Shown here piece by piece: positions 1 to 50,230 of a stretch of 50,230 nucleotides of DNA. How positions within the stretch are numbered: the stretch's first letter is position 1; every line of letters starts with the position of its first letter. The translations under genes were made by a program, and so were the position numbers. Source of the DNA: a virus; IMG/VR virus record IMGVR_UViG_3300027743_000008, positions 1 to 50,230 of that record; one strand, 5' to 3'. The notes under the pieces were generated by a model. That model saw only the letters and a list, made by a program, of their open reading frames with translations, searched no databases and was not told the DNA's origin.

Positions 1-97
1 GCCTTGGAGGCGTCGCCATCGGCCTTTGCCTCTCCATCGGCCTTGGAGGCGTCGCCATCGGCCTTTGCCTCTCCATCGGCCTTGGAGGCGTCGCCAT
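1..97. repeat. 97-bp terminal direct repeat (contig-end overlap)
   Basis: The first 97 bases are identical to the last 97 (50134-50230). Both consist of a 39-bp tandem unit encoding ADGEAKADGDASK on the minus strand. Overlapping the two ends keeps the minus-strand frame open and joins two partial CobT-like pieces. The most likely explanation is an assembler overlap at the end of a circular molecule. True terminal redundancy, or a collapsed longer tandem array, cannot be excluded from sequence alone. Confidence 0.9.
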
Positions 98-104
98 CGG
101 CCTT
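1..104. repeat. 39-bp tandem repeat coding for acidic linker
   Basis: About 2.7 copies of a 39-bp unit lie here, and a similar array lies at 50120-50230. Each unit encodes 13 residues (ADGEAKADGDASK) in the CobT-like linker. The unit length is a multiple of three, so copy number can change without breaking the frame. The true copy number in the genome is uncertain because the contig ends lie inside the array. Confidence 0.9.
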
Positions 105-818
105 ACCGCCGCGTGGGTTGCCTTCCGGCCCGTCGCGCTTGGCAGGCGCGGAACCGGCGGCAAGACGGCGTTGGATTTTGCGGGCGATTTCCAGCACGTC
201 GGCGGTTGATTGCGCCCTGTCCAGTTGCGCCATCGTCCAGTCGACGAGGCGGCGCGTCGACGGCGACAGCATGGCGTCATAACGGGCGACGTCGGCAATG
301 GCATAACCGCACAACCGGACGCGCCCGAACATGGCCAGCGTCCAAGGCAATTGCAGCATATCGTTGGGATCGTAGGACGGTGGACATTTGGCCGTCGCCC
401 AAACCATCAATTCAGTGAGCAAATCGGCCGAATTGCCAGCGGTCCCGGCGCGGTTGAATTCGCGCTCGATGCGGACGTCTTCCATGCCGTTGACGAGCGC
501 CTGCAAGCTTTCGGCAACCGCCAGCGACCATGACGTTTCATCCGTGTAAACCGCATGGCACAACTCATGAATGAAATACGCAATCCAGCGGTTTAGCTCG
601 ACTTTGGTGAGACGATGTTGCGCAGGCGCGACCGGGAAATAGACCGTCGCGTTGATCAATCCAGATGCGATGTCGCGGTTGTGCCTGATGAACGCGGTTC
701 CGAATTGCGCGTCCGCCATGACCTCGACGGTTCCGGCCTTGCCGGTTGCGATGTCGAGGAAAAGCTTGATGTTGCGCTGCATTGCGTCAAGCGCGTCCGG
801 TAATGCTATCGTTTGCAT
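1..818 (-). CDS. CobT-like VWA protein, N-terminal part (gene runs off the left edge)
   Basis: Start ATG at 818 with GGAGAG about six bases upstream. The frame stays open to the window edge and, through the terminal overlap, continues into 50230-49140, giving about 603 residues, close to usual CobT length. Around residues 84-88 there is HELCH, followed after about 23 residues by NGMEDVRIE. Together they resemble the HExxH...NxxED signature of predicted metallopeptidase domains fused to VWA domains. From about residue 230 the chain becomes an acidic, low-complexity 13-residue repeat, as in the linker of CobT. Family knowledge: CobT partners the AAA+ protein CobS in cobalt insertion for cobalamin. 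No nucleotide reductase or other B12 gene is visible here, so a chaperone-like or anti-host role is equally possible. The neighbouring cobS-like gene supports the pairing. Confidence 0.82.
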   Translation of the reverse strand, partial: MQTIALPDALDAMQRNIKLFLDIATGKAGTVEVMADAQFGTAFIRHNRDIASGLINATVYFPVAPAQHRLTKVELNRWIAYFIHELCHAVYTDETSWSLAVAESLQALVNGMEDVRIEREFNRAGTAGNSADLLTELMVWATAKCPPSYDPNDMLQLPWTLAMFGRVRLCGYAIADVARYDAMLSPSTRRLVDWTMAQLDRAQSTADVLEIARKIQRRLAAGSAPAKRDGPEGNPRGGKADGDASKADGEAKADGDASKADGEAKADGDASK

Positions 819-857
819 TTTTTCTCTCCGATATGATTTGGCCGTTGCGTTTTTCAG

Positions 858-880
858 AAACGCCTAGGCGTTTTAAAACG
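858..880. promoter_or_regulatory. overlapping palindromes upstream of the CobT-like gene
   Basis: Two perfect palindromes overlap here: AAACGCCTAGGCGTTT (858-873) and CGTTTTAAAACG (869-880). They lie about 40-60 bp upstream of the start at 818 and just beyond the terminator hairpin of the preceding gene. Position and symmetry fit an operator for a dimeric regulator. No protein can be assigned to it. Confidence 0.4.
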
Positions 881-917
881 CAAAATGCCGCTTGTCAATC
901 TGACAAGCGGCATTTTG
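881..917. terminator. strong hairpin terminator, probably bidirectional
   Basis: A perfect 17-bp stem with a three-base loop (arms 881-897 and 901-917) carries AAAA at one foot and TTTT at the other. It lies 28 bases after the stop of the AAA+ ATPase gene (945). It should terminate that transcript and insulate the CobT-like gene that starts at 818. Confidence 0.8.
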
Positions 918-944
918 TCGAAACCCACCTAAGCGGGCGCTACA

Positions 945-2417
945 TTATTGCACGTCGACGACGCCAAAGCCGGTGACACGCGTGCTCACGGCGACGACAG
1001 GCTGCCCGTCCAATTCGGCCTTGAACGCCACGGCGTTGAAATCCGCCCGGAACGCGGCGTGTATCGTGGCGCGTTCCGCATCGGGCAACCGGGACAACAC
1101 GCAATCCTCGAAAGCTTCATCAATCTTGTAACCATCAAGGCTCATTTCGACGAAAGCGATCTGTCTCCGGAGCGACAACGGGACGTTTTCGAAACCGGGC
1201 AGTTTCCGGGCCAGGTTGATGAACGCCACCACGCGTTCACACGCCGCCTTGGGCGCGAACGTGTGATTTGCCAATGCCTGCGCCTCTAAAGCAGGGTCCA
1301 GATAGTCGACAACGATCATTCGCGCCATACGGTCGACCAGCGCCGCATTGGCCATATGCGTGCCAGCGTAAAGGCCGCTTTCGTCGCCGAAACCGCGTGT
1401 GTTGTCGGCGCAAACAAAACAGACGCCGTCCGCGCAACGAACGACTTCGCCCGTCGGCAACGTGATGCGGCGCGACGAAAGCAGGGTCTGCAACATGGCC
1501 GCGATGCCGGGAGGCGCGAACGTGATTTCGTCCAAAAGAATGATCATTCCCGGACGGCGGATTGCGCGTGTCAGCACGCCGTCCACCCAAACGGTTGCGC
1601 CGTTCACAAGGCCGTTGCCGCCGATGATATCGGCGGGCTCGACGGCCCGTTGGAACGTGATTTCAGTGTAGGGTCTCCCGGCACGCGCCGCGATCTGCTC
1701 CGGGAGGGTGGACTTGCCGGTTCCGGCCGGGCCAGCGAGCCATACGTTGCGCGGCACGCGTGGCAAGGCCGGATCGATGGCGCTGACAAGCTTGGAAAGT
1801 GTCAGCACGTCCGGAACGTGGAACGGATCGACGTCCGGCACGCCGTCGCTCGACTGCCATACGGAAATCGCCTTGTCGGCGTGCTTCATGCGGGACGAAA
1901 TGCCGAAAAGCTTTCCGATGGTCGACGCGCCGACACGCGCCGCCGGAACGAACGCGGGCGCGACGGTTGCGCCAGTGCTGTCGACGGTGACGGTTACCGT
2001 CTTTTCGACGATACGTTCCCGCTCGATCTCAACCGCTGGCTTGTTGGCAAGCGCGACAATCGGAGACAGCGCGTCGGTTACCGTTGCGAGTAGCGACGCG
2101 GACAAAAACGGCCGCAACGGCGACAGCACGGTTTCGGCCATGTCGCTGGCATCGGCTGCGGGCGCGTCGATCAAGGTTTCCGTCTCGGTTTCCGTCTCGC
2201 TTTCGTCCGATATGGCGTCATGCCATCCTGTCGCCATGTTCAGCACATTGGCGACATCGTCGCCTAGATCGAATTCGGCAACCGCCTTTGCGAGCAACGG
2301 GCCGTTCAACTGCCGGGACGCGAAACCGCCGTTGCGCGCCCGGAAGGCGTCAAAGCCGGAATGCTTTCGTACAAGGGCGCGGACGGCGTCGCGCTGTTGC
2401 TGATTTAGCTTTTGCAT
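945..2417 (-). CDS. CobS/MoxR-like AAA+ ATPase
   Basis: 490 residues. Walker A is GPAGTGKST at about 229-237, Walker B is IILLDEI at about 292-298, and an arginine-finger region DRMAR lies near 362. This is the AAA_5/CobS layout, with a long N-terminal extension holding an SETETETETE acidic run. Such ATPases remodel a VWA partner, and the CobT-like gene is the next gene downstream, beyond a terminator. Start ATG at 2417 is preceded by GAGAG. Family knowledge: CobS hydrolyses ATP to drive cobalt insertion with CobT, and related MoxR-VWA pairs act as metal-loading or unfolding chaperones. This block almost lacks the GGAGACA heptamer found elsewhere, which suggests later acquisition. Confidence 0.85.
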   Translation of the reverse strand: MQKLNQQQRDAVRALVRKHSGFDAFRARNGGFASRQLNGPLLAKAVAEFDLGDDVANVLNMATGWHDAISDESETETETETLIDAPAADASDMAETVLSPLRPFLSASLLATVTDALSPIVALANKPAVEIERERIVEKTVTVTVDSTGATVAPAFVPAARVGASTIGKLFGISSRMKHADKAISVWQSSDGVPDVDPFHVPDVLTLSKLVSAIDPALPRVPRNVWLAGPAGTGKSTLPEQIAARAGRPYTEITFQRAVEPADIIGGNGLVNGATVWVDGVLTRAIRRPGMIILLDEITFAPPGIAAMLQTLLSSRRITLPTGEVVRCADGVCFVCADNTRGFGDESGLYAGTHMANAALVDRMARMIVVDYLDPALEAQALANHTFAPKAACERVVAFINLARKLPGFENVPLSLRRQIAFVEMSLDGYKIDEAFEDCVLSRLPDAERATIHAAFRADFNAVAFKAELDGQPVVAVSTRVTGFGVVDVQ

Positions 2418-2543
2418 GGTCGTTCTCTCATTCGGTTTTGGTCAATCGGCAATTGGCTTTGCCGCCCGGCAGACATCCGCCGGAAAATCACCATTACTAA
2501 AAAATGTAGCGGGAGACAACACATTTTTTCGACGTCTCCCGTC

Positions 2544-2599
2544 GCGCTCGGCGCTCGGCGCTCGGCGCTCGGCGCTCGGCGCTCGGCGCTCGGCGCTCG
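2544..2599. repeat. GCGCTCG heptanucleotide tandem repeat, 8 copies
   Basis: Eight perfect head-to-tail copies of GCGCTCG, immediately followed by a second heptanucleotide array with a different unit. Confidence 0.95.
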
Positions 2600-2603
2600 G
2601 CGA

Positions 2604-2638
2604 CGGGAGACGGGAGACGGGAGACGGGAGACGGGAGA
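2604..2638. repeat. CGGGAGA heptanucleotide tandem repeat, 5 copies
   Basis: Five perfect copies of CGGGAGA. Read in another phase this is GGAGACG, one base different from the genome-wide heptamer GGAGACA, and the last repeat runs into GGAGACA. The array may therefore be an amplified form of that heptamer. Confidence 0.95.
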
Positions 2639-2650
2639 CAGCCTCGCACG

Positions 2651-2714
2651 GGCGCGGGCGCGTCGCGCCGCAGGCGCGGGCGCGTCGCGCCGCAGGCGCG
2701 GGCGCGGGCGCGAG
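2651..2714. repeat. 22-bp GC-only tandem repeat, about 2.5 copies
   Basis: Two perfect copies of a 22-bp unit built from GGCGCGGGCGCG and TCGCGCCGCA (2651-2672, 2673-2694) plus a degenerate third. The unit is partly self-complementary (GGCGCG/CGCGCC), so it can form hairpins. Confidence 0.85.
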
Positions 2715-2740
2715 CGCCCGGCCCGGCAGGGGCCAGAACC

Positions 2741-2854
2741 GAAATCCCCTATAGCAAAATCTGGAAATCCGAATTTTCCATGAAACCGAACGGTTTCGAA
2801 ATCTCCTATAGGAACTCCCCGAAATCCGAATTTTCCAGGAAACCCGACGCTTTC
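2741..2854. repeat. 57-bp imperfect tandem duplication over the HNH gene 3' end
   Basis: Two adjacent 57-bp copies (2741-2797 and 2798-2854) share GAAATCCGAATTTTCCA and CCTATAG blocks. The right-hand copy contains the last codons of the DUF3223/HNH gene. The left-hand copy lies just beyond its stop. Confidence 0.85.
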
Positions 2855-3528
2855 GAACGGTGGGCGTCGCGGTGGCACTCGATGCAAAGCAGCTCCAGAC
2901 GGCACTTGCCGTCATGGAACTCCCGCCAACGCGATGCGCTGTCCGGATCGACGAATTTCGCCTGCGCCCCGCCACGGTCGGTTTTAGGCTCTCCCCAGAA
3001 CAGGGTCTCCTTTTCGACCCAGACCGCCAGCAACTCGCACAGCGTCACGCCTATCGAGTGATGCACGTCGAGCGCATCGCCGGACGACACCCGCCCGCAC
3101 GTCTCGCATCTGTCTCCTCTTCCCGCCCGGTAGGCGTCTATCGTCGGCTGCACCGCCCTTCTCGCGACCTGCACCATGAAGCTGCGATCCGAGCGCCTCG
3201 ACAACGCGCTCCTCCACGCGAACCCGTCGGCGAGAGACCCGTCCCTGTAGTGGACACGCACGGCGCGAGAGTTATCAAAACGAGGTCCAGCACGCGCTCC
3301 TTCGATGACCGCCATCTCGTTGGCCGTGATGATGTCGAAATGATCGATGTTGTCGAGCCTCCTCGAACTGTTGGTGTTGGTATGCCGCATCGCCACCAAC
3401 GCAGAAAAAAGTTCATGCCCGTGTCCAGTCAACGGTTGATGCAAGGGTTGGGCGCGCACGAAGGCGAGGACGTAATCTCCGGCAGCCTTCTTGGATGGAA
3501 ACTCCATATCGGCTATTTTGATCTGCAT
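2806..3528 (-). CDS. DUF3223-like domain fused to HNH-type nuclease
   Basis: 240 residues. The N-terminal ~110 residues resemble the DUF3223 (DCL-like) domain, with a central RHTN...RAVRVHYRDG pattern. The C-terminal half has an HNH-like zinc layout: C141-x2-C144, HH at 156-157, then C215-x2-C218-H and H223. This predicts a metal-dependent DNA endonuclease, perhaps a homing or free-standing mobile nuclease. The last codons form one copy of a 57-bp duplication. The start at 3528 lies in an AT-rich stretch, and an array of inverted CAACTC-type repeats lies just upstream. Confidence 0.65.
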   Translation of the reverse strand: MQIKIADMEFPSKKAAGDYVLAFVRAQPLHQPLTGHGHELFSALVAMRHTNTNSSRRLDNIDHFDIITANEMAVIEGARAGPRFDNSRAVRVHYRDGSLADGFAWRSALSRRSDRSFMVQVARRAVQPTIDAYRAGRGDRCETCGRVSSGDALDVHHSIGVTLCELLAVWVEKETLFWGEPKTDRGGAQAKFVDPDSASRWREFHDGKCRLELLCIECHRDAHRSKASGFLENSDFGEFL

Positions 3529-3591
3529 TATTTTTTAACCCCCTCACCGCGCCCCCGCCAGACCTCCCGACATGGATAAGTACCGGCACGC

Positions 3592-3719
3592 CAACTCTAC
3601 AAACTGAACCCTACAGTAGCGGCTTGTGCGAGACTGTCGAGTTGGGAGGCCCCCTTTAGGGGGACCAACTCGACATCGCCGAAAGTTCAACTCTACACTA
3701 TGTAGAGTTCAACTCTACA
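3592..3719. promoter_or_regulatory. array of alternating inverted CAACTC(T/G)AC elements and a large stem-loop
   Basis: CAACTCTACA occurs at 3592-3601, 3688-3697 and 3710-3719, with an inverted near-copy at 3701-3710. Between them is a nested hairpin: GTCGAGTTGG (3636-3645) pairs with CCAACTCGAC (3665-3674), enclosing CCCCC/GGGGG around TTTA. The outer arms are variants of the same CAACTC element. The array lies between the HNH gene start and the primase stop. It may be an operator array, an origin element, or a terminator for the replication operon. Confidence 0.55.
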
Positions 3720-6081
3720 CAACCTCGAAACCCCCTCCGATAACCACCATCGGGGCCTTCCTTCCGGTGTCTGTATCGACCACCTGTTCGACCGTTATGA
3801 CACCCATATTTGACATTTTTTCTATGATCTCGGCAGCCTTTTTAACCGATACGCCCAACACCCTATGCACGGATTTTGCTCCCGTGTTGTTGACGTTCGA
3901 GCCATAGACCCGCATCTGCTTCCCGGCTGCCGCAGCCTCTTCCAGAAGATCGCGCCACGCCCGCACCTGTGCCATGTCGTTGATCGACTGCGTCGGCACC
4001 AGAGGCACCAGTATCGGTGTCTCCTGCATCACCATCTTGGTCGGGTCGACCGCATCGTGAGATGCTATCTGCACCGTGATCTGTTCGTACCAGCAGGCGA
4101 CGTAGCGGGCCTTGTCGTCGTTTGCCTTGGCCACGTACTCGACGATGACCTGCCGCCCCATCCATCCGAACTCCTCGATCTCCTTGGCGGTCGCTGGCGT
4201 CAGCGTCAGCGCGCCCCGGACGGCCCCGGTGATGCCGGTTGATCCCCGGATCGAGATGATCGACCTGTCTCCTGCTGCCGCAGCTTCCTTGTTGACGTGG
4301 TGGACGAACGTCACCGACGCCCAGAACGTCTTGGCCAAGCGATCCAGAAACGCCATGACCGGAGAGATGTCCTGCGCCGCGTTCTCGTTGATGCCGGTCA
4401 CCGACGTCGCCATCGTGTCGACCACTATCATCGCGATGTCCCTGCCGGACCTGACATACTCCAGCACGGCTTCGAGGATTTCGAGACAGGAGACCTGCCA
4501 CGCCTTGCCGTCGAAGTTGAGCAGCGCCGACTTCAGCGGGATGATCTCATGCGCCGGGGTGGCGCTACCAAGCCCGTGATGGTCGAGCCACGCTTGGGCG
4601 CGACGCTTGATCAGCCCCTTCCCGTCCTCGTTGGAGATGTAGATTATGTCTCCCGCGAATTGCAGCTTGCCGTGGCCGTAGCGGATCAGGTCCGGTCGGT
4701 TGTAGGTGATCGCCAGCGCCTGATTGAGGATCAGCAGGGACTTGCCCAGTCCGGGCATTCCGGCCAGCACCGTAAGGATGCCGCGCTCGTAGGGTGTGAC
4801 GACGACCGGCGGCGCGACCGTGCCGGACTTCAGCGCCTCGCGCAGTGTCTGGACCTTGCCGCCATTGGTCCAGTTGGCGCTGTCTCCGTTCCTGTGGTGA
4901 TCCGGGATGGGTTGGGTCTTGGCGATCTCGGCGAGCAGCTCGTCGAGCTTCTTGCCAGCCGCCTTGGCCTCGGTGTCTCCCTTGCGCTCCGGCATCGGGA
5001 TTTGGTCTTCCTCGACTACCCCAAATGCTCCTCCATCCGCCGCGAATACCTGCGCGGCTTTCTGTCTCTCCGGGCTGTCCGGCCCGTGTATGCCCTCGAT
5101 CAAGCGCCGCAGCGTCGTCGCCGACGATGTCGTCCCGGAAAAGCTGTCCCATGTCTTCTCGGTGGATTTCCCGATGTCGTGCTTCTGCGACTGCCGCGAC
5201 CAGTCCTCGAACACAGCGTACCCGTCGGGTGAGCCTTCCGACGCCCCGTGGACGCCCATGCCAACGGCGATCCAGCGGTCATAGTCGTCGTCGTTGGGGA
5301 TCAGCTCGACCAGCTTCCTGATGGCGTCCGGGGGGAGCGTCTCCATGCCGGGGAGCCTTGGGATGCCCTTGTTCCACGACTGCCCAGCCGGGTCTTTGCC
5401 TCTAACCTCGGTGCATCCGGCCGCTTCCAGCACATCAGGTAACCTCGACCAGAACTCCGCGATAGCCGAGACAGGAACGCGCGGCAGCGTCGCCATCGTG
5501 ATCTGGCCATCGACGACGTACTTTCCGCCCTCGGCGTATTTTCCCCGGATCACCGTCTGCCGCCCGTCGCCGATGATCTGCACCTTCTGGGCATCGCCAC
5601 CCGCTGGAGGAACGAAACCGATATCGACGGAGCCGAGCGAGACAGGCTTCCCGGTGCCGTCGTCGATCACCACGCAGATCGCGGTCTTCTTGATGTGCGG
5701 CCTTCCGTCCGAACGCTTGACGCCGCGTTGCGGCAGGAACGGGCCGAACACGTCGCATTCCAGCGCGTCGACCAACTCCATCACGGCCGGGTCGGTGATG
5801 TCCTTGTCGATGCCGAGGAAGCCGCCGACGCCGCCGCGCAGCCCGACGCCGCAGCCGCCGACGTCCCACGCCTTGGCTTCTTCGAGAGTGGCGGGAGGGC
5901 GCTGCGACCAGCCGAACATCGGATCGCCGGGAGCGCCGGGTTTCTTGCCGCCCGGAACGATTGGGATCATCTGCGCCGCGAAACCGGCGTTGAACGCCTG
6001 TTCGTTCAAACCCAGATTGGTGCGCAGCGGAACGGTGTTGGCCACTTGCGGTGGCGAGTCAGGTGTTCTATCTCTGGACAC
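3715..6081 (-). CDS. bifunctional primase-helicase (PrimPol plus RepA-like AAA ATPase)
   Basis: 788 residues from the chosen GTG start at 6081, which has AAAGGAA eight bases upstream. A longer frame reaches ATG at 6264, but its extra 61 residues look non-coding. The N-terminal part resembles an archaeo-eukaryotic primase/polymerase domain (GIDKDI acidic motif near residue 89, then RPHIKK). A PriCT-like segment follows. The C-terminal RepA/AAA_25-like ATPase has Walker A AGMPGLGKS near 439 and Walker B MIVVDTM near 550. Such proteins make primers and unwind the fork. It is the distal gene of a minus-strand replication operon after the polymerase. Confidence 0.85.
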   Translation of the reverse strand: MSRDRTPDSPPQVANTVPLRTNLGLNEQAFNAGFAAQMIPIVPGGKKPGAPGDPMFGWSQRPPATLEEAKAWDVGGCGVGLRGGVGGFLGIDKDITDPAVMELVDALECDVFGPFLPQRGVKRSDGRPHIKKTAICVVIDDGTGKPVSLGSVDIGFVPPAGGDAQKVQIIGDGRQTVIRGKYAEGGKYVVDGQITMATLPRVPVSAIAEFWSRLPDVLEAAGCTEVRGKDPAGQSWNKGIPRLPGMETLPPDAIRKLVELIPNDDDYDRWIAVGMGVHGASEGSPDGYAVFEDWSRQSQKHDIGKSTEKTWDSFSGTTSSATTLRRLIEGIHGPDSPERQKAAQVFAADGGAFGVVEEDQIPMPERKGDTEAKAAGKKLDELLAEIAKTQPIPDHHRNGDSANWTNGGKVQTLREALKSGTVAPPVVVTPYERGILTVLAGMPGLGKSLLILNQALAITYNRPDLIRYGHGKLQFAGDIIYISNEDGKGLIKRRAQAWLDHHGLGSATPAHEIIPLKSALLNFDGKAWQVSCLEILEAVLEYVRSGRDIAMIVVDTMATSVTGINENAAQDISPVMAFLDRLAKTFWASVTFVHHVNKEAAAAGDRSIISIRGSTGITGAVRGALTLTPATAKEIEEFGWMGRQVIVEYVAKANDDKARYVACWYEQITVQIASHDAVDPTKMVMQETPILVPLVPTQSINDMAQVRAWRDLLEEAAAAGKQMRVYGSNVNNTGAKSVHRVLGVSVKKAAEIIEKMSNMGVITVEQVVDTDTGRKAPMVVIGGGFEVV

Positions 6082-6316
6082 AGGTGAAGTTCCTTTCGTG
6101 GGAGTTAAACCTTGGCAGTGTCGTCTTTGGCTAGAAGGCATTGTTAGCACGGGTTTCGTGAGCCGGTTAGGTTTTTTGAGTTCTCTCCCCTGACCGGATG
6201 CCGCGATGCCCCAGAGGCGGGACCATCTGCTTTGGTCGGCGGACCCCACCTCGCCCCTTTTCATGACGGCTCGCGATGCCCCCGCTCGCGAGCCGTTTTG
6301 CTTTCCGGGTCAGAGC

Positions 6317-9124
6317 TTAAAGCTTCCCATACCGTTCCGTCAGGATGCCGCCCTCGCTCGCGATGGGGAGACCGCTGGCCCATGCCGGTGGCGTCTCGAT
6401 GATCCGCTTCGCGTAGTCCGGATAGAAGCCGGGCGCGACCTCGAAGAGTAATTCGTCGTGGACCGACAGCACCAGCTCGGCGGCGAGGTCGGCGGAGACA
6501 CGCAGCGCGGCTTCGACGATGACGTCGCGAGCCACCGCTTGCGTCACGTTTTCCGCCAGCTTGGACCCCCACGTGCGGATCGGCTGCCACTGCTTGGTGT
6601 ACTGGTCGACGCCGTCGAACACGATGGCGGTATGATTAGGCTGGACCGGATCGACGACGAGGCGTGGGTTGCGATACCAAAGCTTTCTACCGGACGGCAG
6701 CTTGATCATGAGACAGGGATATCCGAAGCTATTGGCCACCACCATAACGATGCCGCGCGCATGGGTGGGGATGAACGGGTGCGTGATCGCCTGCTTCGCC
6801 GCCGCGTCCAAGTCCCACCAGAACTGTCTCGTATGGGCATTGGCGTCGCGCCATGCGGTGACGATTTCGAGGCTCTCCATCTTGGTGAGCCGAAGCCCGT
6901 TGGCCAACGCGAAGTCGACGAACGCTTCGTGGCCCATGCCGAAGCCCAGACCGAGGACCGCGACCTTGCCTGCCTTGCGTGAGCCAAGCCCCAGCCTGTC
7001 CGACGTGTGGGTGTAGACGTCCTCGCCCTTGCGGAAGACGTCAAGCACGTCGTTCTGGCCCGCCAGCCAAGCGAGAACCCTAGCTTCGATCTGCGAAAGA
7101 TCAAACACGAGGAACTGCTTCCCGTCCGAAGGGATGAGGCAACCGCGGAGACAGGCGGAGACAACAGCTAGGGGTTCGCCATAGAAGACCCCGAGGCCGT
7201 CGTTGCGCAGCCCCCCGAGGATCGCGTTGATCGCGTCGAGCGGGTTCCAGCCTTTTGGCGGGCGCGGGAAGTTCTGCGGCTGGATCAAACGACCTGAATT
7301 ATGGTGGATCAGTCCTTGGGCGACATAGCTTGCATCTCCTTCAACAGAGATGTCCCAAACTCCTCTTTCTCCCACAGGTGCAAGCGACCAAGCTTCTGCT
7401 TGTGCAGCGCCTGATGCCCTTTCGGCGTCACCAGAGCCAGATTGTCCAAGGTGTCGTTCGTCTTGTCTCCGTCGATATGGTGGACGTGCCAGCCCTCCGG
7501 CAGCTCCTTCAGTCCCAGCGCCGTCGCCATCGCGCTCCGGTGTTCGAAGGTGTAGCCATCGCCGTTCCACGTCGCCATTCGACCACTGTGCAAAACCCGT
7601 TTCACCGCGCTCTGTATGCCATAGTTGGGGTTCTTCGCCCCTACTCGGCTGCGAGAGTATGCCGCGCTCTTCAGGCGCTTGTATTCCGCCGGAGACAGCC
7701 GGGCTTTCAGCACCGCCCCCACGTTGTGCAGCGTCGTTCCCAACTTCGCCGCGACTTCCTCCATCGTGATGACCTGCGACCGATAGAGGCGTTCGACCTC
7801 CTCGCAGAACGAAGCGTCCGCCAGCATCTTCCTCGAAACACTCATCGATCCGTCTCCACCCCGTTTCCGTCATGATCCGGTGCGCCAGCGTCGCCTCGAC
7901 GAAAGCACCATCCGGCCCTTCGAGACGGTACATGGTCTCGATGCCTTTGTAAAATTTTGCCAGAACTTTCCGGGGTTGGCCACTGCCGCCGATGACGATG
8001 TCGCCGGGACGCAGCCCGATGATCCGTCGTGGCCCTTCCGGCGTGTCGACCAGCGTTCCGCCCGCAACGCAGAAGCGTCCCGTCCTCGCAGCGCCATAGT
8101 ATTGAAGCGTGCCGCGCACCCGGCCGTCGTTGTCGACCGTGTTCAGCATCGACTGGAGTTTCTTCACCGAGGACTTGGCGACCTTTTGTCTGATCGCCAG
8201 CACCTTGGTGCCGAGGGGAGACAGCCCGGCTTCAGGAGCCGTGTCCAGCGTGTCCTGGACCTCGTCCTTGCCGACGGTGGCCATCTTGACGCCTTGGCCC
8301 CATAACCAGCTCAGGAGACGTTGGGTCTGGGTGCCGGGAGACGTGACGTTGCCCCCGGTCAGGGCTTTGCACTCCGCGTCGAGCTTTTGGGTTTCTTCCT
8401 TGGCGATGCCGATCAGCGTGTGGATCAGGGGGATGTCGAGCCTGATGCCCTTGTCGTTGGCGATCCGGTCGAGGCGAGACACGGCTTTCTCGTAATCGGG
8501 CAGCTCCGGCGTAAGCTTGCACACGGCGCGCTCGGCGATTACGTCCTGCTTACAGTAAGCTTCGAGCGCAGACAGTTTTCCCAGATCGACGTCGTGCCAG
8601 AACGTGCCGTCCTGTTTTGGCCTGCACATCTGCATCATCAGGCGATGCCCGGCGACGTCCTTCAGGAGAGACGGAGCCAAACCGAGGGCTGGCCCGGCGT
8701 GTTCCAGCTTGGCCGGAAGCCCGGAGTACAGCGCCCGCTGCATGGAGCAGATCGCTTGGCGCGGGTCCATCTGCTTCACGCCGAACCAGTTGGTGATGAA
8801 GGCCCACTCGAAAGCCGCGTTCCACGCCACGAACTTCCCGTCCGAGGCGAGGTGCTGCGAGACATCGTGCGGCAGGCTTTTCGGCATCGTCACCGAGGAG
8901 ACGGGGCCGTCGTCGAACGCCCACGCGATGACCGTCACGATGGTATCCGGGTGCCGGGAGTAGGCGCTCGCGCCGACCTTGCGCAAATCTAGGGTAGAGG
9001 CTGTCTCCAGATCGAGGTGCAGCAGTCGGCGTTCCGGGAACACCTTTCCGGCAACCGAGGCCCGCGCATCCAAGTCCCCGATCCTTTTGATGATGGCCAT
9101 CAGGTCGTCGATGCCCACGCTCAT
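6317..9124 (-). CDS. family A DNA polymerase with 3'-5' exonuclease, interrupted by an intein
   Basis: 935-residue precursor. The start ATG at 9124 overlaps the upstream stop as ATGA. A longer frame to 9241 lies inside the upstream gene. Exonuclease motifs: LHLDLET, NAAFEWAF and YCKQD. Polymerase motif A is DLSQIEAR near residue 675, motif B is RKAGKVAVLGLGFGMG, motif C is SVHDELLFEV. Residues 352-609 (258 residues) are an intein inserted between TGRF and SGRLIQPQN, next to the conserved TGR motif. The spliced enzyme would be about 677 residues. No 5'-3' exonuclease domain is present. It replicates the phage genome with the primase-helicase encoded downstream. Confidence 0.93.
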   Translation of the reverse strand: MSVGIDDLMAIIKRIGDLDARASVAGKVFPERRLLHLDLETASTLDLRKVGASAYSRHPDTIVTVIAWAFDDGPVSSVTMPKSLPHDVSQHLASDGKFVAWNAAFEWAFITNWFGVKQMDPRQAICSMQRALYSGLPAKLEHAGPALGLAPSLLKDVAGHRLMMQMCRPKQDGTFWHDVDLGKLSALEAYCKQDVIAERAVCKLTPELPDYEKAVSRLDRIANDKGIRLDIPLIHTLIGIAKEETQKLDAECKALTGGNVTSPGTQTQRLLSWLWGQGVKMATVGKDEVQDTLDTAPEAGLSPLGTKVLAIRQKVAKSSVKKLQSMLNTVDNDGRVRGTLQYYGAARTGRFCVAGGTLVDTPEGPRRIIGLRPGDIVIGGSGQPRKVLAKFYKGIETMYRLEGPDGAFVEATLAHRIMTETGWRRIDECFEEDAGGRFVLRGGRTPLSVAGHHDGGSRGEVGNDAAQRGGGAESPAVSGGIQAPEERGILSQPSRGEEPQLWHTERGETGFAQWSNGDVERRWLHLRTPERDGDGAGTEGAAGGLARPPYRRRQDERHLGQSGSGDAERASGAAQAEAWSLAPVGERGVWDISVEGDASYVAQGLIHHNSGRLIQPQNFPRPPKGWNPLDAINAILGGLRNDGLGVFYGEPLAVVSACLRGCLIPSDGKQFLVFDLSQIEARVLAWLAGQNDVLDVFRKGEDVYTHTSDRLGLGSRKAGKVAVLGLGFGMGHEAFVDFALANGLRLTKMESLEIVTAWRDANAHTRQFWWDLDAAAKQAITHPFIPTHARGIVMVVANSFGYPCLMIKLPSGRKLWYRNPRLVVDPVQPNHTAIVFDGVDQYTKQWQPIRTWGSKLAENVTQAVARDVIVEAALRVSADLAAELVLSVHDELLFEVAPGFYPDYAKRIIETPPAWASGLPIASEGGILTERYGKL
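7298..8071 (-). mobile_element. intein within the DNA polymerase
   Basis: It begins with Cys1 (CVAGGTLVDT, block A) and has a block B-like segment ATLAHRIMTETGW with the T-x-x-H pattern. It ends with block F/G, VWDISVEGD...IHHN, followed by Ser as the +1 extein residue. These are the nucleophiles and terminal His-Asn needed for class 1 protein splicing. No endonuclease domain is encoded in this frame: the central ~140 residues are Gly/Ser/Arg/Glu-rich with no recognisable fold. An HNH endonuclease is instead encoded in the +1 frame within the same DNA (7309-7845). Confidence 0.92.
7309..7845 (-). CDS. HNH homing endonuclease nested out of frame inside the intein
   Basis: 178 residues on the same strand as the polymerase but in the +1 frame, wholly inside the intein DNA. 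The frame has a stop at 7870 and then its own ATG at 7845, preceded by GGAG with an eight-base spacer, and it ends with TGA 11 bp before the intein end. The N-terminal part resembles a helix-turn-helix (MEEVAAKLGTTLHNVGAVLK). A KNPNYG segment follows, then an HNH core WHVHHIDGDKTNDTLDNLAL near residues 119-138. Homing nucleases of this type spread inteins by cutting intein-less alleles. Here the nuclease would be a separate protein. The last ~35 codons overlap intein block F in the other frame. Confidence 0.85.
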   Translation of the reverse strand: MSVSRKMLADASFCEEVERLYRSQVITMEEVAAKLGTTLHNVGAVLKARLSPAEYKRLKSAAYSRSRVGAKNPNYGIQSAVKRVLHSGRMATWNGDGYTFEHRSAMATALGLKELPEGWHVHHIDGDKTNDTLDNLALVTPKGHQALHKQKLGRLHLWEKEEFGTSLLKEMQAMSPKD

Positions 9125-10047
9125 GGCTTCACCCGCGTGAACAGCCGGTGCAGCTCTTCGTGGTCGCGCCAGTTGACCTTGGTCGAGCGCACCGGGATGA
9201 CTTTTCCCGAGGCGAGGTGCCGTTGGTGGGAGCGCCGCCAATGGGGGACCGGGGAAGCGTGATGGCCTGTTTGGCCGGGATTTCGCTTGATCGAAGCCAC
9301 GGCGTGCTGGAACAGGGAGACATAGTCGCGTGTCTCCACCCGCGTATGCGCCGGGATCGGAGATTTCCCCTTGAGCGCCCGTTGCTTGTTGAGTTTTTCC
9401 GGGGCCGGGACGTCGACGACCGGCACAGAGGCGTCAGCCAAGAGACGCAGCATCGTCACCAGCGGATCGAGCATGTTGGCCCCGCGCTTTCCGGCTTCGG
9501 GCTGCCGGTTGAAGACGGCGTCGATCATCGGGACCGGGTTTATCACGGTCACGCCGTCTTCCACGCTGATCGCGCAGATGTCGTTGACCACCACCGCCAG
9601 CGGCATGTCGGGCGAGGCGACGCCGTAGATTTCGATGACGATGGACGCCTTGCCCCCCGAGAACGGCGAGACGAAATAGCCGCACATGCCGCCCTCCCAC
9701 GACGAGACGCCGATCCACTCCTCGTATGGGTGCTGGAGTTCGCCTGCTTCGAACGCGTCGCGTGTCCGGGTGCTTGTCTCCTTCAGCAGGTTGTTGGGCA
9801 GGAAGCCGAAGTCGATCATCCGGCCCTCGCGGATGGTCTCCTGAACCGTCTCGATCATCGTGTTGACGAGGTTCGCGCTGGTGCTGGGGATGTCGAGCAT
9901 CGGGCTGAACGCGAACAGGCCGTCGAGCGCGGCGTTGCGAAAGCTTGCTGCGCTGCGGATCGGGTGCTTGTCGAAATCCTCCATGATTTTGATCATGGTG
10001 GCTCTAGCCAGTTTCGGGGGCAGGCTGCCGGGGACGTCGACGCTCAT
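9121..10047 (-). CDS. conserved phage protein upstream of the polymerase, function unknown
   Basis: 308 residues, first gene of the minus-strand replication operon. Its stop overlaps the polymerase start (ATGA), indicating coupled translation. I see no named catalytic motif. The C-terminal part has a basic, aromatic stretch SPVPHWRRSHQRHL followed by IPVRSTKVNWRD, a type of ending I associate with phage proteins encoded next to polymerases. AAAGGAG sits upstream of the ATG at 10047. A role in replication or gene control is inferred from position only. Confidence 0.75.
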   Translation of the reverse strand: MSVDVPGSLPPKLARATMIKIMEDFDKHPIRSAASFRNAALDGLFAFSPMLDIPSTSANLVNTMIETVQETIREGRMIDFGFLPNNLLKETSTRTRDAFEAGELQHPYEEWIGVSSWEGGMCGYFVSPFSGGKASIVIEIYGVASPDMPLAVVVNDICAISVEDGVTVINPVPMIDAVFNRQPEAGKRGANMLDPLVTMLRLLADASVPVVDVPAPEKLNKQRALKGKSPIPAHTRVETRDYVSLFQHAVASIKRNPGQTGHHASPVPHWRRSHQRHLASGKVIPVRSTKVNWRDHEELHRLFTRVKP

Positions 10048-10188
10048 GGGCGGGTTCTCCTTTGGTCGGTCCGGGGAGCCTTACATAAAAAAGTGTCGCA
10101 GGCCAACTTAAAAATGTAGGATTTTTTGTTGACCTTGGATGCGTCGGCGTGTACCCCTGTCGCAGCAATCGCCCCCGGAGTGACGAAA
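10048..10188. promoter_or_regulatory. divergent control region between replication operon and early plus-strand operon
   Basis: Both operons start from this 141-bp region. It has AT-rich blocks (CATAAAAAAGTG and CTTAAAAATGTAGGATTTTTTG). On the plus strand TTGACC (10129-10134) is followed 17 bases later by TACCCC, a weak sigma70-like match. On the minus strand TTGGCC is followed 17 bases later by TAAGGC. The adjacent plus-strand gene is Cro-like, which fits a regulatory switch point. Confidence 0.45.
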
Positions 10189-10440
10189 ATGCCCAAGCTG
10201 AAGCCAGATAGAGCGTTCCCGCACTACAAGTTTCGCGATCTTCTCGCGGCAGTGGGGAGCGACCAAGAGATATCTGACCTGATCGCCTCGCACGGCTTCG
10301 ACCGCCCGACGTTACCCGTCATAAGGGGCTGGCGCTCGCGCAACTCGATCCCGTCGCGGTGGCTGCCGCTGATCCTGCACCGGGTGATCTCCAACGGCGA
10401 CCTCAAGAACATGACGTCGCTGCTTGAGGAGCCTTTCTAG
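10189..10440 (+). CDS. small Cro/YdaS-like DNA-binding protein (probable)
   Basis: 83 residues from ATG at 10189, preceded by GGAG with an eight-base spacer. An upstream in-frame ATG at 10126 lacks a good ribosome site. Residues ISDLIASHGFDRPTLPVIRG then WRSRNSIPSRWLPLI look like a helix-turn-helix with the 'skipping W-R...IPSRWL' ending common in phage Cro-like proteins. As first gene after the divergent region it probably represses or tunes the early promoters. Its stop abuts the next start codon. Confidence 0.6.
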   Translation: MPKLKPDRAFPHYKFRDLLAAVGSDQEISDLIASHGFDRPTLPVIRGWRSRNSIPSRWLPLILHRVISNGDLKNMTSLLEEPF

Positions 10441-10512
10441 ATGGTGACCGGGGGAGCCAGCCTGCTGGCCGTCGTCGCCTTCTTCATTTTCTTGGCGATC
10501 ATGGAAGACTGA
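10441..10512 (+). CDS. 23-residue single-span membrane peptide
   Basis: The frame begins at the base after the previous stop and has GAGGAG about ten bases upstream. The product has one hydrophobic helix (LLAVVAFFIFLAI) and a short acidic tail (MED). One of three such tiny membrane peptides coupled within this operon. Function unknown. Confidence 0.55.
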   Translation: MVTGGASLLAVVAFFIFLAIMED

Positions 10513-10533
10513 CCAGACCAAAGGAGAGAACCG

Positions 10534-10929
10534 ATGTCCAAGCTGACCTGCGCGCCACGCCCCTGCGCGTCCTGCCCCTACCGCAAGGACGCGCCGTCCG
10601 GGCTGTGGGAGCGGAACGAATACGACAAGCTGCCCGCCTATGACGGAGACATCCCGGACCAATTATTCGCCGGGGCCGTCGGCGTGTTCCTGTGCCACCA
10701 GCGAGACGAGAATTTGTGCGCCGGATGGGTTGCCGCGCACGGGGCCGGGAACCTTCTGGCGCTGCGCATGGCCCGCGACGTGGACGAGGCGGTGTTCTCC
10801 TACGAGACCGACGTGCCGGTGTTCAAGTCCGGTTCCGAAGCGTGGCGGCACGGGATGAAGGACATCCACGCCCCCGGCCCGAAGGCCGTGCGCCTGATGG
10901 ACAAGCTGGCCAGAAAGATAGCCCGATGA
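10534..10929 (+). CDS. DUF6283-like cysteine-containing protein
   Basis: 131 residues with AAAGGAG upstream of the ATG. The N-terminus has C-x3-C-x2-CPYRKDAPSG, then WERNEYDKLPAYD, and a later LCHQ with a further cysteine. This pattern matches a small phage/actinobacterial family known as DUF6283, probably metal-binding. No catalytic role is known to me. The stop overlaps the next start as ATGA. Confidence 0.6.
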   Translation: MSKLTCAPRPCASCPYRKDAPSGLWERNEYDKLPAYDGDIPDQLFAGAVGVFLCHQRDENLCAGWVAAHGAGNLLALRMARDVDEAVFSYETDVPVFKSGSEAWRHGMKDIHAPGPKAVRLMDKLARKIAR

Positions 10930-10988
10930 TCTGGCTTATCGTTTTCGCGGCGAACTTCCTGCTCGTCACCCTGTTGGTCAACCGATGA
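10926..10988 (+). CDS. 20-residue membrane peptide
   Basis: It overlaps the upstream gene by ATGA at its start and the RuvC-like gene by ATGA at its end. The sequence is almost entirely hydrophobic (IWLIVFAANFLLVTLLV) and ends NR. The double coupling suggests it is translated, as a protein or at least as a translational relay to the resolvase. Confidence 0.5.
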   Translation: MIWLIVFAANFLLVTLLVNR

Positions 10989-11452
10989 TCCTGCGGAAAA
11001 TCCTTGCGATAGACCCCGGCTCCGTCAGCGCGGCTTACGCCATCGTGGAGGAGACGACGTTCCGGATCATCGACGTCGACGACGTGCCGGTGGTCGACAG
11101 GATGGTCGACGCCGCCGGGTGGTCGCAGATCGTCGAGTTCTGGTCTCCTGACCGGGCTGTCATCGAATTGGTTGGTTCCATGCCGAAGCAGGGGGTGAGT
11201 TCCTCGTTCCGGTTCGGAATGGGTTGCGGGCTTTTGCGGGGTGTCGTCATCGCGTGCGGTGTTCCTGTCGAACAGGTGTCTCCGTCCAAGTGGAAGCGGG
11301 ACATGGGGCTGGACAGCGACGGCGAAAAGTCACGCGCGCTGGCCCTGCGGCAATGGCCGGAATGTCTCCGGCTGGGGCGGGTGAAGGATCACGGAAGAGC
11401 CGAGGCGCTGCTGCTGGCGCGTTGGTTTCTGGAAAAGACCAGCAGGCAGTGA
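10985..11452 (+). CDS. RuvC-like Holliday junction resolvase
   Basis: 155 residues with the RuvC/RNase H fold signature. ILAIDPGSVSAAYAI carries the first catalytic Asp, AVIELVGSMPKQGVSSSFRFG the central Glu, and KDHGRAEALLLA the C-terminal acidic helix. Usual RuvC size. It resolves branched DNA made during phage replication and recombination before packaging. Translation is coupled to the preceding 20-residue peptide. Confidence 0.85.
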   Translation: MILRKILAIDPGSVSAAYAIVEETTFRIIDVDDVPVVDRMVDAAGWSQIVEFWSPDRAVIELVGSMPKQGVSSSFRFGMGCGLLRGVVIACGVPVEQVSPSKWKRDMGLDSDGEKSRALALRQWPECLRLGRVKDHGRAEALLLARWFLEKTSRQ

Positions 11453-11473
11453 CCGACCAAAAGGAGAGAACCG

Positions 11474-11740
11474 ATGACCACGACCAATGTCCAATACCTT
11501 CCCGGCAGCCGTTCGCTGGTGACGCTGACCGACAGCCTCGCCGCCCGCAAGCTGGTGCAGGAGGAAGTCCTGCGTTCGAAGCTGAGCTACACGCTGATCG
11601 CCACGAAAGCCGGGCTGGCGAACTCGACTGTCTCCAACATCGCCACCGGCAAGACGATCTGGCCGCGTCTCGAAACCATCGTGCGGGTGCTGGCGGCGCT
11701 GGGCTGGGTGCTGATGGCGCAGCGCCGGGGAGGCGAGTGA
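11474..11740 (+). CDS. XRE-type helix-turn-helix regulator
   Basis: 88 residues with AAAGGAG before the ATG. A classic HTH_3 segment, LIATKAGLANSTVSNIATGK, is followed by PRLETIVRVLAALGW. Probably an early-gene repressor or antirepressor acting on operators in this genome. The stop overlaps the helicase start (TGATG). Confidence 0.8.
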   Translation: MTTTNVQYLPGSRSLVTLTDSLAARKLVQEEVLRSKLSYTLIATKAGLANSTVSNIATGKTIWPRLETIVRVLAALGWVLMAQRRGGE

Positions 11741-13053
11741 TGAACCTCTTCCCATACCAAGAGGACGCCGTCGCCCGGATCACGGCGTCTCCGGACCCGA
11801 CCTATCTGGCTTTCGAAATGGGCCTCGGTAAGAGCGCCATCGCCTTGGAGACAGCCAAGCGCCGGGGCGTGAAGCGCCTTCTCATCATGTGTCCGTCGGT
11901 GGGCAAGCTCGTCTGGGCCAAGGAGATCGCCAAGTGGTGGCCGGGGAACCATGTCGTGGTGGTCAACAGCCCCGGCGATCTTGGCTTGTGGGACGAAGGC
12001 ATCTTCATCCTGCCCTACTCGCGTGTCTCCACCGACCGGGAGTTCGCCGACACCGTCATGCTGGGAGCGCCGTTCGAAATGACGGTGCTGGACGAAGCCC
12101 ACGCCTTGAAGAACCCCGGCGCGAACCGCACCAAGGCCGTCCTCAAGACCATGCTGCCGAAGCTGGGCTTCGTGCTGCCGATGAGCGGCACCCCGACGCC
12201 CAACCATCCGGGCGAGCTGTTCCCGATCCTGCGAACGGTGTTCCCGGAGACCGTGCGCAAGTCCGATGGGAAACTCATGCGGCAGGCCGAGTTCGAAGAC
12301 GCCTACTGTCAAGTGGTCAACCGATGGTTCGGCGGCAGATCGATCAGGACCATCGAAGGGGCCAAGAACGGAGACATCCTCAAGGCGAGGATACGACCTT
12401 ACTTTCTGCGGAAGACCAAGAAGGAGGCGCTTCCCGAGTTGCCCGACATGACCTTCGACACCTATCCCATCGCGGCACCCGGTGCGCCGGACTGGGGCTT
12501 CGATTTCTCGACAATCGACGACGACGAGATCGAAATTCTGCTGTCGTCTCCCGACCGCCACGTCATGCGGATGCGGCACCTCACGGGATTGGCCAAGGTT
12601 CCCGGCGCGGTCGAGGCCATCGTCGACATGCTGGATAGCTGTCGGCGCAAGGTGCTGGTGTTCGCCCACCACACCGACGTGATCATCGGCCTGATGTCGA
12701 ACCTCGCCGCCTACAATCCGGTCGCGATCACCGGAGAGACGACATCCGCGAGCCGTGCTCACGCGGTCGACAGGTTCCTGAACGATCCGAAGTGCCGGGT
12801 GTTCGCCGGGAACATCACCGCAGCCGGGACGTCGATCACGCTGGTCGGAGACAAGGCCGATGTCTCCGACGTGTTCTTCGTCGAAGCGGATTATTCCCCC
12901 GGCAACAACGTCCAAGCCGCGTCTCGCATACACCGGATCGGCCAGAAGGACGCCGTCCAAGTCTGGTTCCTCACCGCGCACGGCACCATCGACGACCGCA
13001 TCCAAGAGATTTTGGTCCGCAAGACGCGGGACCTCAAGGAGTTGTTCGGATGA
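11740..13053 (+). CDS. SNF2/DEAD-like helicase
   Basis: 437 residues. The chosen start ATG at 11740 overlaps the upstream stop; longer frames read through the preceding genes. Q-like motif LFPYQEDAVARI, Walker A EMGLGKSA near residue 27, DEAH near 118, a SGTPTPNHPGEL motif III, and motif VI AASRIHRIGQ near 393-402. The ASRIHRIGQ string is characteristic of the SNF2/Rad54 family. It likely remodels DNA-protein complexes or aids recombination. Downstream of the TGA the same frame stays open for 23 codons. Confidence 0.88.
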   Translation: MNLFPYQEDAVARITASPDPTYLAFEMGLGKSAIALETAKRRGVKRLLIMCPSVGKLVWAKEIAKWWPGNHVVVVNSPGDLGLWDEGIFILPYSRVSTDREFADTVMLGAPFEMTVLDEAHALKNPGANRTKAVLKTMLPKLGFVLPMSGTPTPNHPGELFPILRTVFPETVRKSDGKLMRQAEFEDAYCQVVNRWFGGRSIRTIEGAKNGDILKARIRPYFLRKTKKEALPELPDMTFDTYPIAAPGAPDWGFDFSTIDDDEIEILLSSPDRHVMRMRHLTGLAKVPGAVEAIVDMLDSCRRKVLVFAHHTDVIIGLMSNLAAYNPVAITGETTSASRAHAVDRFLNDPKCRVFAGNITAAGTSITLVGDKADVSDVFFVEADYSPGNNVQAASRIHRIGQKDAVQVWFLTAHGTIDDRIQEILVRKTRDLKELFG

Positions 13054-13136
13054 GGAGCCACGGTCGTCAGCGCCAGCAATATGCGGCACGTCCTCAAGGG
13101 CGTGCTGGAAATCATCAACAAGTAGGAGACACCGAA

Positions 13137-13727
13137 ATGACACCCGCATTCACCATCACCATCACCGCCGACAGCCCGGAACAGCTTCAGGCGAACCTGC
13201 GCGCCATGCTGCCGCAGCAGGAAGACCGGGTCTTGGAGTACATCAACGGGGTGGAGTTCCAGAGCCTGCTCATCCAGATCGGTGATCGTGTCGAGGCCGA
13301 AGGCTACGAAATGGAGGTCCGGAAGAAGGGCGAGCGCGACACCAAGCCTGTCGAGGAGCTGCCGCAGGCAGCTCGCAAGAAGGAGGAGGCCCGCGCCAAG
13401 CTGCGCGGCGAACTCGTCGCGTCTCTGGCCGAGGCGACGCACGCCACCACGGTCGTCAAGGACGAGATCGAGGTCGAAGTTGCTCCTGCCGGGGAGACAC
13501 CGCCGGAGGTGAAGGCCAAGAAGGCCAAGGTCAAGACCAATGGCAAGGCGGAGACGCCCGACGCGCTCAAGGCGCGCACCATCATCAAGCTTCAGGAGTT
13601 GTATTCGGCCGGGAAGAAGGCCGAGGTCAACAAGCTGCTGGCGCAGTATGGTGACGGCTCCAAGACCTTCTCGTCGATCCCGGCGGAGCAGTTCGCGGCC
13701 ATCGCCGAAGCGGCTGAGGCGATCTGA
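13137..13727 (+). CDS. hypothetical protein with charged middle and conserved-looking C-terminus
   Basis: 196 residues. The start at 13137 is chosen because GGAGACA lies a few bases upstream; in-frame ATGs further up lie over the helicase end. A short N-terminal beta-rich segment (FTITITADSPEQL) is followed by a lysine/glutamate-rich coiled-coil-like stretch. The last ~45 residues (LYSAGKKAEVNKLLAQYGDG...IPAEQFAAIAEAA) look like a compact helical module. No function recognised. The next gene overlaps by TGATG. Confidence 0.7.
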   Translation: MTPAFTITITADSPEQLQANLRAMLPQQEDRVLEYINGVEFQSLLIQIGDRVEAEGYEMEVRKKGERDTKPVEELPQAARKKEEARAKLRGELVASLAEATHATTVVKDEIEVEVAPAGETPPEVKAKKAKVKTNGKAETPDALKARTIIKLQELYSAGKKAEVNKLLAQYGDGSKTFSSIPAEQFAAIAEAAEAI

Positions 13728-13924
13728 TGGCGGCAGCTCTGGAGGAAGGCGACGTCGTCGAGAAGACCGAAGGCGACTATCGTTTCCGGGGCGTCGTTGT
13801 CTCTGTTTTCCGGAAGTGGGACGAGGCTTCGAACTCACTTTCGGGACCACAGCGTGTCGTTGTCCAGAACGAGAATGGTATCCTGCACATCTTCAATCCA
13901 CGCCAACTGACGCATCCGGGCTGA
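13727..13924 (+). CDS. 65-residue small beta-barrel-like hypothetical protein
   Basis: It starts within the stop of the previous gene (TGATG). The sequence has the look of an SH3/KOW-type fold: GDVVEKTEGDYRFRGVVV then a VVVQNENGILHIF strand. Such small proteins are frequent in phage early regions; function unknown. Confidence 0.65.
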   Translation: MAAALEEGDVVEKTEGDYRFRGVVVSVFRKWDEASNSLSGPQRVVVQNENGILHIFNPRQLTHPG

Positions 13925-13964
13925 AACTTAAAAAATCGGAATTTTTTATCGGGGGTAAAGTTTA
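13925..13964. promoter_or_regulatory. AT-rich spacer with inverted AAAAAAT/ATTTTTT block
   Basis: CTTAAAAAATCGGAATTTTTTATCGG sits just before the DUF2800 gene. A similar CTTAAAAAnnnnnGG block occurs at 10107 and 47990, and related AT-rich blocks at 2499 and 17074. It may be a promoter element or a weak terminator. Confidence 0.3.
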
Positions 13965-15113
13965 ATGGCACACGCACACGCATCGCCGTCGTCGTCGGAA
14001 ATCTGGATCAACTGCGCTGCGTCGGTGACGCAGGCGCGGGGGAGGCAGAGGAAGGCGACCGTCTACACCCGCGAGGGTTCCGCCGCGCATCAGCTTGCCG
14101 AGCGCATCCTCACGGCCCGGACCAAAGGCAAGAACCTGTCGGACGTCAGGTCGATCCTGATCGAAGGCGAGGATGTTCCCGTCACCGAGGAAATGGTCGA
14201 CGCCGTCGACACCTATGTCTCCTACGTCTTGGGCCTGAAGGGGACCAAGCTCTTCGAGACGGTCGTCAAGGTCGAGACAGCCGACGACCTTGAGGCCCTG
14301 TGGGGGACAGCCGACACCATCGCGATCAAGAAGCGCGAGGTCGAGATCGTCGACTTCAAGTACGGGCAGGGCGTCTTCGTCCCGGCCGACACGCCGCAGT
14401 TCCGGATTTATGCCATCGGCGTGCTGGATTACCTCGGGCCGTTCGTGGAGATCGACAACGTCAAGCTCACGGTGGTGCAGCCGCGCGCCGGAGACGAGCC
14501 GGTGCGCAGTTCCATAATCCCGGTCGACGAACTCGTTCGCTGGCAGAAGGATGTCCTCGTCCCGGCGTTGCGTCGCCTCAAGGCGGGTGACGCCACGGAG
14601 AAACCGGGCGACCACTGCCGGTGGTGCGTCAGGGCGGGCGAGTGCAAGACGCTGGCGGCGCTGGCGATGGACAGCGCAAGGATAGCCTTCGACGAAGTCC
14701 CGCCCGATCCGACCGGCATGACCGACGAGGAGATCGGCAGGGTCTTGGCGCATGGCGAGCTGATCCTGTCGTGGGTCAACAAGCTGCGTCAGGAAGCCTC
14801 TGCGCGGATCGACGGCGGCGGTGCTGTCCCCGGCTGGAAGCTGGTGGCGAAGCGCGCCATGCGCCGCTGGGACGATCCGGAAGGGGCGCTTCTCGCGATG
14901 AAGGGCAGGGTTCCGCTCACCAACGTGCTGCGCATCGAAACCATAGGAACCGTCGAGAAGGTCTTGAAAAGGTACAAGGTTCCGCTGGATATCATCCACC
15001 CCTACACGATCAAGGAAAGCAGCGGGACGACCTTGGTCAGCGAGGCCGATGGCAGGCCCGCTGTCGATACGTCAGCGAAAAATGTATTTTCTGAGACGGA
15101 ACCGCTTGACTAG
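13965..15113 (+). CDS. DUF2800 Cas4/RecB-like nuclease
   Basis: 382 residues. Starts MAHAHASPSSSEIWINCAAS, typical for DUF2800 (SSS/W..C start). The PD-(D/E)XK core is visible: GTADTIAI, then VEIVDFKYGQGVFV, followed by QFRIYAIG. A cysteine cluster C-x2-C-x6-C (HCRWCVRAGECKTL) may hold an Fe-S site as in Cas4. Probably acts in recombination or DNA-end processing with the SSB-like and RuvC-like proteins of the same operon. Confidence 0.85.
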   Translation: MAHAHASPSSSEIWINCAASVTQARGRQRKATVYTREGSAAHQLAERILTARTKGKNLSDVRSILIEGEDVPVTEEMVDAVDTYVSYVLGLKGTKLFETVVKVETADDLEALWGTADTIAIKKREVEIVDFKYGQGVFVPADTPQFRIYAIGVLDYLGPFVEIDNVKLTVVQPRAGDEPVRSSIIPVDELVRWQKDVLVPALRRLKAGDATEKPGDHCRWCVRAGECKTLAALAMDSARIAFDEVPPDPTGMTDEEIGRVLAHGELILSWVNKLRQEASARIDGGGAVPGWKLVAKRAMRRWDDPEGALLAMKGRVPLTNVLRIETIGTVEKVLKRYKVPLDIIHPYTIKESSGTTLVSEADGRPAVDTSAKNVFSETEPLD

Positions 15114-15133
15114 GTTTTATAAGCCCGTTACAT
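15105..15133 (+). promoter_or_regulatory. sigma70-like promoter for the SSB-like gene
   Basis: TTGACT (15105-15110), a 17-bp AT-rich spacer, then TACATA (15128-15133) followed by ATT. This is the best-looking promoter I found. The DUF2815 gene starts 57 bases downstream, so this gene and those after it can be expressed separately from the upstream operon. Confidence 0.65.
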
Positions 15134-15189
15134 AATTCACATCGCTCTTGAGAAGAGCGACTGATGTCAGCACCGAAAGGAACCGTGAA

Positions 15190-15735
15190 ATGGCCGTCGT
15201 CGTCACACCCTACGCCACCCTGTCCTTCCCCACCCTGTTCACGCCCAAGCCGAGGGCCGAAGGCGGCGAACCCGTCTTCTCCTGCGCGCTGCTGTTCGAT
15301 GAAGCCGCCCAGAAGTCCAAGGAATACAAGGCGATGCAGGACGCCTGCGTCACCGCTTTCAAGGACAAGTTCGGTGCAGCCGCGCAGATGAAGGGCGCGA
15401 CCTTCCCGTTCAGGGACGCCGCCGAGAAGTCCGACAAATACCAAGGCTACGAGGAAGGTGTCGTCTACATCAACCCGTGGTCGAAGCAGAAGCCCGGCAT
15501 CGTCAACGCCCGCCTTCAGGACGTGCTGCTGCCGGACGAGGTCTACGCCGGGCAGTTGGTTAGGGCGCAACTAACGCCGTTCGCATGGACGAACAGCGGC
15601 AAGAAGGGCGTCTCGTTCGGCCTCAACAATCTCCAGATCGTCAAGCACGATGCTCCGCGCATCGACGGTCGCGTCTCCGCCAACAAGGCGTTCGACGCGG
15701 TCGGCGAGCCTGAAGACGAAGACATGCCGTTCTAG
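15190..15735 (+). CDS. DUF2815 single-stranded DNA-binding-like protein
   Basis: 181 residues from ATG at 15190 with GAAAGGAA upstream; an in-frame ATG at 15148 has no good ribosome site. The DUF2815 pattern is present: ATLSFPTLFTPKP, then INPWSKQKPGIV and FGLNNLQIVKHD. The tail EPEDEDMPF mimics the acidic DxDxPF end of bacterial SSB, which recruits replication proteins. It probably coats ssDNA at the phage fork. It follows the DUF2800 nuclease, a common phage pair. Confidence 0.87.
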   Translation: MAVVVTPYATLSFPTLFTPKPRAEGGEPVFSCALLFDEAAQKSKEYKAMQDACVTAFKDKFGAAAQMKGATFPFRDAAEKSDKYQGYEEGVVYINPWSKQKPGIVNARLQDVLLPDEVYAGQLVRAQLTPFAWTNSGKKGVSFGLNNLQIVKHDAPRIDGRVSANKAFDAVGEPEDEDMPF

Positions 15736-15766
15736 GGCGATGACCAACGCCGAAGGAGAGACAGGC

Positions 15767-16117
15767 ATGAACACGTCAGCAATGGAAAAAGAATTGGAGC
15801 AGAGTATCAGCGTTGCGCTCCAAACCGGCGGCGACCTACCCCGGATCACCCCCCGGACGGAACGGTCGCTGCCGGACCAGATCGCCCAGCTTGAGCGCAT
15901 CAACCGCGCCGTAGACGAAAGAATACGTCAGGAACGGCTGACGCTTCGGAACAGCTACGAGCGGCAGGTCGTTGAGGTCCGCGCGGTATTCGACGTGCGC
16001 ATCAGCGACGAGGTGTCCAAGCTGGAGCAGGCCAGAGACGCCGAGCTTCTCGCCTTGACGGAGGAAACGAGCCGCAAGCTCCACGATCTGGAGCAACTGG
16101 CGCGACGTCAGGGCTGA
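15767..16117 (+). CDS. coiled-coil hypothetical protein
   Basis: 116 residues from ATG at 15767, with AAGGAG upstream. An alternative in-frame ATG lies at 15740. From about residue 35 the chain is strongly helical and charged (heptad-like LERINRAVDERIRQERLTL... then LEQARDAELLALTEETSRKL), suggesting a coiled-coil dimer. No family recognised. Confidence 0.65.
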   Translation: MNTSAMEKELEQSISVALQTGGDLPRITPRTERSLPDQIAQLERINRAVDERIRQERLTLRNSYERQVVEVRAVFDVRISDEVSKLEQARDAELLALTEETSRKLHDLEQLARRQG

Positions 16118-16290
16118 GAGGGGAACCCGGAGGGCCGTCGTGTGGGAGCGATAGCCTTCCGGGCCACGGGGTGAGTTTCAGGCTTCATCGCTGCGACGGG
16201 AGGAGTTCTTGCCGCAGCGGAAATACCATATCCGACAAAATCCGAAATGGTAAGCTTGTCCCGGTGGACAGGCATCGAGGAGACACGTCA

Positions 16291-16488
16291 ATGTTCGTGA
16301 CCTATCGTGGATATCGTCTTGAGAGGATCGCCCCAAGCCGCGTCGACGTCATCGACCGCAAGACGCTGGCGTTCCGCAAGACGACGCGGACGTGGGACGA
16401 AGCCATCGCATGGATCGACGAGAAGACCGGCCAAAAAGGAGAGACAGCCAATGCCGACCACCAAGAAAGAGCCACCCTCCACCAATAG
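16291..16488 (+). CDS. 65-residue hypothetical protein
   Basis: Start chosen at 16291, where GGAGACA lies five bases upstream. The frame extends upstream to a GTG at 16171 without support. Basic N-terminus, RGYRLERIAPSRVDVIDRKT, then TWDEAIAWIDEKTG. No family recognised. Its last codons overlap the next gene. Confidence 0.6.
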   Translation: MFVTYRGYRLERIAPSRVDVIDRKTLAFRKTTRTWDEAIAWIDEKTGQKGETANADHQERATLHQ

Positions 16489-16768
16489 GCGCGTCGAGGA
16501 ACTCAAGCAGTTCCTCAAGCCCGTCAATGGTCTCAGCAACAGCGAGAGCCTGTTCCTGCATGACGTCATCGGGCAGGTGCTGGCCCTGTTCAACCAGACG
16601 GACGGCAAGGAACGGCACTTCCTGACGCTGGTGTTCACCCGCGAGAGCAGTGACGACTACCCGTTGATCAGCATGGACACGATCTCTTCCCTGAGCAGCC
16701 GCAGCTACGCGCTGTCTCTGGTCGAGGAGTGGATCGCCCGCAGCAAGGCGGATGCCCGCAAGCCATGA
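16451..16768 (+). CDS. 105-residue hypothetical protein
   Basis: ATG at 16451, preceded by AAAGGAGAGACA; overlaps the end of the upstream gene by 38 bases. Mostly helical with a central FLHDVIGQVLALFN segment and a C-terminal LVEEWIARSKADARKP. Function unknown. Its stop overlaps the LuxR-type gene start (ATGA). Confidence 0.6.
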   Translation: MPTTKKEPPSTNRRVEELKQFLKPVNGLSNSESLFLHDVIGQVLALFNQTDGKERHFLTLVFTRESSDDYPLISMDTISSLSSRSYALSLVEEWIARSKADARKP

Positions 16769-16998
16769 GCAGCCTGACACCCCGCGAGAGACAGGTCGTC
16801 GACATGGTGGCGCGCGGCCTGCGCACCAAGGTCATCGCTCATGAGTTGGGCATTACCTACGGCACCGCCAAGCTGCATATCCACAACGCCTATACCAAGC
16901 TGGGGATCAGCAGCCGCATCGAGCTGCTGCATTGGAAGCAGCGGCAGCCGGTGCTGCGCCCGGTCGAGGAGATCGACTGGATGCAGGCTGCCGAATGA
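16765..16998 (+). CDS. LuxR/GerE-type helix-turn-helix regulator
   Basis: 77 residues, a nearly bare LuxR C-terminal domain: LTPRERQVVDMVARGLRTKV, then ELGITYGTAKLHIHNAYTKL. There is no receiver or ligand domain, so it resembles a GerE-like stand-alone regulator. At the end of the early operon it is a candidate switch to the late genes that converge on it. Confidence 0.85.
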   Translation: MSSLTPRERQVVDMVARGLRTKVIAHELGITYGTAKLHIHNAYTKLGISSRIELLHWKQRQPVLRPVEEIDWMQAAE

Positions 16999-17072
16999 GT
17001 GTCGGCGACTGGTGGATCGTCTGGTTCGTGACGCTCGCCGCGCTGCTCGCCGCCGTCTGGTACTCGGCCTGA
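16995..17072 (+). CDS. 25-residue tryptophan-rich membrane peptide
   Basis: It overlaps the LuxR-type gene by ATGA. A single hydrophobic span with tryptophans (DWWIVWFVTLAALLAAVW). Last gene of the plus-strand operon, ending 36 bases before the convergent late operon's last stop. The intervening spacer is AT-rich with no clear terminator hairpin. Confidence 0.5.
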   Translation: MSVGDWWIVWFVTLAALLAAVWYSA

Positions 17073-17107
17073 TCTAAAAAATCTAAAAATTTATGCGGGG
17101 GTCTGCG

Positions 17108-17962
17108 TCATCCATAGGCGCGACGCCCTTGTGACAGGACGGGAAGCCCGGTCACCGGATCGAGCTTCCCGGCCATGCCGATGTCTCCGACCTTGAACAG
17201 GTCCGCCAGCGGCTGGCTATCAACGCGGGGCGCTGGGGCTACCACTGGCGGGGCCTGCCCTTCCACCTCGGCGTTGGCCGAGGCGAAATCAAACTCTGGT
17301 AATGGCGCTTGGTTCTGGTCGAGCGGGCTGTAGATGAGACCGCCGCTGTCTCCTCTGGAACGGCGTCCACTGGGTGACCCATCATAGGCGTCGGCGAAGT
17401 CGTCGGCCAGCGTTCTCTCCCGGCTCGGCACCAGCGAGATCGGGCTGTCGTCGGACTTCGGCCGGTTGAACGCGGTGGCGTCCAGCACGGGTCCGGGATT
17501 GTAGAGGGTGGTCGCGCCGACGTCGGCACCGGAACCACCTCCAGCAGCCTCGACCGGGCCGGAGACACGGGCCTTGCCGCTCATGCCGCTGATGCCGTCG
17601 TAGGCCCCGATGCCGTTGTTCTTGGCCCCCATCCAGTCGCCCCAGCCTTTCTTGCTGGCCCAGTCGAGCGAGAAGGCGACTTGTTGTTTCCAAGTGGAGG
17701 GGTCTCTGGCGTCCAGTCCCGTCCGGGCGGTGAACTCGTCGCCCAGCCCGGCGTTCGGCATCGCCCGAGACATGCCGCCGTAGTGCAACTGGAACGGCCC
17801 GAACGACGAGCCGTCGTCGCCGCCGTGGTCCGGCTGCTCCGGGTCGAACACGTTGAGCGCCTCGGTCTGGGCGACACGCACCGCGACGTCCGGGTCGATG
17901 CCGCGCTTCGTGGCCTCCTGCCGGATGAACGCTTCCATTTCCCCGTAGGCTCTGGCTGGCAT
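17108..17962 (-). CDS. virion-associated lysozyme/transglycosylase-like protein
   Basis: 284 residues from ATG at 17962 (TGATG overlap with the upstream gene). The N-terminal ~115 residues show a lysozyme-like pattern: VRVAQTEALNVF, then GSSFGPFQLHYGG, and a QQVAFSLDWASKKGWGDW helix typical of phage internal murein hydrolases. The C-terminal half is Pro/Ser-rich and probably disordered. Last gene of the late operon, after other ejection-type genes. Likely locally digests peptidoglycan during DNA entry. Confidence 0.65.
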   Translation of the reverse strand: MPARAYGEMEAFIRQEATKRGIDPDVAVRVAQTEALNVFDPEQPDHGGDDGSSFGPFQLHYGGMSRAMPNAGLGDEFTARTGLDARDPSTWKQQVAFSLDWASKKGWGDWMGAKNNGIGAYDGISGMSGKARVSGPVEAAGGGSGADVGATTLYNPGPVLDATAFNRPKSDDSPISLVPSRERTLADDFADAYDGSPSGRRSRGDSGGLIYSPLDQNQAPLPEFDFASANAEVEGQAPPVVAPAPRVDSQPLADLFKVGDIGMAGKLDPVTGLPVLSQGRRAYG

Positions 17963-19515
17963 CACGGTTTCTCCGGCGCTTTGAACGGCTTCACGGGGGG
18001 TGGGCGCTGGTAGTAGTTATCCCATTGCAGGAACCTCGGCACGTCCTCGGTCAGCTCCGGCCGGGTGTTGTTGAGGTCGCGCAGCGACATCTTGGCCCGC
18101 GTCGACATGTTGCGCGCCGATGTCTCTCCGCCTTCGGTCCAGTAGCCAAGCCCTTCCGAGTTCCAGTTGTTGATCTCGCCGTAGTCTCTCATTCCTTCGG
18201 GGAGCAGGTATTTCTTGTCGATGTCGTTCTGCATGGACGGGTTGTCGAGCGCCCACTGTTTGTTGAAGTTTCTGAGCTTGATGTGTTCCGGCGTCTCCGC
18301 TGTCGCCCTCATGTCTTCGGGGATGGTTTTCAACCAAGCGTCCTCGGCTGCCCAGTAATCCTGCGTTCGCTGGTTGATCGCCGCCTCGTGGCGAGACAGC
18401 GCCCCGTAGACATCATCGCGCACGTTACGGCCAGCCTGTGCCGCGCCGGGAGACGACGGGCTGAAGCCGCCGGGCATGTCGAACATGTTCTGCGTCTTGT
18501 GGCCGATCTCATGGATGGTGGTGCCGAGTTCGTCGTGTCCTCCGGCTCTGGCCACGACGCTACCCTTCGGGTTGAGAGACGTCGGGATGTTGAACACCCC
18601 GGCAGCCGGGGTGGACCCGGACATGAGAGGCCCGCTCGGCCTGAACATCGGGGTGCTGAAGATTTCCTCCAGCCCCGGCTCGTTGAACAGCGCCGGGTGG
18701 TCGACGAAATCCGGCACTTTCGGTTTCGGGTAGGCGTGCAGCGACGAGTAGTCGTTCGGCTTCATCTCCCACATCTCGTTCGTCAGCGGGGCGCGGTAGA
18801 GCGGCTTGGTCGGAGAGAAATCGACCCCGAACGGCAGAAATGGCTGATCAGGATCGGGCTGCTCGCCTTTGGTCAGTTGCTCGCGCCGTAGCGGTAGTTT
18901 ACCTACGCCGTCGTCGCTCGTATCGACGTCGGTGCGCAGCTTGGCCCCGACGTCCGGCGTCTCGGTGATCCATTGCTCGTCGCGGTAGTTCGCGCCGTTC
19001 CATCCGGCGGGGCGGTACTTCTCCCAGCCCCATTGTTTCCAGATATCGTCCGGGTTGACGCCGCGCGCCGCGTCTTCGAGCGCCGCCCGCTTGAACAGGT
19101 TCGGCACCATGTGCAGGATGGCTGGCTTGAGCACCGAGGAGACAGCCCCGGCTGCCGCGTGGCCTCCGGGGACGGCGTCCGAGAAGGCCGACGCGAGGTT
19201 GAGCGCGCCGCTGGCGTAGTCGCCCTGCTCGATGTCTCCCATGCCCTCGTTGGTGTCGGCACCGGCATTTACCCCCGGCACCAGCCCGACCAAGCTCTGG
19301 CTGTCGCGCAGGGCTTCGCCGTAAGGCTTGCCGGAGATGCCGCTCGCGGCCTTCGCCATCAGGTCGGCGATGCTCTCCGACAGGTAAGGGTCGCGGTTCT
19401 CCATGACCTGATGGGGCGCGGGCGTGAACTGGTTTCTCGGCAGCACCGTCGGCCCCAACGCACCCCGCGCAGGGGAGACACGTCCGGACAGCAGCTCGGC
19501 GAGCGGGTTGGCCAC
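17962..19515 (-). CDS. ejection-type protein with HEIGH metallopeptidase motif
   Basis: 517 residues. The N-terminal part resembles polyvalent-protein starts (AALEDAARGVNPDDIWKQWG, cf. large polyvalent protein domains). Near residues 330-345, DELGTTIHEIGHKTQNMF carries an HExxH zinc-protease signature. The C-terminus is Asn/Trp/Pro-rich. Family knowledge: such polyvalent proteins are injected with phage DNA and act on host targets. It lies between the M15 peptidase and the lysozyme-like gene. Enzymatic activity is inferred. Confidence 0.6.
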   Translation of the reverse strand: MANPLAELLSGRVSPARGALGPTVLPRNQFTPAPHQVMENRDPYLSESIADLMAKAASGISGKPYGEALRDSQSLVGLVPGVNAGADTNEGMGDIEQGDYASGALNLASAFSDAVPGGHAAAGAVSSVLKPAILHMVPNLFKRAALEDAARGVNPDDIWKQWGWEKYRPAGWNGANYRDEQWITETPDVGAKLRTDVDTSDDGVGKLPLRREQLTKGEQPDPDQPFLPFGVDFSPTKPLYRAPLTNEMWEMKPNDYSSLHAYPKPKVPDFVDHPALFNEPGLEEIFSTPMFRPSGPLMSGSTPAAGVFNIPTSLNPKGSVVARAGGHDELGTTIHEIGHKTQNMFDMPGGFSPSSPGAAQAGRNVRDDVYGALSRHEAAINQRTQDYWAAEDAWLKTIPEDMRATAETPEHIKLRNFNKQWALDNPSMQNDIDKKYLLPEGMRDYGEINNWNSEGLGYWTEGGETSARNMSTRAKMSLRDLNNTRPELTEDVPRFLQWDNYYQRPPPVKPFKAPEKP

Positions 19516-19516
19516 G

Positions 19517-20248
19517 TCAGAACCTCCTGCCCGGCAGCGGCTGCGCCTTGGGTACGCCCGCTTGGCCTATCGTCCTGACGTTGAACAGCTCGGCAAGCGG
19601 GGCCATCGAGTTTTCGAGTTGCGCCAAAAGTTTCGGGGCCGGACTCGGAGTCGGAGCTGCTTGGCCCGTGTCTCCAAGGTCTGTCTCCAAGGAGACATTT
19701 GGTGTCTCCTGTCTCCTGCCCTCTCGCAGCATGGGTTGGGCTTCTTCGGTCCTTCTTGTCGACGAAGCCGAAGGCAAGCTTCCAGCCGAGGTCTCGGCCA
19801 ACGCATTTATTTCATCGCGGCCCGGCGGCGTCTGCACGATGCCGTTCGCCAGCAGCGTGCCGATATCGGGCGGCGGCGCAAGGGACGTCGCGTTCCCTGC
19901 ACCGCCGCCACGCGCGCCAGCGAGTTCGATGTGCCAGTTCTCGTTTCCCAAGGGGAAGCCGAGGCCGTACCTCGCCGCATTGTCATGCGCCCACTGCAAC
20001 GCCGCCGGGCTTGCGAATTGGAGGTCCGCAGCCAGCCCCTTGTTGTGGTAGCTGTGGCCGGGCGGCGCAACCCATTTTCGCGCGGCTTGGGGCGAGCCAT
20101 ACTTCTGGAGCGCCCTGTTCCAGAGCTGTTGCTGTCTCGCGACATCGCGATAGCCGGACCCGACCGAGATGCCGGGGCTGGCCGCGATGAAGCTCTGGAG
20201 CGCGCTCCCGAAGTTCGGCACGAAATCCTGAAAGCCGGAGAAGGCCAT
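19517..20248 (-). CDS. M15 (VanY-like) peptidase, virion-associated
   Basis: 243 residues, GGAGACA upstream of the ATG. Zinc-site pattern of peptidase M15: SYHNKGLAADL (H68, D75) and ENWHIEL (H106), preceded by SGYRDVARQQQLW. The enzyme would cleave D-Ala or peptide crosslinks in peptidoglycan. The C-terminal half is low-complexity and contains a dense cluster of the TGTCTCC heptamer (19668-19720). Context suggests an internal virion enzyme rather than the main endolysin. Confidence 0.8.
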   Translation of the reverse strand: MAFSGFQDFVPNFGSALQSFIAASPGISVGSGYRDVARQQQLWNRALQKYGSPQAARKWVAPPGHSYHNKGLAADLQFASPAALQWAHDNAARYGLGFPLGNENWHIELAGARGGGAGNATSLAPPPDIGTLLANGIVQTPPGRDEINALAETSAGSLPSASSTRRTEEAQPMLREGRRQETPNVSLETDLGDTGQAAPTPSPAPKLLAQLENSMAPLAELFNVRTIGQAGVPKAQPLPGRRF

Positions 20249-20258
20249 CCGTGTCTCC

Positions 20259-22490
20259 CTACTTCACGGGCTGTGCCGGGCGCAGCAGGTTGGTCCCGAT
20301 CTGCCTGACCGACCCGTCCGGCATCCTGATGCGGTACATGTTCCCGCCCCGGCCGATCTCGACGACAGTGCCGCTCTGGCCGGACATCGGGTCGTCCTCG
20401 TCGGTGATGACCAGCGGCTGCCCGACCTTGGCGTGGAAGGGTGGTTCGTCCGTCATCTTCTGGCCCGACGTCGCTCCGACGGCAGCCCGCGCCGCCGACT
20501 GGGCGAGTGGCTCCTTGTCGAACAGTCTTGTCAGCCCGGCTTCGTTGGTCAGCAGCCCGGCCTTCACGCGCTTGACGACCGGGTCGATCATCGCCGCAGC
20601 GATGGCTCCTTTGATGCCCGCGAGGACGCCGCCGGTCACGGCCCTTGTGCTGTTCGAATACCCCTCCCCGAGGGTGCTGCCGGTGGCGGTCGGGACCGCG
20701 CGCTTTCCGGCACGCGAGGCTTCCGCCGCCGACACCGTCGCGATGTCGTCGATCATCCGCTTGTGCGTCGGGTTGTTCTTTGTGACACGGTTCTTCCAGC
20801 GGTCGCTCTTGTCGGTCCAGTCGGTGGTCATGGCTTTCGGGTCGACACGTTCCGGATCGATTGAGCGACCGGCGTTGGGGCCGCGCAAATCCAGTTCCAG
20901 TGCGTCGGCCAGTACCTCGTTGAGCGGCTTCGGCGTGTGTCTCTCGTAGGGGGCGAGCTGCCGGACGCTGCCCTTGTTGGCCCCTCCCAACAGCCGGTTG
21001 TAGGCTTGGGCTTCGGGCGCTGCTTCAGCGATGTCGGTGCTGGCGGAGGTGGATGTCCCCCGGTGCTTCTGGACCTGCGCCTCCTGCCTGCGCAGCTTGT
21101 TGTAGGCTTGCTGCTCGACGTCGAAGTCGAGAGGGCCTCCGGCGTTTGCTGTCTCCCGCATCATGTCGGTGAGTGCCTCGTAGGCCGGGGCGTTGACGTC
21201 CGGGTGCGTGTCTTCGTTGCGAAGAAGTTTCCCGGTGTCGGTGCGGATTTTCTTGGCCGCGCCGTAGGGCATCGTCGGCGTCGGCACGTCCATCGAATTG
21301 GGGTCGATGTCGAGTTCGTACTTGCGGCGAACGAGGGCGCGCATCCGCTTCGCCTGATCGTTGATGACCGGCGTGGTGTCGCGCTTCTTCATCAGGTCGG
21401 TGAGGACTTGGTCGATCTGCATGGCGTCGGTCGGAGACAGCGAGCCTGCCTGCTTTTCCAAGGCTTCTTGGATGTCGCTCATCTTCTGGTGGATGGTGGT
21501 CTCGGCGTTCCCCATCATGGCGATGATGCGGTCGCCGATGGTGTCCTTGGTGATCGGCGTGTTGCTCGGGCGACCGCGGATTTTCTCGGTGACGTCCTGC
21601 TTGGCCCGGTCGTAGCCGCCGAACTGCTCGCGCCGTGTCTCCAGCACCTTCTTGCCGGGTCCGACGTCGCGGGCTAGCCGGTCCTCCATCGCACCCAAGG
21701 TCTTGGGAGCCAGAATACCCCCAGTGATCGGGATTTGGGCGTCGTTCTGCGCGTTGAGGCGCTGGATGGCGCGCAGGGTGTTCTCGCTGCGGTCGTTGAG
21801 GTTGTAGTAATGCTTGATCCCACCCTTGACCGCCGGGGCGACACCTCCGGCCAGCACGCCGCCAAGCCCGGTGCCGATCTCCTTGCCGATGTCTCCGCCG
21901 ACGAGATCGCCAAGCTCGCCAGCGCCATAAGAACCGGCATAGCCAGCGCCCTCGGTCGCGGCAGTGCGCCCGACAGCGCGGGCCGCGCCGCCGCCGACGT
22001 GCTTGGCGATGGTCGGCAGGGTCTTCGCGCCAGTGCGGGCCAAGGCCGTGCCGATGGACGCCGGGATGCTGGCCCCGGCGCTGATGATGGCTTCGACTGC
22101 GGCGGGTCCGACCATCGCCGTCCAGTCGTTCATGCTCTCGTAGCCGGGCAGCGGGTCGCCGACGACCTCATTGTAGGCGTCGGTGATCGGCGAGCGCACC
22201 GACTTGCGCTCGTAGGGTCGGCCGTGGCCCTCTTCCCAGAGATTTTTGCCGACTTCCCACAGGTACTGCGCGCCTTGGATCGGCAGGTCGGCGGTCTGCG
22301 CGAAGCCTTCCCCGGTGCCGCGCGCCAGCGTCTGCGCGCCCTTGCCAACGGTCTCCATCGTGCTGTCATCGGCGTTGCCAAGCTTGGCGTTCTCGTAGGC
22401 GATGACGCGGTCGATGACATCCAACGGCGTCTTGGTGTCATCGAAACGCATCAACCTGCCGTCGGACAGCGGGCGCAGTATCTGGGTCAT
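20259..22490 (-). CDS. large ejection-type internal virion protein
   Basis: 743 residues from ATG at 22490, just after the upstream stop. It opens with LRPLSDGRLMRFDDTKTPLD, has Gly/Ala-rich, membrane-friendly stretches near residues 130-230, a long helical middle, and ends with an SH3-like strand set (VVEIGRGGNMYRIRMPDGSV). Size, position and composition match podovirus inner-core proteins that form the DNA conduit. No enzymatic motif seen. Confidence 0.6.
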   Translation of the reverse strand: MTQILRPLSDGRLMRFDDTKTPLDVIDRVIAYENAKLGNADDSTMETVGKGAQTLARGTGEGFAQTADLPIQGAQYLWEVGKNLWEEGHGRPYERKSVRSPITDAYNEVVGDPLPGYESMNDWTAMVGPAAVEAIISAGASIPASIGTALARTGAKTLPTIAKHVGGGAARAVGRTAATEGAGYAGSYGAGELGDLVGGDIGKEIGTGLGGVLAGGVAPAVKGGIKHYYNLNDRSENTLRAIQRLNAQNDAQIPITGGILAPKTLGAMEDRLARDVGPGKKVLETRREQFGGYDRAKQDVTEKIRGRPSNTPITKDTIGDRIIAMMGNAETTIHQKMSDIQEALEKQAGSLSPTDAMQIDQVLTDLMKKRDTTPVINDQAKRMRALVRRKYELDIDPNSMDVPTPTMPYGAAKKIRTDTGKLLRNEDTHPDVNAPAYEALTDMMRETANAGGPLDFDVEQQAYNKLRRQEAQVQKHRGTSTSASTDIAEAAPEAQAYNRLLGGANKGSVRQLAPYERHTPKPLNEVLADALELDLRGPNAGRSIDPERVDPKAMTTDWTDKSDRWKNRVTKNNPTHKRMIDDIATVSAAEASRAGKRAVPTATGSTLGEGYSNSTRAVTGGVLAGIKGAIAAAMIDPVVKRVKAGLLTNEAGLTRLFDKEPLAQSAARAAVGATSGQKMTDEPPFHAKVGQPLVITDEDDPMSGQSGTVVEIGRGGNMYRIRMPDGSVRQIGTNLLRPAQPVK

Positions 22491-22491
22491 G

Positions 22492-25068
22492 TCATTGTCC
22501 CCCGCCATGAACATTGGGGTCGTAGTCGACGATGTTCGGCGACGACTGCCGCGACGGCGCGCGACGGTCGTAGCCCAGCGCCTTCAATTGCGCGGTCATC
22601 TGCGGGGTTATCAGGTTGTTGTTGGCGAGTGCGTCGTAGATGCCGCTCATCGCGATCTGCCGCTGGTCAGCCTTGAGCGCCCGTGTCTCCTCGTCGTCTC
22701 CGTCCTGATCGATGAAGCGATAACCCAGCGCTACGTTTTCGTAGTTCTGGATCGCCGCGCCGGAGTTGATGCGGCCCTCGGAGTTGATGAAGGTCGAGGC
22801 CAGCGCCATGAACTGCCGCGTCGAGTTGTCGGTGCCGTAGTGCTTGATCATGGCGTCGAAGAAGCCGACGTCGGCGCTGGAGCCGCTGCCTCGGGAAGCC
22901 GCCCACTGCCGATACCACGGCGGGGCCGTGTGGGCCTTGAGGGCCTGATCGGCAGCTGCCGCTTCCTGCAACCAAAGCCACGCCCGGTCTTGGAACTCGG
23001 TGCGGTCTTTCCCCACCCCCGGCACGATGATCTTGTAGCCGGACGTGCCAAGCACGGAGCCGTCGCCCTGTGTCCCGACCGGCGGGCCAGCCGTCGGCAC
23101 GATGTTCTGAGGGTCGATTGGTTGTGTAGACGGGGCCTGCACGTTGGCAGTGTCCTGCGCCACCGGCAGCGGTGGCGCGGCATTGGGGTCGGCGGCGGGC
23201 TGCGTGACCTGCTGCGCGGAAACCTCTGGAGACACGGGCGCTGGCGCGGTCGCCGCCGGTAGGATGATCCCCGCACGGCGGGCAACGTCTTGCGGCTTCG
23301 GGTACATCGACAGGTTTCGACCCGGCACCTCGATGCCGACGGTCTCCTTGCCATTCTTGCCATCGACCTGCCGCATCTCGACGTGCGGCACAGACAGCTT
23401 GTTGTAGATCAGGTCGTAGTTGGTAGCGTCCTCCGGCGTGATGACGGCCTGTGGGTCGCGTACCTTCAGAGACACGTCGCGGATGATCGTCTCCTGCTCG
23501 TTGTCGGAACCGGCGAGCGGATCGGCCGGGGCCGGTTCCGGAACGCCGGGAACCTTGGTCGCCGTGGCCGTGCCGCCGTCCGCGCCGGAGGTCACTTGGA
23601 CAAGGCTGGAACCCTTGGCGACGGACTGGAGGTTGGGCGGGGCGACCGGACCCGGCAGCTTGCGCATGATGTCGTTGCCGTCCGCGTCCTTGTCGTACAT
23701 CCAGACTTCACCGTTGATCACTTGTGTCGTCTTCTTGATGTCCGGGTTGGCTGTCTCCTTGGCGATGTCGGCATTCGCCGCCGCCATCGTGCCGATGTCG
23801 TCGGAGCGTCCCGCCACCATCGTCGTGTTCGGGGCATGGCCCAGCAGCGCCATCGACTGGCGCAGCTTGTCTCCGTTGCTCGGGTCGCCATAGGTGAGAC
23901 CTGCGGTGCCGAGAAGCTTGTTGAGCGTCCCGGCCGGATCGCCAGTCTGGATGGCCATCTTGGCGATGCCGGACCATTCCTCCTCGGACAGCGCGACCGG
24001 GCCGACGGCCTTCTGGACCTCCTCGGCCACGGCCTTGGTGACTGCCGGGTGCGGCCTACCCTCGTTCGGGTCGGTGAACTCGCCCGCTCCGGGCGCGACC
24101 ATAGGCTCGACCGGCACCGGCATCTCCGGGTCCAGCGTGGCGTCCGGGGGATTGCCCGGCAGCACGTTGAGCGGGCCGTCGACGCTGCGCAGCCCCGGCT
24201 GCGGGGCCGGGGTTGCCGCGACCGGCGGCGTCATGGCTTCGAGGTCGACCGGCACCGGCACGTCGCCCGCGAAACCCGCCTGCGTCGGGAAGTAGGGAGA
24301 CAGGTCGGCCGGGACGTCCGGCTCCGGGGACGGACCCAGCGCCAGCACGGGGGCCGGAGGCTCGTCGTAGGCCGGGCGCAGGCCCTCTTCCATGTCGCGC
24401 TGGCGCAGGTCGCGCAGGATCGAGCTGATCACCGTCGCGTCTTCCGTGCGGTTGCTGGCGGGCAGGCCGGGGCGTCCGGGGAACGGGCCGACGCCCGCCG
24501 GGGACTGGGTGAGGACTTCGTCGAGCTGCGGTTGCGGACGGCCGGGGAACGGCCCCACCGGAGCGCCGGGTCCGACGTCGGGTCGGCCGGGGAAGCCGCC
24601 GGAAACGATCTGGTCGACGATGTCTGGCTCGACCGGCACCGGGTACGAGTTGTCGGAGACAGCGCCGGGTCGTGCCGGGAACGCCGAGATGATCTGGTCG
24701 CCCGGACGATCCGCCGGGACCGGCGCGTATGGGTCAGGCCCAAGCTCGACCGCCACCGGGGCTTCGGTCGGGGCCGGTCCCGGCCGCTGCGCCGTCGTGA
24801 TGTAGTCCCGCGCCAGCTTGGTCATCGGGGCGACGCCAGCTTCGTTGTACTGGAGTTCCTGCTCCTTCAGGGCCTCCTGCGAACGGATGTAGTCCTCGTT
24901 GGCCCTGATCTGGGCGCGCTGGTATTCGTCGGTGGCGAGGTCGGACTGGAGCCGCGCGAACTTCATCTCGCGGTCGGGGTCGCCGAACAGCGCCTTGGCG
25001 AACACGTTGGCGACCGACGTGTCGGGTCCACCGCCGCCGTCGTTTATTCTTACGCCCATGATCGCCAA
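22492..25068 (-). CDS. 858-residue proline-rich ejection-type protein
   Basis: The start is taken as TTG at 25068 because GGGAGACA sits eight bases upstream; the nearby ATG at 25059 is too far. The first 100 residues are helical. Residues ~110-330 are Pro/Gly-rich with repeated GPFPGRP and DQIISAFPARPG-type motifs. The C-terminal third (FFDAMIKHYGTDNSTRQFMA) is helical. Probably an internal core protein that must be unfolded and ejected. No catalytic motif seen. Confidence 0.6.
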   Translation of the reverse strand: MAIMGVRINDGGGGPDTSVANVFAKALFGDPDREMKFARLQSDLATDEYQRAQIRANEDYIRSQEALKEQELQYNEAGVAPMTKLARDYITTAQRPGPAPTEAPVAVELGPDPYAPVPADRPGDQIISAFPARPGAVSDNSYPVPVEPDIVDQIVSGGFPGRPDVGPGAPVGPFPGRPQPQLDEVLTQSPAGVGPFPGRPGLPASNRTEDATVISSILRDLRQRDMEEGLRPAYDEPPAPVLALGPSPEPDVPADLSPYFPTQAGFAGDVPVPVDLEAMTPPVAATPAPQPGLRSVDGPLNVLPGNPPDATLDPEMPVPVEPMVAPGAGEFTDPNEGRPHPAVTKAVAEEVQKAVGPVALSEEEWSGIAKMAIQTGDPAGTLNKLLGTAGLTYGDPSNGDKLRQSMALLGHAPNTTMVAGRSDDIGTMAAANADIAKETANPDIKKTTQVINGEVWMYDKDADGNDIMRKLPGPVAPPNLQSVAKGSSLVQVTSGADGGTATATKVPGVPEPAPADPLAGSDNEQETIIRDVSLKVRDPQAVITPEDATNYDLIYNKLSVPHVEMRQVDGKNGKETVGIEVPGRNLSMYPKPQDVARRAGIILPAATAPAPVSPEVSAQQVTQPAADPNAAPPLPVAQDTANVQAPSTQPIDPQNIVPTAGPPVGTQGDGSVLGTSGYKIIVPGVGKDRTEFQDRAWLWLQEAAAADQALKAHTAPPWYRQWAASRGSGSSADVGFFDAMIKHYGTDNSTRQFMALASTFINSEGRINSGAAIQNYENVALGYRFIDQDGDDEETRALKADQRQIAMSGIYDALANNNLITPQMTAQLKALGYDRRAPSRQSSPNIVDYDPNVHGGGQ

Positions 25069-25080
25069 GGTCGTGTCTCC

Positions 25081-25890
25081 CTAGAATATGCGGGCTTGCG
25101 GGATCGCGGTCGTCGTCGTCGGCAGGAACGAGGGACGCGCCGTCGGGATGATGCCGGTGGTCGCCGGACCCGATAGTGAACTGGACCCTCCGCCATACGC
25201 GGTCCCCAGCCCCTGCGCCCCGACCGACAGCGCCGTCGAGAAGATGTCGGCGAGCGGCGACGGCGTGAACTGGACCTGCACCGGCTCGACATTTCTCTCG
25301 CTGGCGAACGCGCCTAGCGAGCCGGTCCTGAACGCGTTGAACTTGTCGATGTCCGATCCGGTCTGTTGCTGGATCAGCGGGTTCATCGTGCCGAGGCCGC
25401 CGAAGCTTTCCCCGAACGAGGAGACCTTGGCGAGCGCGCCGATCCGCTGCGAGGCCCCGGCAGCGGCTTCCGAAATCTTCTTGGCGAGGTCGGTCTGCAC
25501 CAGCGGGTCGCTGCCCTGCTGGCCGGACAGCATCGCCTTGTCGGCCTCGGCCTGCGGCACTCCTGTCTCCGGCGTCGCCACCGAGGCGTCCCCCTTGCCC
25601 GCGAGGTACTCGGCGAGGCGCGCTTCCTCCGCCTTCTGCCGCTCGCTCTGGGCGTCGCCCGCGACCTGCGCGAGGCCCTCGACACGCGCCTTGTCGGCAC
25701 CCTGACGCAGCTCTTCCTGTCTCACTTGCTCGGCGGCGCGGTCCTTCTTCTGCTGCTGCTGCCAGATGCTGACCTCTTGCTGCTGCTTCTTCTGGGCGGA
25801 GCGTTGGCCCATCGCGTTGGCGGCGGTGCCAGCCGCGCCGATCACCGTCGACGCCAGAGACGCGATGCCGATCATTGTTGGGTCGCACAT
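25081..25890 (-). CDS. ejection-type protein starting MCDP
   Basis: 269 residues with GGAGACA before the ATG. MCDPTMIGIASLASTVIGAA is a hydrophobic start common in podovirus internal proteins. A glutamine-rich, alanine-rich coiled coil follows and the C-terminus is Ser/Thr/Pro-rich. Likely part of the inner core. Function inferred from position. Confidence 0.6.
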   Translation of the reverse strand: MCDPTMIGIASLASTVIGAAGTAANAMGQRSAQKKQQQEVSIWQQQQKKDRAAEQVRQEELRQGADKARVEGLAQVAGDAQSERQKAEEARLAEYLAGKGDASVATPETGVPQAEADKAMLSGQQGSDPLVQTDLAKKISEAAAGASQRIGALAKVSSFGESFGGLGTMNPLIQQQTGSDIDKFNAFRTGSLGAFASERNVEPVQVQFTPSPLADIFSTALSVGAQGLGTAYGGGSSSLSGPATTGIIPTARPSFLPTTTTAIPQARIF

Positions 25891-25902
25891 GGTCCCTGTC
25901 TC

Positions 25903-26859
25903 CTAGACGATGCGTTGGGCGGGTTTCGGCAGTCCGCCGACCTTCTTGGCGAAAGCCGCGTTGTCGGCACCCTGAAGGAACTTCGCGCCGCCGATGGCGG
26001 CAATATTGAAGATGTCTCCCAGCGGCGTCGTCGACGGCTTCTCGGCGGTGATGTTGGTGACCGCGTGGGTGGCTTGGTTTGCGGCGACGTCCGGGTTCTC
26101 GGTGGCGAAAAGCTGGCTGGTCGCCTTGGCCTCCTCGCCCGCGACACGGGTCCGAAGATCGGCAGCCGCGCTGTCGGCCTTGGAGCGGACGTCGGCGGTG
26201 TTGAGGGCGTTCTGCTTGGCGAGATCGGCGACCAGTTCGTTGGCGGCGCTTGAGCGCAGCGTCCCGGCGTCGGCCAGCCGGAAAGTCGTCTCCTTTCTGG
26301 CGTCGGCGTATTTATCGGCGACCTGCGGCTGGTAGAAGTCGAGGATGCCTTGTTTGAAAGTATTGTAGAAATCGTCGCCGATGCCGCCCGTGATCTTGCC
26401 GTTGCCGACGCTGGCGGAGACGACGTCGCCGCGCTTGTAGATTTTGCCGTCCGGGCCTTTGATGTAAATCCCGGCCTCGCGCCCCGGCACTGCGGTGACC
26501 TCCGGAGTTCCGGGAAGCCTGCCGCCCTCACGCATATCGCCACCGCTGGTCTGGAACATGCGCGGCGCGCCCGGCATCGCCGCACGCCCTTGCACGGCGG
26601 CGACGGCGGGGAGGTCGACGAAGCTGTACCCGGACATGCCCGGCACCGCCCCCGCCTTCTGCGTCGGGCTTACGGTACCCCAGTCGAAGGTCTTGTTGAC
26701 CTTGCCCTCGGTGCCGTGGAAGGCCCCCTTGATGCGGGCGAGACCGGAGTTGATGCGCGCCTGCCGCTCGGCGGCTTTCTTGCGCGCGTCGGCAGCCTCG
26801 TCCTTCTGCATCTGGATCATTTCGCGGGAGGAGCTGTCGTCTCCGCCTTTTTTGCCCAT
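25903..26859 (-). CDS. hypothetical internal virion protein
   Basis: 318 residues from ATG at 26859 with AGGAG upstream; a longer frame overlaps the acetyltransferase gene. Starts MGKKGGDDSSSREMIQMQKD, with an Ala/Lys-rich helix and a beta segment (AGIYIKGPDGKIYKRGD) around residue 130-150. The rest is alanine-rich and helical. No family recognised; position suggests a tail or core component. Confidence 0.55.
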   Translation of the reverse strand: MGKKGGDDSSSREMIQMQKDEAADARKKAAERQARINSGLARIKGAFHGTEGKVNKTFDWGTVSPTQKAGAVPGMSGYSFVDLPAVAAVQGRAAMPGAPRMFQTSGGDMREGGRLPGTPEVTAVPGREAGIYIKGPDGKIYKRGDVVSASVGNGKITGGIGDDFYNTFKQGILDFYQPQVADKYADARKETTFRLADAGTLRSSAANELVADLAKQNALNTADVRSKADSAAADLRTRVAGEEAKATSQLFATENPDVAANQATHAVTNITAEKPSTTPLGDIFNIAAIGGAKFLQGADNAAFAKKVGGLPKPAQRIV

Positions 26860-26861
26860 GA

Positions 26862-27380
26862 TCAAAAGCTCCTGATCAACTGCTTGGACCCGGCGTCGCG
26901 GAAGCCAAGCTTGAGAAACATGTTGCGCAGCGAGGCTGTCTCGCGCTCCATCCCGGCGTCGAGCAGGGCGTCGAAGCAGACAGCGCCGTCGGCTCGCGCC
27001 ACCTCCAGCGCCAGCGTCGCCAACACGCGCCCGACGGCGGAGCGCCGCCACTGCTTGCGCACGTAAATCTGGTTGAGGTGGGCAATCGGCTCGGTCGTGT
27101 AGCGGCTGTCCAAGAGGTAGCTGACCGCTCCGATCAGTTCCTTGCTGCTCCTGACGATGGCGACGAGGTGGGGAAGATTTCCGGTGCTGATGCCGTTGAA
27201 CAGCCACACCCACGCGCCTTTCGGGTCGAACGTCAGACCACGCTCGCCGTAGCCACTCTCGGCGAAGAAAATGGTGTAGAGGCCGATGAGGGCGTCGATG
27301 TCTCCCGGCACGGCAGCGCGGAACTCATAGATGTCGACGGCTTGGGCTAAGAGCTTGGCGTGGTCAGGGGCTTGGTTCAC
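26862..27380 (-). CDS. GNAT-like acetyltransferase, second copy
   Basis: About 172 residues from GTG at 27380, overlapping the upstream gene end by 17 bases; a longer frame reaches 27428. GNAT features: LVAIVRSSKELIGAVSYLL strand pair, then LNQIYVRKQWRRSAVGRVLA, the acetyl-CoA binding R/Q-x-x-G/A region, and SLRNMFLKLGFRDAGSK. In phages such genes sit among tail genes and may modify virion or host proteins. The start is uncertain. Confidence 0.65.
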   Translation of the reverse strand: MNQAPDHAKLLAQAVDIYEFRAAVPGDIDALIGLYTIFFAESGYGERGLTFDPKGAWVWLFNGISTGNLPHLVAIVRSSKELIGAVSYLLDSRYTTEPIAHLNQIYVRKQWRRSAVGRVLATLALEVARADGAVCFDALLDAGMERETASLRNMFLKLGFRDAGSKQLIRSF

Positions 27381-27837
27381 GGTTGTCGATCCGCTCGAAG
27401 AGGATGACCTCTCCATGCCGGGTGCCAATATCCCGTGTCGTGGCCCTCGGGACGAAGCCGAGGTGGCGGAGCCAAGCTTGCGAAAGCGTGTTGCCGGGGT
27501 TGACGGCGCAGACGGCGCGATAGACCCCGGCCCTGTGTAGCTGCGGGATCATAATCCTGCGAATGAATTTCGTCACGCTCCTGACGGCGGGCCAGCCGCG
27601 CTCGGTCTTGAAGCCCCAGACGACGGCGAAATTCTTCGACGCCTTGGCCCCGAAAGCCATCACGGGGGTGGCCTCGTCGAGCGCGACGAACTTGAATTTG
27701 CTCTCCCATGCGTCGTTGGCGAGGGAGACATAGTCATCAGGGTCTCTGGTCAGGGCGAGTTCCTCGCGGTCCTCCTCGCACAGCCACGAGCCTATGTAAG
27801 TAAGGTCGTCATATGTGGCTGCGTTGACCGTGATCAT
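27364..27837 (-). CDS. GNAT-like acetyltransferase, first copy
   Basis: 157 residues, ATG at 27837 overlapping the upstream stop (ATGA). Features: DYVSLANDAWESKFKFVALD, VMAFGAKASKNFAVVWGF, then NTLSQAWLRHLGFVPRATTR near the C-terminus, as in phage internal (gp7.3/gp13-like) N-acetyltransferase folds. Adjacent to a second GNAT-like gene, with low visible identity between them. Confidence 0.6.
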   Translation of the reverse strand: MITVNAATYDDLTYIGSWLCEEDREELALTRDPDDYVSLANDAWESKFKFVALDEATPVMAFGAKASKNFAVVWGFKTERGWPAVRSVTKFIRRIMIPQLHRAGVYRAVCAVNPGNTLSQAWLRHLGFVPRATTRDIGTRHGEVILFERIDNREPSP

Positions 27838-29354
27838 GCCTCGTCGTCCGCAATCGAGTAGTGGACCGCGCAGTTGGAGATCGTCGCGGGCAGCGCATCG
27901 CTGTTGTAGAAGCGCAGCGAGAAGTGGCTGTCGTAGCCCTGCATCTCGCTCGCGCCGATGTTCCACGTCGGCTTGTCGATGGTGCCGATCACCTCTTCCT
28001 GCTCGGGGTCGGACGGGTCGTAGGAGACAGCAACCTCCCACGCCCCGGTCGGCATCGGGTTGCCCCACGTACTGTTGACGGTGGCGTCGAAAGCCTGAAA
28101 CGTCTTCTTGTGGCCGGGTTTCTTGCCGTCGAGATACGGCATCCGCACCTCGACGGCGCGCGGGCCGAGGTCGGCGTAAGCCTTGCCATCCGTGCCGCCG
28201 TAAACCCACAGGCGGTTGAGGCTGTCCTTCAAGAAAATACGGCCTCCGGCAGTGGCGGCATAGGTGACGTCGTAGCCGTCGAGTTCGGGAAGCGTGAAGC
28301 GCGACCACGCCGTGATCTTGGGGCCGGGGAAGTAGGACAGCACCAGTATCTCGTCGGGGAACACCATCCAGAAGCGGCCGATGACCGGCTCCAGTATGGC
28401 TACCGCCTTGTCGAGATAGGCTTGGCCCTTGCCCACCGCCAGCAGGATTTCGTTGATCGCCGGGTCGATGGGCGAGCCGATGTCGGAGACGGAGGCGGAG
28501 TTGGAGCTGTCCTTGGCCTTCAGCGACCTGACGCCGGAAGCGTCGAGGAACAGCACGTCGCCGGAGCCGTACTGGAGCGGAGACCTCTGCGCAGAGGTTC
28601 CCGAGCCGCGCAGCAACTGGTCGAAGGCATTCTGTGCCGGGTCGGCGGCGACCGCCCATATCTGCGTCGCCCGTGTCGAGAAGATCGCCAGCTTGTCGTA
28701 ATAGACCTCGACGGATTTGAGGTTCTCGCTGGCGGCGTCGGTGAGCGACAGGTTGATGAAGCCCGAGCCGTTGCTGGTGCCGGTCCACACCATCGGATCG
28801 CCGACGGCGGAGAAGGACAGCAGGCGGCCATTGGCCACGTTGGGAGGGTTCACCGAATAGATTTTCGACTTGAAGGTGCGGATGAAGAAGCCCTTGCCGG
28901 TTCCCTCGGTCAGAACGCCGTCGTAGAGCGTCGTCGAGCCGCCGCGTGAGCCGACATAGTAGTGTGGGTTAATGGTCGCCGACGTGACTTGTGCGAGGTC
29001 GCGGCAGGCGAGATAGACGCGACCATCGAAGATATCGTAATCGCTCTGCTGCAACGTGAGACTGGCGTTGGGTATCTTGGCCCCTTTCAGGGTGACGTTA
29101 GGAACCTCCCACGTCGACGGCAGGCCCGGATCGACATTGCGCCCGAATATCCAGAGCGAACTTTCCGTCGCCGCCAGCCCGAAGGTGTCTGGAGCCAGTG
29201 CCGCGACCTGCGTGAAGGCGCGGCGCTTGGAGAGTTCCCCGCCCGGCGTCACGACGACGTTGACCAGCTTCGTCAGGGTTCCGGCCGGAGACGTCAGCGG
29301 GGACTTACGGTTGTCCTGCCCGGCCGCGAAGTTGTCGATTATTTGATAGGTCAT
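27834..29354 (-). CDS. tail stabilisation/tube protein (podovirus)
   Basis: 506 residues. Starts MTYQIIDNFAAGQDNRKSPL then AGTLTKLVNVVVTPGGELSKRR, a well-known opening of podovirus tail proteins that bind DNA-ejection tubes (stabilisation or tubular B-like). The remainder has repeated beta strands and aromatic blades suggestive of a propeller. Directly downstream of the tail tubular A-like protein. Confidence 0.75.
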   Translation of the reverse strand: MTYQIIDNFAAGQDNRKSPLTSPAGTLTKLVNVVVTPGGELSKRRAFTQVAALAPDTFGLAATESSLWIFGRNVDPGLPSTWEVPNVTLKGAKIPNASLTLQQSDYDIFDGRVYLACRDLAQVTSATINPHYYVGSRGGSTTLYDGVLTEGTGKGFFIRTFKSKIYSVNPPNVANGRLLSFSAVGDPMVWTGTSNGSGFINLSLTDAASENLKSVEVYYDKLAIFSTRATQIWAVAADPAQNAFDQLLRGSGTSAQRSPLQYGSGDVLFLDASGVRSLKAKDSSNSASVSDIGSPIDPAINEILLAVGKGQAYLDKAVAILEPVIGRFWMVFPDEILVLSYFPGPKITAWSRFTLPELDGYDVTYAATAGGRIFLKDSLNRLWVYGGTDGKAYADLGPRAVEVRMPYLDGKKPGHKKTFQAFDATVNSTWGNPMPTGAWEVAVSYDPSDPEQEEVIGTIDKPTWNIGASEMQGYDSHFSLRFYNSDALPATISNCAVHYSIADDEA

Positions 29355-30059
29355 TCAGCTTTGCCAGAGCAGGTTTCGGTTGGTCCGGGTGAGGCTTGAG
29401 TTCGGCACGCCCCCGCCCAGCGTCGCGACCTTGTTCTTGGCGGAAATCTTGTTGCCGAGCATCTTGGTCAGGTGGCGCTGCGCCTTCTGCATCTTGGTGG
29501 TGGCGTCTTCGGCCTTCGCTCTGGCCAGCAGCTCGGCGGCGGTGAACAGGACGATGGTCGTGGCGTCGATGGTGGGGAGGTCGCTGTCGGAGACAAACGA
29601 CTGCAAGGCGCTCTGTATCTTGAAGCGCACGTAGTTCCCGGCGGCGTTGGGCGTCGGGTAGACGCGGAACTGCGTGGCGGAGGAGACATCCCACGCCTGC
29701 ACCGGGTCGGCGCGGCTGTCGTTGTCGAACGTCCCCGGCTTGATGACATCCTCGGGGATGCCGTAGCCGATCTCGTTCCAGTCGCTGCCGGGGCTGCTCG
29801 TCGCGAATGCTTGTCTGACCATGTCGAACGTCACGGCGGGCGACGACGGGAACGGGTAGAGATACTGCCCTGCCGCCATCGCGATGTCGGCACGGCCGGA
29901 GAGTTCCGGCCACACGAACGCGACCCAGAGTTCCTCCTGCGTGCGGGCCAGCAGGTATTTCAGCGTCTCAAGCTGGTTGGTCCCCTGCGCTGGAGACAGC
30001 GCGTGGCCTGCCTCGGCGCGCAGCCGCCGAACCATTTCGAGCAGCGTGGGCGCGGCCAT
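29355..30059 (-). CDS. tail tubular/adaptor protein (gp11/gp4-like)
   Basis: 234 residues, ATG at 30059. LLEMVRRLRAEAGHAL then ETLKYLLARTQEELWVAFVW, and TIDATTIVLFTAAELLARAK, fit the helical adaptor family that joins portal and tail tube in podoviruses. Stops one base before the next gene. Longer frame upstream to 30410 is not credible. Confidence 0.72.
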   Translation of the reverse strand: MAAPTLLEMVRRLRAEAGHALSPAQGTNQLETLKYLLARTQEELWVAFVWPELSGRADIAMAAGQYLYPFPSSPAVTFDMVRQAFATSSPGSDWNEIGYGIPEDVIKPGTFDNDSRADPVQAWDVSSATQFRVYPTPNAAGNYVRFKIQSALQSFVSDSDLPTIDATTIVLFTAAELLARAKAEDATTKMQKAQRHLTKMLGNKISAKNKVATLGGGVPNSSLTRTNRNLLWQS

Positions 30060-30064
30060 CGGGG

Positions 30065-30490
30065 CTACCTCTTCTTGGTGGCGATCTTGTCGGCCGGGGG
30101 ATCGAACGGCACGTCGTCCTCGGGTTCGCCCAGCGGCGGCGCGTAGCTGTTGGCGTTGGCCCCGGTGACCTCTGTCTCCCCGCTGATCGGGTTGATCCAC
30201 GTCACGCCGGGCCGGAGCGTCGCTTCGGGGGCTTCCATCTCGGAAGGGCCGGAGCGCCCGCCCCAGACGGCAGCGCACGGCGCGTCTCCGTAGATCAGGG
30301 AGAGCCGCTGGCGCTCGGCGCGCGAGGACTGCGGAACGGCGACGAACGGGATGATCTGGGTGACGGAGCCGTCGCCGTGCATGGCGCGGATGACTTCCAT
30401 CTCGGGCCACGAGATCGGGCTGTACTCGTCACGGATGGCGACGTTGCGGATGTCCTCGCCCAACGCGATGGTCGCCTTGCAGAAGTGCAT
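30065..30490 (-). CDS. hypothetical virion protein after the capsid gene
   Basis: 141 residues, ATG at 30490 with AGGAG six bases upstream. MHFCKATIALGEDIRNVAIR then MEVIRAMHGDGSVTQIIPF, ending in an acidic then basic tail (EDDVPFDPPADKIATKKR). Lies immediately beyond the capsid-gene terminator. Could be a head completion or decoration protein. Confidence 0.55.
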   Translation of the reverse strand: MHFCKATIALGEDIRNVAIRDEYSPISWPEMEVIRAMHGDGSVTQIIPFVAVPQSSRAERQRLSLIYGDAPCAAVWGGRSGPSEMEAPEATLRPGVTWINPISGETEVTGANANSYAPPLGEPEDDVPFDPPADKIATKKR

Positions 30491-30502
30491 GGTGGTCTCC
30501 TG

Positions 30503-30530
30503 AAAAAGGCCGGGGCCGAATGGCCCCGGC
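30503..30530 (-). terminator. rho-independent terminator after the major capsid gene
   Basis: Nine-bp perfect GC stem (30509-30517 with 30522-30530), four-base loop, followed in the direction of transcription by five T residues. It lies 18 bases after the capsid stop. Partial readthrough would set the usual high capsid/low tail expression ratio. Confidence 0.9.
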
Positions 30531-30547
30531 AGGTCACGCGATATCAA

Positions 30548-31663
30548 TCAAGCGATGTCGATAACGAGAGACGAGTTGAACTGCTTGCCGATGAGCTGGC
30601 AGGTCGAGGTGATCGACCGATACATGATGAACTTGTCGGCCGGACGCGCCGGGGTGTGCCGGTGCATCCACTCGTCCTCCATGCACATCAGCATGATCTT
30701 CTTGCTGTCGAACCAGTAGGCGCGCTTCGACAGGCCGAGGTCGTCGAGGGTCGGGTCGTAGACGACCTCCGTCCCGGCGAAGTTCATCGAACCCATCGCA
30801 CCATCCTGAGTGCCTTTGAAGCCACCCATCGAGTAGTTGCCGTTGGCCCTGATCTCCGTCTCCATCGCGCCGATGAAGGCAGACCCGGCGATGAACGTGT
30901 CAGGCTCGCCACCGTACTTGGTCAACTGCCGACGCTCGGACTGGAGTACCTGCAACAGAGCGCCGCCGTTGGCGATGTTGGAGGTGATCGCACCTCCGCC
31001 CCACGCCGCCAGCGCCGGGGTGCCGGTGACGAGGGTGCCGAAAGCCGCCGTGTAGGCGCGGTTCCTCCACCACTCGTTGCCCGCCGTGGCGCGGTTGATG
31101 CCGCCGACGATGCCGGTGGACGGCGTGTCGGAGATCAGCAGCTTGAGACCGGCGAGCGCCTTGGCGTCGGCGACACCGTCGCCGTAGAGCAGGGCGTTCA
31201 TCTTGCGGGCGTACTGCTCGCCGAGGTCGAACAGCTTGTCTTCGAGCAGGCCGACGAGGACCGTCATCTCGCGACGCGAATGCTCGGTCGTCTTCTCGCC
31301 GTTCGAGCCGGGATCGACGACGGAGATGCCGTCGATCTTCAGCTCGGTGTGGGTCATGGTGAGACCGATGTGATGCTCGCGCCACGGGTAGGCGGCACGC
31401 TTGATGTTGGCGGGCGTGTAGAAGACGACCTGATCGTCGTGGGTGTAGCCCTTGACGCTGTCGTTGACGCCAGCCGCGCCGAAAGCGCCGGAGACAGCAA
31501 TCGAGATGTCTCCCTTGCCGCCGGGAAAGTACTTCTTGCGGGAGACCATCTTGTCGAACAGCGGTCGCTTCTGAAGCGACTGCCGCCAGACGTCACCCTT
31601 GTCGAGATAGTAGTCCAGCGCCGCATTGGCGATGTTGGTGATTTCACCAGCCGTGAAGGCCAT
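30548..31663 (-). CDS. major capsid protein
   Basis: 371 residues. MAFTAGEITNIANAALDYYL then DVWRQSLQKRPLFDKMVSRKK, a glycine-rich beta segment, and EHHIGLTMTHTELKIDGISV are typical of podovirus major capsid proteins of the HK97-fold group. Placed after scaffold and portal, and followed by the only strong internal terminator of the late operon. Confidence 0.82.
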   Translation of the reverse strand: MAFTAGEITNIANAALDYYLDKGDVWRQSLQKRPLFDKMVSRKKYFPGGKGDISIAVSGAFGAAGVNDSVKGYTHDDQVVFYTPANIKRAAYPWREHHIGLTMTHTELKIDGISVVDPGSNGEKTTEHSRREMTVLVGLLEDKLFDLGEQYARKMNALLYGDGVADAKALAGLKLLISDTPSTGIVGGINRATAGNEWWRNRAYTAAFGTLVTGTPALAAWGGGAITSNIANGGALLQVLQSERRQLTKYGGEPDTFIAGSAFIGAMETEIRANGNYSMGGFKGTQDGAMGSMNFAGTEVVYDPTLDDLGLSKRAYWFDSKKIMLMCMEDEWMHRHTPARPADKFIMYRSITSTCQLIGKQFNSSLVIDIA

Positions 31664-31685
31664 CGGAGGGAACCCTTTCTAGGGA

Positions 31686-32771
31686 TCAGCCTCCTGCTCG
31701 TCTGGCGTTTTCAAGTCCTTGGAGTGCTGCTTCCATGAGGGATTTGGGTGCCGCGCGAGCAGAAGAAGGTGGGGTGCCTCCGTTCGGTAGTCTGGGCGTC
31801 GAGTTGGGCCGTGGCGTGAAGGATCGCATCTGGCGGTTGACCTCGTCGTAGGCTGCCTTGGTTATCGCAAGGGCGTCCTCGACAGTCGCTATGGTTCCGC
31901 CGCGTTCGAACAGCATGGCTTGCGCCGCCCTCCGGACGGAGGGTGCTTTAGCCTTGTAATCCGGGTCGCTCGCAGAGAGCCGAAGCTCGAAGTTGGAGAC
32001 GGCGCGCTGGACGTCGGCCTGAACCGCACGCACTTGCGAGACCTGCGTCTCCTGCGTGGTTTCCTTGAGTTCGAACTGCGTGCGCTGGTTGTCGAACCGC
32101 TGCCGCGCGAACTCCTTGGCCGCTGTCTCGGTCATGTGACCGGCGCGGACGCGCTCGGACAGGTCTTTCGGGAGGACAACCCCCAGATACTCCTGTGCTT
32201 GGCGCACGAACGGGGCAATCGTCTTGTAGAACGAAGCGTAGTCCCCGGCGCGCAGCATCGCTGCGATGCGCAGGGTTCCGGTGATGTCTTCGCCGGAAAG
32301 CTTGTTCGTGATGGCGAACTGCTCAAGCTCGCTGCCGATCTCGGCGGCAGGGCGAAGTGCAGCAACCTCGTTGCGCAACTCGCGCCGCTGTTTCAGCAGC
32401 TTGTTGATCTTCTTGCGAACGACCGGAGCCGCCTCTTGCGGGGCCTGCTCGTCGTCGTCCTCCGAAGACCCGTCGTCTGTCTCCTGACCTTCTTTCTCTG
32501 CCTGATCGGGTTTTTCTGGCTGGGTGCCGTCCGGGGGAGCGGACGTGTCGTCGTCCTTGGCCAGCACGTCGCGTTCGTTCGTGGCCGGAACCACCTTGAG
32601 AACTGCGTCGAGCAGGCTGGACTTGGACTGATCCCCTGAAGGAACCGGCGACGCTTCGGTCGCCGGGGTGCTTGGCGCAGGAGACGGGCTAGCCGACGGC
32701 GCTGCTGTCTCTTGTGAAGGAGAGGGGCTTGCGCTGTCCGCTGAAGCCGTGGGAGGTGCTTCGTCGGCCAT
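31686..32771 (-). CDS. scaffolding protein
   Basis: 361 residues. N-terminal ~100 residues are Ser/Pro/Ala/acidic low complexity, followed by a charged helical region (VRKKINKLLKQRRELRNEVA) and a C-terminal basic Pro-rich end. Composition, size and position between portal and capsid are typical of phage scaffold. It would guide capsid assembly and then leave or be retained. Confidence 0.7.
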   Translation of the reverse strand: MADEAPPTASADSASPSPSQETAAPSASPSPAPSTPATEASPVPSGDQSKSSLLDAVLKVVPATNERDVLAKDDDTSAPPDGTQPEKPDQAEKEGQETDDGSSEDDDEQAPQEAAPVVRKKINKLLKQRRELRNEVAALRPAAEIGSELEQFAITNKLSGEDITGTLRIAAMLRAGDYASFYKTIAPFVRQAQEYLGVVLPKDLSERVRAGHMTETAAKEFARQRFDNQRTQFELKETTQETQVSQVRAVQADVQRAVSNFELRLSASDPDYKAKAPSVRRAAQAMLFERGGTIATVEDALAITKAAYDEVNRQMRSFTPRPNSTPRLPNGGTPPSSARAAPKSLMEAALQGLENARRAGG

Positions 32772-32789
32772 CTATGTCTCTGACTGCGG

Positions 32790-32810
32790 TTGCGCCCGTT
32801 ATAGGCGCAA
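32790..32810 (-). promoter_or_regulatory. hairpin in the leader of the scaffold gene
   Basis: TTGCGCC/GGCGCAA inverted repeat, loop of seven. It overlaps the 12-mer CGGTTGCGCCCG that recurs at 48733 upstream of the HGG-motif gene. No T-tract, so a leader or regulatory element is more likely than a terminator. Confidence 0.35.
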
Positions 32811-32824
32811 AGTTTTGCGACAGT

Positions 32825-35251
32825 CTACTGCAATCGTGTGGTCGGGCTTTGCCCCTCCGGCGAAGGACTGCTCTGGGGCGGCGTCGGCGTCTGGCTGTTG
32901 GTCGGAGACGGCTGCGGCGCGTTGAGCGATCCCTGCGGTCCCTGCGCGTTGGGGTCGCCCTGACCGGGCAGGCCCGGAATTTTCCCGGAGTTCATCGACG
33001 TGATCGACGGGAGACCGTCGGCAATCGCCTCGTCGACGTCGACCTTGTCGTCCATGCGCCGGATGGCTTCCTTGGCCAAGAACGACGGCTTGACGCCGGG
33101 AAGCTGCATCAGGATGGGTGCCAGTCTTTCGAAATTTTGCAGTTCCTGCGCTTGGTTCGGTCTCCCGGAAGAGCCAGCTTGTATTTCGAGATAGATGTCC
33201 CGCGCGACCTCCGACTTGGTCAGCACCGGCCACATCGCGCCGGGGCCGACGACCGACTTCACGACCTCTTCCGAAACATTGAGCAGAAGAATTTGACCAG
33301 CCGCCTTGGCCATTGCGTTGAGCGTCTCGTCGATGTCGTCGATGGAGGAGCCGGTGGCGTTGGCTTTGGCTGACGCGGCGTAGGAGGTTTCGGTCGCGGT
33401 ATCGCCGGATGTGCCGCCCAGATCAGCTTCTTGGTCTCCGACTGCCCTTTGAAGGTCTTGAAAGATCGGGTTGACCTCGTAGAGGTTCGGGTCAATTGGC
33501 GCTCCCTTTACAGCCTGTAACAATTGGTTGATGTCCTGCCCCGGCTGGAGGCCGGAGACACCGATCAGCGCGTTGACCGGGTGAGACCTGAACGCTTCGA
33601 GGTCGTCCTCGGACAGGGTTCCCTCGGCGTAGGCGGTCTTCGGCCGGTTGGCGATGCGATGCTCGCGCAGGCCCTGCCGCGCACGGTTCAGCTCACGCTG
33701 CATCGGGCGGATCAACTGGACGTCGGAGATCGGGTAAACCCTTCCGTCGACCTCGTTGAAGGCCGTCAGGAACCACGGCCAGAAGCGGTCGGTGTAGACC
33801 TCCGGCGCGGTAGGCTCGCCGAGGAAGTCCTTGTAGCCGTCGCATATCTTGTAAACGAGGCCGTCCTTCTTGTTGTAGACGTGCCAGACGACGCAGTTGC
33901 TGGTGTCGGCATCGTCGTCGATGCCTGTCTCCTTGGACCCGCCGGTCTCCCAGCTTTGCCTTGCGCGCTCGTAATCGGAGCCGACGTCCATGCGCTCGTA
34001 GGACGTGTGTCCCTTGGAGACGTCGACGCCGTATGTCTCCTGCACCTCGTTGACGCTGAGCAGGAACTCCTCGGCGACCCAGTCGCAACCCAAGAAATCC
34101 CGCAACTGGATGCAGTGCGGATCGGGGATGACAGCCGTCGATTTCGGCCATGAGAACACCAGCCCCTCGCGGACCACGATGTCCTGCTCTTTCGAGAGGG
34201 CGTCGAGGGTAAGGCGCAGTTGCTCGGCGCTGGCGCTGTCCATCTCTGTCTCGCCGTCGGCGAGGTCGGCCGAGATGCGCTCGACGAGCTGAAGCTGGCT
34301 CTGGATGTCGGCGATGCGGCTATCGAGGTCCGGGGACTTTCCCATGACGCGCTGGAAGCCGAGGCGGGTCCAGCCGACCCCTGAAGTAGCGGCTCTCCTG
34401 ACCGTCATCTTCATCATCGACTTGAACGACTGCTGCTGCTCGGAGAGTTCGTACTCGTAGAGGATTTCCAGCGTGCGGGCGATCTTGTTGAGCATCGTCA
34501 ACTGGCGCTTGACGTTCTGCGCGTCGGCGATGATCTCGTTGGCGCTGGCGATTTCGTCCGGCGGCGGCATCATCGGCATCGGCGGCATCGGCGCACCCAT
34601 GCCGGGTCCAGCTTCCGGCCCCGGCGCTCCGGGCGATCCGGCTGCGGCCGGGTTACCGCCGGGCAGCGGCGGAGACGCAGGCATGGCTCCGGGCTGCGGC
34701 ATCCCCGGCATCATGCCGGGGCCGTTGCCCATCGCCCCGGCCGACGCCAGCCCGAGGTTCTGGGCGATGCCCATCATCGCCATCATTCCGGCCTGCTGGG
34801 CCTGCTGCACGGTCTGTTGTGCCTGCGCGAGGCTCTCCATCGTGCCGTCCCAGACCGTCGACAAAATGCGCTGTCTCCTGCGGCAGATCGCCTTCGGGTT
34901 CTTGGCGTAGACGCTGGCGACCCGTTTTTGAATGTGCTGGAGGGTGATGTTCGCGATGTAGAGGTCGGCCGTGGCGACGTCATCGAACAGCACCTTCTTC
35001 GGGTCTTCCGGCCACTGCGCCCCGGCCGCGAACTTCTGGTCGGTCTCCATCTGCCGGAACGTCTTGTCCCAGAACGTCTTGCCGTGCTTGACCATGCTGG
35101 TCATGGCGTCGACGAGGGCTTTGCGCCTTGGCTCGGGTTCCGGCTGCTCGCGCTTGAGCATCGGCCCCTGTGTCTCCGGCGGCACCAGCAGGGGGTGCGG
35201 CTCGGGAGGAGGTCCGATATCGACGAGCGGGGGTTCGGGTGGGAGGGCCAT
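32825..35251 (-). CDS. portal protein
   Basis: 808 residues, ATG at 35251 sharing a base with the terminase stop (TAATG). P22-type size. LTAFNEVDGRVYPISDVQLI and LNRARQGLREHRIANRPKTA are characteristic of podovirus portals. Unusually, residues ~165-235 form a Met/Pro/Gly/Ala low-complexity insertion (e.g. GPGMMPGMPQPGAMP). The C-terminus is Pro/Gln/Ser-rich. The portal ring is the packaging and ejection gate. Confidence 0.85.
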   Translation of the reverse strand: MALPPEPPLVDIGPPPEPHPLLVPPETQGPMLKREQPEPEPRRKALVDAMTSMVKHGKTFWDKTFRQMETDQKFAAGAQWPEDPKKVLFDDVATADLYIANITLQHIQKRVASVYAKNPKAICRRRQRILSTVWDGTMESLAQAQQTVQQAQQAGMMAMMGIAQNLGLASAGAMGNGPGMMPGMPQPGAMPASPPLPGGNPAAAGSPGAPGPEAGPGMGAPMPPMPMMPPPDEIASANEIIADAQNVKRQLTMLNKIARTLEILYEYELSEQQQSFKSMMKMTVRRAATSGVGWTRLGFQRVMGKSPDLDSRIADIQSQLQLVERISADLADGETEMDSASAEQLRLTLDALSKEQDIVVREGLVFSWPKSTAVIPDPHCIQLRDFLGCDWVAEEFLLSVNEVQETYGVDVSKGHTSYERMDVGSDYERARQSWETGGSKETGIDDDADTSNCVVWHVYNKKDGLVYKICDGYKDFLGEPTAPEVYTDRFWPWFLTAFNEVDGRVYPISDVQLIRPMQRELNRARQGLREHRIANRPKTAYAEGTLSEDDLEAFRSHPVNALIGVSGLQPGQDINQLLQAVKGAPIDPNLYEVNPIFQDLQRAVGDQEADLGGTSGDTATETSYAASAKANATGSSIDDIDETLNAMAKAAGQILLLNVSEEVVKSVVGPGAMWPVLTKSEVARDIYLEIQAGSSGRPNQAQELQNFERLAPILMQLPGVKPSFLAKEAIRRMDDKVDVDEAIADGLPSITSMNSGKIPGLPGQGDPNAQGPQGSLNAPQPSPTNSQTPTPPQSSPSPEGQSPTTRLQ

Positions 35252-36807
35252 TACCAACCTGCTTTCTCAGCGCCGTTCAACACGCGCTTTTCGAGGACCG
35301 ACGACTGCTTCACCCAGCCGAGGGTGCCGGGCTTTGGGCCTTGCTTCTTCGCCCTAATCGCGCCCGGAGACGCCTGCGCACCCAGACCGGAACCGATCCA
35401 CGCCAAGGCATCAACAAAGTCGTCTCTGGCCCCGAAAGGAAACTGGAGAAGTTCTTGACGCGCCTCCATCCACCACGGCGCGAAGGAAGGGAAGTAGACC
35501 ATCCCCATCGCCATGCGAGCCATGATGGACTGCGCTCTGGACTTTTTGTCATGGACGGGGGTGACCTCGCAGACGGATGTGAACGTCGACCTCTCCAGCA
35601 TCCGCTTGCGCAGGAAAGGGCCAATCGACTTCGAAATGTGGCCTCTTTCCGCCCACCAGTAGAGCGGCTTGTACTTGGCCATCAGGTCGATCATGCGCTC
35701 GACGGTCTGGTCTGTCGAGATATGCGCCCAGACGAGGTCTTCCATGATCCAGATGTTCTGGTCCTCGTCGACGCCGACCATCAAACAACAGGTCTTGTCG
35801 CGGTCCTGCGTGGTGGAGACAGCGTGGTCGCTCGACGCATAGAAACGCAGCCGGTCATTGGGTGGCCGGTCGTTCCTCCCATAGGTCTTAATCTTGTCGG
35901 CTGGGAAGAAATTCCCTTTCTCGGGAGTTGGTGAACCCTGATACAGCGCCTGAAAGCCGCGTGGGTCGGCGGCGCGCATCTCTTCCAGATACTGGACCGG
36001 GAAACGCTGGGGCCACAGCGCATCACCCGCTTTCCTGCCCAAAGGGTCTCCAACACCGAGAGACAGGGCGGGGAGGTCGATGATCTTCCATTTCGGACCC
36101 TCCACCGGGGAGTAGTCCGGGTTCTGGGGGTCTGTTAGCCGACCAACGAGATCGTCTTCATGCCAGCGGGTTTGAATAATCACGATCCAGCCCACGCTCG
36201 ACAGGAGGCGCGTTTTCGCGACCTGATTGTACCAAGACCAGAGTTTGTTCCGGGTGACGAGGCTGTCGGCTTCGACCCGGTCCTTGATCGGATCGTCGAT
36301 GAGGAGACCGATGGAGCCACGCCCGGTGATTGCAGACCCCCGGCCGACGAAAAAGAGCTTTCCGCCCTCGGTTGTCTCCACGCGGTCGACCGACGCTGTT
36401 CGGAGAGCCATGTCGGGGAAGACCTGTCGGTAGACGCTGTCCTCCATGATCTCCCGGACTTCTCGTCCAAAATCCCACGAAAGTTTGTCGCTGTAGGTCG
36501 CAAGGATGATGCTTTCTTCAGGGTGCCGCCCCTCGTACCACGCCGGGAACATCCGGCTCGAAAGCTGGCTCTTCCCGTGTCTCGGCGGCACGTTGATGAT
36601 CAGGCGCGGGATCAGGCCAAGCTCGACCTGCTCCAGCGCGGCAGCTATCGCCCGGTGATGCAGGGCCGTGATGTACTGGCTCTTGTCGGTGTCGTCCGGG
36701 TCGTTGGCGTCGGGCATCATGAAGCGAGCGAAATCGAGGAGGTCATCCTTCGCTGCGAGTGCGGCCCGACGCCGCTTGAGGGCCTTGAGGTATCTCGGGT
36801 CGGTCAC
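35251..36807 (-). CDS. terminase large subunit
   Basis: 518 residues, GTG start at 36807 (GTGA overlap). Walker A PPRHGKS at 74-80, Walker B LLIDDP at 168-173, coupling motif IIQTRWHEDDL, and a nuclease domain ending GARDDFVDALAW. It cleaves and pumps DNA into the procapsid through the portal encoded next. Confidence 0.93.
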   Translation of the reverse strand: MTDPRYLKALKRRRAALAAKDDLLDFARFMMPDANDPDDTDKSQYITALHHRAIAAALEQVELGLIPRLIINVPPRHGKSQLSSRMFPAWYEGRHPEESIILATYSDKLSWDFGREVREIMEDSVYRQVFPDMALRTASVDRVETTEGGKLFFVGRGSAITGRGSIGLLIDDPIKDRVEADSLVTRNKLWSWYNQVAKTRLLSSVGWIVIIQTRWHEDDLVGRLTDPQNPDYSPVEGPKWKIIDLPALSLGVGDPLGRKAGDALWPQRFPVQYLEEMRAADPRGFQALYQGSPTPEKGNFFPADKIKTYGRNDRPPNDRLRFYASSDHAVSTTQDRDKTCCLMVGVDEDQNIWIMEDLVWAHISTDQTVERMIDLMAKYKPLYWWAERGHISKSIGPFLRKRMLERSTFTSVCEVTPVHDKKSRAQSIMARMAMGMVYFPSFAPWWMEARQELLQFPFGARDDFVDALAWIGSGLGAQASPGAIRAKKQGPKPGTLGWVKQSSVLEKRVLNGAEKAGW

Positions 36808-37412
36808 TTCTTCCTTGGCTTCGGATCGTCCTTATGCTCGGCGCGAGACAGCGGGATGCCGCCTGCGGTGCCGAACTCGTCGACCGATTTCTGCGCGGCG
36901 CGCTTGGTGGCGACGGCCTCGCGATCCGACGGCGGGATGTCCTCGTCGTCGCCGATGAAGACGTCGTCGTTCAACCCGGCTTCGGCAGCCTTGCGGTCAG
37001 CGATGTTGCCGAGGCTGTCCGGCTCGAACGCGGTATGCTCGTCGGCGCGGGTCGCCTTGGCCGGGGCCGGGCGCAAGCCCATCGGGTTGGCGCGCGGATC
37101 GTCAAGGTCGTTGGGGTCGTAGTCGAGGGTATCCGGGTTCGGGGGCCAAGTGTCCCTGTACAGCATCTCGCCGACGGTGCGCAAAATGCCGGAGACCTGC
37201 GTCTTGTCGGCCTTGCCCTTCCAGCGGTCGATGACCTCCTCGAAGCTTTCGCGGATTTCATCGTCGGAGACATTGGCGATCTTGGTCTTGTGCTCGTTCT
37301 TGCCGTCCGGCCCCTTGGTCTGGTCGTAGCCGCCGGTCGCCTTGCGATTGGCAACGGCAGCCCGTTCGGCCTCGTCGGCCTCGGCAGGTGTCATCACTCT
37401 GGTAGTGGCCAT
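36804..37412 (-). CDS. hypothetical protein upstream of large terminase
   Basis: 202 residues, AAAGGAA before ATG at 37412. Highly charged and probably mostly disordered: early Lys/Glu segment, SDDEIRESFEEVIDRWKGKA helix, ending DDPKPRKK. Position suggests a packaging role, but it does not look like a standard small terminase. Confidence 0.6.
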   Translation of the reverse strand: MATTRVMTPAEADEAERAAVANRKATGGYDQTKGPDGKNEHKTKIANVSDDEIRESFEEVIDRWKGKADKTQVSGILRTVGEMLYRDTWPPNPDTLDYDPNDLDDPRANPMGLRPAPAKATRADEHTAFEPDSLGNIADRKAAEAGLNDDVFIGDDEDIPPSDREAVATKRAAQKSVDEFGTAGGIPLSRAEHKDDPKPRKK

Positions 37413-37430
37413 GAGAGTTCCTTTCGGGTT

Positions 37431-38090
37431 CTAGGTGAACGTGAAGTCAATCGGCCCCGCAACCTGAGACCCGGTGTGGACCTCGACGGGGCAGACAGCA
37501 GGCACTGCGAACAACGAAGGCTTAACGCCCGTCGTGACTTCCGTATCCGAAACAAACGTGGTCGGCTCGATATATCCGTTGAAGACGATGATGCTGTCGG
37601 GGGTAAACCCGGTTCCGATGCACGACATGACGATGTCGGCGGCGTCTCCGGAGACAGCGGTCGCGGGAGACAGGCTGTCGAGCGTCGGAGCCGCCGGGGG
37701 TTCCGGCGCGACAGGGCCACCTTCGTAGGTCGTCCACGTCTCGTCAGCCCGGACGGTCTCGGCCTGCGTGTAAAGCCCGCGCACGGCGCGGTCCTTGTGC
37801 AGCACGTTCCTGTACTGGTCGACGACGGCAGTCAGCGCGTCCATGAAAGCCTGCTCGGTCTCGGGCATCTCTGTCTCCTGATCCTCTGGCCAGCCGCTCG
37901 GGCTGGATTTGACGTCTCGATAGGTGATCATATCCTCATCCTCCGGGATGAAATAGACGACGCCAACGACCACGGTAGGCCACGTCGTGTTGAGCTTGCG
38001 CAGGAACTCCTCGGGCGTCATTCCCATGCCAGCCGCCTCACGCGCCAGCCACGGCCGGGTGACGCCGACGGGGTCGTAAAGCTGGATCAT
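37431..38090 (-). CDS. IPT/TIG-domain protein
   Basis: 219 residues from ATG at 38090 (ATGA overlap with DUF3309). After ~150 residues containing an EEFLRKLNTTWPTVVVGVVY helix-strand unit, the C-terminal ~75 residues show PTLDSLSPATAVSGDAADIV then GTGFTPDSIIVFNGY, a clear IPT/TIG immunoglobulin-like fold. Such domains decorate phage structural proteins and bind surfaces. Confidence 0.65.
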   Translation of the reverse strand: MIQLYDPVGVTRPWLAREAAGMGMTPEEFLRKLNTTWPTVVVGVVYFIPEDEDMITYRDVKSSPSGWPEDQETEMPETEQAFMDALTAVVDQYRNVLHKDRAVRGLYTQAETVRADETWTTYEGGPVAPEPPAAPTLDSLSPATAVSGDAADIVMSCIGTGFTPDSIIVFNGYIEPTTFVSDTEVTTGVKPSLFAVPAVCPVEVHTGSQVAGPIDFTFT

Positions 38091-38245
38091 ATGCGCCCCA
38101 ACAGGAACAGGATCAGGATGATCACCAGCACCAGCCCGATCAGCCCGCTGGGGCCGTAGCCCCATGAGCTGCTGTAACCCCAGTTGGGGAGAGCGCCAAG
38201 CAGGACGACGATCAAAATGATGATCAGAACAGTGGTCAGCGTCAT
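38087..38245 (-). CDS. DUF3309 small membrane protein
   Basis: 52 residues, start ATG at 38245 preceded by GGAGACA. Two hydrophobic segments flank NWGYSSSWGYGPSG: the exact layout of the DUF3309 family common in alphaproteobacteria. Coupled to the endolysin gene upstream and the IPT/TIG gene downstream. It may act as a holin or antiholin in this cassette. Confidence 0.85.
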   Translation of the reverse strand: MTLTTVLIIILIVVLLGALPNWGYSSSWGYGPSGLIGLVLVIILILFLLGRI

Positions 38246-38823
38246 GGCGTGTCTCCTTCGATGCTCTCTTCGAGCGCGACGAGGAACTGGTCGTGGTAGG
38301 CGGCGATCAGCGTGTCGTCGTCGTTTCCGTTGATGATCTGTCGGGCGTTGACGGCGTCGTCGGTGGCGTCGTTGAAGTACTGACCCAGCTTCCGGCCGGT
38401 GAACCAACCCTCGGCCATTCCGCGAAACATAACGCGCGCGGCAATGAGACTATCGAGGGCGACTTCAGGGTGAGCCACGAGATCTCGGTCGTCGATGAGG
38501 CCAAGTGCAGCAGACGCATTGCGATAGTTCTCCTCCCACGTCAGCTGCACGAAACCGCGCCCGATGTAGGGGTAGTAGTCCTTGTCCTTGAGGTAGCTGT
38601 CGCTGCCGTACTCGGTGACCGGCCACATCTTGTAGGCGGTCTCATGGTAGGTGGTCGAGAGCATGTAGGCTAACCACCTGACGTCGTTCATCGGGCTCCC
38701 GGTCAGCTGGGTCTCCCAGAGCCCTAGGATCACGTTCTGGCCGTCGACGTTCTGCTGCGTCAGGGCTCCCTCGAACAGCACGTCCCGCACCACGGCAAAG
38801 TAAATATCCCTATCGAACCTCAT
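38242..38823 (-). CDS. endolysin, GH19 chitinase-like
   Basis: 193 residues, ATG at 38823 (ATGA overlap). STTYHETAYKMWPV places a His-Glu at 60-61, and YIGRGFVQLTWEENY at ~86-100 is the signature of phage GH19-type muramidases. No signal peptide, so export would need a holin. Small membrane proteins encoded on both sides fit this. Confidence 0.85.
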   Translation of the reverse strand: MRFDRDIYFAVVRDVLFEGALTQQNVDGQNVILGLWETQLTGSPMNDVRWLAYMLSTTYHETAYKMWPVTEYGSDSYLKDKDYYPYIGRGFVQLTWEENYRNASAALGLIDDRDLVAHPEVALDSLIAARVMFRGMAEGWFTGRKLGQYFNDATDDAVNARQIINGNDDDTLIAAYHDQFLVALEESIEGDTP

Positions 38824-38906
38824 GACGTGAACCCCAGCCACAGGAGGACGACGACGATCACGATGAGCGCCAGCGTCATCATTGTCTGCGCCGAGAAGTT
38901 GCTCAT
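38820..38906 (-). CDS. 28-residue membrane peptide in the lysis cassette
   Basis: ATG at 38906, stop overlapping the endolysin start. A single span, TLALIVIVVVLLWLG. Candidate holin component or leader peptide. Confidence 0.55.
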   Translation of the reverse strand: MSNFSAQTMMTLALIVIVVVLLWLGFTS

Positions 38907-39079
38907 CACGCCCCCTTGCACGCCGCGATCAGCGCCAGTTCGCGCTCTTGGACCCTTTCGGCGTTGGCGCTCGATATGAAATACACCATCGCCATCGTCA
39001 CGATCTGCAAGATCACAATCGACAAAAGGGCCGGATGGCCCCTGAGTTCGCCGACGGCGCTGGCGAGGTGCTGGATCAT
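38906..39079 (-). CDS. 57-residue single-span protein, holin or spanin candidate
   Basis: ATG at 39079 (ATGA overlap) and stop overlapping the next start (TGATG). Contains ALLSIVILQIVTMAMVYFIS as a transmembrane helix, followed by a charged tail NAERVQERELALIAACKGA. Typical architecture for a class III-like holin or i-spanin-like protein. Confidence 0.55.
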   Translation of the reverse strand: MIQHLASAVGELRGHPALLSIVILQIVTMAMVYFISSANAERVQERELALIAACKGA

Positions 39080-39471
39080 TCCAGTGCGGCGGTGAACGAG
39101 AACGGCTTCGGCGGCGTCTGGAAGATGCCGTTTCTGACCGAAATCTGCCAGACTTGAGCACCCACAACCGTCGAGGTGGCCAGCACGGTGGTCATCGAGG
39201 TCGCGGAGACAAAGGTCTTGGCGACCGGCACGTTGTTGACCAGCACTTCGCTGTTGGTGTTGAAGTTCGTGCCGGTCAGCGTGACGGTGGTGTTCGCGGC
39301 CCCGGCCACGGCGGTGACCGGCGAGATCGACGCCAGCGTCGGCGTGTTGGTCGAGTTGGTCTTCATCCACTCGGCGGCGTTCTCGGCATTCAGGAAGTGA
39401 TATTCCTTGCCGTCGTCGCCCTTGAGTTCGATCTTGAGGTCGCCACGCCTGCGGGCGCTGGTGATGATCAT
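39076..39471 (-). CDS. IPT/TIG-domain protein, second copy
   Basis: 131 residues, AAAAGGAGACA upstream of ATG at 39471. About 45 N-terminal residues precede PTLASISPVTAVAGAANTTV and GTNFNTNSEVLVNNVPV, an IPT/TIG fold resembling the C-terminal domain of the 37431-38090 protein. Probably a minor virion or fibre accessory protein. Confidence 0.7.
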   Translation of the reverse strand: MIITSARRRGDLKIELKGDDGKEYHFLNAENAAEWMKTNSTNTPTLASISPVTAVAGAANTTVTLTGTNFNTNSEVLVNNVPVAKTFVSATSMTTVLATSTVVGAQVWQISVRNGIFQTPPKPFSFTAALE

Positions 39472-39473
39472 GG

Positions 39474-39854
39474 CTATGTCTCCTTTTGCCGCTTGCCTCT
39501 GGGGGCTGCGAGCTGCGCTTCGAAACCCGTGGGGGTGGACGCCGCGAAGGCGTTGGCGCGGCTGTCCCAGATCGTCGCCAGCGCAAACTCGATGTCGCCG
39601 TCCGGCACCGCCGCGCCGCCCTCGTTCTCGATAGTCTGGGTGATCGACGGATTGCTCGACACCAGATGCATCGACAGCATCAGCGCGTCCTCGTCGCCCC
39701 GGAAAATCCGGCTCGAATAGGCGGTGCGGTTGTCATGGTTGGCGGTGGCCGCGTCCTCGGCGGCGACGTTCTGCGCTACCTTCAGGCTGATGAAGCTGAC
39801 GCGGGTGTAGAACTCCGGCTTGGAGACTTCGGCAATGATGTCGCTACTGGCCAT
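39474..39854 (-). CDS. hypothetical virion or fibre-region protein
   Basis: 126 residues, ATG at 39854. Alternating strand and short helix with FYTRVSFISLKVAQNVAAED then SMHLVSSNPSITQTIENEGG. No family recognised. Neighbouring genes are coupled. Confidence 0.55.
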   Translation of the reverse strand: MASSDIIAEVSKPEFYTRVSFISLKVAQNVAAEDAATANHDNRTAYSSRIFRGDEDALMLSMHLVSSNPSITQTIENEGGAAVPDGDIEFALATIWDSRANAFAASTPTGFEAQLAAPRGKRQKET

Positions 39855-40026
39855 GAAGGTGATCCCATTCTTCCCCGGACATGATGTCGAACCGCTTGCG
39901 TTGCAGCCGCTCGACCCTTTCCCGGTACGCTGCGTTATCGGCTTTCGCCTCGTCTGACGCCGTGTCGATGTCGTCCAACAAGGCCCACAGCCGCACGGCT
40001 TTCTGCTCGATTTCGTTACTGGCCAC
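39844..40026 (-). CDS. 60-residue charged helical hypothetical protein
   Basis: GTG start at 40026, with GGAGG six to seven bases upstream. Predicted helical (EIEQKAVRLWALLDDIDTAS, YRERVERLQRKRF). Its end overlaps the start of the next gene by 11 bases. Confidence 0.5.
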   Translation of the reverse strand: MASNEIEQKAVRLWALLDDIDTASDEAKADNAAYRERVERLQRKRFDIMSGEEWDHLHGQ

Positions 40027-40264
40027 TGAGAGCCTCCCTGATTGTTTTGCCGCCGAACAGCGTGTCCGGCACGGCGGTGATGTTCTTGTCGACCGGCACC
40101 GCCGCAGGCTCGATGGTGCCGCCGCCTTCGAGGTAGCGCAGCCAGTCGCCTTGGGCGCAGGCGTCGTCCAACCACCAGACCATGCCCTTGTCGTCGACGG
40201 CGCGGATCAGCATGTCGGGCGGCGGCGCGTCGTTGACGACATACTGGGCGGAAACGATTGCCAT
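40016..40264 (-). CDS. 82-residue hypothetical tail-region protein
   Basis: ATG at 40264 overlaps the fibre stop (TGATG), with GGGAGG upstream. VDDKGMVWWLDDACAQGDWL then YLEGGGTIEPAAVPVDK. Probably a fibre-associated or chaperone-like small protein; no family recognised. Confidence 0.55.
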   Translation of the reverse strand: MAIVSAQYVVNDAPPPDMLIRAVDDKGMVWWLDDACAQGDWLRYLEGGGTIEPAAVPVDKNITAVPDTLFGGKTIREALSGQ

Positions 40265-41865
40265 CAGATCCTCCCGTTGATGATGTAGGTCGCCGCCATA
40301 GCGGCGTAGGTGGTGCCGGTGCAGGTCCGCAGGTCGCGCAGCGTGTAGTTGTTGTACGGGGCGGTGCCGCCAGCGATCAGCGACAGCGTGCCGCTGGCCG
40401 GGAACAGCGTGCCGGTGCCGTTGATCGCCGAGGCCGCCGCACCGTAGCGCGGTGGCACCGGGACGATGTGGTTGGCGAGGAAGTTCGAACCGTTCGAGCC
40501 GACGCCGTTCCAGATCCCGTAGAACGACTGCCAGTACCGCTGGCACCGTTTCAATTCGTCGGCCTCGTCCGGCATCTGCCACGGCGGCGCGAGGCCGGTG
40601 TTGCTGGGATCGGCGTAGAGGCCGACGTCGGCGATGTAGAACACGCCAAGCGCCGCAGCGCCATTGGTGGCGGTGGCAAGAGCGATCTTGTTCCCGGCCT
40701 GCCATCCGGCAACGCCTTGGCTGGTCGTCCCACCAGCGAAGCAGAACGCCACGTTGAGGCCGCGTGTGGTGTCGGATGCCCACGTCCCGGTCACGTCGCC
40801 GGGGATGACGATGCTGTATTGCTGCCAGCCAGCCGCCGTGACGTTGATCGGAGCAAGGTAGGAACGGTCCAGAGCGCCGTTCCTGATGGCGACCGTATAG
40901 GTGCCGATGGGGGCTGTCAGCCAGAAGCGCAACACCACCTGGTCTGCGTAAGCACTGCCCCAGTTGAGGTCGGCGACACGGACGCCCTCGACAGACTGGT
41001 GGATGCCGATCTGGTCGGCAGCGGCCAGCGATGGCTTGGCGGTGGTGACCTGAACGTAGACGCACCTGTTGCTGCCGTTCGGCAACCGCGCACCCGACGC
41101 GATGCGGGCGCACGCGCCGGTGATGCCGGTGTTGAAATAGGCCCACTGGTCGGCGGGGTACTCGTCGGTTGGGACGACCGTGTCGCCGTTCTCCTGACTG
41201 ATCTGAAATGCCGGGTTGACGAGGCGGTTGAAGGCATCGGCGGTCTTCGCCGCCGTGATCGCCGACTTGACGAATGCCGTCGTGGCGACCGACGTGTCGT
41301 TGTCGCCAGCGGCTGGCGTAGACCCGAGTGTCATGGTGCCGGAAACCGACACGTCGCCAGCCGGAGTGACAATCACCTGCCCGACCGCACTGTTGTAGGC
41401 TGTCGGGCGCAGATAGACGCCGGTCGAAGTGCCGCCCGTGTTGGGGCCGAGAACGGCGGCGGTCGGAGCGCCGACGAAGCTTCCCGCTCCGGCTGCGACG
41501 GTCGAGCCTGATGCCAGCGCCGTCGCCGTCAACCCGCCGGTCATGGTGTCTCCGGCCTTGAGGACAAAGCCGCCGCCAGCGGCGTCGAACGTCGCCACGG
41601 CGTCCCAGTTGGCAACGTTGAATGCTGACGCGGTGATCGCAACCTTGGCCCGGTACATCACTCCGGCTTGGACGACGAAATCACCGATGGCATAGTCGGC
41701 AGCCGCGCTGAAATAGCGCACGGCGACGAGGTCCGTGGCGGCGTTGGAAGCGTTGATGACGCCGATCTGGCGGTCGGCGAAGTTCGTGTATATCTCGCCC
41801 GGCTGGCGACCCGTGGGCCGGGAACCCTTAACGCTCGATCTGAGCGATTGTACTCTTTCCGGCAT
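40264..41865 (-). CDS. tail fibre protein
   Basis: 533 residues, GGGGAGACA upstream of ATG. LKAGDTMTGGLTATALASG is the common phage fibre repeat and TSVATTAFVKSAI the tail-fibre segment. The C-terminal ~300 residues, with ADELKRCQRYWQSFYG, form the receptor-binding module seen in many fibres. It likely recognises the host surface. Confidence 0.8.
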   Translation of the reverse strand: MPERVQSLRSSVKGSRPTGRQPGEIYTNFADRQIGVINASNAATDLVAVRYFSAAADYAIGDFVVQAGVMYRAKVAITASAFNVANWDAVATFDAAGGGFVLKAGDTMTGGLTATALASGSTVAAGAGSFVGAPTAAVLGPNTGGTSTGVYLRPTAYNSAVGQVIVTPAGDVSVSGTMTLGSTPAAGDNDTSVATTAFVKSAITAAKTADAFNRLVNPAFQISQENGDTVVPTDEYPADQWAYFNTGITGACARIASGARLPNGSNRCVYVQVTTAKPSLAAADQIGIHQSVEGVRVADLNWGSAYADQVVLRFWLTAPIGTYTVAIRNGALDRSYLAPINVTAAGWQQYSIVIPGDVTGTWASDTTRGLNVAFCFAGGTTSQGVAGWQAGNKIALATATNGAAALGVFYIADVGLYADPSNTGLAPPWQMPDEADELKRCQRYWQSFYGIWNGVGSNGSNFLANHIVPVPPRYGAAASAINGTGTLFPASGTLSLIAGGTAPYNNYTLRDLRTCTGTTYAAMAATYIINGRI

Positions 41866-41900
41866 CTGCCGTGTCTCCCCGGCTCATCTGGCCGTGTCTC

Positions 41901-42569
41901 TCAATAGGTGCCGCAGTCGATTGACAGCTCGACCCATGCGCGGTCCTTGCGCACGTACCGTACACCATCCAACGGCACATCGGAAATCGAACCTCCGGTG
42001 GCGGCGTCGACGTAGGCTTTGGTCGCCGCTTGCAGGGGCGCAGACGGGTCGCCCGGCAGCACAAGGGGCCCGGTCATGGTGTCTCCAGCCTTCAGCACGC
42101 GCGCCGCGAGGTCGGAGAGCAATCCGGTGACCTCGGCCTGCGGGTGGGTATGAGCTGAAGGAGCGAACGTCGCCGGGATGCCGGTCAGCGAAGAGTAGCT
42201 ATGGGTGTGGACGAGCGGTGCCTTCCCGGCGAGGTCGGTTTCGAGGTTCGCCACCTCGCTCTGGACGTGGCTATGCACGCTCGGCGGAAAGGTCGCCGGT
42301 TTGCCGGTGATGTCGCTCCACGGATGGACGTGGGCGCTCGGCGGAAAGGTGGCGGGCTTTCCGGAGACGGAACTCCACGTCACCTCGGTCCAGCCAAGAG
42401 ACTGTCTCCCGTACTGTTTCGTGTCGTTCGGCGCTTCAGGCGTCCCCGCAGCCAGTATCCAGTCGGTGGAGTACTCGGCTCCCGGCACGACGGCTGCGAC
42501 GATCTCGTTGGCGTCGGGATCGGCCCACGGAATATGCAGGGCTTGGCGAAAAGCGTGGGTCGTCGTCAT
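41901..42569 (-). CDS. second tail fibre protein with histidine repeats
   Basis: 222 residues, ATG at 42569 (ATGA overlap). Contains repeated blocks of the form SGKPATFPPSAHVHPWSDIT, another SVHSHVQSEV and THTHPQAEV, then LKAGDTMTGPLVLPGD and ATKAYVDAA. His-x-His repeats are typical of collar fibres that bind metal along their axis. Confidence 0.78.
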   Translation of the reverse strand: MTTTHAFRQALHIPWADPDANEIVAAVVPGAEYSTDWILAAGTPEAPNDTKQYGRQSLGWTEVTWSSVSGKPATFPPSAHVHPWSDITGKPATFPPSVHSHVQSEVANLETDLAGKAPLVHTHSYSSLTGIPATFAPSAHTHPQAEVTGLLSDLAARVLKAGDTMTGPLVLPGDPSAPLQAATKAYVDAATGGSISDVPLDGVRYVRKDRAWVELSIDCGTY

Positions 42570-45568
42570 GCCACCAGTCTCCAAGTCGAGCCATCCCAGC
42601 TTTTGACTGGTTTCGGCACCCAGCTAGAGCCGTTCCAGACCTTAACAGATTTCTGCGCCCACGCGCTGCCGTTCCAGACGCCGACGCCCGCACCCGAGGT
42701 CTCGGCGTCGACGGAGACAGAGCCGACCAGCGCCGCAACAGACCAGCCAGCGGCGACAATCGTGGTGTTGGTCTTGCCCGACGCCACCGTCACGCCGTCG
42801 GCGGTCGCCGCGCTGACGCCGGTTGCGGCAACCGTGACGAGCTGCTTTGCCGCGACCGACGCAGTGCCGACCGTTGCAAGAGCCGACTGCCCGGAGGCGA
42901 CGACGCCGACGCTGCCTCCGGCCGACGCCGAGATGCCGCCGAGGACCGTTCCGGCGGTAACGCCGACAGCCGATGTCGTGATCGCCTGATTTGCCGTGAT
43001 CGACGCCGTGCCGACGACGGCTGCCGCTGCCGCACCGGAGGCGGCAACCGACGAGCGGACACTGACGGAGACAGCGCCCGGCAGAACCGTGGCGCTCGCG
43101 CCCGTCGTCGGCGTCGATACTTGTTGCTGCGCCGCGACCGTCACGGTCCCGGAGACAGCTGCCGCGCTCAGGGATGCTGGCGTGATGTCGATGCCGCCGC
43201 CGACGGCGATTGAGACACTGCCGTAAGCCGCAAAAGCGCCGACACCGACCGGCGTGACGCTGGCCACGCGCACGGTGGTGACAGAGACAGTGCCCGAAGC
43301 CGCCAGCGCCGTGGCCCCTGCGGCTGGGACACCAGCCCCTCCGGTGACGACGACACCACCGGCACCCGACGCCCCCGAGCCGAGGTCGAGGCCGACGAAG
43401 GAGGAGTTCACCCCGCCGGTCTGGAGACCTCCGGCGTAGTAGCTGTCGTAGATATTGACGATGCTGCTGGCGTAGGTGACCGGGCCGGGATTGCTCCACG
43501 TCTGCCCGTCGAACGCCGTCACCACCATCAGCAGGGCGTAGTAGCCGTTGGCTGCCAGCGTGTGCGGCGTGATCGCGGCCCACGCATAATCGCCGACCGC
43601 CACGCCGGTGTAGTCGATGGTCGCCGTGCGCTCGACAAGCCCCGAGAACCACTCGTAGAGCTTGAGCGTGTGCAGGCCGGTCTGGTTGGCGTGGCAGCGC
43701 CGCGCGCCGAGCCATGTGATCGGGATGCCCGACGTGCCGATGCCGAGGCGGACGCCGACCTCGCCGGTGAAGTCGTTGCGGTCGCTGCCCGGCGTGTATG
43801 AGGTGAGTATCGACGCCGACGGCGCGGTCGCTCCCGTCGAGGTGACGGCAGCGGCAGAAACGCCTGTCGGCGTAAAGCTGACGTTGACCCCGACCGAGAC
43901 CGTGGCGGTGCCGAGCGCCGTCACAGCCGTGACGCTTCCCGGCGTCGTGTCGACGGCACCGCCCGCGCTCACCGAGACATTGCCGTGCGCCGTTGCCGCC
44001 GCCTGACCTGTCGGGGTCGTGCTGATCGACGCTACCGCGCTGGCCGTCGCGACACCGAGAGCGGTTGCGGCAGTCCTGCCGACACTGGTGGCCGAGACGT
44101 TCCAGACGGTGCTGGCGGTCGCCGACCCGAGAATGGAGACAGCGGCTGCACCGGACGCCAGAGTGCTGATATTGGTCCTGCCGGTGGCGGTCGCAGCGCC
44201 CAGAACGGTCGTCGCCGAGACGCCGACGGCTTCGAAACTGACCGGCGCTATCGCGGAGACGGTGACGGTGCCGAGTGCGCTTGCGGCAGCCACGCCGGTC
44301 GCGGCGACGGAGACATCGCCCGTGGCGGCAGCCGCGATCTTGAACGCCCCGGCGATGACGACATGCCCGGAGGCAAGCGAAGCAGTGACAGTCAAATTGC
44401 CGGTTGCGCCCGTGCCGGTCCTGACCGCATCGAATACACCCAGCGAAGTATCAGCGCCCGTCGTAGTGACAGTTTCGAGGCGCTCGATCCACGCTGTCGT
44501 CGATGGCGCGGTCGTGGTGTCGGTCGCACCGGACGCCGTCAGCGGCGTGGTGACGTTGCCGAACGCGCTCCACGCGGCTTCCTGCCCGCCAGCCGCCATC
44601 GCGACGATGAGATCGTCGTCCTGTGTCGTCGTCAGGCCGGTGACGCTGACGGACAAAGTAGCCGCTGTGGTAGCCGCCGTCGAAGCATCGAGCGGTGTCG
44701 TCTGGGCATTGCCGCGATAAGCAACGATAGCGCCGCGTGCGACGGAGACACCAGCCGGGATATCAAATGTAAGGTCAGGAGCACCACTCCGCACCTGATA
44801 GAGCATCGTGCCGGAACCGATAGCGGAAGCAGCAGTCGTGCTGATGTTGTTGGTGGCTTGGGAGTTGACCTGCGTCCAGCCGGTGTTGGTAACGGCAGTC
44901 GTCGCGGTGCTGCGAGAAGCTATGCAGGCGACGAGCAGATCGCCGTCAGCAACGCCCGCAGGCTCGGTCAGCGTCAGCGGCGTGGCAGTTGCTTCGGCTG
45001 CGGTGCCGACGCCGACGATGGCCCACGGCCCGGAAGGCACAAGAAGCTGCGGCCTCAGGTTTGCCGCCGCCGCCATTGTATTGATACTGACGTGCTGGCT
45101 GCCTGTTGGAGGCGTGTTCAGTTGCTCGTTCCGTGAATGAACGACCAAGATGACCGCGCTCGAACGTGGCAGCAGTGCAGTGTCGAGATTGATGCTGATC
45201 CTGCCCGCAACCGTTGGGACCGCCACGGAGCCGAGGAGGGTCAGTGCGGAAAGGCTGCCACCAGCAATTTTGTTGGTGGCAACCGAACCCACCCGCACTT
45301 CAAACGTATCGCCAGCAGCATTGACCGTCGCGACGTTAAGCGACAACCGAACGGTTCGACCCGCCGGGATCGTCGTCGTGTCAAAAGTCGGGAAATATTG
45401 AGCGCACGTAAACCCGAGAGAAGAATTTTGCCCCAACGTCGCCGTAGCGGCGGGTGTTATCGACGCAACGGTCGAGTCTCTGGCGACTGAATAAGTCGCA
45501 TTGTTGAGCTGCGCCTGCTTGTCGGAAGTCGCGGTGACCGGGGCAACCGGAGTATCATAGACGGACAT
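42566..45568 (-). CDS. 1000-residue Ala/Thr/Val repeat-rich fibre or surface protein
   Basis: ATG at 45568, with GAGGG upstream. After ~410 residues of beta-rich sequence, about 26-residue degenerate repeats dominate (e.g. VSFEAVGVSATTVLGAATAT), broken by an insertion near residues 590-720 that includes ITWLGARRCHANQTGLHTLK. The last ~40 residues hold three WNGSxW-type motifs (WNGSAWAQK, WNGSSWVPK, WDGSTWRLV). Likely a beta-helical or extended fibre with a surface-binding tip. Confidence 0.65.
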   Translation of the reverse strand: MSVYDTPVAPVTATSDKQAQLNNATYSVARDSTVASITPAATATLGQNSSLGFTCAQYFPTFDTTTIPAGRTVRLSLNVATVNAAGDTFEVRVGSVATNKIAGGSLSALTLLGSVAVPTVAGRISINLDTALLPRSSAVILVVHSRNEQLNTPPTGSQHVSINTMAAAANLRPQLLVPSGPWAIVGVGTAAEATATPLTLTEPAGVADGDLLVACIASRSTATTAVTNTGWTQVNSQATNNISTTAASAIGSGTMLYQVRSGAPDLTFDIPAGVSVARGAIVAYRGNAQTTPLDASTAATTAATLSVSVTGLTTTQDDDLIVAMAAGGQEAAWSAFGNVTTPLTASGATDTTTAPSTTAWIERLETVTTTGADTSLGVFDAVRTGTGATGNLTVTASLASGHVVIAGAFKIAAAATGDVSVAATGVAAASALGTVTVSAIAPVSFEAVGVSATTVLGAATATGRTNISTLASGAAAVSILGSATASTVWNVSATSVGRTAATALGVATASAVASISTTPTGQAAATAHGNVSVSAGGAVDTTPGSVTAVTALGTATVSVGVNVSFTPTGVSAAAVTSTGATAPSASILTSYTPGSDRNDFTGEVGVRLGIGTSGIPITWLGARRCHANQTGLHTLKLYEWFSGLVERTATIDYTGVAVGDYAWAAITPHTLAANGYYALLMVVTAFDGQTWSNPGPVTYASSIVNIYDSYYAGGLQTGGVNSSFVGLDLGSGASGAGGVVVTGGAGVPAAGATALAASGTVSVTTVRVASVTPVGVGAFAAYGSVSIAVGGGIDITPASLSAAAVSGTVTVAAQQQVSTPTTGASATVLPGAVSVSVRSSVAASGAAAAAVVGTASITANQAITTSAVGVTAGTVLGGISASAGGSVGVVASGQSALATVGTASVAAKQLVTVAATGVSAATADGVTVASGKTNTTIVAAGWSVAALVGSVSVDAETSGAGVGVWNGSAWAQKSVKVWNGSSWVPKPVKSWDGSTWRLVA

Positions 45569-45639
45569 CAGCGAGTTCCCTCGCCGACGCGAGTGACATC
45601 ATCGGTTGCCGATATCGGCGACAAGCGGCATTTCCTCGA

Positions 45640-46074
45640 TCAGGTGATGCGGACGATGGCGTTGCCAGCGGTCTGCGCCGGGAAGGTGATCGTGAAGTCC
45701 CCGGCGCTCGACACCTTGTCGGAGCCGAAGTCCAGCACGGCGACGCTCTTGAGGCCGTTGGTCGAATTGTAGATCTGAGCGCCCCGGGCGGTGATCGAGG
45801 ATGTCGCCCATGTGGTGGTGGCAAAGGAGACACAACCCTCGTTGGCGTTCAGCACGGGCGTGATGTTGGTCAGCGTGTTGCCCCCGGCGGTGTAGTTGGT
45901 GCCGCTCGACTGGTTGGCGAGGCCGCTCGAATAGACCGCCACGGTCGGGTCCAGCACCGCCGCCGCCAGATAGAGAGCGATCTTGAAGACATTGCCGGTG
46001 GTGACGGTGAAGTTGTGCTGCCCGAGCAGCACCTCGTTCTTGAATGCGTGGCTTACGCCTGCGGTGATGGCCAT
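45640..46074 (-). CDS. beta-rich hypothetical tail or decoration protein
   Basis: 144 residues, ATG at 46074. Threonine-, asparagine- and serine-rich beta strands (FTVTTGNVFKIALYLAAAVL, NYTAGGNTLTNITPVLNANE). Resembles short phage virion proteins encoded before fibres. No family assigned. Confidence 0.55.
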   Translation of the reverse strand: MAITAGVSHAFKNEVLLGQHNFTVTTGNVFKIALYLAAAVLDPTVAVYSSGLANQSSGTNYTAGGNTLTNITPVLNANEGCVSFATTTWATSSITARGAQIYNSTNGLKSVAVLDFGSDKVSSAGDFTITFPAQTAGNAIVRIT

Positions 46075-46077
46075 GTG

Positions 46078-46368
46078 TCAGTCCCTCATGGTTAAGACGA
46101 GAGCGGCAGCTTCATGCATTCCCGCCTGCGTCAACTGGTGGATGATGGTGGTGTGGTTGGACAATACCGCGTTGCGAATGCCTGCCGCCAGCACCGCCCG
46201 GACGCTGTCCCGGTAGGCGAGCGCCTGATCGCGGATGGGGGCTGGCGCGTCGTTCGAAACGTGGATGATCTGCGCGGTGATGTCGTCCACCCAGAACGCC
46301 ACCGGGTGTCCTCCGCCGCTCGACGTGGTCACCTTGAACAGGCCCAGAGAAGTCCCGCTGCTGCTCAT
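46078..46368 (-). CDS. 96-residue hypothetical tail-region protein
   Basis: ATG at 46368 overlapping the upstream stop (ATGA). FKVTTSSGGGHPVAFWVDDI then an amphipathic helix YRDSVRAVLAAGIRNAVLSN, and a second helix near the end. No family recognised. Confidence 0.55.
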   Translation of the reverse strand: MSSSGTSLGLFKVTTSSGGGHPVAFWVDDITAQIIHVSNDAPAPIRDQALAYRDSVRAVLAAGIRNAVLSNHTTIIHQLTQAGMHEAAALVLTMRD

Positions 46369-47681
46369 GCCGTATCGATCCAGACATCGTTGACGGAGGG
46401 CGATGCCGGGGCCACGGAACCAATCGTGATATGCCCCCCGGTGACTTCGTCTTCGGCCGGAACGACAACGCCGCCGCCTCCGGCAGTTTCGAACCAAGTG
46501 ATGAAAATCCGGCTGTCGGCACCCGGAGCCGTGGTGAAGGTGATGACGGCACCGGCTGCGGTGTAAGAGGAAATCGGCTCCTGCACGACGCCGTCGAGGG
46601 AGACCAGAAGCTCCTCGGTCCGCTGGACGTCGACGACCTTGGAGCCGTCCTTGGCCCACAGCGGAAAGACGTTCAGCACTCCGTTCATGCCGGTCAAGGG
46701 TACGAGGCTCCACGCCTTCACGGTCCCCGGAGACAGCTTTTCGACCGGCACCAGCACGTCGATGGAGACCATGTCTCCAGCCCGAAGAGGGCGCAAAAGG
46801 GTGACGACAGAGGTGGTTTCGTCTACAACCCAGTCGCCATCGGTGGCGCTGACGGGTTTTGGCATGATGCGGATGCCATTTACTGAAACGTCAAGTTGTT
46901 CCGGGTATTCATCATCAAGAACAAAGGTTCGGCCGTCCAAAGCTGGCGTCGTCAGCGGGAACACGGTCTGGCCCGCGACGGCCCTGTACCAGAGGGTCAG
47001 CATCCCAGCCCTTTGCGGGTTGAGCATGACATCCCGTATCTCGTCGCCGATCAAACGGGCCTGATGCGCCCACCAGCGCGACGACCAGTGATCGCCCGTG
47101 ATGTCCATGATCTTGACGGCATTATCAGGGAGCGTGTCGGGCATGTGCTCGGCCCAAAGTGCGCTCGACAGCGCCCAAGCCTCTGCCTCAGCAGCCGCAT
47201 CGTCGAAGTCGGTGCGGGTTTCGGCAGCCTTTTCAAGGAGTTGCTCGGTTTCGTCGAGCCTGACATTGAGCAATTGAAGCTGGATAAAAGCGGTGTTTTT
47301 GGCCGCTAAGGCCCGGTCTCCGGCCACTAGGGCGACGCTTGAGGCCGATTTTGCCTCGATTTCGGCCAAAACAGCCCGTTTTTGGGCTGTTTCGGTGCTC
47401 TCGTAGAGGTCCAGCACCCTCCGGACGACCTCTTTGGTCATCTCCTCAAGCTTTTGCTCGAAAAAGCCGAGAACCTCGGGCTGGAAGCTGTCAAACGACA
47501 CGATTTCGTTGCGGAGAGCGCCATCCGACCGCAAAAGCCGGGAAACAGTGGCCTCAAGCTCGAAAATCCTCTGGTTCTGGGCGTCGAACGACGCATCCAG
47601 CATGTCTCCGGGCGGGGGTTCCCTAGGGTGATGCTGCGTCCAGTCGCTGAAGCTAAACGCGCGCCGGAGAATGCCCAGCAT
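46365..47681 (-). CDS. tail fibre/spike adaptor with coiled coil
   Basis: 438 residues, AAGGAG upstream of ATG at 47681. Residues ~35-170 are coiled coil (QNQRIFELEATVSRLL; RLDETEQLLEKAAETRTDF), then WSSRWWAHQARLIGDEIRDV and beta domains (GQTVFPLTTPALDGRTFVL; LDGVVQEPISSYTAAGAVIT). The arrangement resembles the N-terminal anchor part of podovirus fibres. Confidence 0.65.
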   Translation of the reverse strand: MLGILRRAFSFSDWTQHHPREPPPGDMLDASFDAQNQRIFELEATVSRLLRSDGALRNEIVSFDSFQPEVLGFFEQKLEEMTKEVVRRVLDLYESTETAQKRAVLAEIEAKSASSVALVAGDRALAAKNTAFIQLQLLNVRLDETEQLLEKAAETRTDFDDAAAEAEAWALSSALWAEHMPDTLPDNAVKIMDITGDHWSSRWWAHQARLIGDEIRDVMLNPQRAGMLTLWYRAVAGQTVFPLTTPALDGRTFVLDDEYPEQLDVSVNGIRIMPKPVSATDGDWVVDETTSVVTLLRPLRAGDMVSIDVLVPVEKLSPGTVKAWSLVPLTGMNGVLNVFPLWAKDGSKVVDVQRTEELLVSLDGVVQEPISSYTAAGAVITFTTAPGADSRIFITWFETAGGGGVVVPAEDEVTGGHITIGSVAPASPSVNDVWIDTA

Positions 47682-47721
47682 TCGGCACTCCTTATATATG
47701 GAAGCAGCAGCAGGTCTTGGT

Positions 47722-47973
47722 CTAGCTTGGTTTGCTGGCCTTGTCGATCTCGGCATCAAGCTCGGAGAGGCTGAGTTCGGTGAGGGGCCTTTCGTTGGCG
47801 CGGGCGATCTCCTGAAGCCTTCCGATGTCGCCGAGGCTTTCAAGAAGGGTTCGGGCTGCGGCAGCTCGGGCGGCGGGTGCGGCAGCCTTGTCGTCGGCAA
47901 CCGCGAGGAGCGCCTGCGTCGCCACCCGACGGATTTCGTCCTTCACCGGGAGGGCTTTCGGTCTGGTCGGCAT
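47722..47973 (-). CDS. small protein, terminase small-subunit candidate
   Basis: 83 residues, first gene of the late operon, GGAGACA upstream of ATG. The core AARAAAARTLLESLGDIGRL resembles the helical segment of phage small-terminase-like proteins. No HTH is obvious and large terminase lies far away, so the assignment is tentative. Confidence 0.5.
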   Translation of the reverse strand: MPTRPKALPVKDEIRRVATQALLAVADDKAAAPAARAAAARTLLESLGDIGRLQEIARANERPLTELSLSELDAEIDKASKPS

Positions 47974-48158
47974 GCTGTCTCCTTATGCTTAAAAAACAGG
48001 GGGGTATCCGGAGGTAAAATACCAGAATTTCAGGGACGTAAAAAAGCGAAAATTTCCGGGTTGAGGGGCAAACTCGCGCGGCGACCCGGCGCGGAGGCGG
48101 GGCAGGGGTCGGCCTCGGCAAGTGGGCTAAGTGCTTGATATCGCTACGCTTTCCGGCT

Positions 48159-48179
48159 TGTCTCCTGTCTCCTGTCTCC
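48159..48179. repeat. three tandem copies of the genome-wide heptamer TGTCTCC
   Basis: TGTCTCC repeated three times with a 7-bp period and followed by TGT. Further copies follow at about 48229-48255 in both orientations. This is the same heptamer found scattered over the genome. Confidence 0.9.
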
Positions 48180-48256
48180 TGTTATAACATACGTTAAATT
48201 GCTCACTGAGCACTTGCTCCTAGCTGCCACGGAGACACGTCTCCCGTGTCTCCCGT

Positions 48257-48274
48257 GTGGTACTCTGATACCAC
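48257..48274. promoter_or_regulatory. GTGGTA-N6-TACCAC inverted repeat
   Basis: A perfect 6-bp arm inverted repeat with a six-base spacer lies 26 bases beyond the stop of the HGG-motif gene and upstream of the late operon. Candidate operator. Confidence 0.35.
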
Positions 48275-48299
48275 ATTTCACCCATCAAATCGTGAGCAA

Positions 48300-48722
48300 C
48301 TATGCGCCCGTTAGCTCTACCCACGCGCCGGGAGACAGCGCCCGGTTTCGCCATGCTTCGAATAAGCGTCCGCGATCAATCGGAGACAGCGGCAAAGCGA
48401 CGTCGAGCGGGAAACCGTCAGGCGCGTTGCCGGACCCTATCCGCGCCATAGCCTTGCGCGGGCGACGCAACGTCGCTTGCGTGACGTCGACGCCTGCGGC
48501 GCGTCGCGCCCATCTATGCCCGCCGTGCTTATGGCAGCATGCCGCGCCGTGGAGCGCGTCGAGCCGACAACGCTGGCCAGTGGCACGGGCGACGGCGACG
48601 CATTGGCGGCGGTTAGGATGGCCGTCTCCGAAACGGGACTGATAGCCGGGAAACGTGCTGTCGAGCGTAACCTTACGCATGGGAATGCGCCATGACGGCC
48701 GGTTTTTGCTTTTAGCTGCCAT
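48300..48722 (-). CDS. HGG-motif cysteine protein, probable zinc-binding
   Basis: 140 residues, GGGAGG before ATG at 48722. RRQCVAVARATGQRCRLDAL followed by HGAACCHKHGGHRW matches small phage proteins with the C-x(n)-C-x(n)-C-x2-HGG pattern, thought to bind zinc. Function unknown. Confidence 0.65.
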   Translation of the reverse strand: MAAKSKNRPSWRIPMRKVTLDSTFPGYQSRFGDGHPNRRQCVAVARATGQRCRLDALHGAACCHKHGGHRWARRAAGVDVTQATLRRPRKAMARIGSGNAPDGFPLDVALPLSPIDRGRLFEAWRNRALSPGAWVELTGA

Positions 48723-48826
48723 TGCAACCTCCCGGTTGCGCCCGACAGGGGCGCGGTTGTAGAGACAGTGCTTTGTGTCTCTTGTTTTGCATTGCTTTGA
48801 GTTTACTTGAAAGCGCGTTTTCGGCC

Positions 48827-48840
48827 TGTCTCCGGAGACA
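48827..48840. promoter_or_regulatory. TGTCTCCGGAGACA palindrome
   Basis: Perfect 14-bp palindrome formed by two head-to-head copies of the heptamer. It lies about 105 bp upstream of the HGG-motif gene, so it is a candidate binding site if the heptamer is a protein-recognised sequence. A 12-bp version (GTCTCCGGAGAC) occurs within a coding region near 37646. Confidence 0.5.
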
Positions 48841-49087
48841 CGAAACCGCGCAAAACGTGAGTTTCCACCTTGGAAAGAATACTACCGCTTTTCTGGTATG
48901 CGACAGCATCACTCTGGACGCGCCCGATTGTGAGAATAAAATTCTATGCCTTCCTTGCCACGGGGACGGCCCGTACAGAGGCACGGGCCTGCGGACTAGT
49001 TTGGATGCCTCCGGAAATGCAACCGCTCCGTAGGGCCTCCCCGTGGCCGGGAAATCGAAGTTCCATAATACCGGAACCGGCCCAAAA

Positions 49088-49115
49088 ACAAAGGCCGCGC
49101 CATTGGCGCGGCCTT
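49088..49115 (-). terminator. terminator after the CobT-like gene
   Basis: Perfect 11-bp stem (AAGGCCGCGCC 49091-49101 with 49105-49115), three-base loop, followed in transcription direction by TGTTTTTG. It lies 24 bases after the stop at 49140. Confidence 0.9.
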
Positions 49116-49139
49116 GTCAGGCGCGATAGGGCGCTGGCG

Positions 49140-50230
49140 CTATTCGCGGGCGAGTGCCTTCACGAGCGCGTTGAGACCGGCCCGCGTGATGTCGCGGCTG
49201 TCGCATTCGACGGCAAGGCCGAAACCCGGATGCACTGGTGTATCGATGCACAGCACGGCGGTTTCGACGTCGAGGCGTCGAGCGTAGGCGTTTGCGCTTT
49301 TGACGCCTTCCGGCCCATAGGCGCAATCGCCATCCGTCACCACGAAAAGCACTTTGCGTTTGGCGGGCGCGCGCGCCGCAAGCTTGGCGCTGGCTTGGAC
49401 AATCGCGCCCGTAATGTCTGTGCAACCGGCCGGGTTTGTCGCTAGCGACGCGAAACGGTTTTGGACGTCCGCCTGCGACAAGCTTTCATTGGGCCGCTTG
49501 ACGGCGCGTGGCGTTCCCTCCGTGAAACGCGTGATGCCGCACTTGACGCCGACTTGCTTGGCCGCTTGCGCAATAACGAGTGCCAGCGTCGCCGTGGCGT
49601 ATGCGGCCTTGCCCCGCATCGAAGCCGAACCGTCGCAGAGGATTTCGATTTCGGTCTGATAGCCTCCCGCGATGGTACGTTTCGCGAAAACCGAATTGTC
49701 TCCGCTTGCGACGCGGGCATAGGCGAAACGATCGAGACGGCCCGTCGGGCGCGCCCGTTCCCAAGTTTCGGTTTCCTCCGATTTCAGGACACGGGCGACT
49801 TGCGCCCGGAGTTTCCCGGAACGCGCCGCAACGGCGCGCAAGTTGGTTGTGGTGGCATTGTCCGGGCCGCGATTGGCCATATGCAGGAACGGTTTCCCGG
49901 CAGTTTCTTGCGCCCGGCGGATCGCCGCGATAACCGCCATTTCGACTTGCGCGGCATGGCCGCTTTTCGAAAGCGCGTCGACGGTATCCCTCAACGTTTC
50001 CGACATCGGTTGCATATCGACCTTGGCGCATTTCGTGACATCGGTCTGCGGCAAGTCGGCGGCGTCGCCGTCGCCCATGCCCGCCTTGCCGTCGCCGTCG
50101 CCTTGCGCCGCACCCTTGGAAGGCTCTCCATCGGCCTTGGAGGCGTCGCCATCGGCCTTTGCCTCTCCATCGGCCTTGGAGGCGTCGCCATCGGCCTTTG
50201 CCTCTCCATCGGCCTTGGAGGCGTCGCCAT
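49140..50230 (-). CDS. CobT-like VWA protein, C-terminal part (gene enters from the right edge)
   Basis: An open frame enters from the window edge in the same phase as the N-terminal part at 1-818. After the acidic ADGEAK-type repeats and a DGDGKAGMGDGDAA linker comes a VWA domain. Its MIDAS residues are visible as LCDGSASM, TDITGAIVQASA and VLFVVTDGDC. The C-terminal domain of CobT-like proteins binds the AAA+ partner and metal. Ends with TAG and a strong terminator. Confidence 0.85.
   Translation of the reverse strand, partial: GDASKADGEAKADGDASKADGEAKADGDASKADGEPSKGAAQGDGDGKAGMGDGDAADLPQTDVTKCAKVDMQPMSETLRDTVDALSKSGHAAQVEMAVIAAIRRAQETAGKPFLHMANRGPDNATTTNLRAVAARSGKLRAQVARVLKSEETETWERARPTGRLDRFAYARVASGDNSVFAKRTIAGGYQTEIEILCDGSASMRGKAAYATATLALVIAQAAKQVGVKCGITRFTEGTPRAVKRPNESLSQADVQNRFASLATNPAGCTDITGAIVQASAKLAARAPAKRKVLFVVTDGDCAYGPEGVKSANAYARRLDVETAVLCIDTPVHPGFGLAVECDSRDITRAGLNALVKALARE
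50134..50230. repeat. right copy of the 97-bp terminal repeat
   Basis: Identical to bases 1-97. Just upstream of it the sequence diverges from the repeat by one base (AGGCTCTCCATCG), so the 97-bp identity is bounded within a short tandem array. Confidence 0.9.

Follow-up and report, generated by a model that had tools for sequence, protein, structure and literature searches.

The family-A DNA polymerase gene of virus record IMGVR_UViG_3300027743_000008, analyzed here as a single stretch of 50,230 nucleotides (the window), very probably carries a mini-intein overprinted by a separately translated HNH homing endonuclease. Translation of the polymerase frame would give a precursor from which the intein, its two ends folding together around a long disordered loop, would splice out, and ribosomes initiating on the same mRNA at an internal GGAG/ATG would produce the HNH nuclease as a free protein. 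Polymerase genes that lack the insert would be its substrates: a nick or cut close to the conserved TGR(L/F)SS motif would be followed by repair that brings in the intein together with the nuclease gene. Selfish elements repeatedly use this overlapping intein/HNH layout to place two proteins on one stretch of DNA. The features concerned are listed below.

6320–9124, minus strand: family-A DNA polymerase, the host gene (open frame; DNA_pol_A; phrog_17; alignment)
7298–8071, minus strand: intein of 258 aa in the polymerase frame (splice motifs; Hint_2 and Intein_splicing; mini-intein matches in sequence and fold)
7298–7360, minus strand: splicing blocks F–G of the intein (VWDIS...LIHHN); the same DNA encodes the C-terminal tail of the HNH protein
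7309–7845, minus strand: HNH_3 nuclease ORF of 178 aa in the +1 frame, inside the intein (HNH_3; phrog_7545; alignment with L028)
7854–7857, minus strand: GGAG, Shine–Dalgarno-like, 8 nt 5' of the HNH ATG (sequence GGGGTGGAGACGGATCGATG)

Three other features of the record were observed. A second, weak HNH-like ORF (2806–3528, minus strand; phrog_3106, E 2e-4) was apparently free-standing, and two adjoining perfect 7-bp tandem arrays, GCGCTCG x8.4 and GACGGGA x5.4, occupied positions 2544–2639. A 39-bp tandem unit was common to both ends of the record (1–104 and 50124–50230), so the contig may be a complete genome, either circular or terminally redundant.

Intein in the polymerase frame

The polymerase frame ran uninterrupted on the minus strand from the ATG at 9124 to 6320, open through the intein as the preliminary description had held, and comprised a precursor of 935 aa, or 677 aa without the 258-aa intein. 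It matched DNA_pol_A (E 2e-18) and phrog_17, a DNA polymerase family (E 3e-94). The 258-residue insert separated ARTGRF from SGRLIQPQN (insertion point TGRF^SGRLIQPQN). When nine other phage polymerases were aligned over this point, six were insert-free and colinear and three had inteins in the same motif. In viral contigs, 78 of 80 related polymerase loci were colinear over the site without an insert, a count that includes locus L177, both halves of which aligned despite a lower-identity intein at the site. The nearest polymerase relative (L124, 52% identity) was also colinear without an insert. The element is thus an in-frame insertion at a conserved site for which insert-free homologues exist, as is characteristic of inteins, and it lies in a single continuous frame, not in halves on separate ORFs as in a split intein.

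The polymerase of L177 (2974–5847) carried an in-frame intein at exactly the same site as in the window (RTGRY^C...N^SGRLIQ), and no nested HNH was found in it. The middle of the L177 intein looked like a LAGLIDADG-type nuclease by eye, which Pfam did not confirm.

All of the motifs of a splicing-competent intein named in the preliminary description were present in the window: Cys1 (CVAGGTLVDT), TxxH (ATLAH/TLAH), block F (VWDISVEGD), the terminal His-Asn (LIHHN), and Ser+1. Hint_2 and Intein_splicing scores were under the Pfam cut-offs for the window intein and over them for the intein of locus L028. Solved mini-inteins matched the window intein by sequence, the best being gp41-1 (E 5e-4). 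The AlphaFold model of the intein had confident HINT-fold ends (about residues 1–90 and 230–258), and the best PDB matches in a fold search with this model were mini-inteins (E 6e-7 to 1e-3). The approximately 125 middle residues, which are read across the HNH DNA, mostly had pLDDT <50 and are predicted to be disordered, which agrees with the earlier proposal that the intein frame across the nuclease is not selected to fold. Judged by its motifs and predicted fold, the window element is probably a self-splicing intein.

The nested HNH frame

An HNH ORF with its own ATG, ribosome-like site, and stop lay wholly inside the intein from 7845 to 7309, offset by +1 from the polymerase codons ([9124 − 7845] mod 3 = 1), as had been described; the nuclease does not share the frame of the splicing domain, as it would in a full-length intein. 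Protein searches of both frames returned an intein in one and an HNH nuclease in the other, the latter matching HNH_3 (E 4e-10) and phrog_7545 (E 1e-18). The ORF was alignable to the L028 HNH starting at the first Met, and the conserved HNH columns (HH, N, H) were intact in the alignment. Confidence in the structure model of the HNH protein was only moderate (mean pLDDT 66), and neither Foldseek nor VIA-align found a significant fold match for it; they returned weak helix-turn-helix rows (residues 5–63) and a row for I-HmuI that was not significant. The HNH assignment therefore rests on sequence. The nested ORF encodes a probable homing nuclease, which would cleave DNA and promote homing.

The overlap with block F that had been noted earlier was also found, the C-terminal residues of the HNH protein coming from the block F–G DNA (7298–7360) read in the other frame. 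A similar C-terminal tail (..SLWEL..) was shared by the HNHs of the polymerase inteins L028 and L029 and was missing from group I intron HNHs, which suggests that the HNH entered a pre-existing intein and runs on to a stop inside the splicing block.

With the HNH protein held fixed, the polymerase frame was open in 0.86% of synonymous permutations, and in 0.28% when host codon usage was applied. For L028 and L029, the same permutation test gave 0.05% or less. All 26 tested free-standing or intron HNH relatives had stops in both other frames. A second frame open by chance is disfavored for the window (P <0.01).

Recurrence, selection, and alternative readings

The first five HNH relatives were all out of frame and nested in terminase-type inteins. 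An HNH-alignment scan yielded 80 loci. When these were pooled with the window and the loci found earlier, the HNH was out of frame, with a host ORF continuing past it and intein ends, in 71 loci forming 47 clusters (80% HNH identity). These counts are not unbiased frequencies, because they come from a survey that started from one HNH sequence motif and in which second-frame openness was the criterion for nesting. The combined openness probability over clusters is likewise conditional on calling nesting by openness. No in-frame HNH was seen in the surveyed loci (71 nested loci, 47 clusters). The preliminary description therefore needs amendment, since the layout is not unique and at least 47 distinct inteins share it. 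Among the bacterial and archaeal genome loci, seven of 16 were nested, including a Thermoplasmatales terminase (L113) and the DNA methylase intein of Candidatus Accumulibacter (L111). With dozens of replicates, the layout offers a naturally occurring overlapping-gene system in which to test how a second frame stays open.

A single offset, with the HNH at host +2, was shared by 44 of the 47 clusters; the host ORFs matched Pfam Intein_splicing in 38 of these 44 and a terminase large-subunit family in at least 35. The three polymerases (window, L028, and L029) had offset +1. In 13 of the 44 clusters, the Tyr/Phe-Asp/Asn codons of block F form the HNH stop (e.g., TAT-GAC), which may help account for the fixed offset. 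Shine–Dalgarno-like sites were found 5' of 68% of HNH starts versus 26% of matched random starts. The GenBank phages Highwayman (L016), Tetrasphaera phage TJE1 (L018), and LS06-2018-MD07 (L023) have an unannotated nested HNH in the terminase large subunit, indicating that gene callers missed it in these three phages.

No relatives turned up in viral contigs when the intein N-half or the whole polymerase was used as a single-protein query, and the polymerase gene gave no match to phages in a distant blastn search. Since the window has no close relative, selection was assessed on terminase-type relatives and not on the window element itself. In nine diverged terminase-type pairs, not all independent and with saturated values omitted, dN/dS was 0.08–0.24 for the HNH frame, 0.73–1.73 for the host (intein) frame over the HNH DNA, and 0.06–0.30 for the host frame up- and downstream of the HNH. 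The comparison of dN/dS in the two frames that had been proposed thus found purifying selection on the HNH frame and near-neutrality of the intein frame over the same DNA in these relatives, which argues that the nuclease is selected as a protein and that the intein frame over it is merely kept open.

If the element had instead decayed, the HNH frame would be a dying remnant and the intein alone functional. The selection test rests on relatives, intein DNA supplies the HNH C-terminus, and a few relatives have broken frames, all of which would fit such decay. The window HNH, however, has a start, a ribosome-like site, an intact HNH motif, and no internal stop, and it is the HNH frame that is constrained in relatives; we therefore consider decay improbable. 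The relatives with broken frames are L041 (2224–4626), with a host frame broken within the HNH region and intein halves in different frames, and L112 (2679–4418), with a host frame broken within the HNH region by a frame shift relative to its near copy L111. These broken frames may reflect decay, sequencing error, or a split intein.

The polymerase might also tolerate an unspliced insertion that is no intein, like the ShiLan domain, an out-of-frame HNH that has no splicing domains (PMC11855218). This is very unlikely, given that the insert has intein blocks and a confident predicted HINT fold and splits a conserved polymerase motif, where a 258-aa loop left in place would probably be harmful.

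Assembly or sequencing indels could in principle make a conventional in-frame HNH intein appear offset, and such errors do occur in a single unclosed environmental record like this one. That would take a pair of compensating indels, whereas the HNH is bounded by a start and a stop of its own; moreover, the layout is repeated in 46 other clusters, including the sequenced isolates L016, L018, and L023, and a neutral intein frame with a constrained HNH frame is not an indel signature, making this explanation hardly credible.

Carriers of the HNH module and comparison with known systems

In the HNH tree, whose support was moderate, the polymerase-targeting HNHs of inteins and group I introns fell together (one change; SH-aLRT 90); terminase HNHs of inteins were intermixed with those of free-standing neighbors. 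The inteins of the window and L028 are inserted after TGRF, that of L029 lies two codons downstream, as does the mini-intein of Microcystis phage Mvi-JY20 (L007), and the group I introns of Pf-WMP3 and Providencia phage PS3 lie within about 8 codons of the window insertion site. I-PfoP3I of Pf-WMP3, which is related to the window HNH, nicks the polymerase gene in this region (PMC3428280). From the shared tree group, the clustered sites, and the nicking by I-PfoP3I, the nuclease appears to follow its DNA target and to switch carriers. Although homologous intron HNHs sit close to the site, the chance that the window insert is itself an HNH-bearing group I intron excised from the RNA is negligible: Rfam gave no match in the window at gathering score, and the insert reads through in frame and contains intein motifs, whereas HNH genes of introns are interrupted by stops in their two other frames. 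We see about an even chance that the overprinted inteins constitute a widespread, largely undescribed phage intein class with a freely translated homing endonuclease, in at least two independent fixed-offset forms (polymerase +1 and terminase +2), whose HNH module, depending on its target gene, moves among group I introns, inteins, and free-standing sites.

A partly published precedent, which further amends the preliminary description, exists in the ShiLan domain of mycobacteriophage DNA methylases, an out-of-frame HNH in which the authors report neither a splicing domain nor a ribosome-binding site (PMC11855218). The window shares with it an HNH gene in another frame within an insertion across which the host gene stays open, but differs in having a splicing domain (a predicted HINT fold with splice-site residues) and a GGAG. 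For overlapping reading frames, PMC11855218 cites a 2025 preprint by Gosselin, Arsenault and Gogarten (doi 10.1101/2025.01.02.630785). Nothing closer than ShiLan was found in the literature searched, this preprint aside. From its title ('Non-Canonical Architecture') and the citing sentence, the preprint, on actinobacteriophage inteins, may describe related inteins. A DNA methylase of Candidatus Accumulibacter (L111, 2688–4724) has an intein at its TMKP motif with an out-of-frame HNH, and would in kind be a spliced counterpart of ShiLan.

The HNH-bearing group I introns of phage DNA polymerases (Pf-WMP3/I-PfoP3I, PMC3428280; PS3) resemble the window element in their homologous HNH, their location in the same hot spot, and a nuclease that is its own protein, but their carrier is a self-splicing RNA and the second frame is not open, whereas the carrier in the window is an intein. 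One nuclease family apparently exploits a shared gene hot spot by RNA splicing in one phage and by protein splicing in another. The Mvi-JY20 polymerase mini-intein is related to the window intein and lies in the same motif, but it has no nuclease and a short loop; by analogy, it may show the form of the window intein before overprinting.

Conventional full-length inteins combine two activities in one polypeptide, with the nuclease in frame between blocks B and F. The window element shares with them a HINT domain and the location of the nuclease between these blocks, but its nuclease is a separate ORF in another frame and not part of the intein polypeptide. Because carrier and nuclease share DNA and not a polypeptide, expression and evolution of the nuclease can proceed independently, and loss of the nuclease need not harm splicing.
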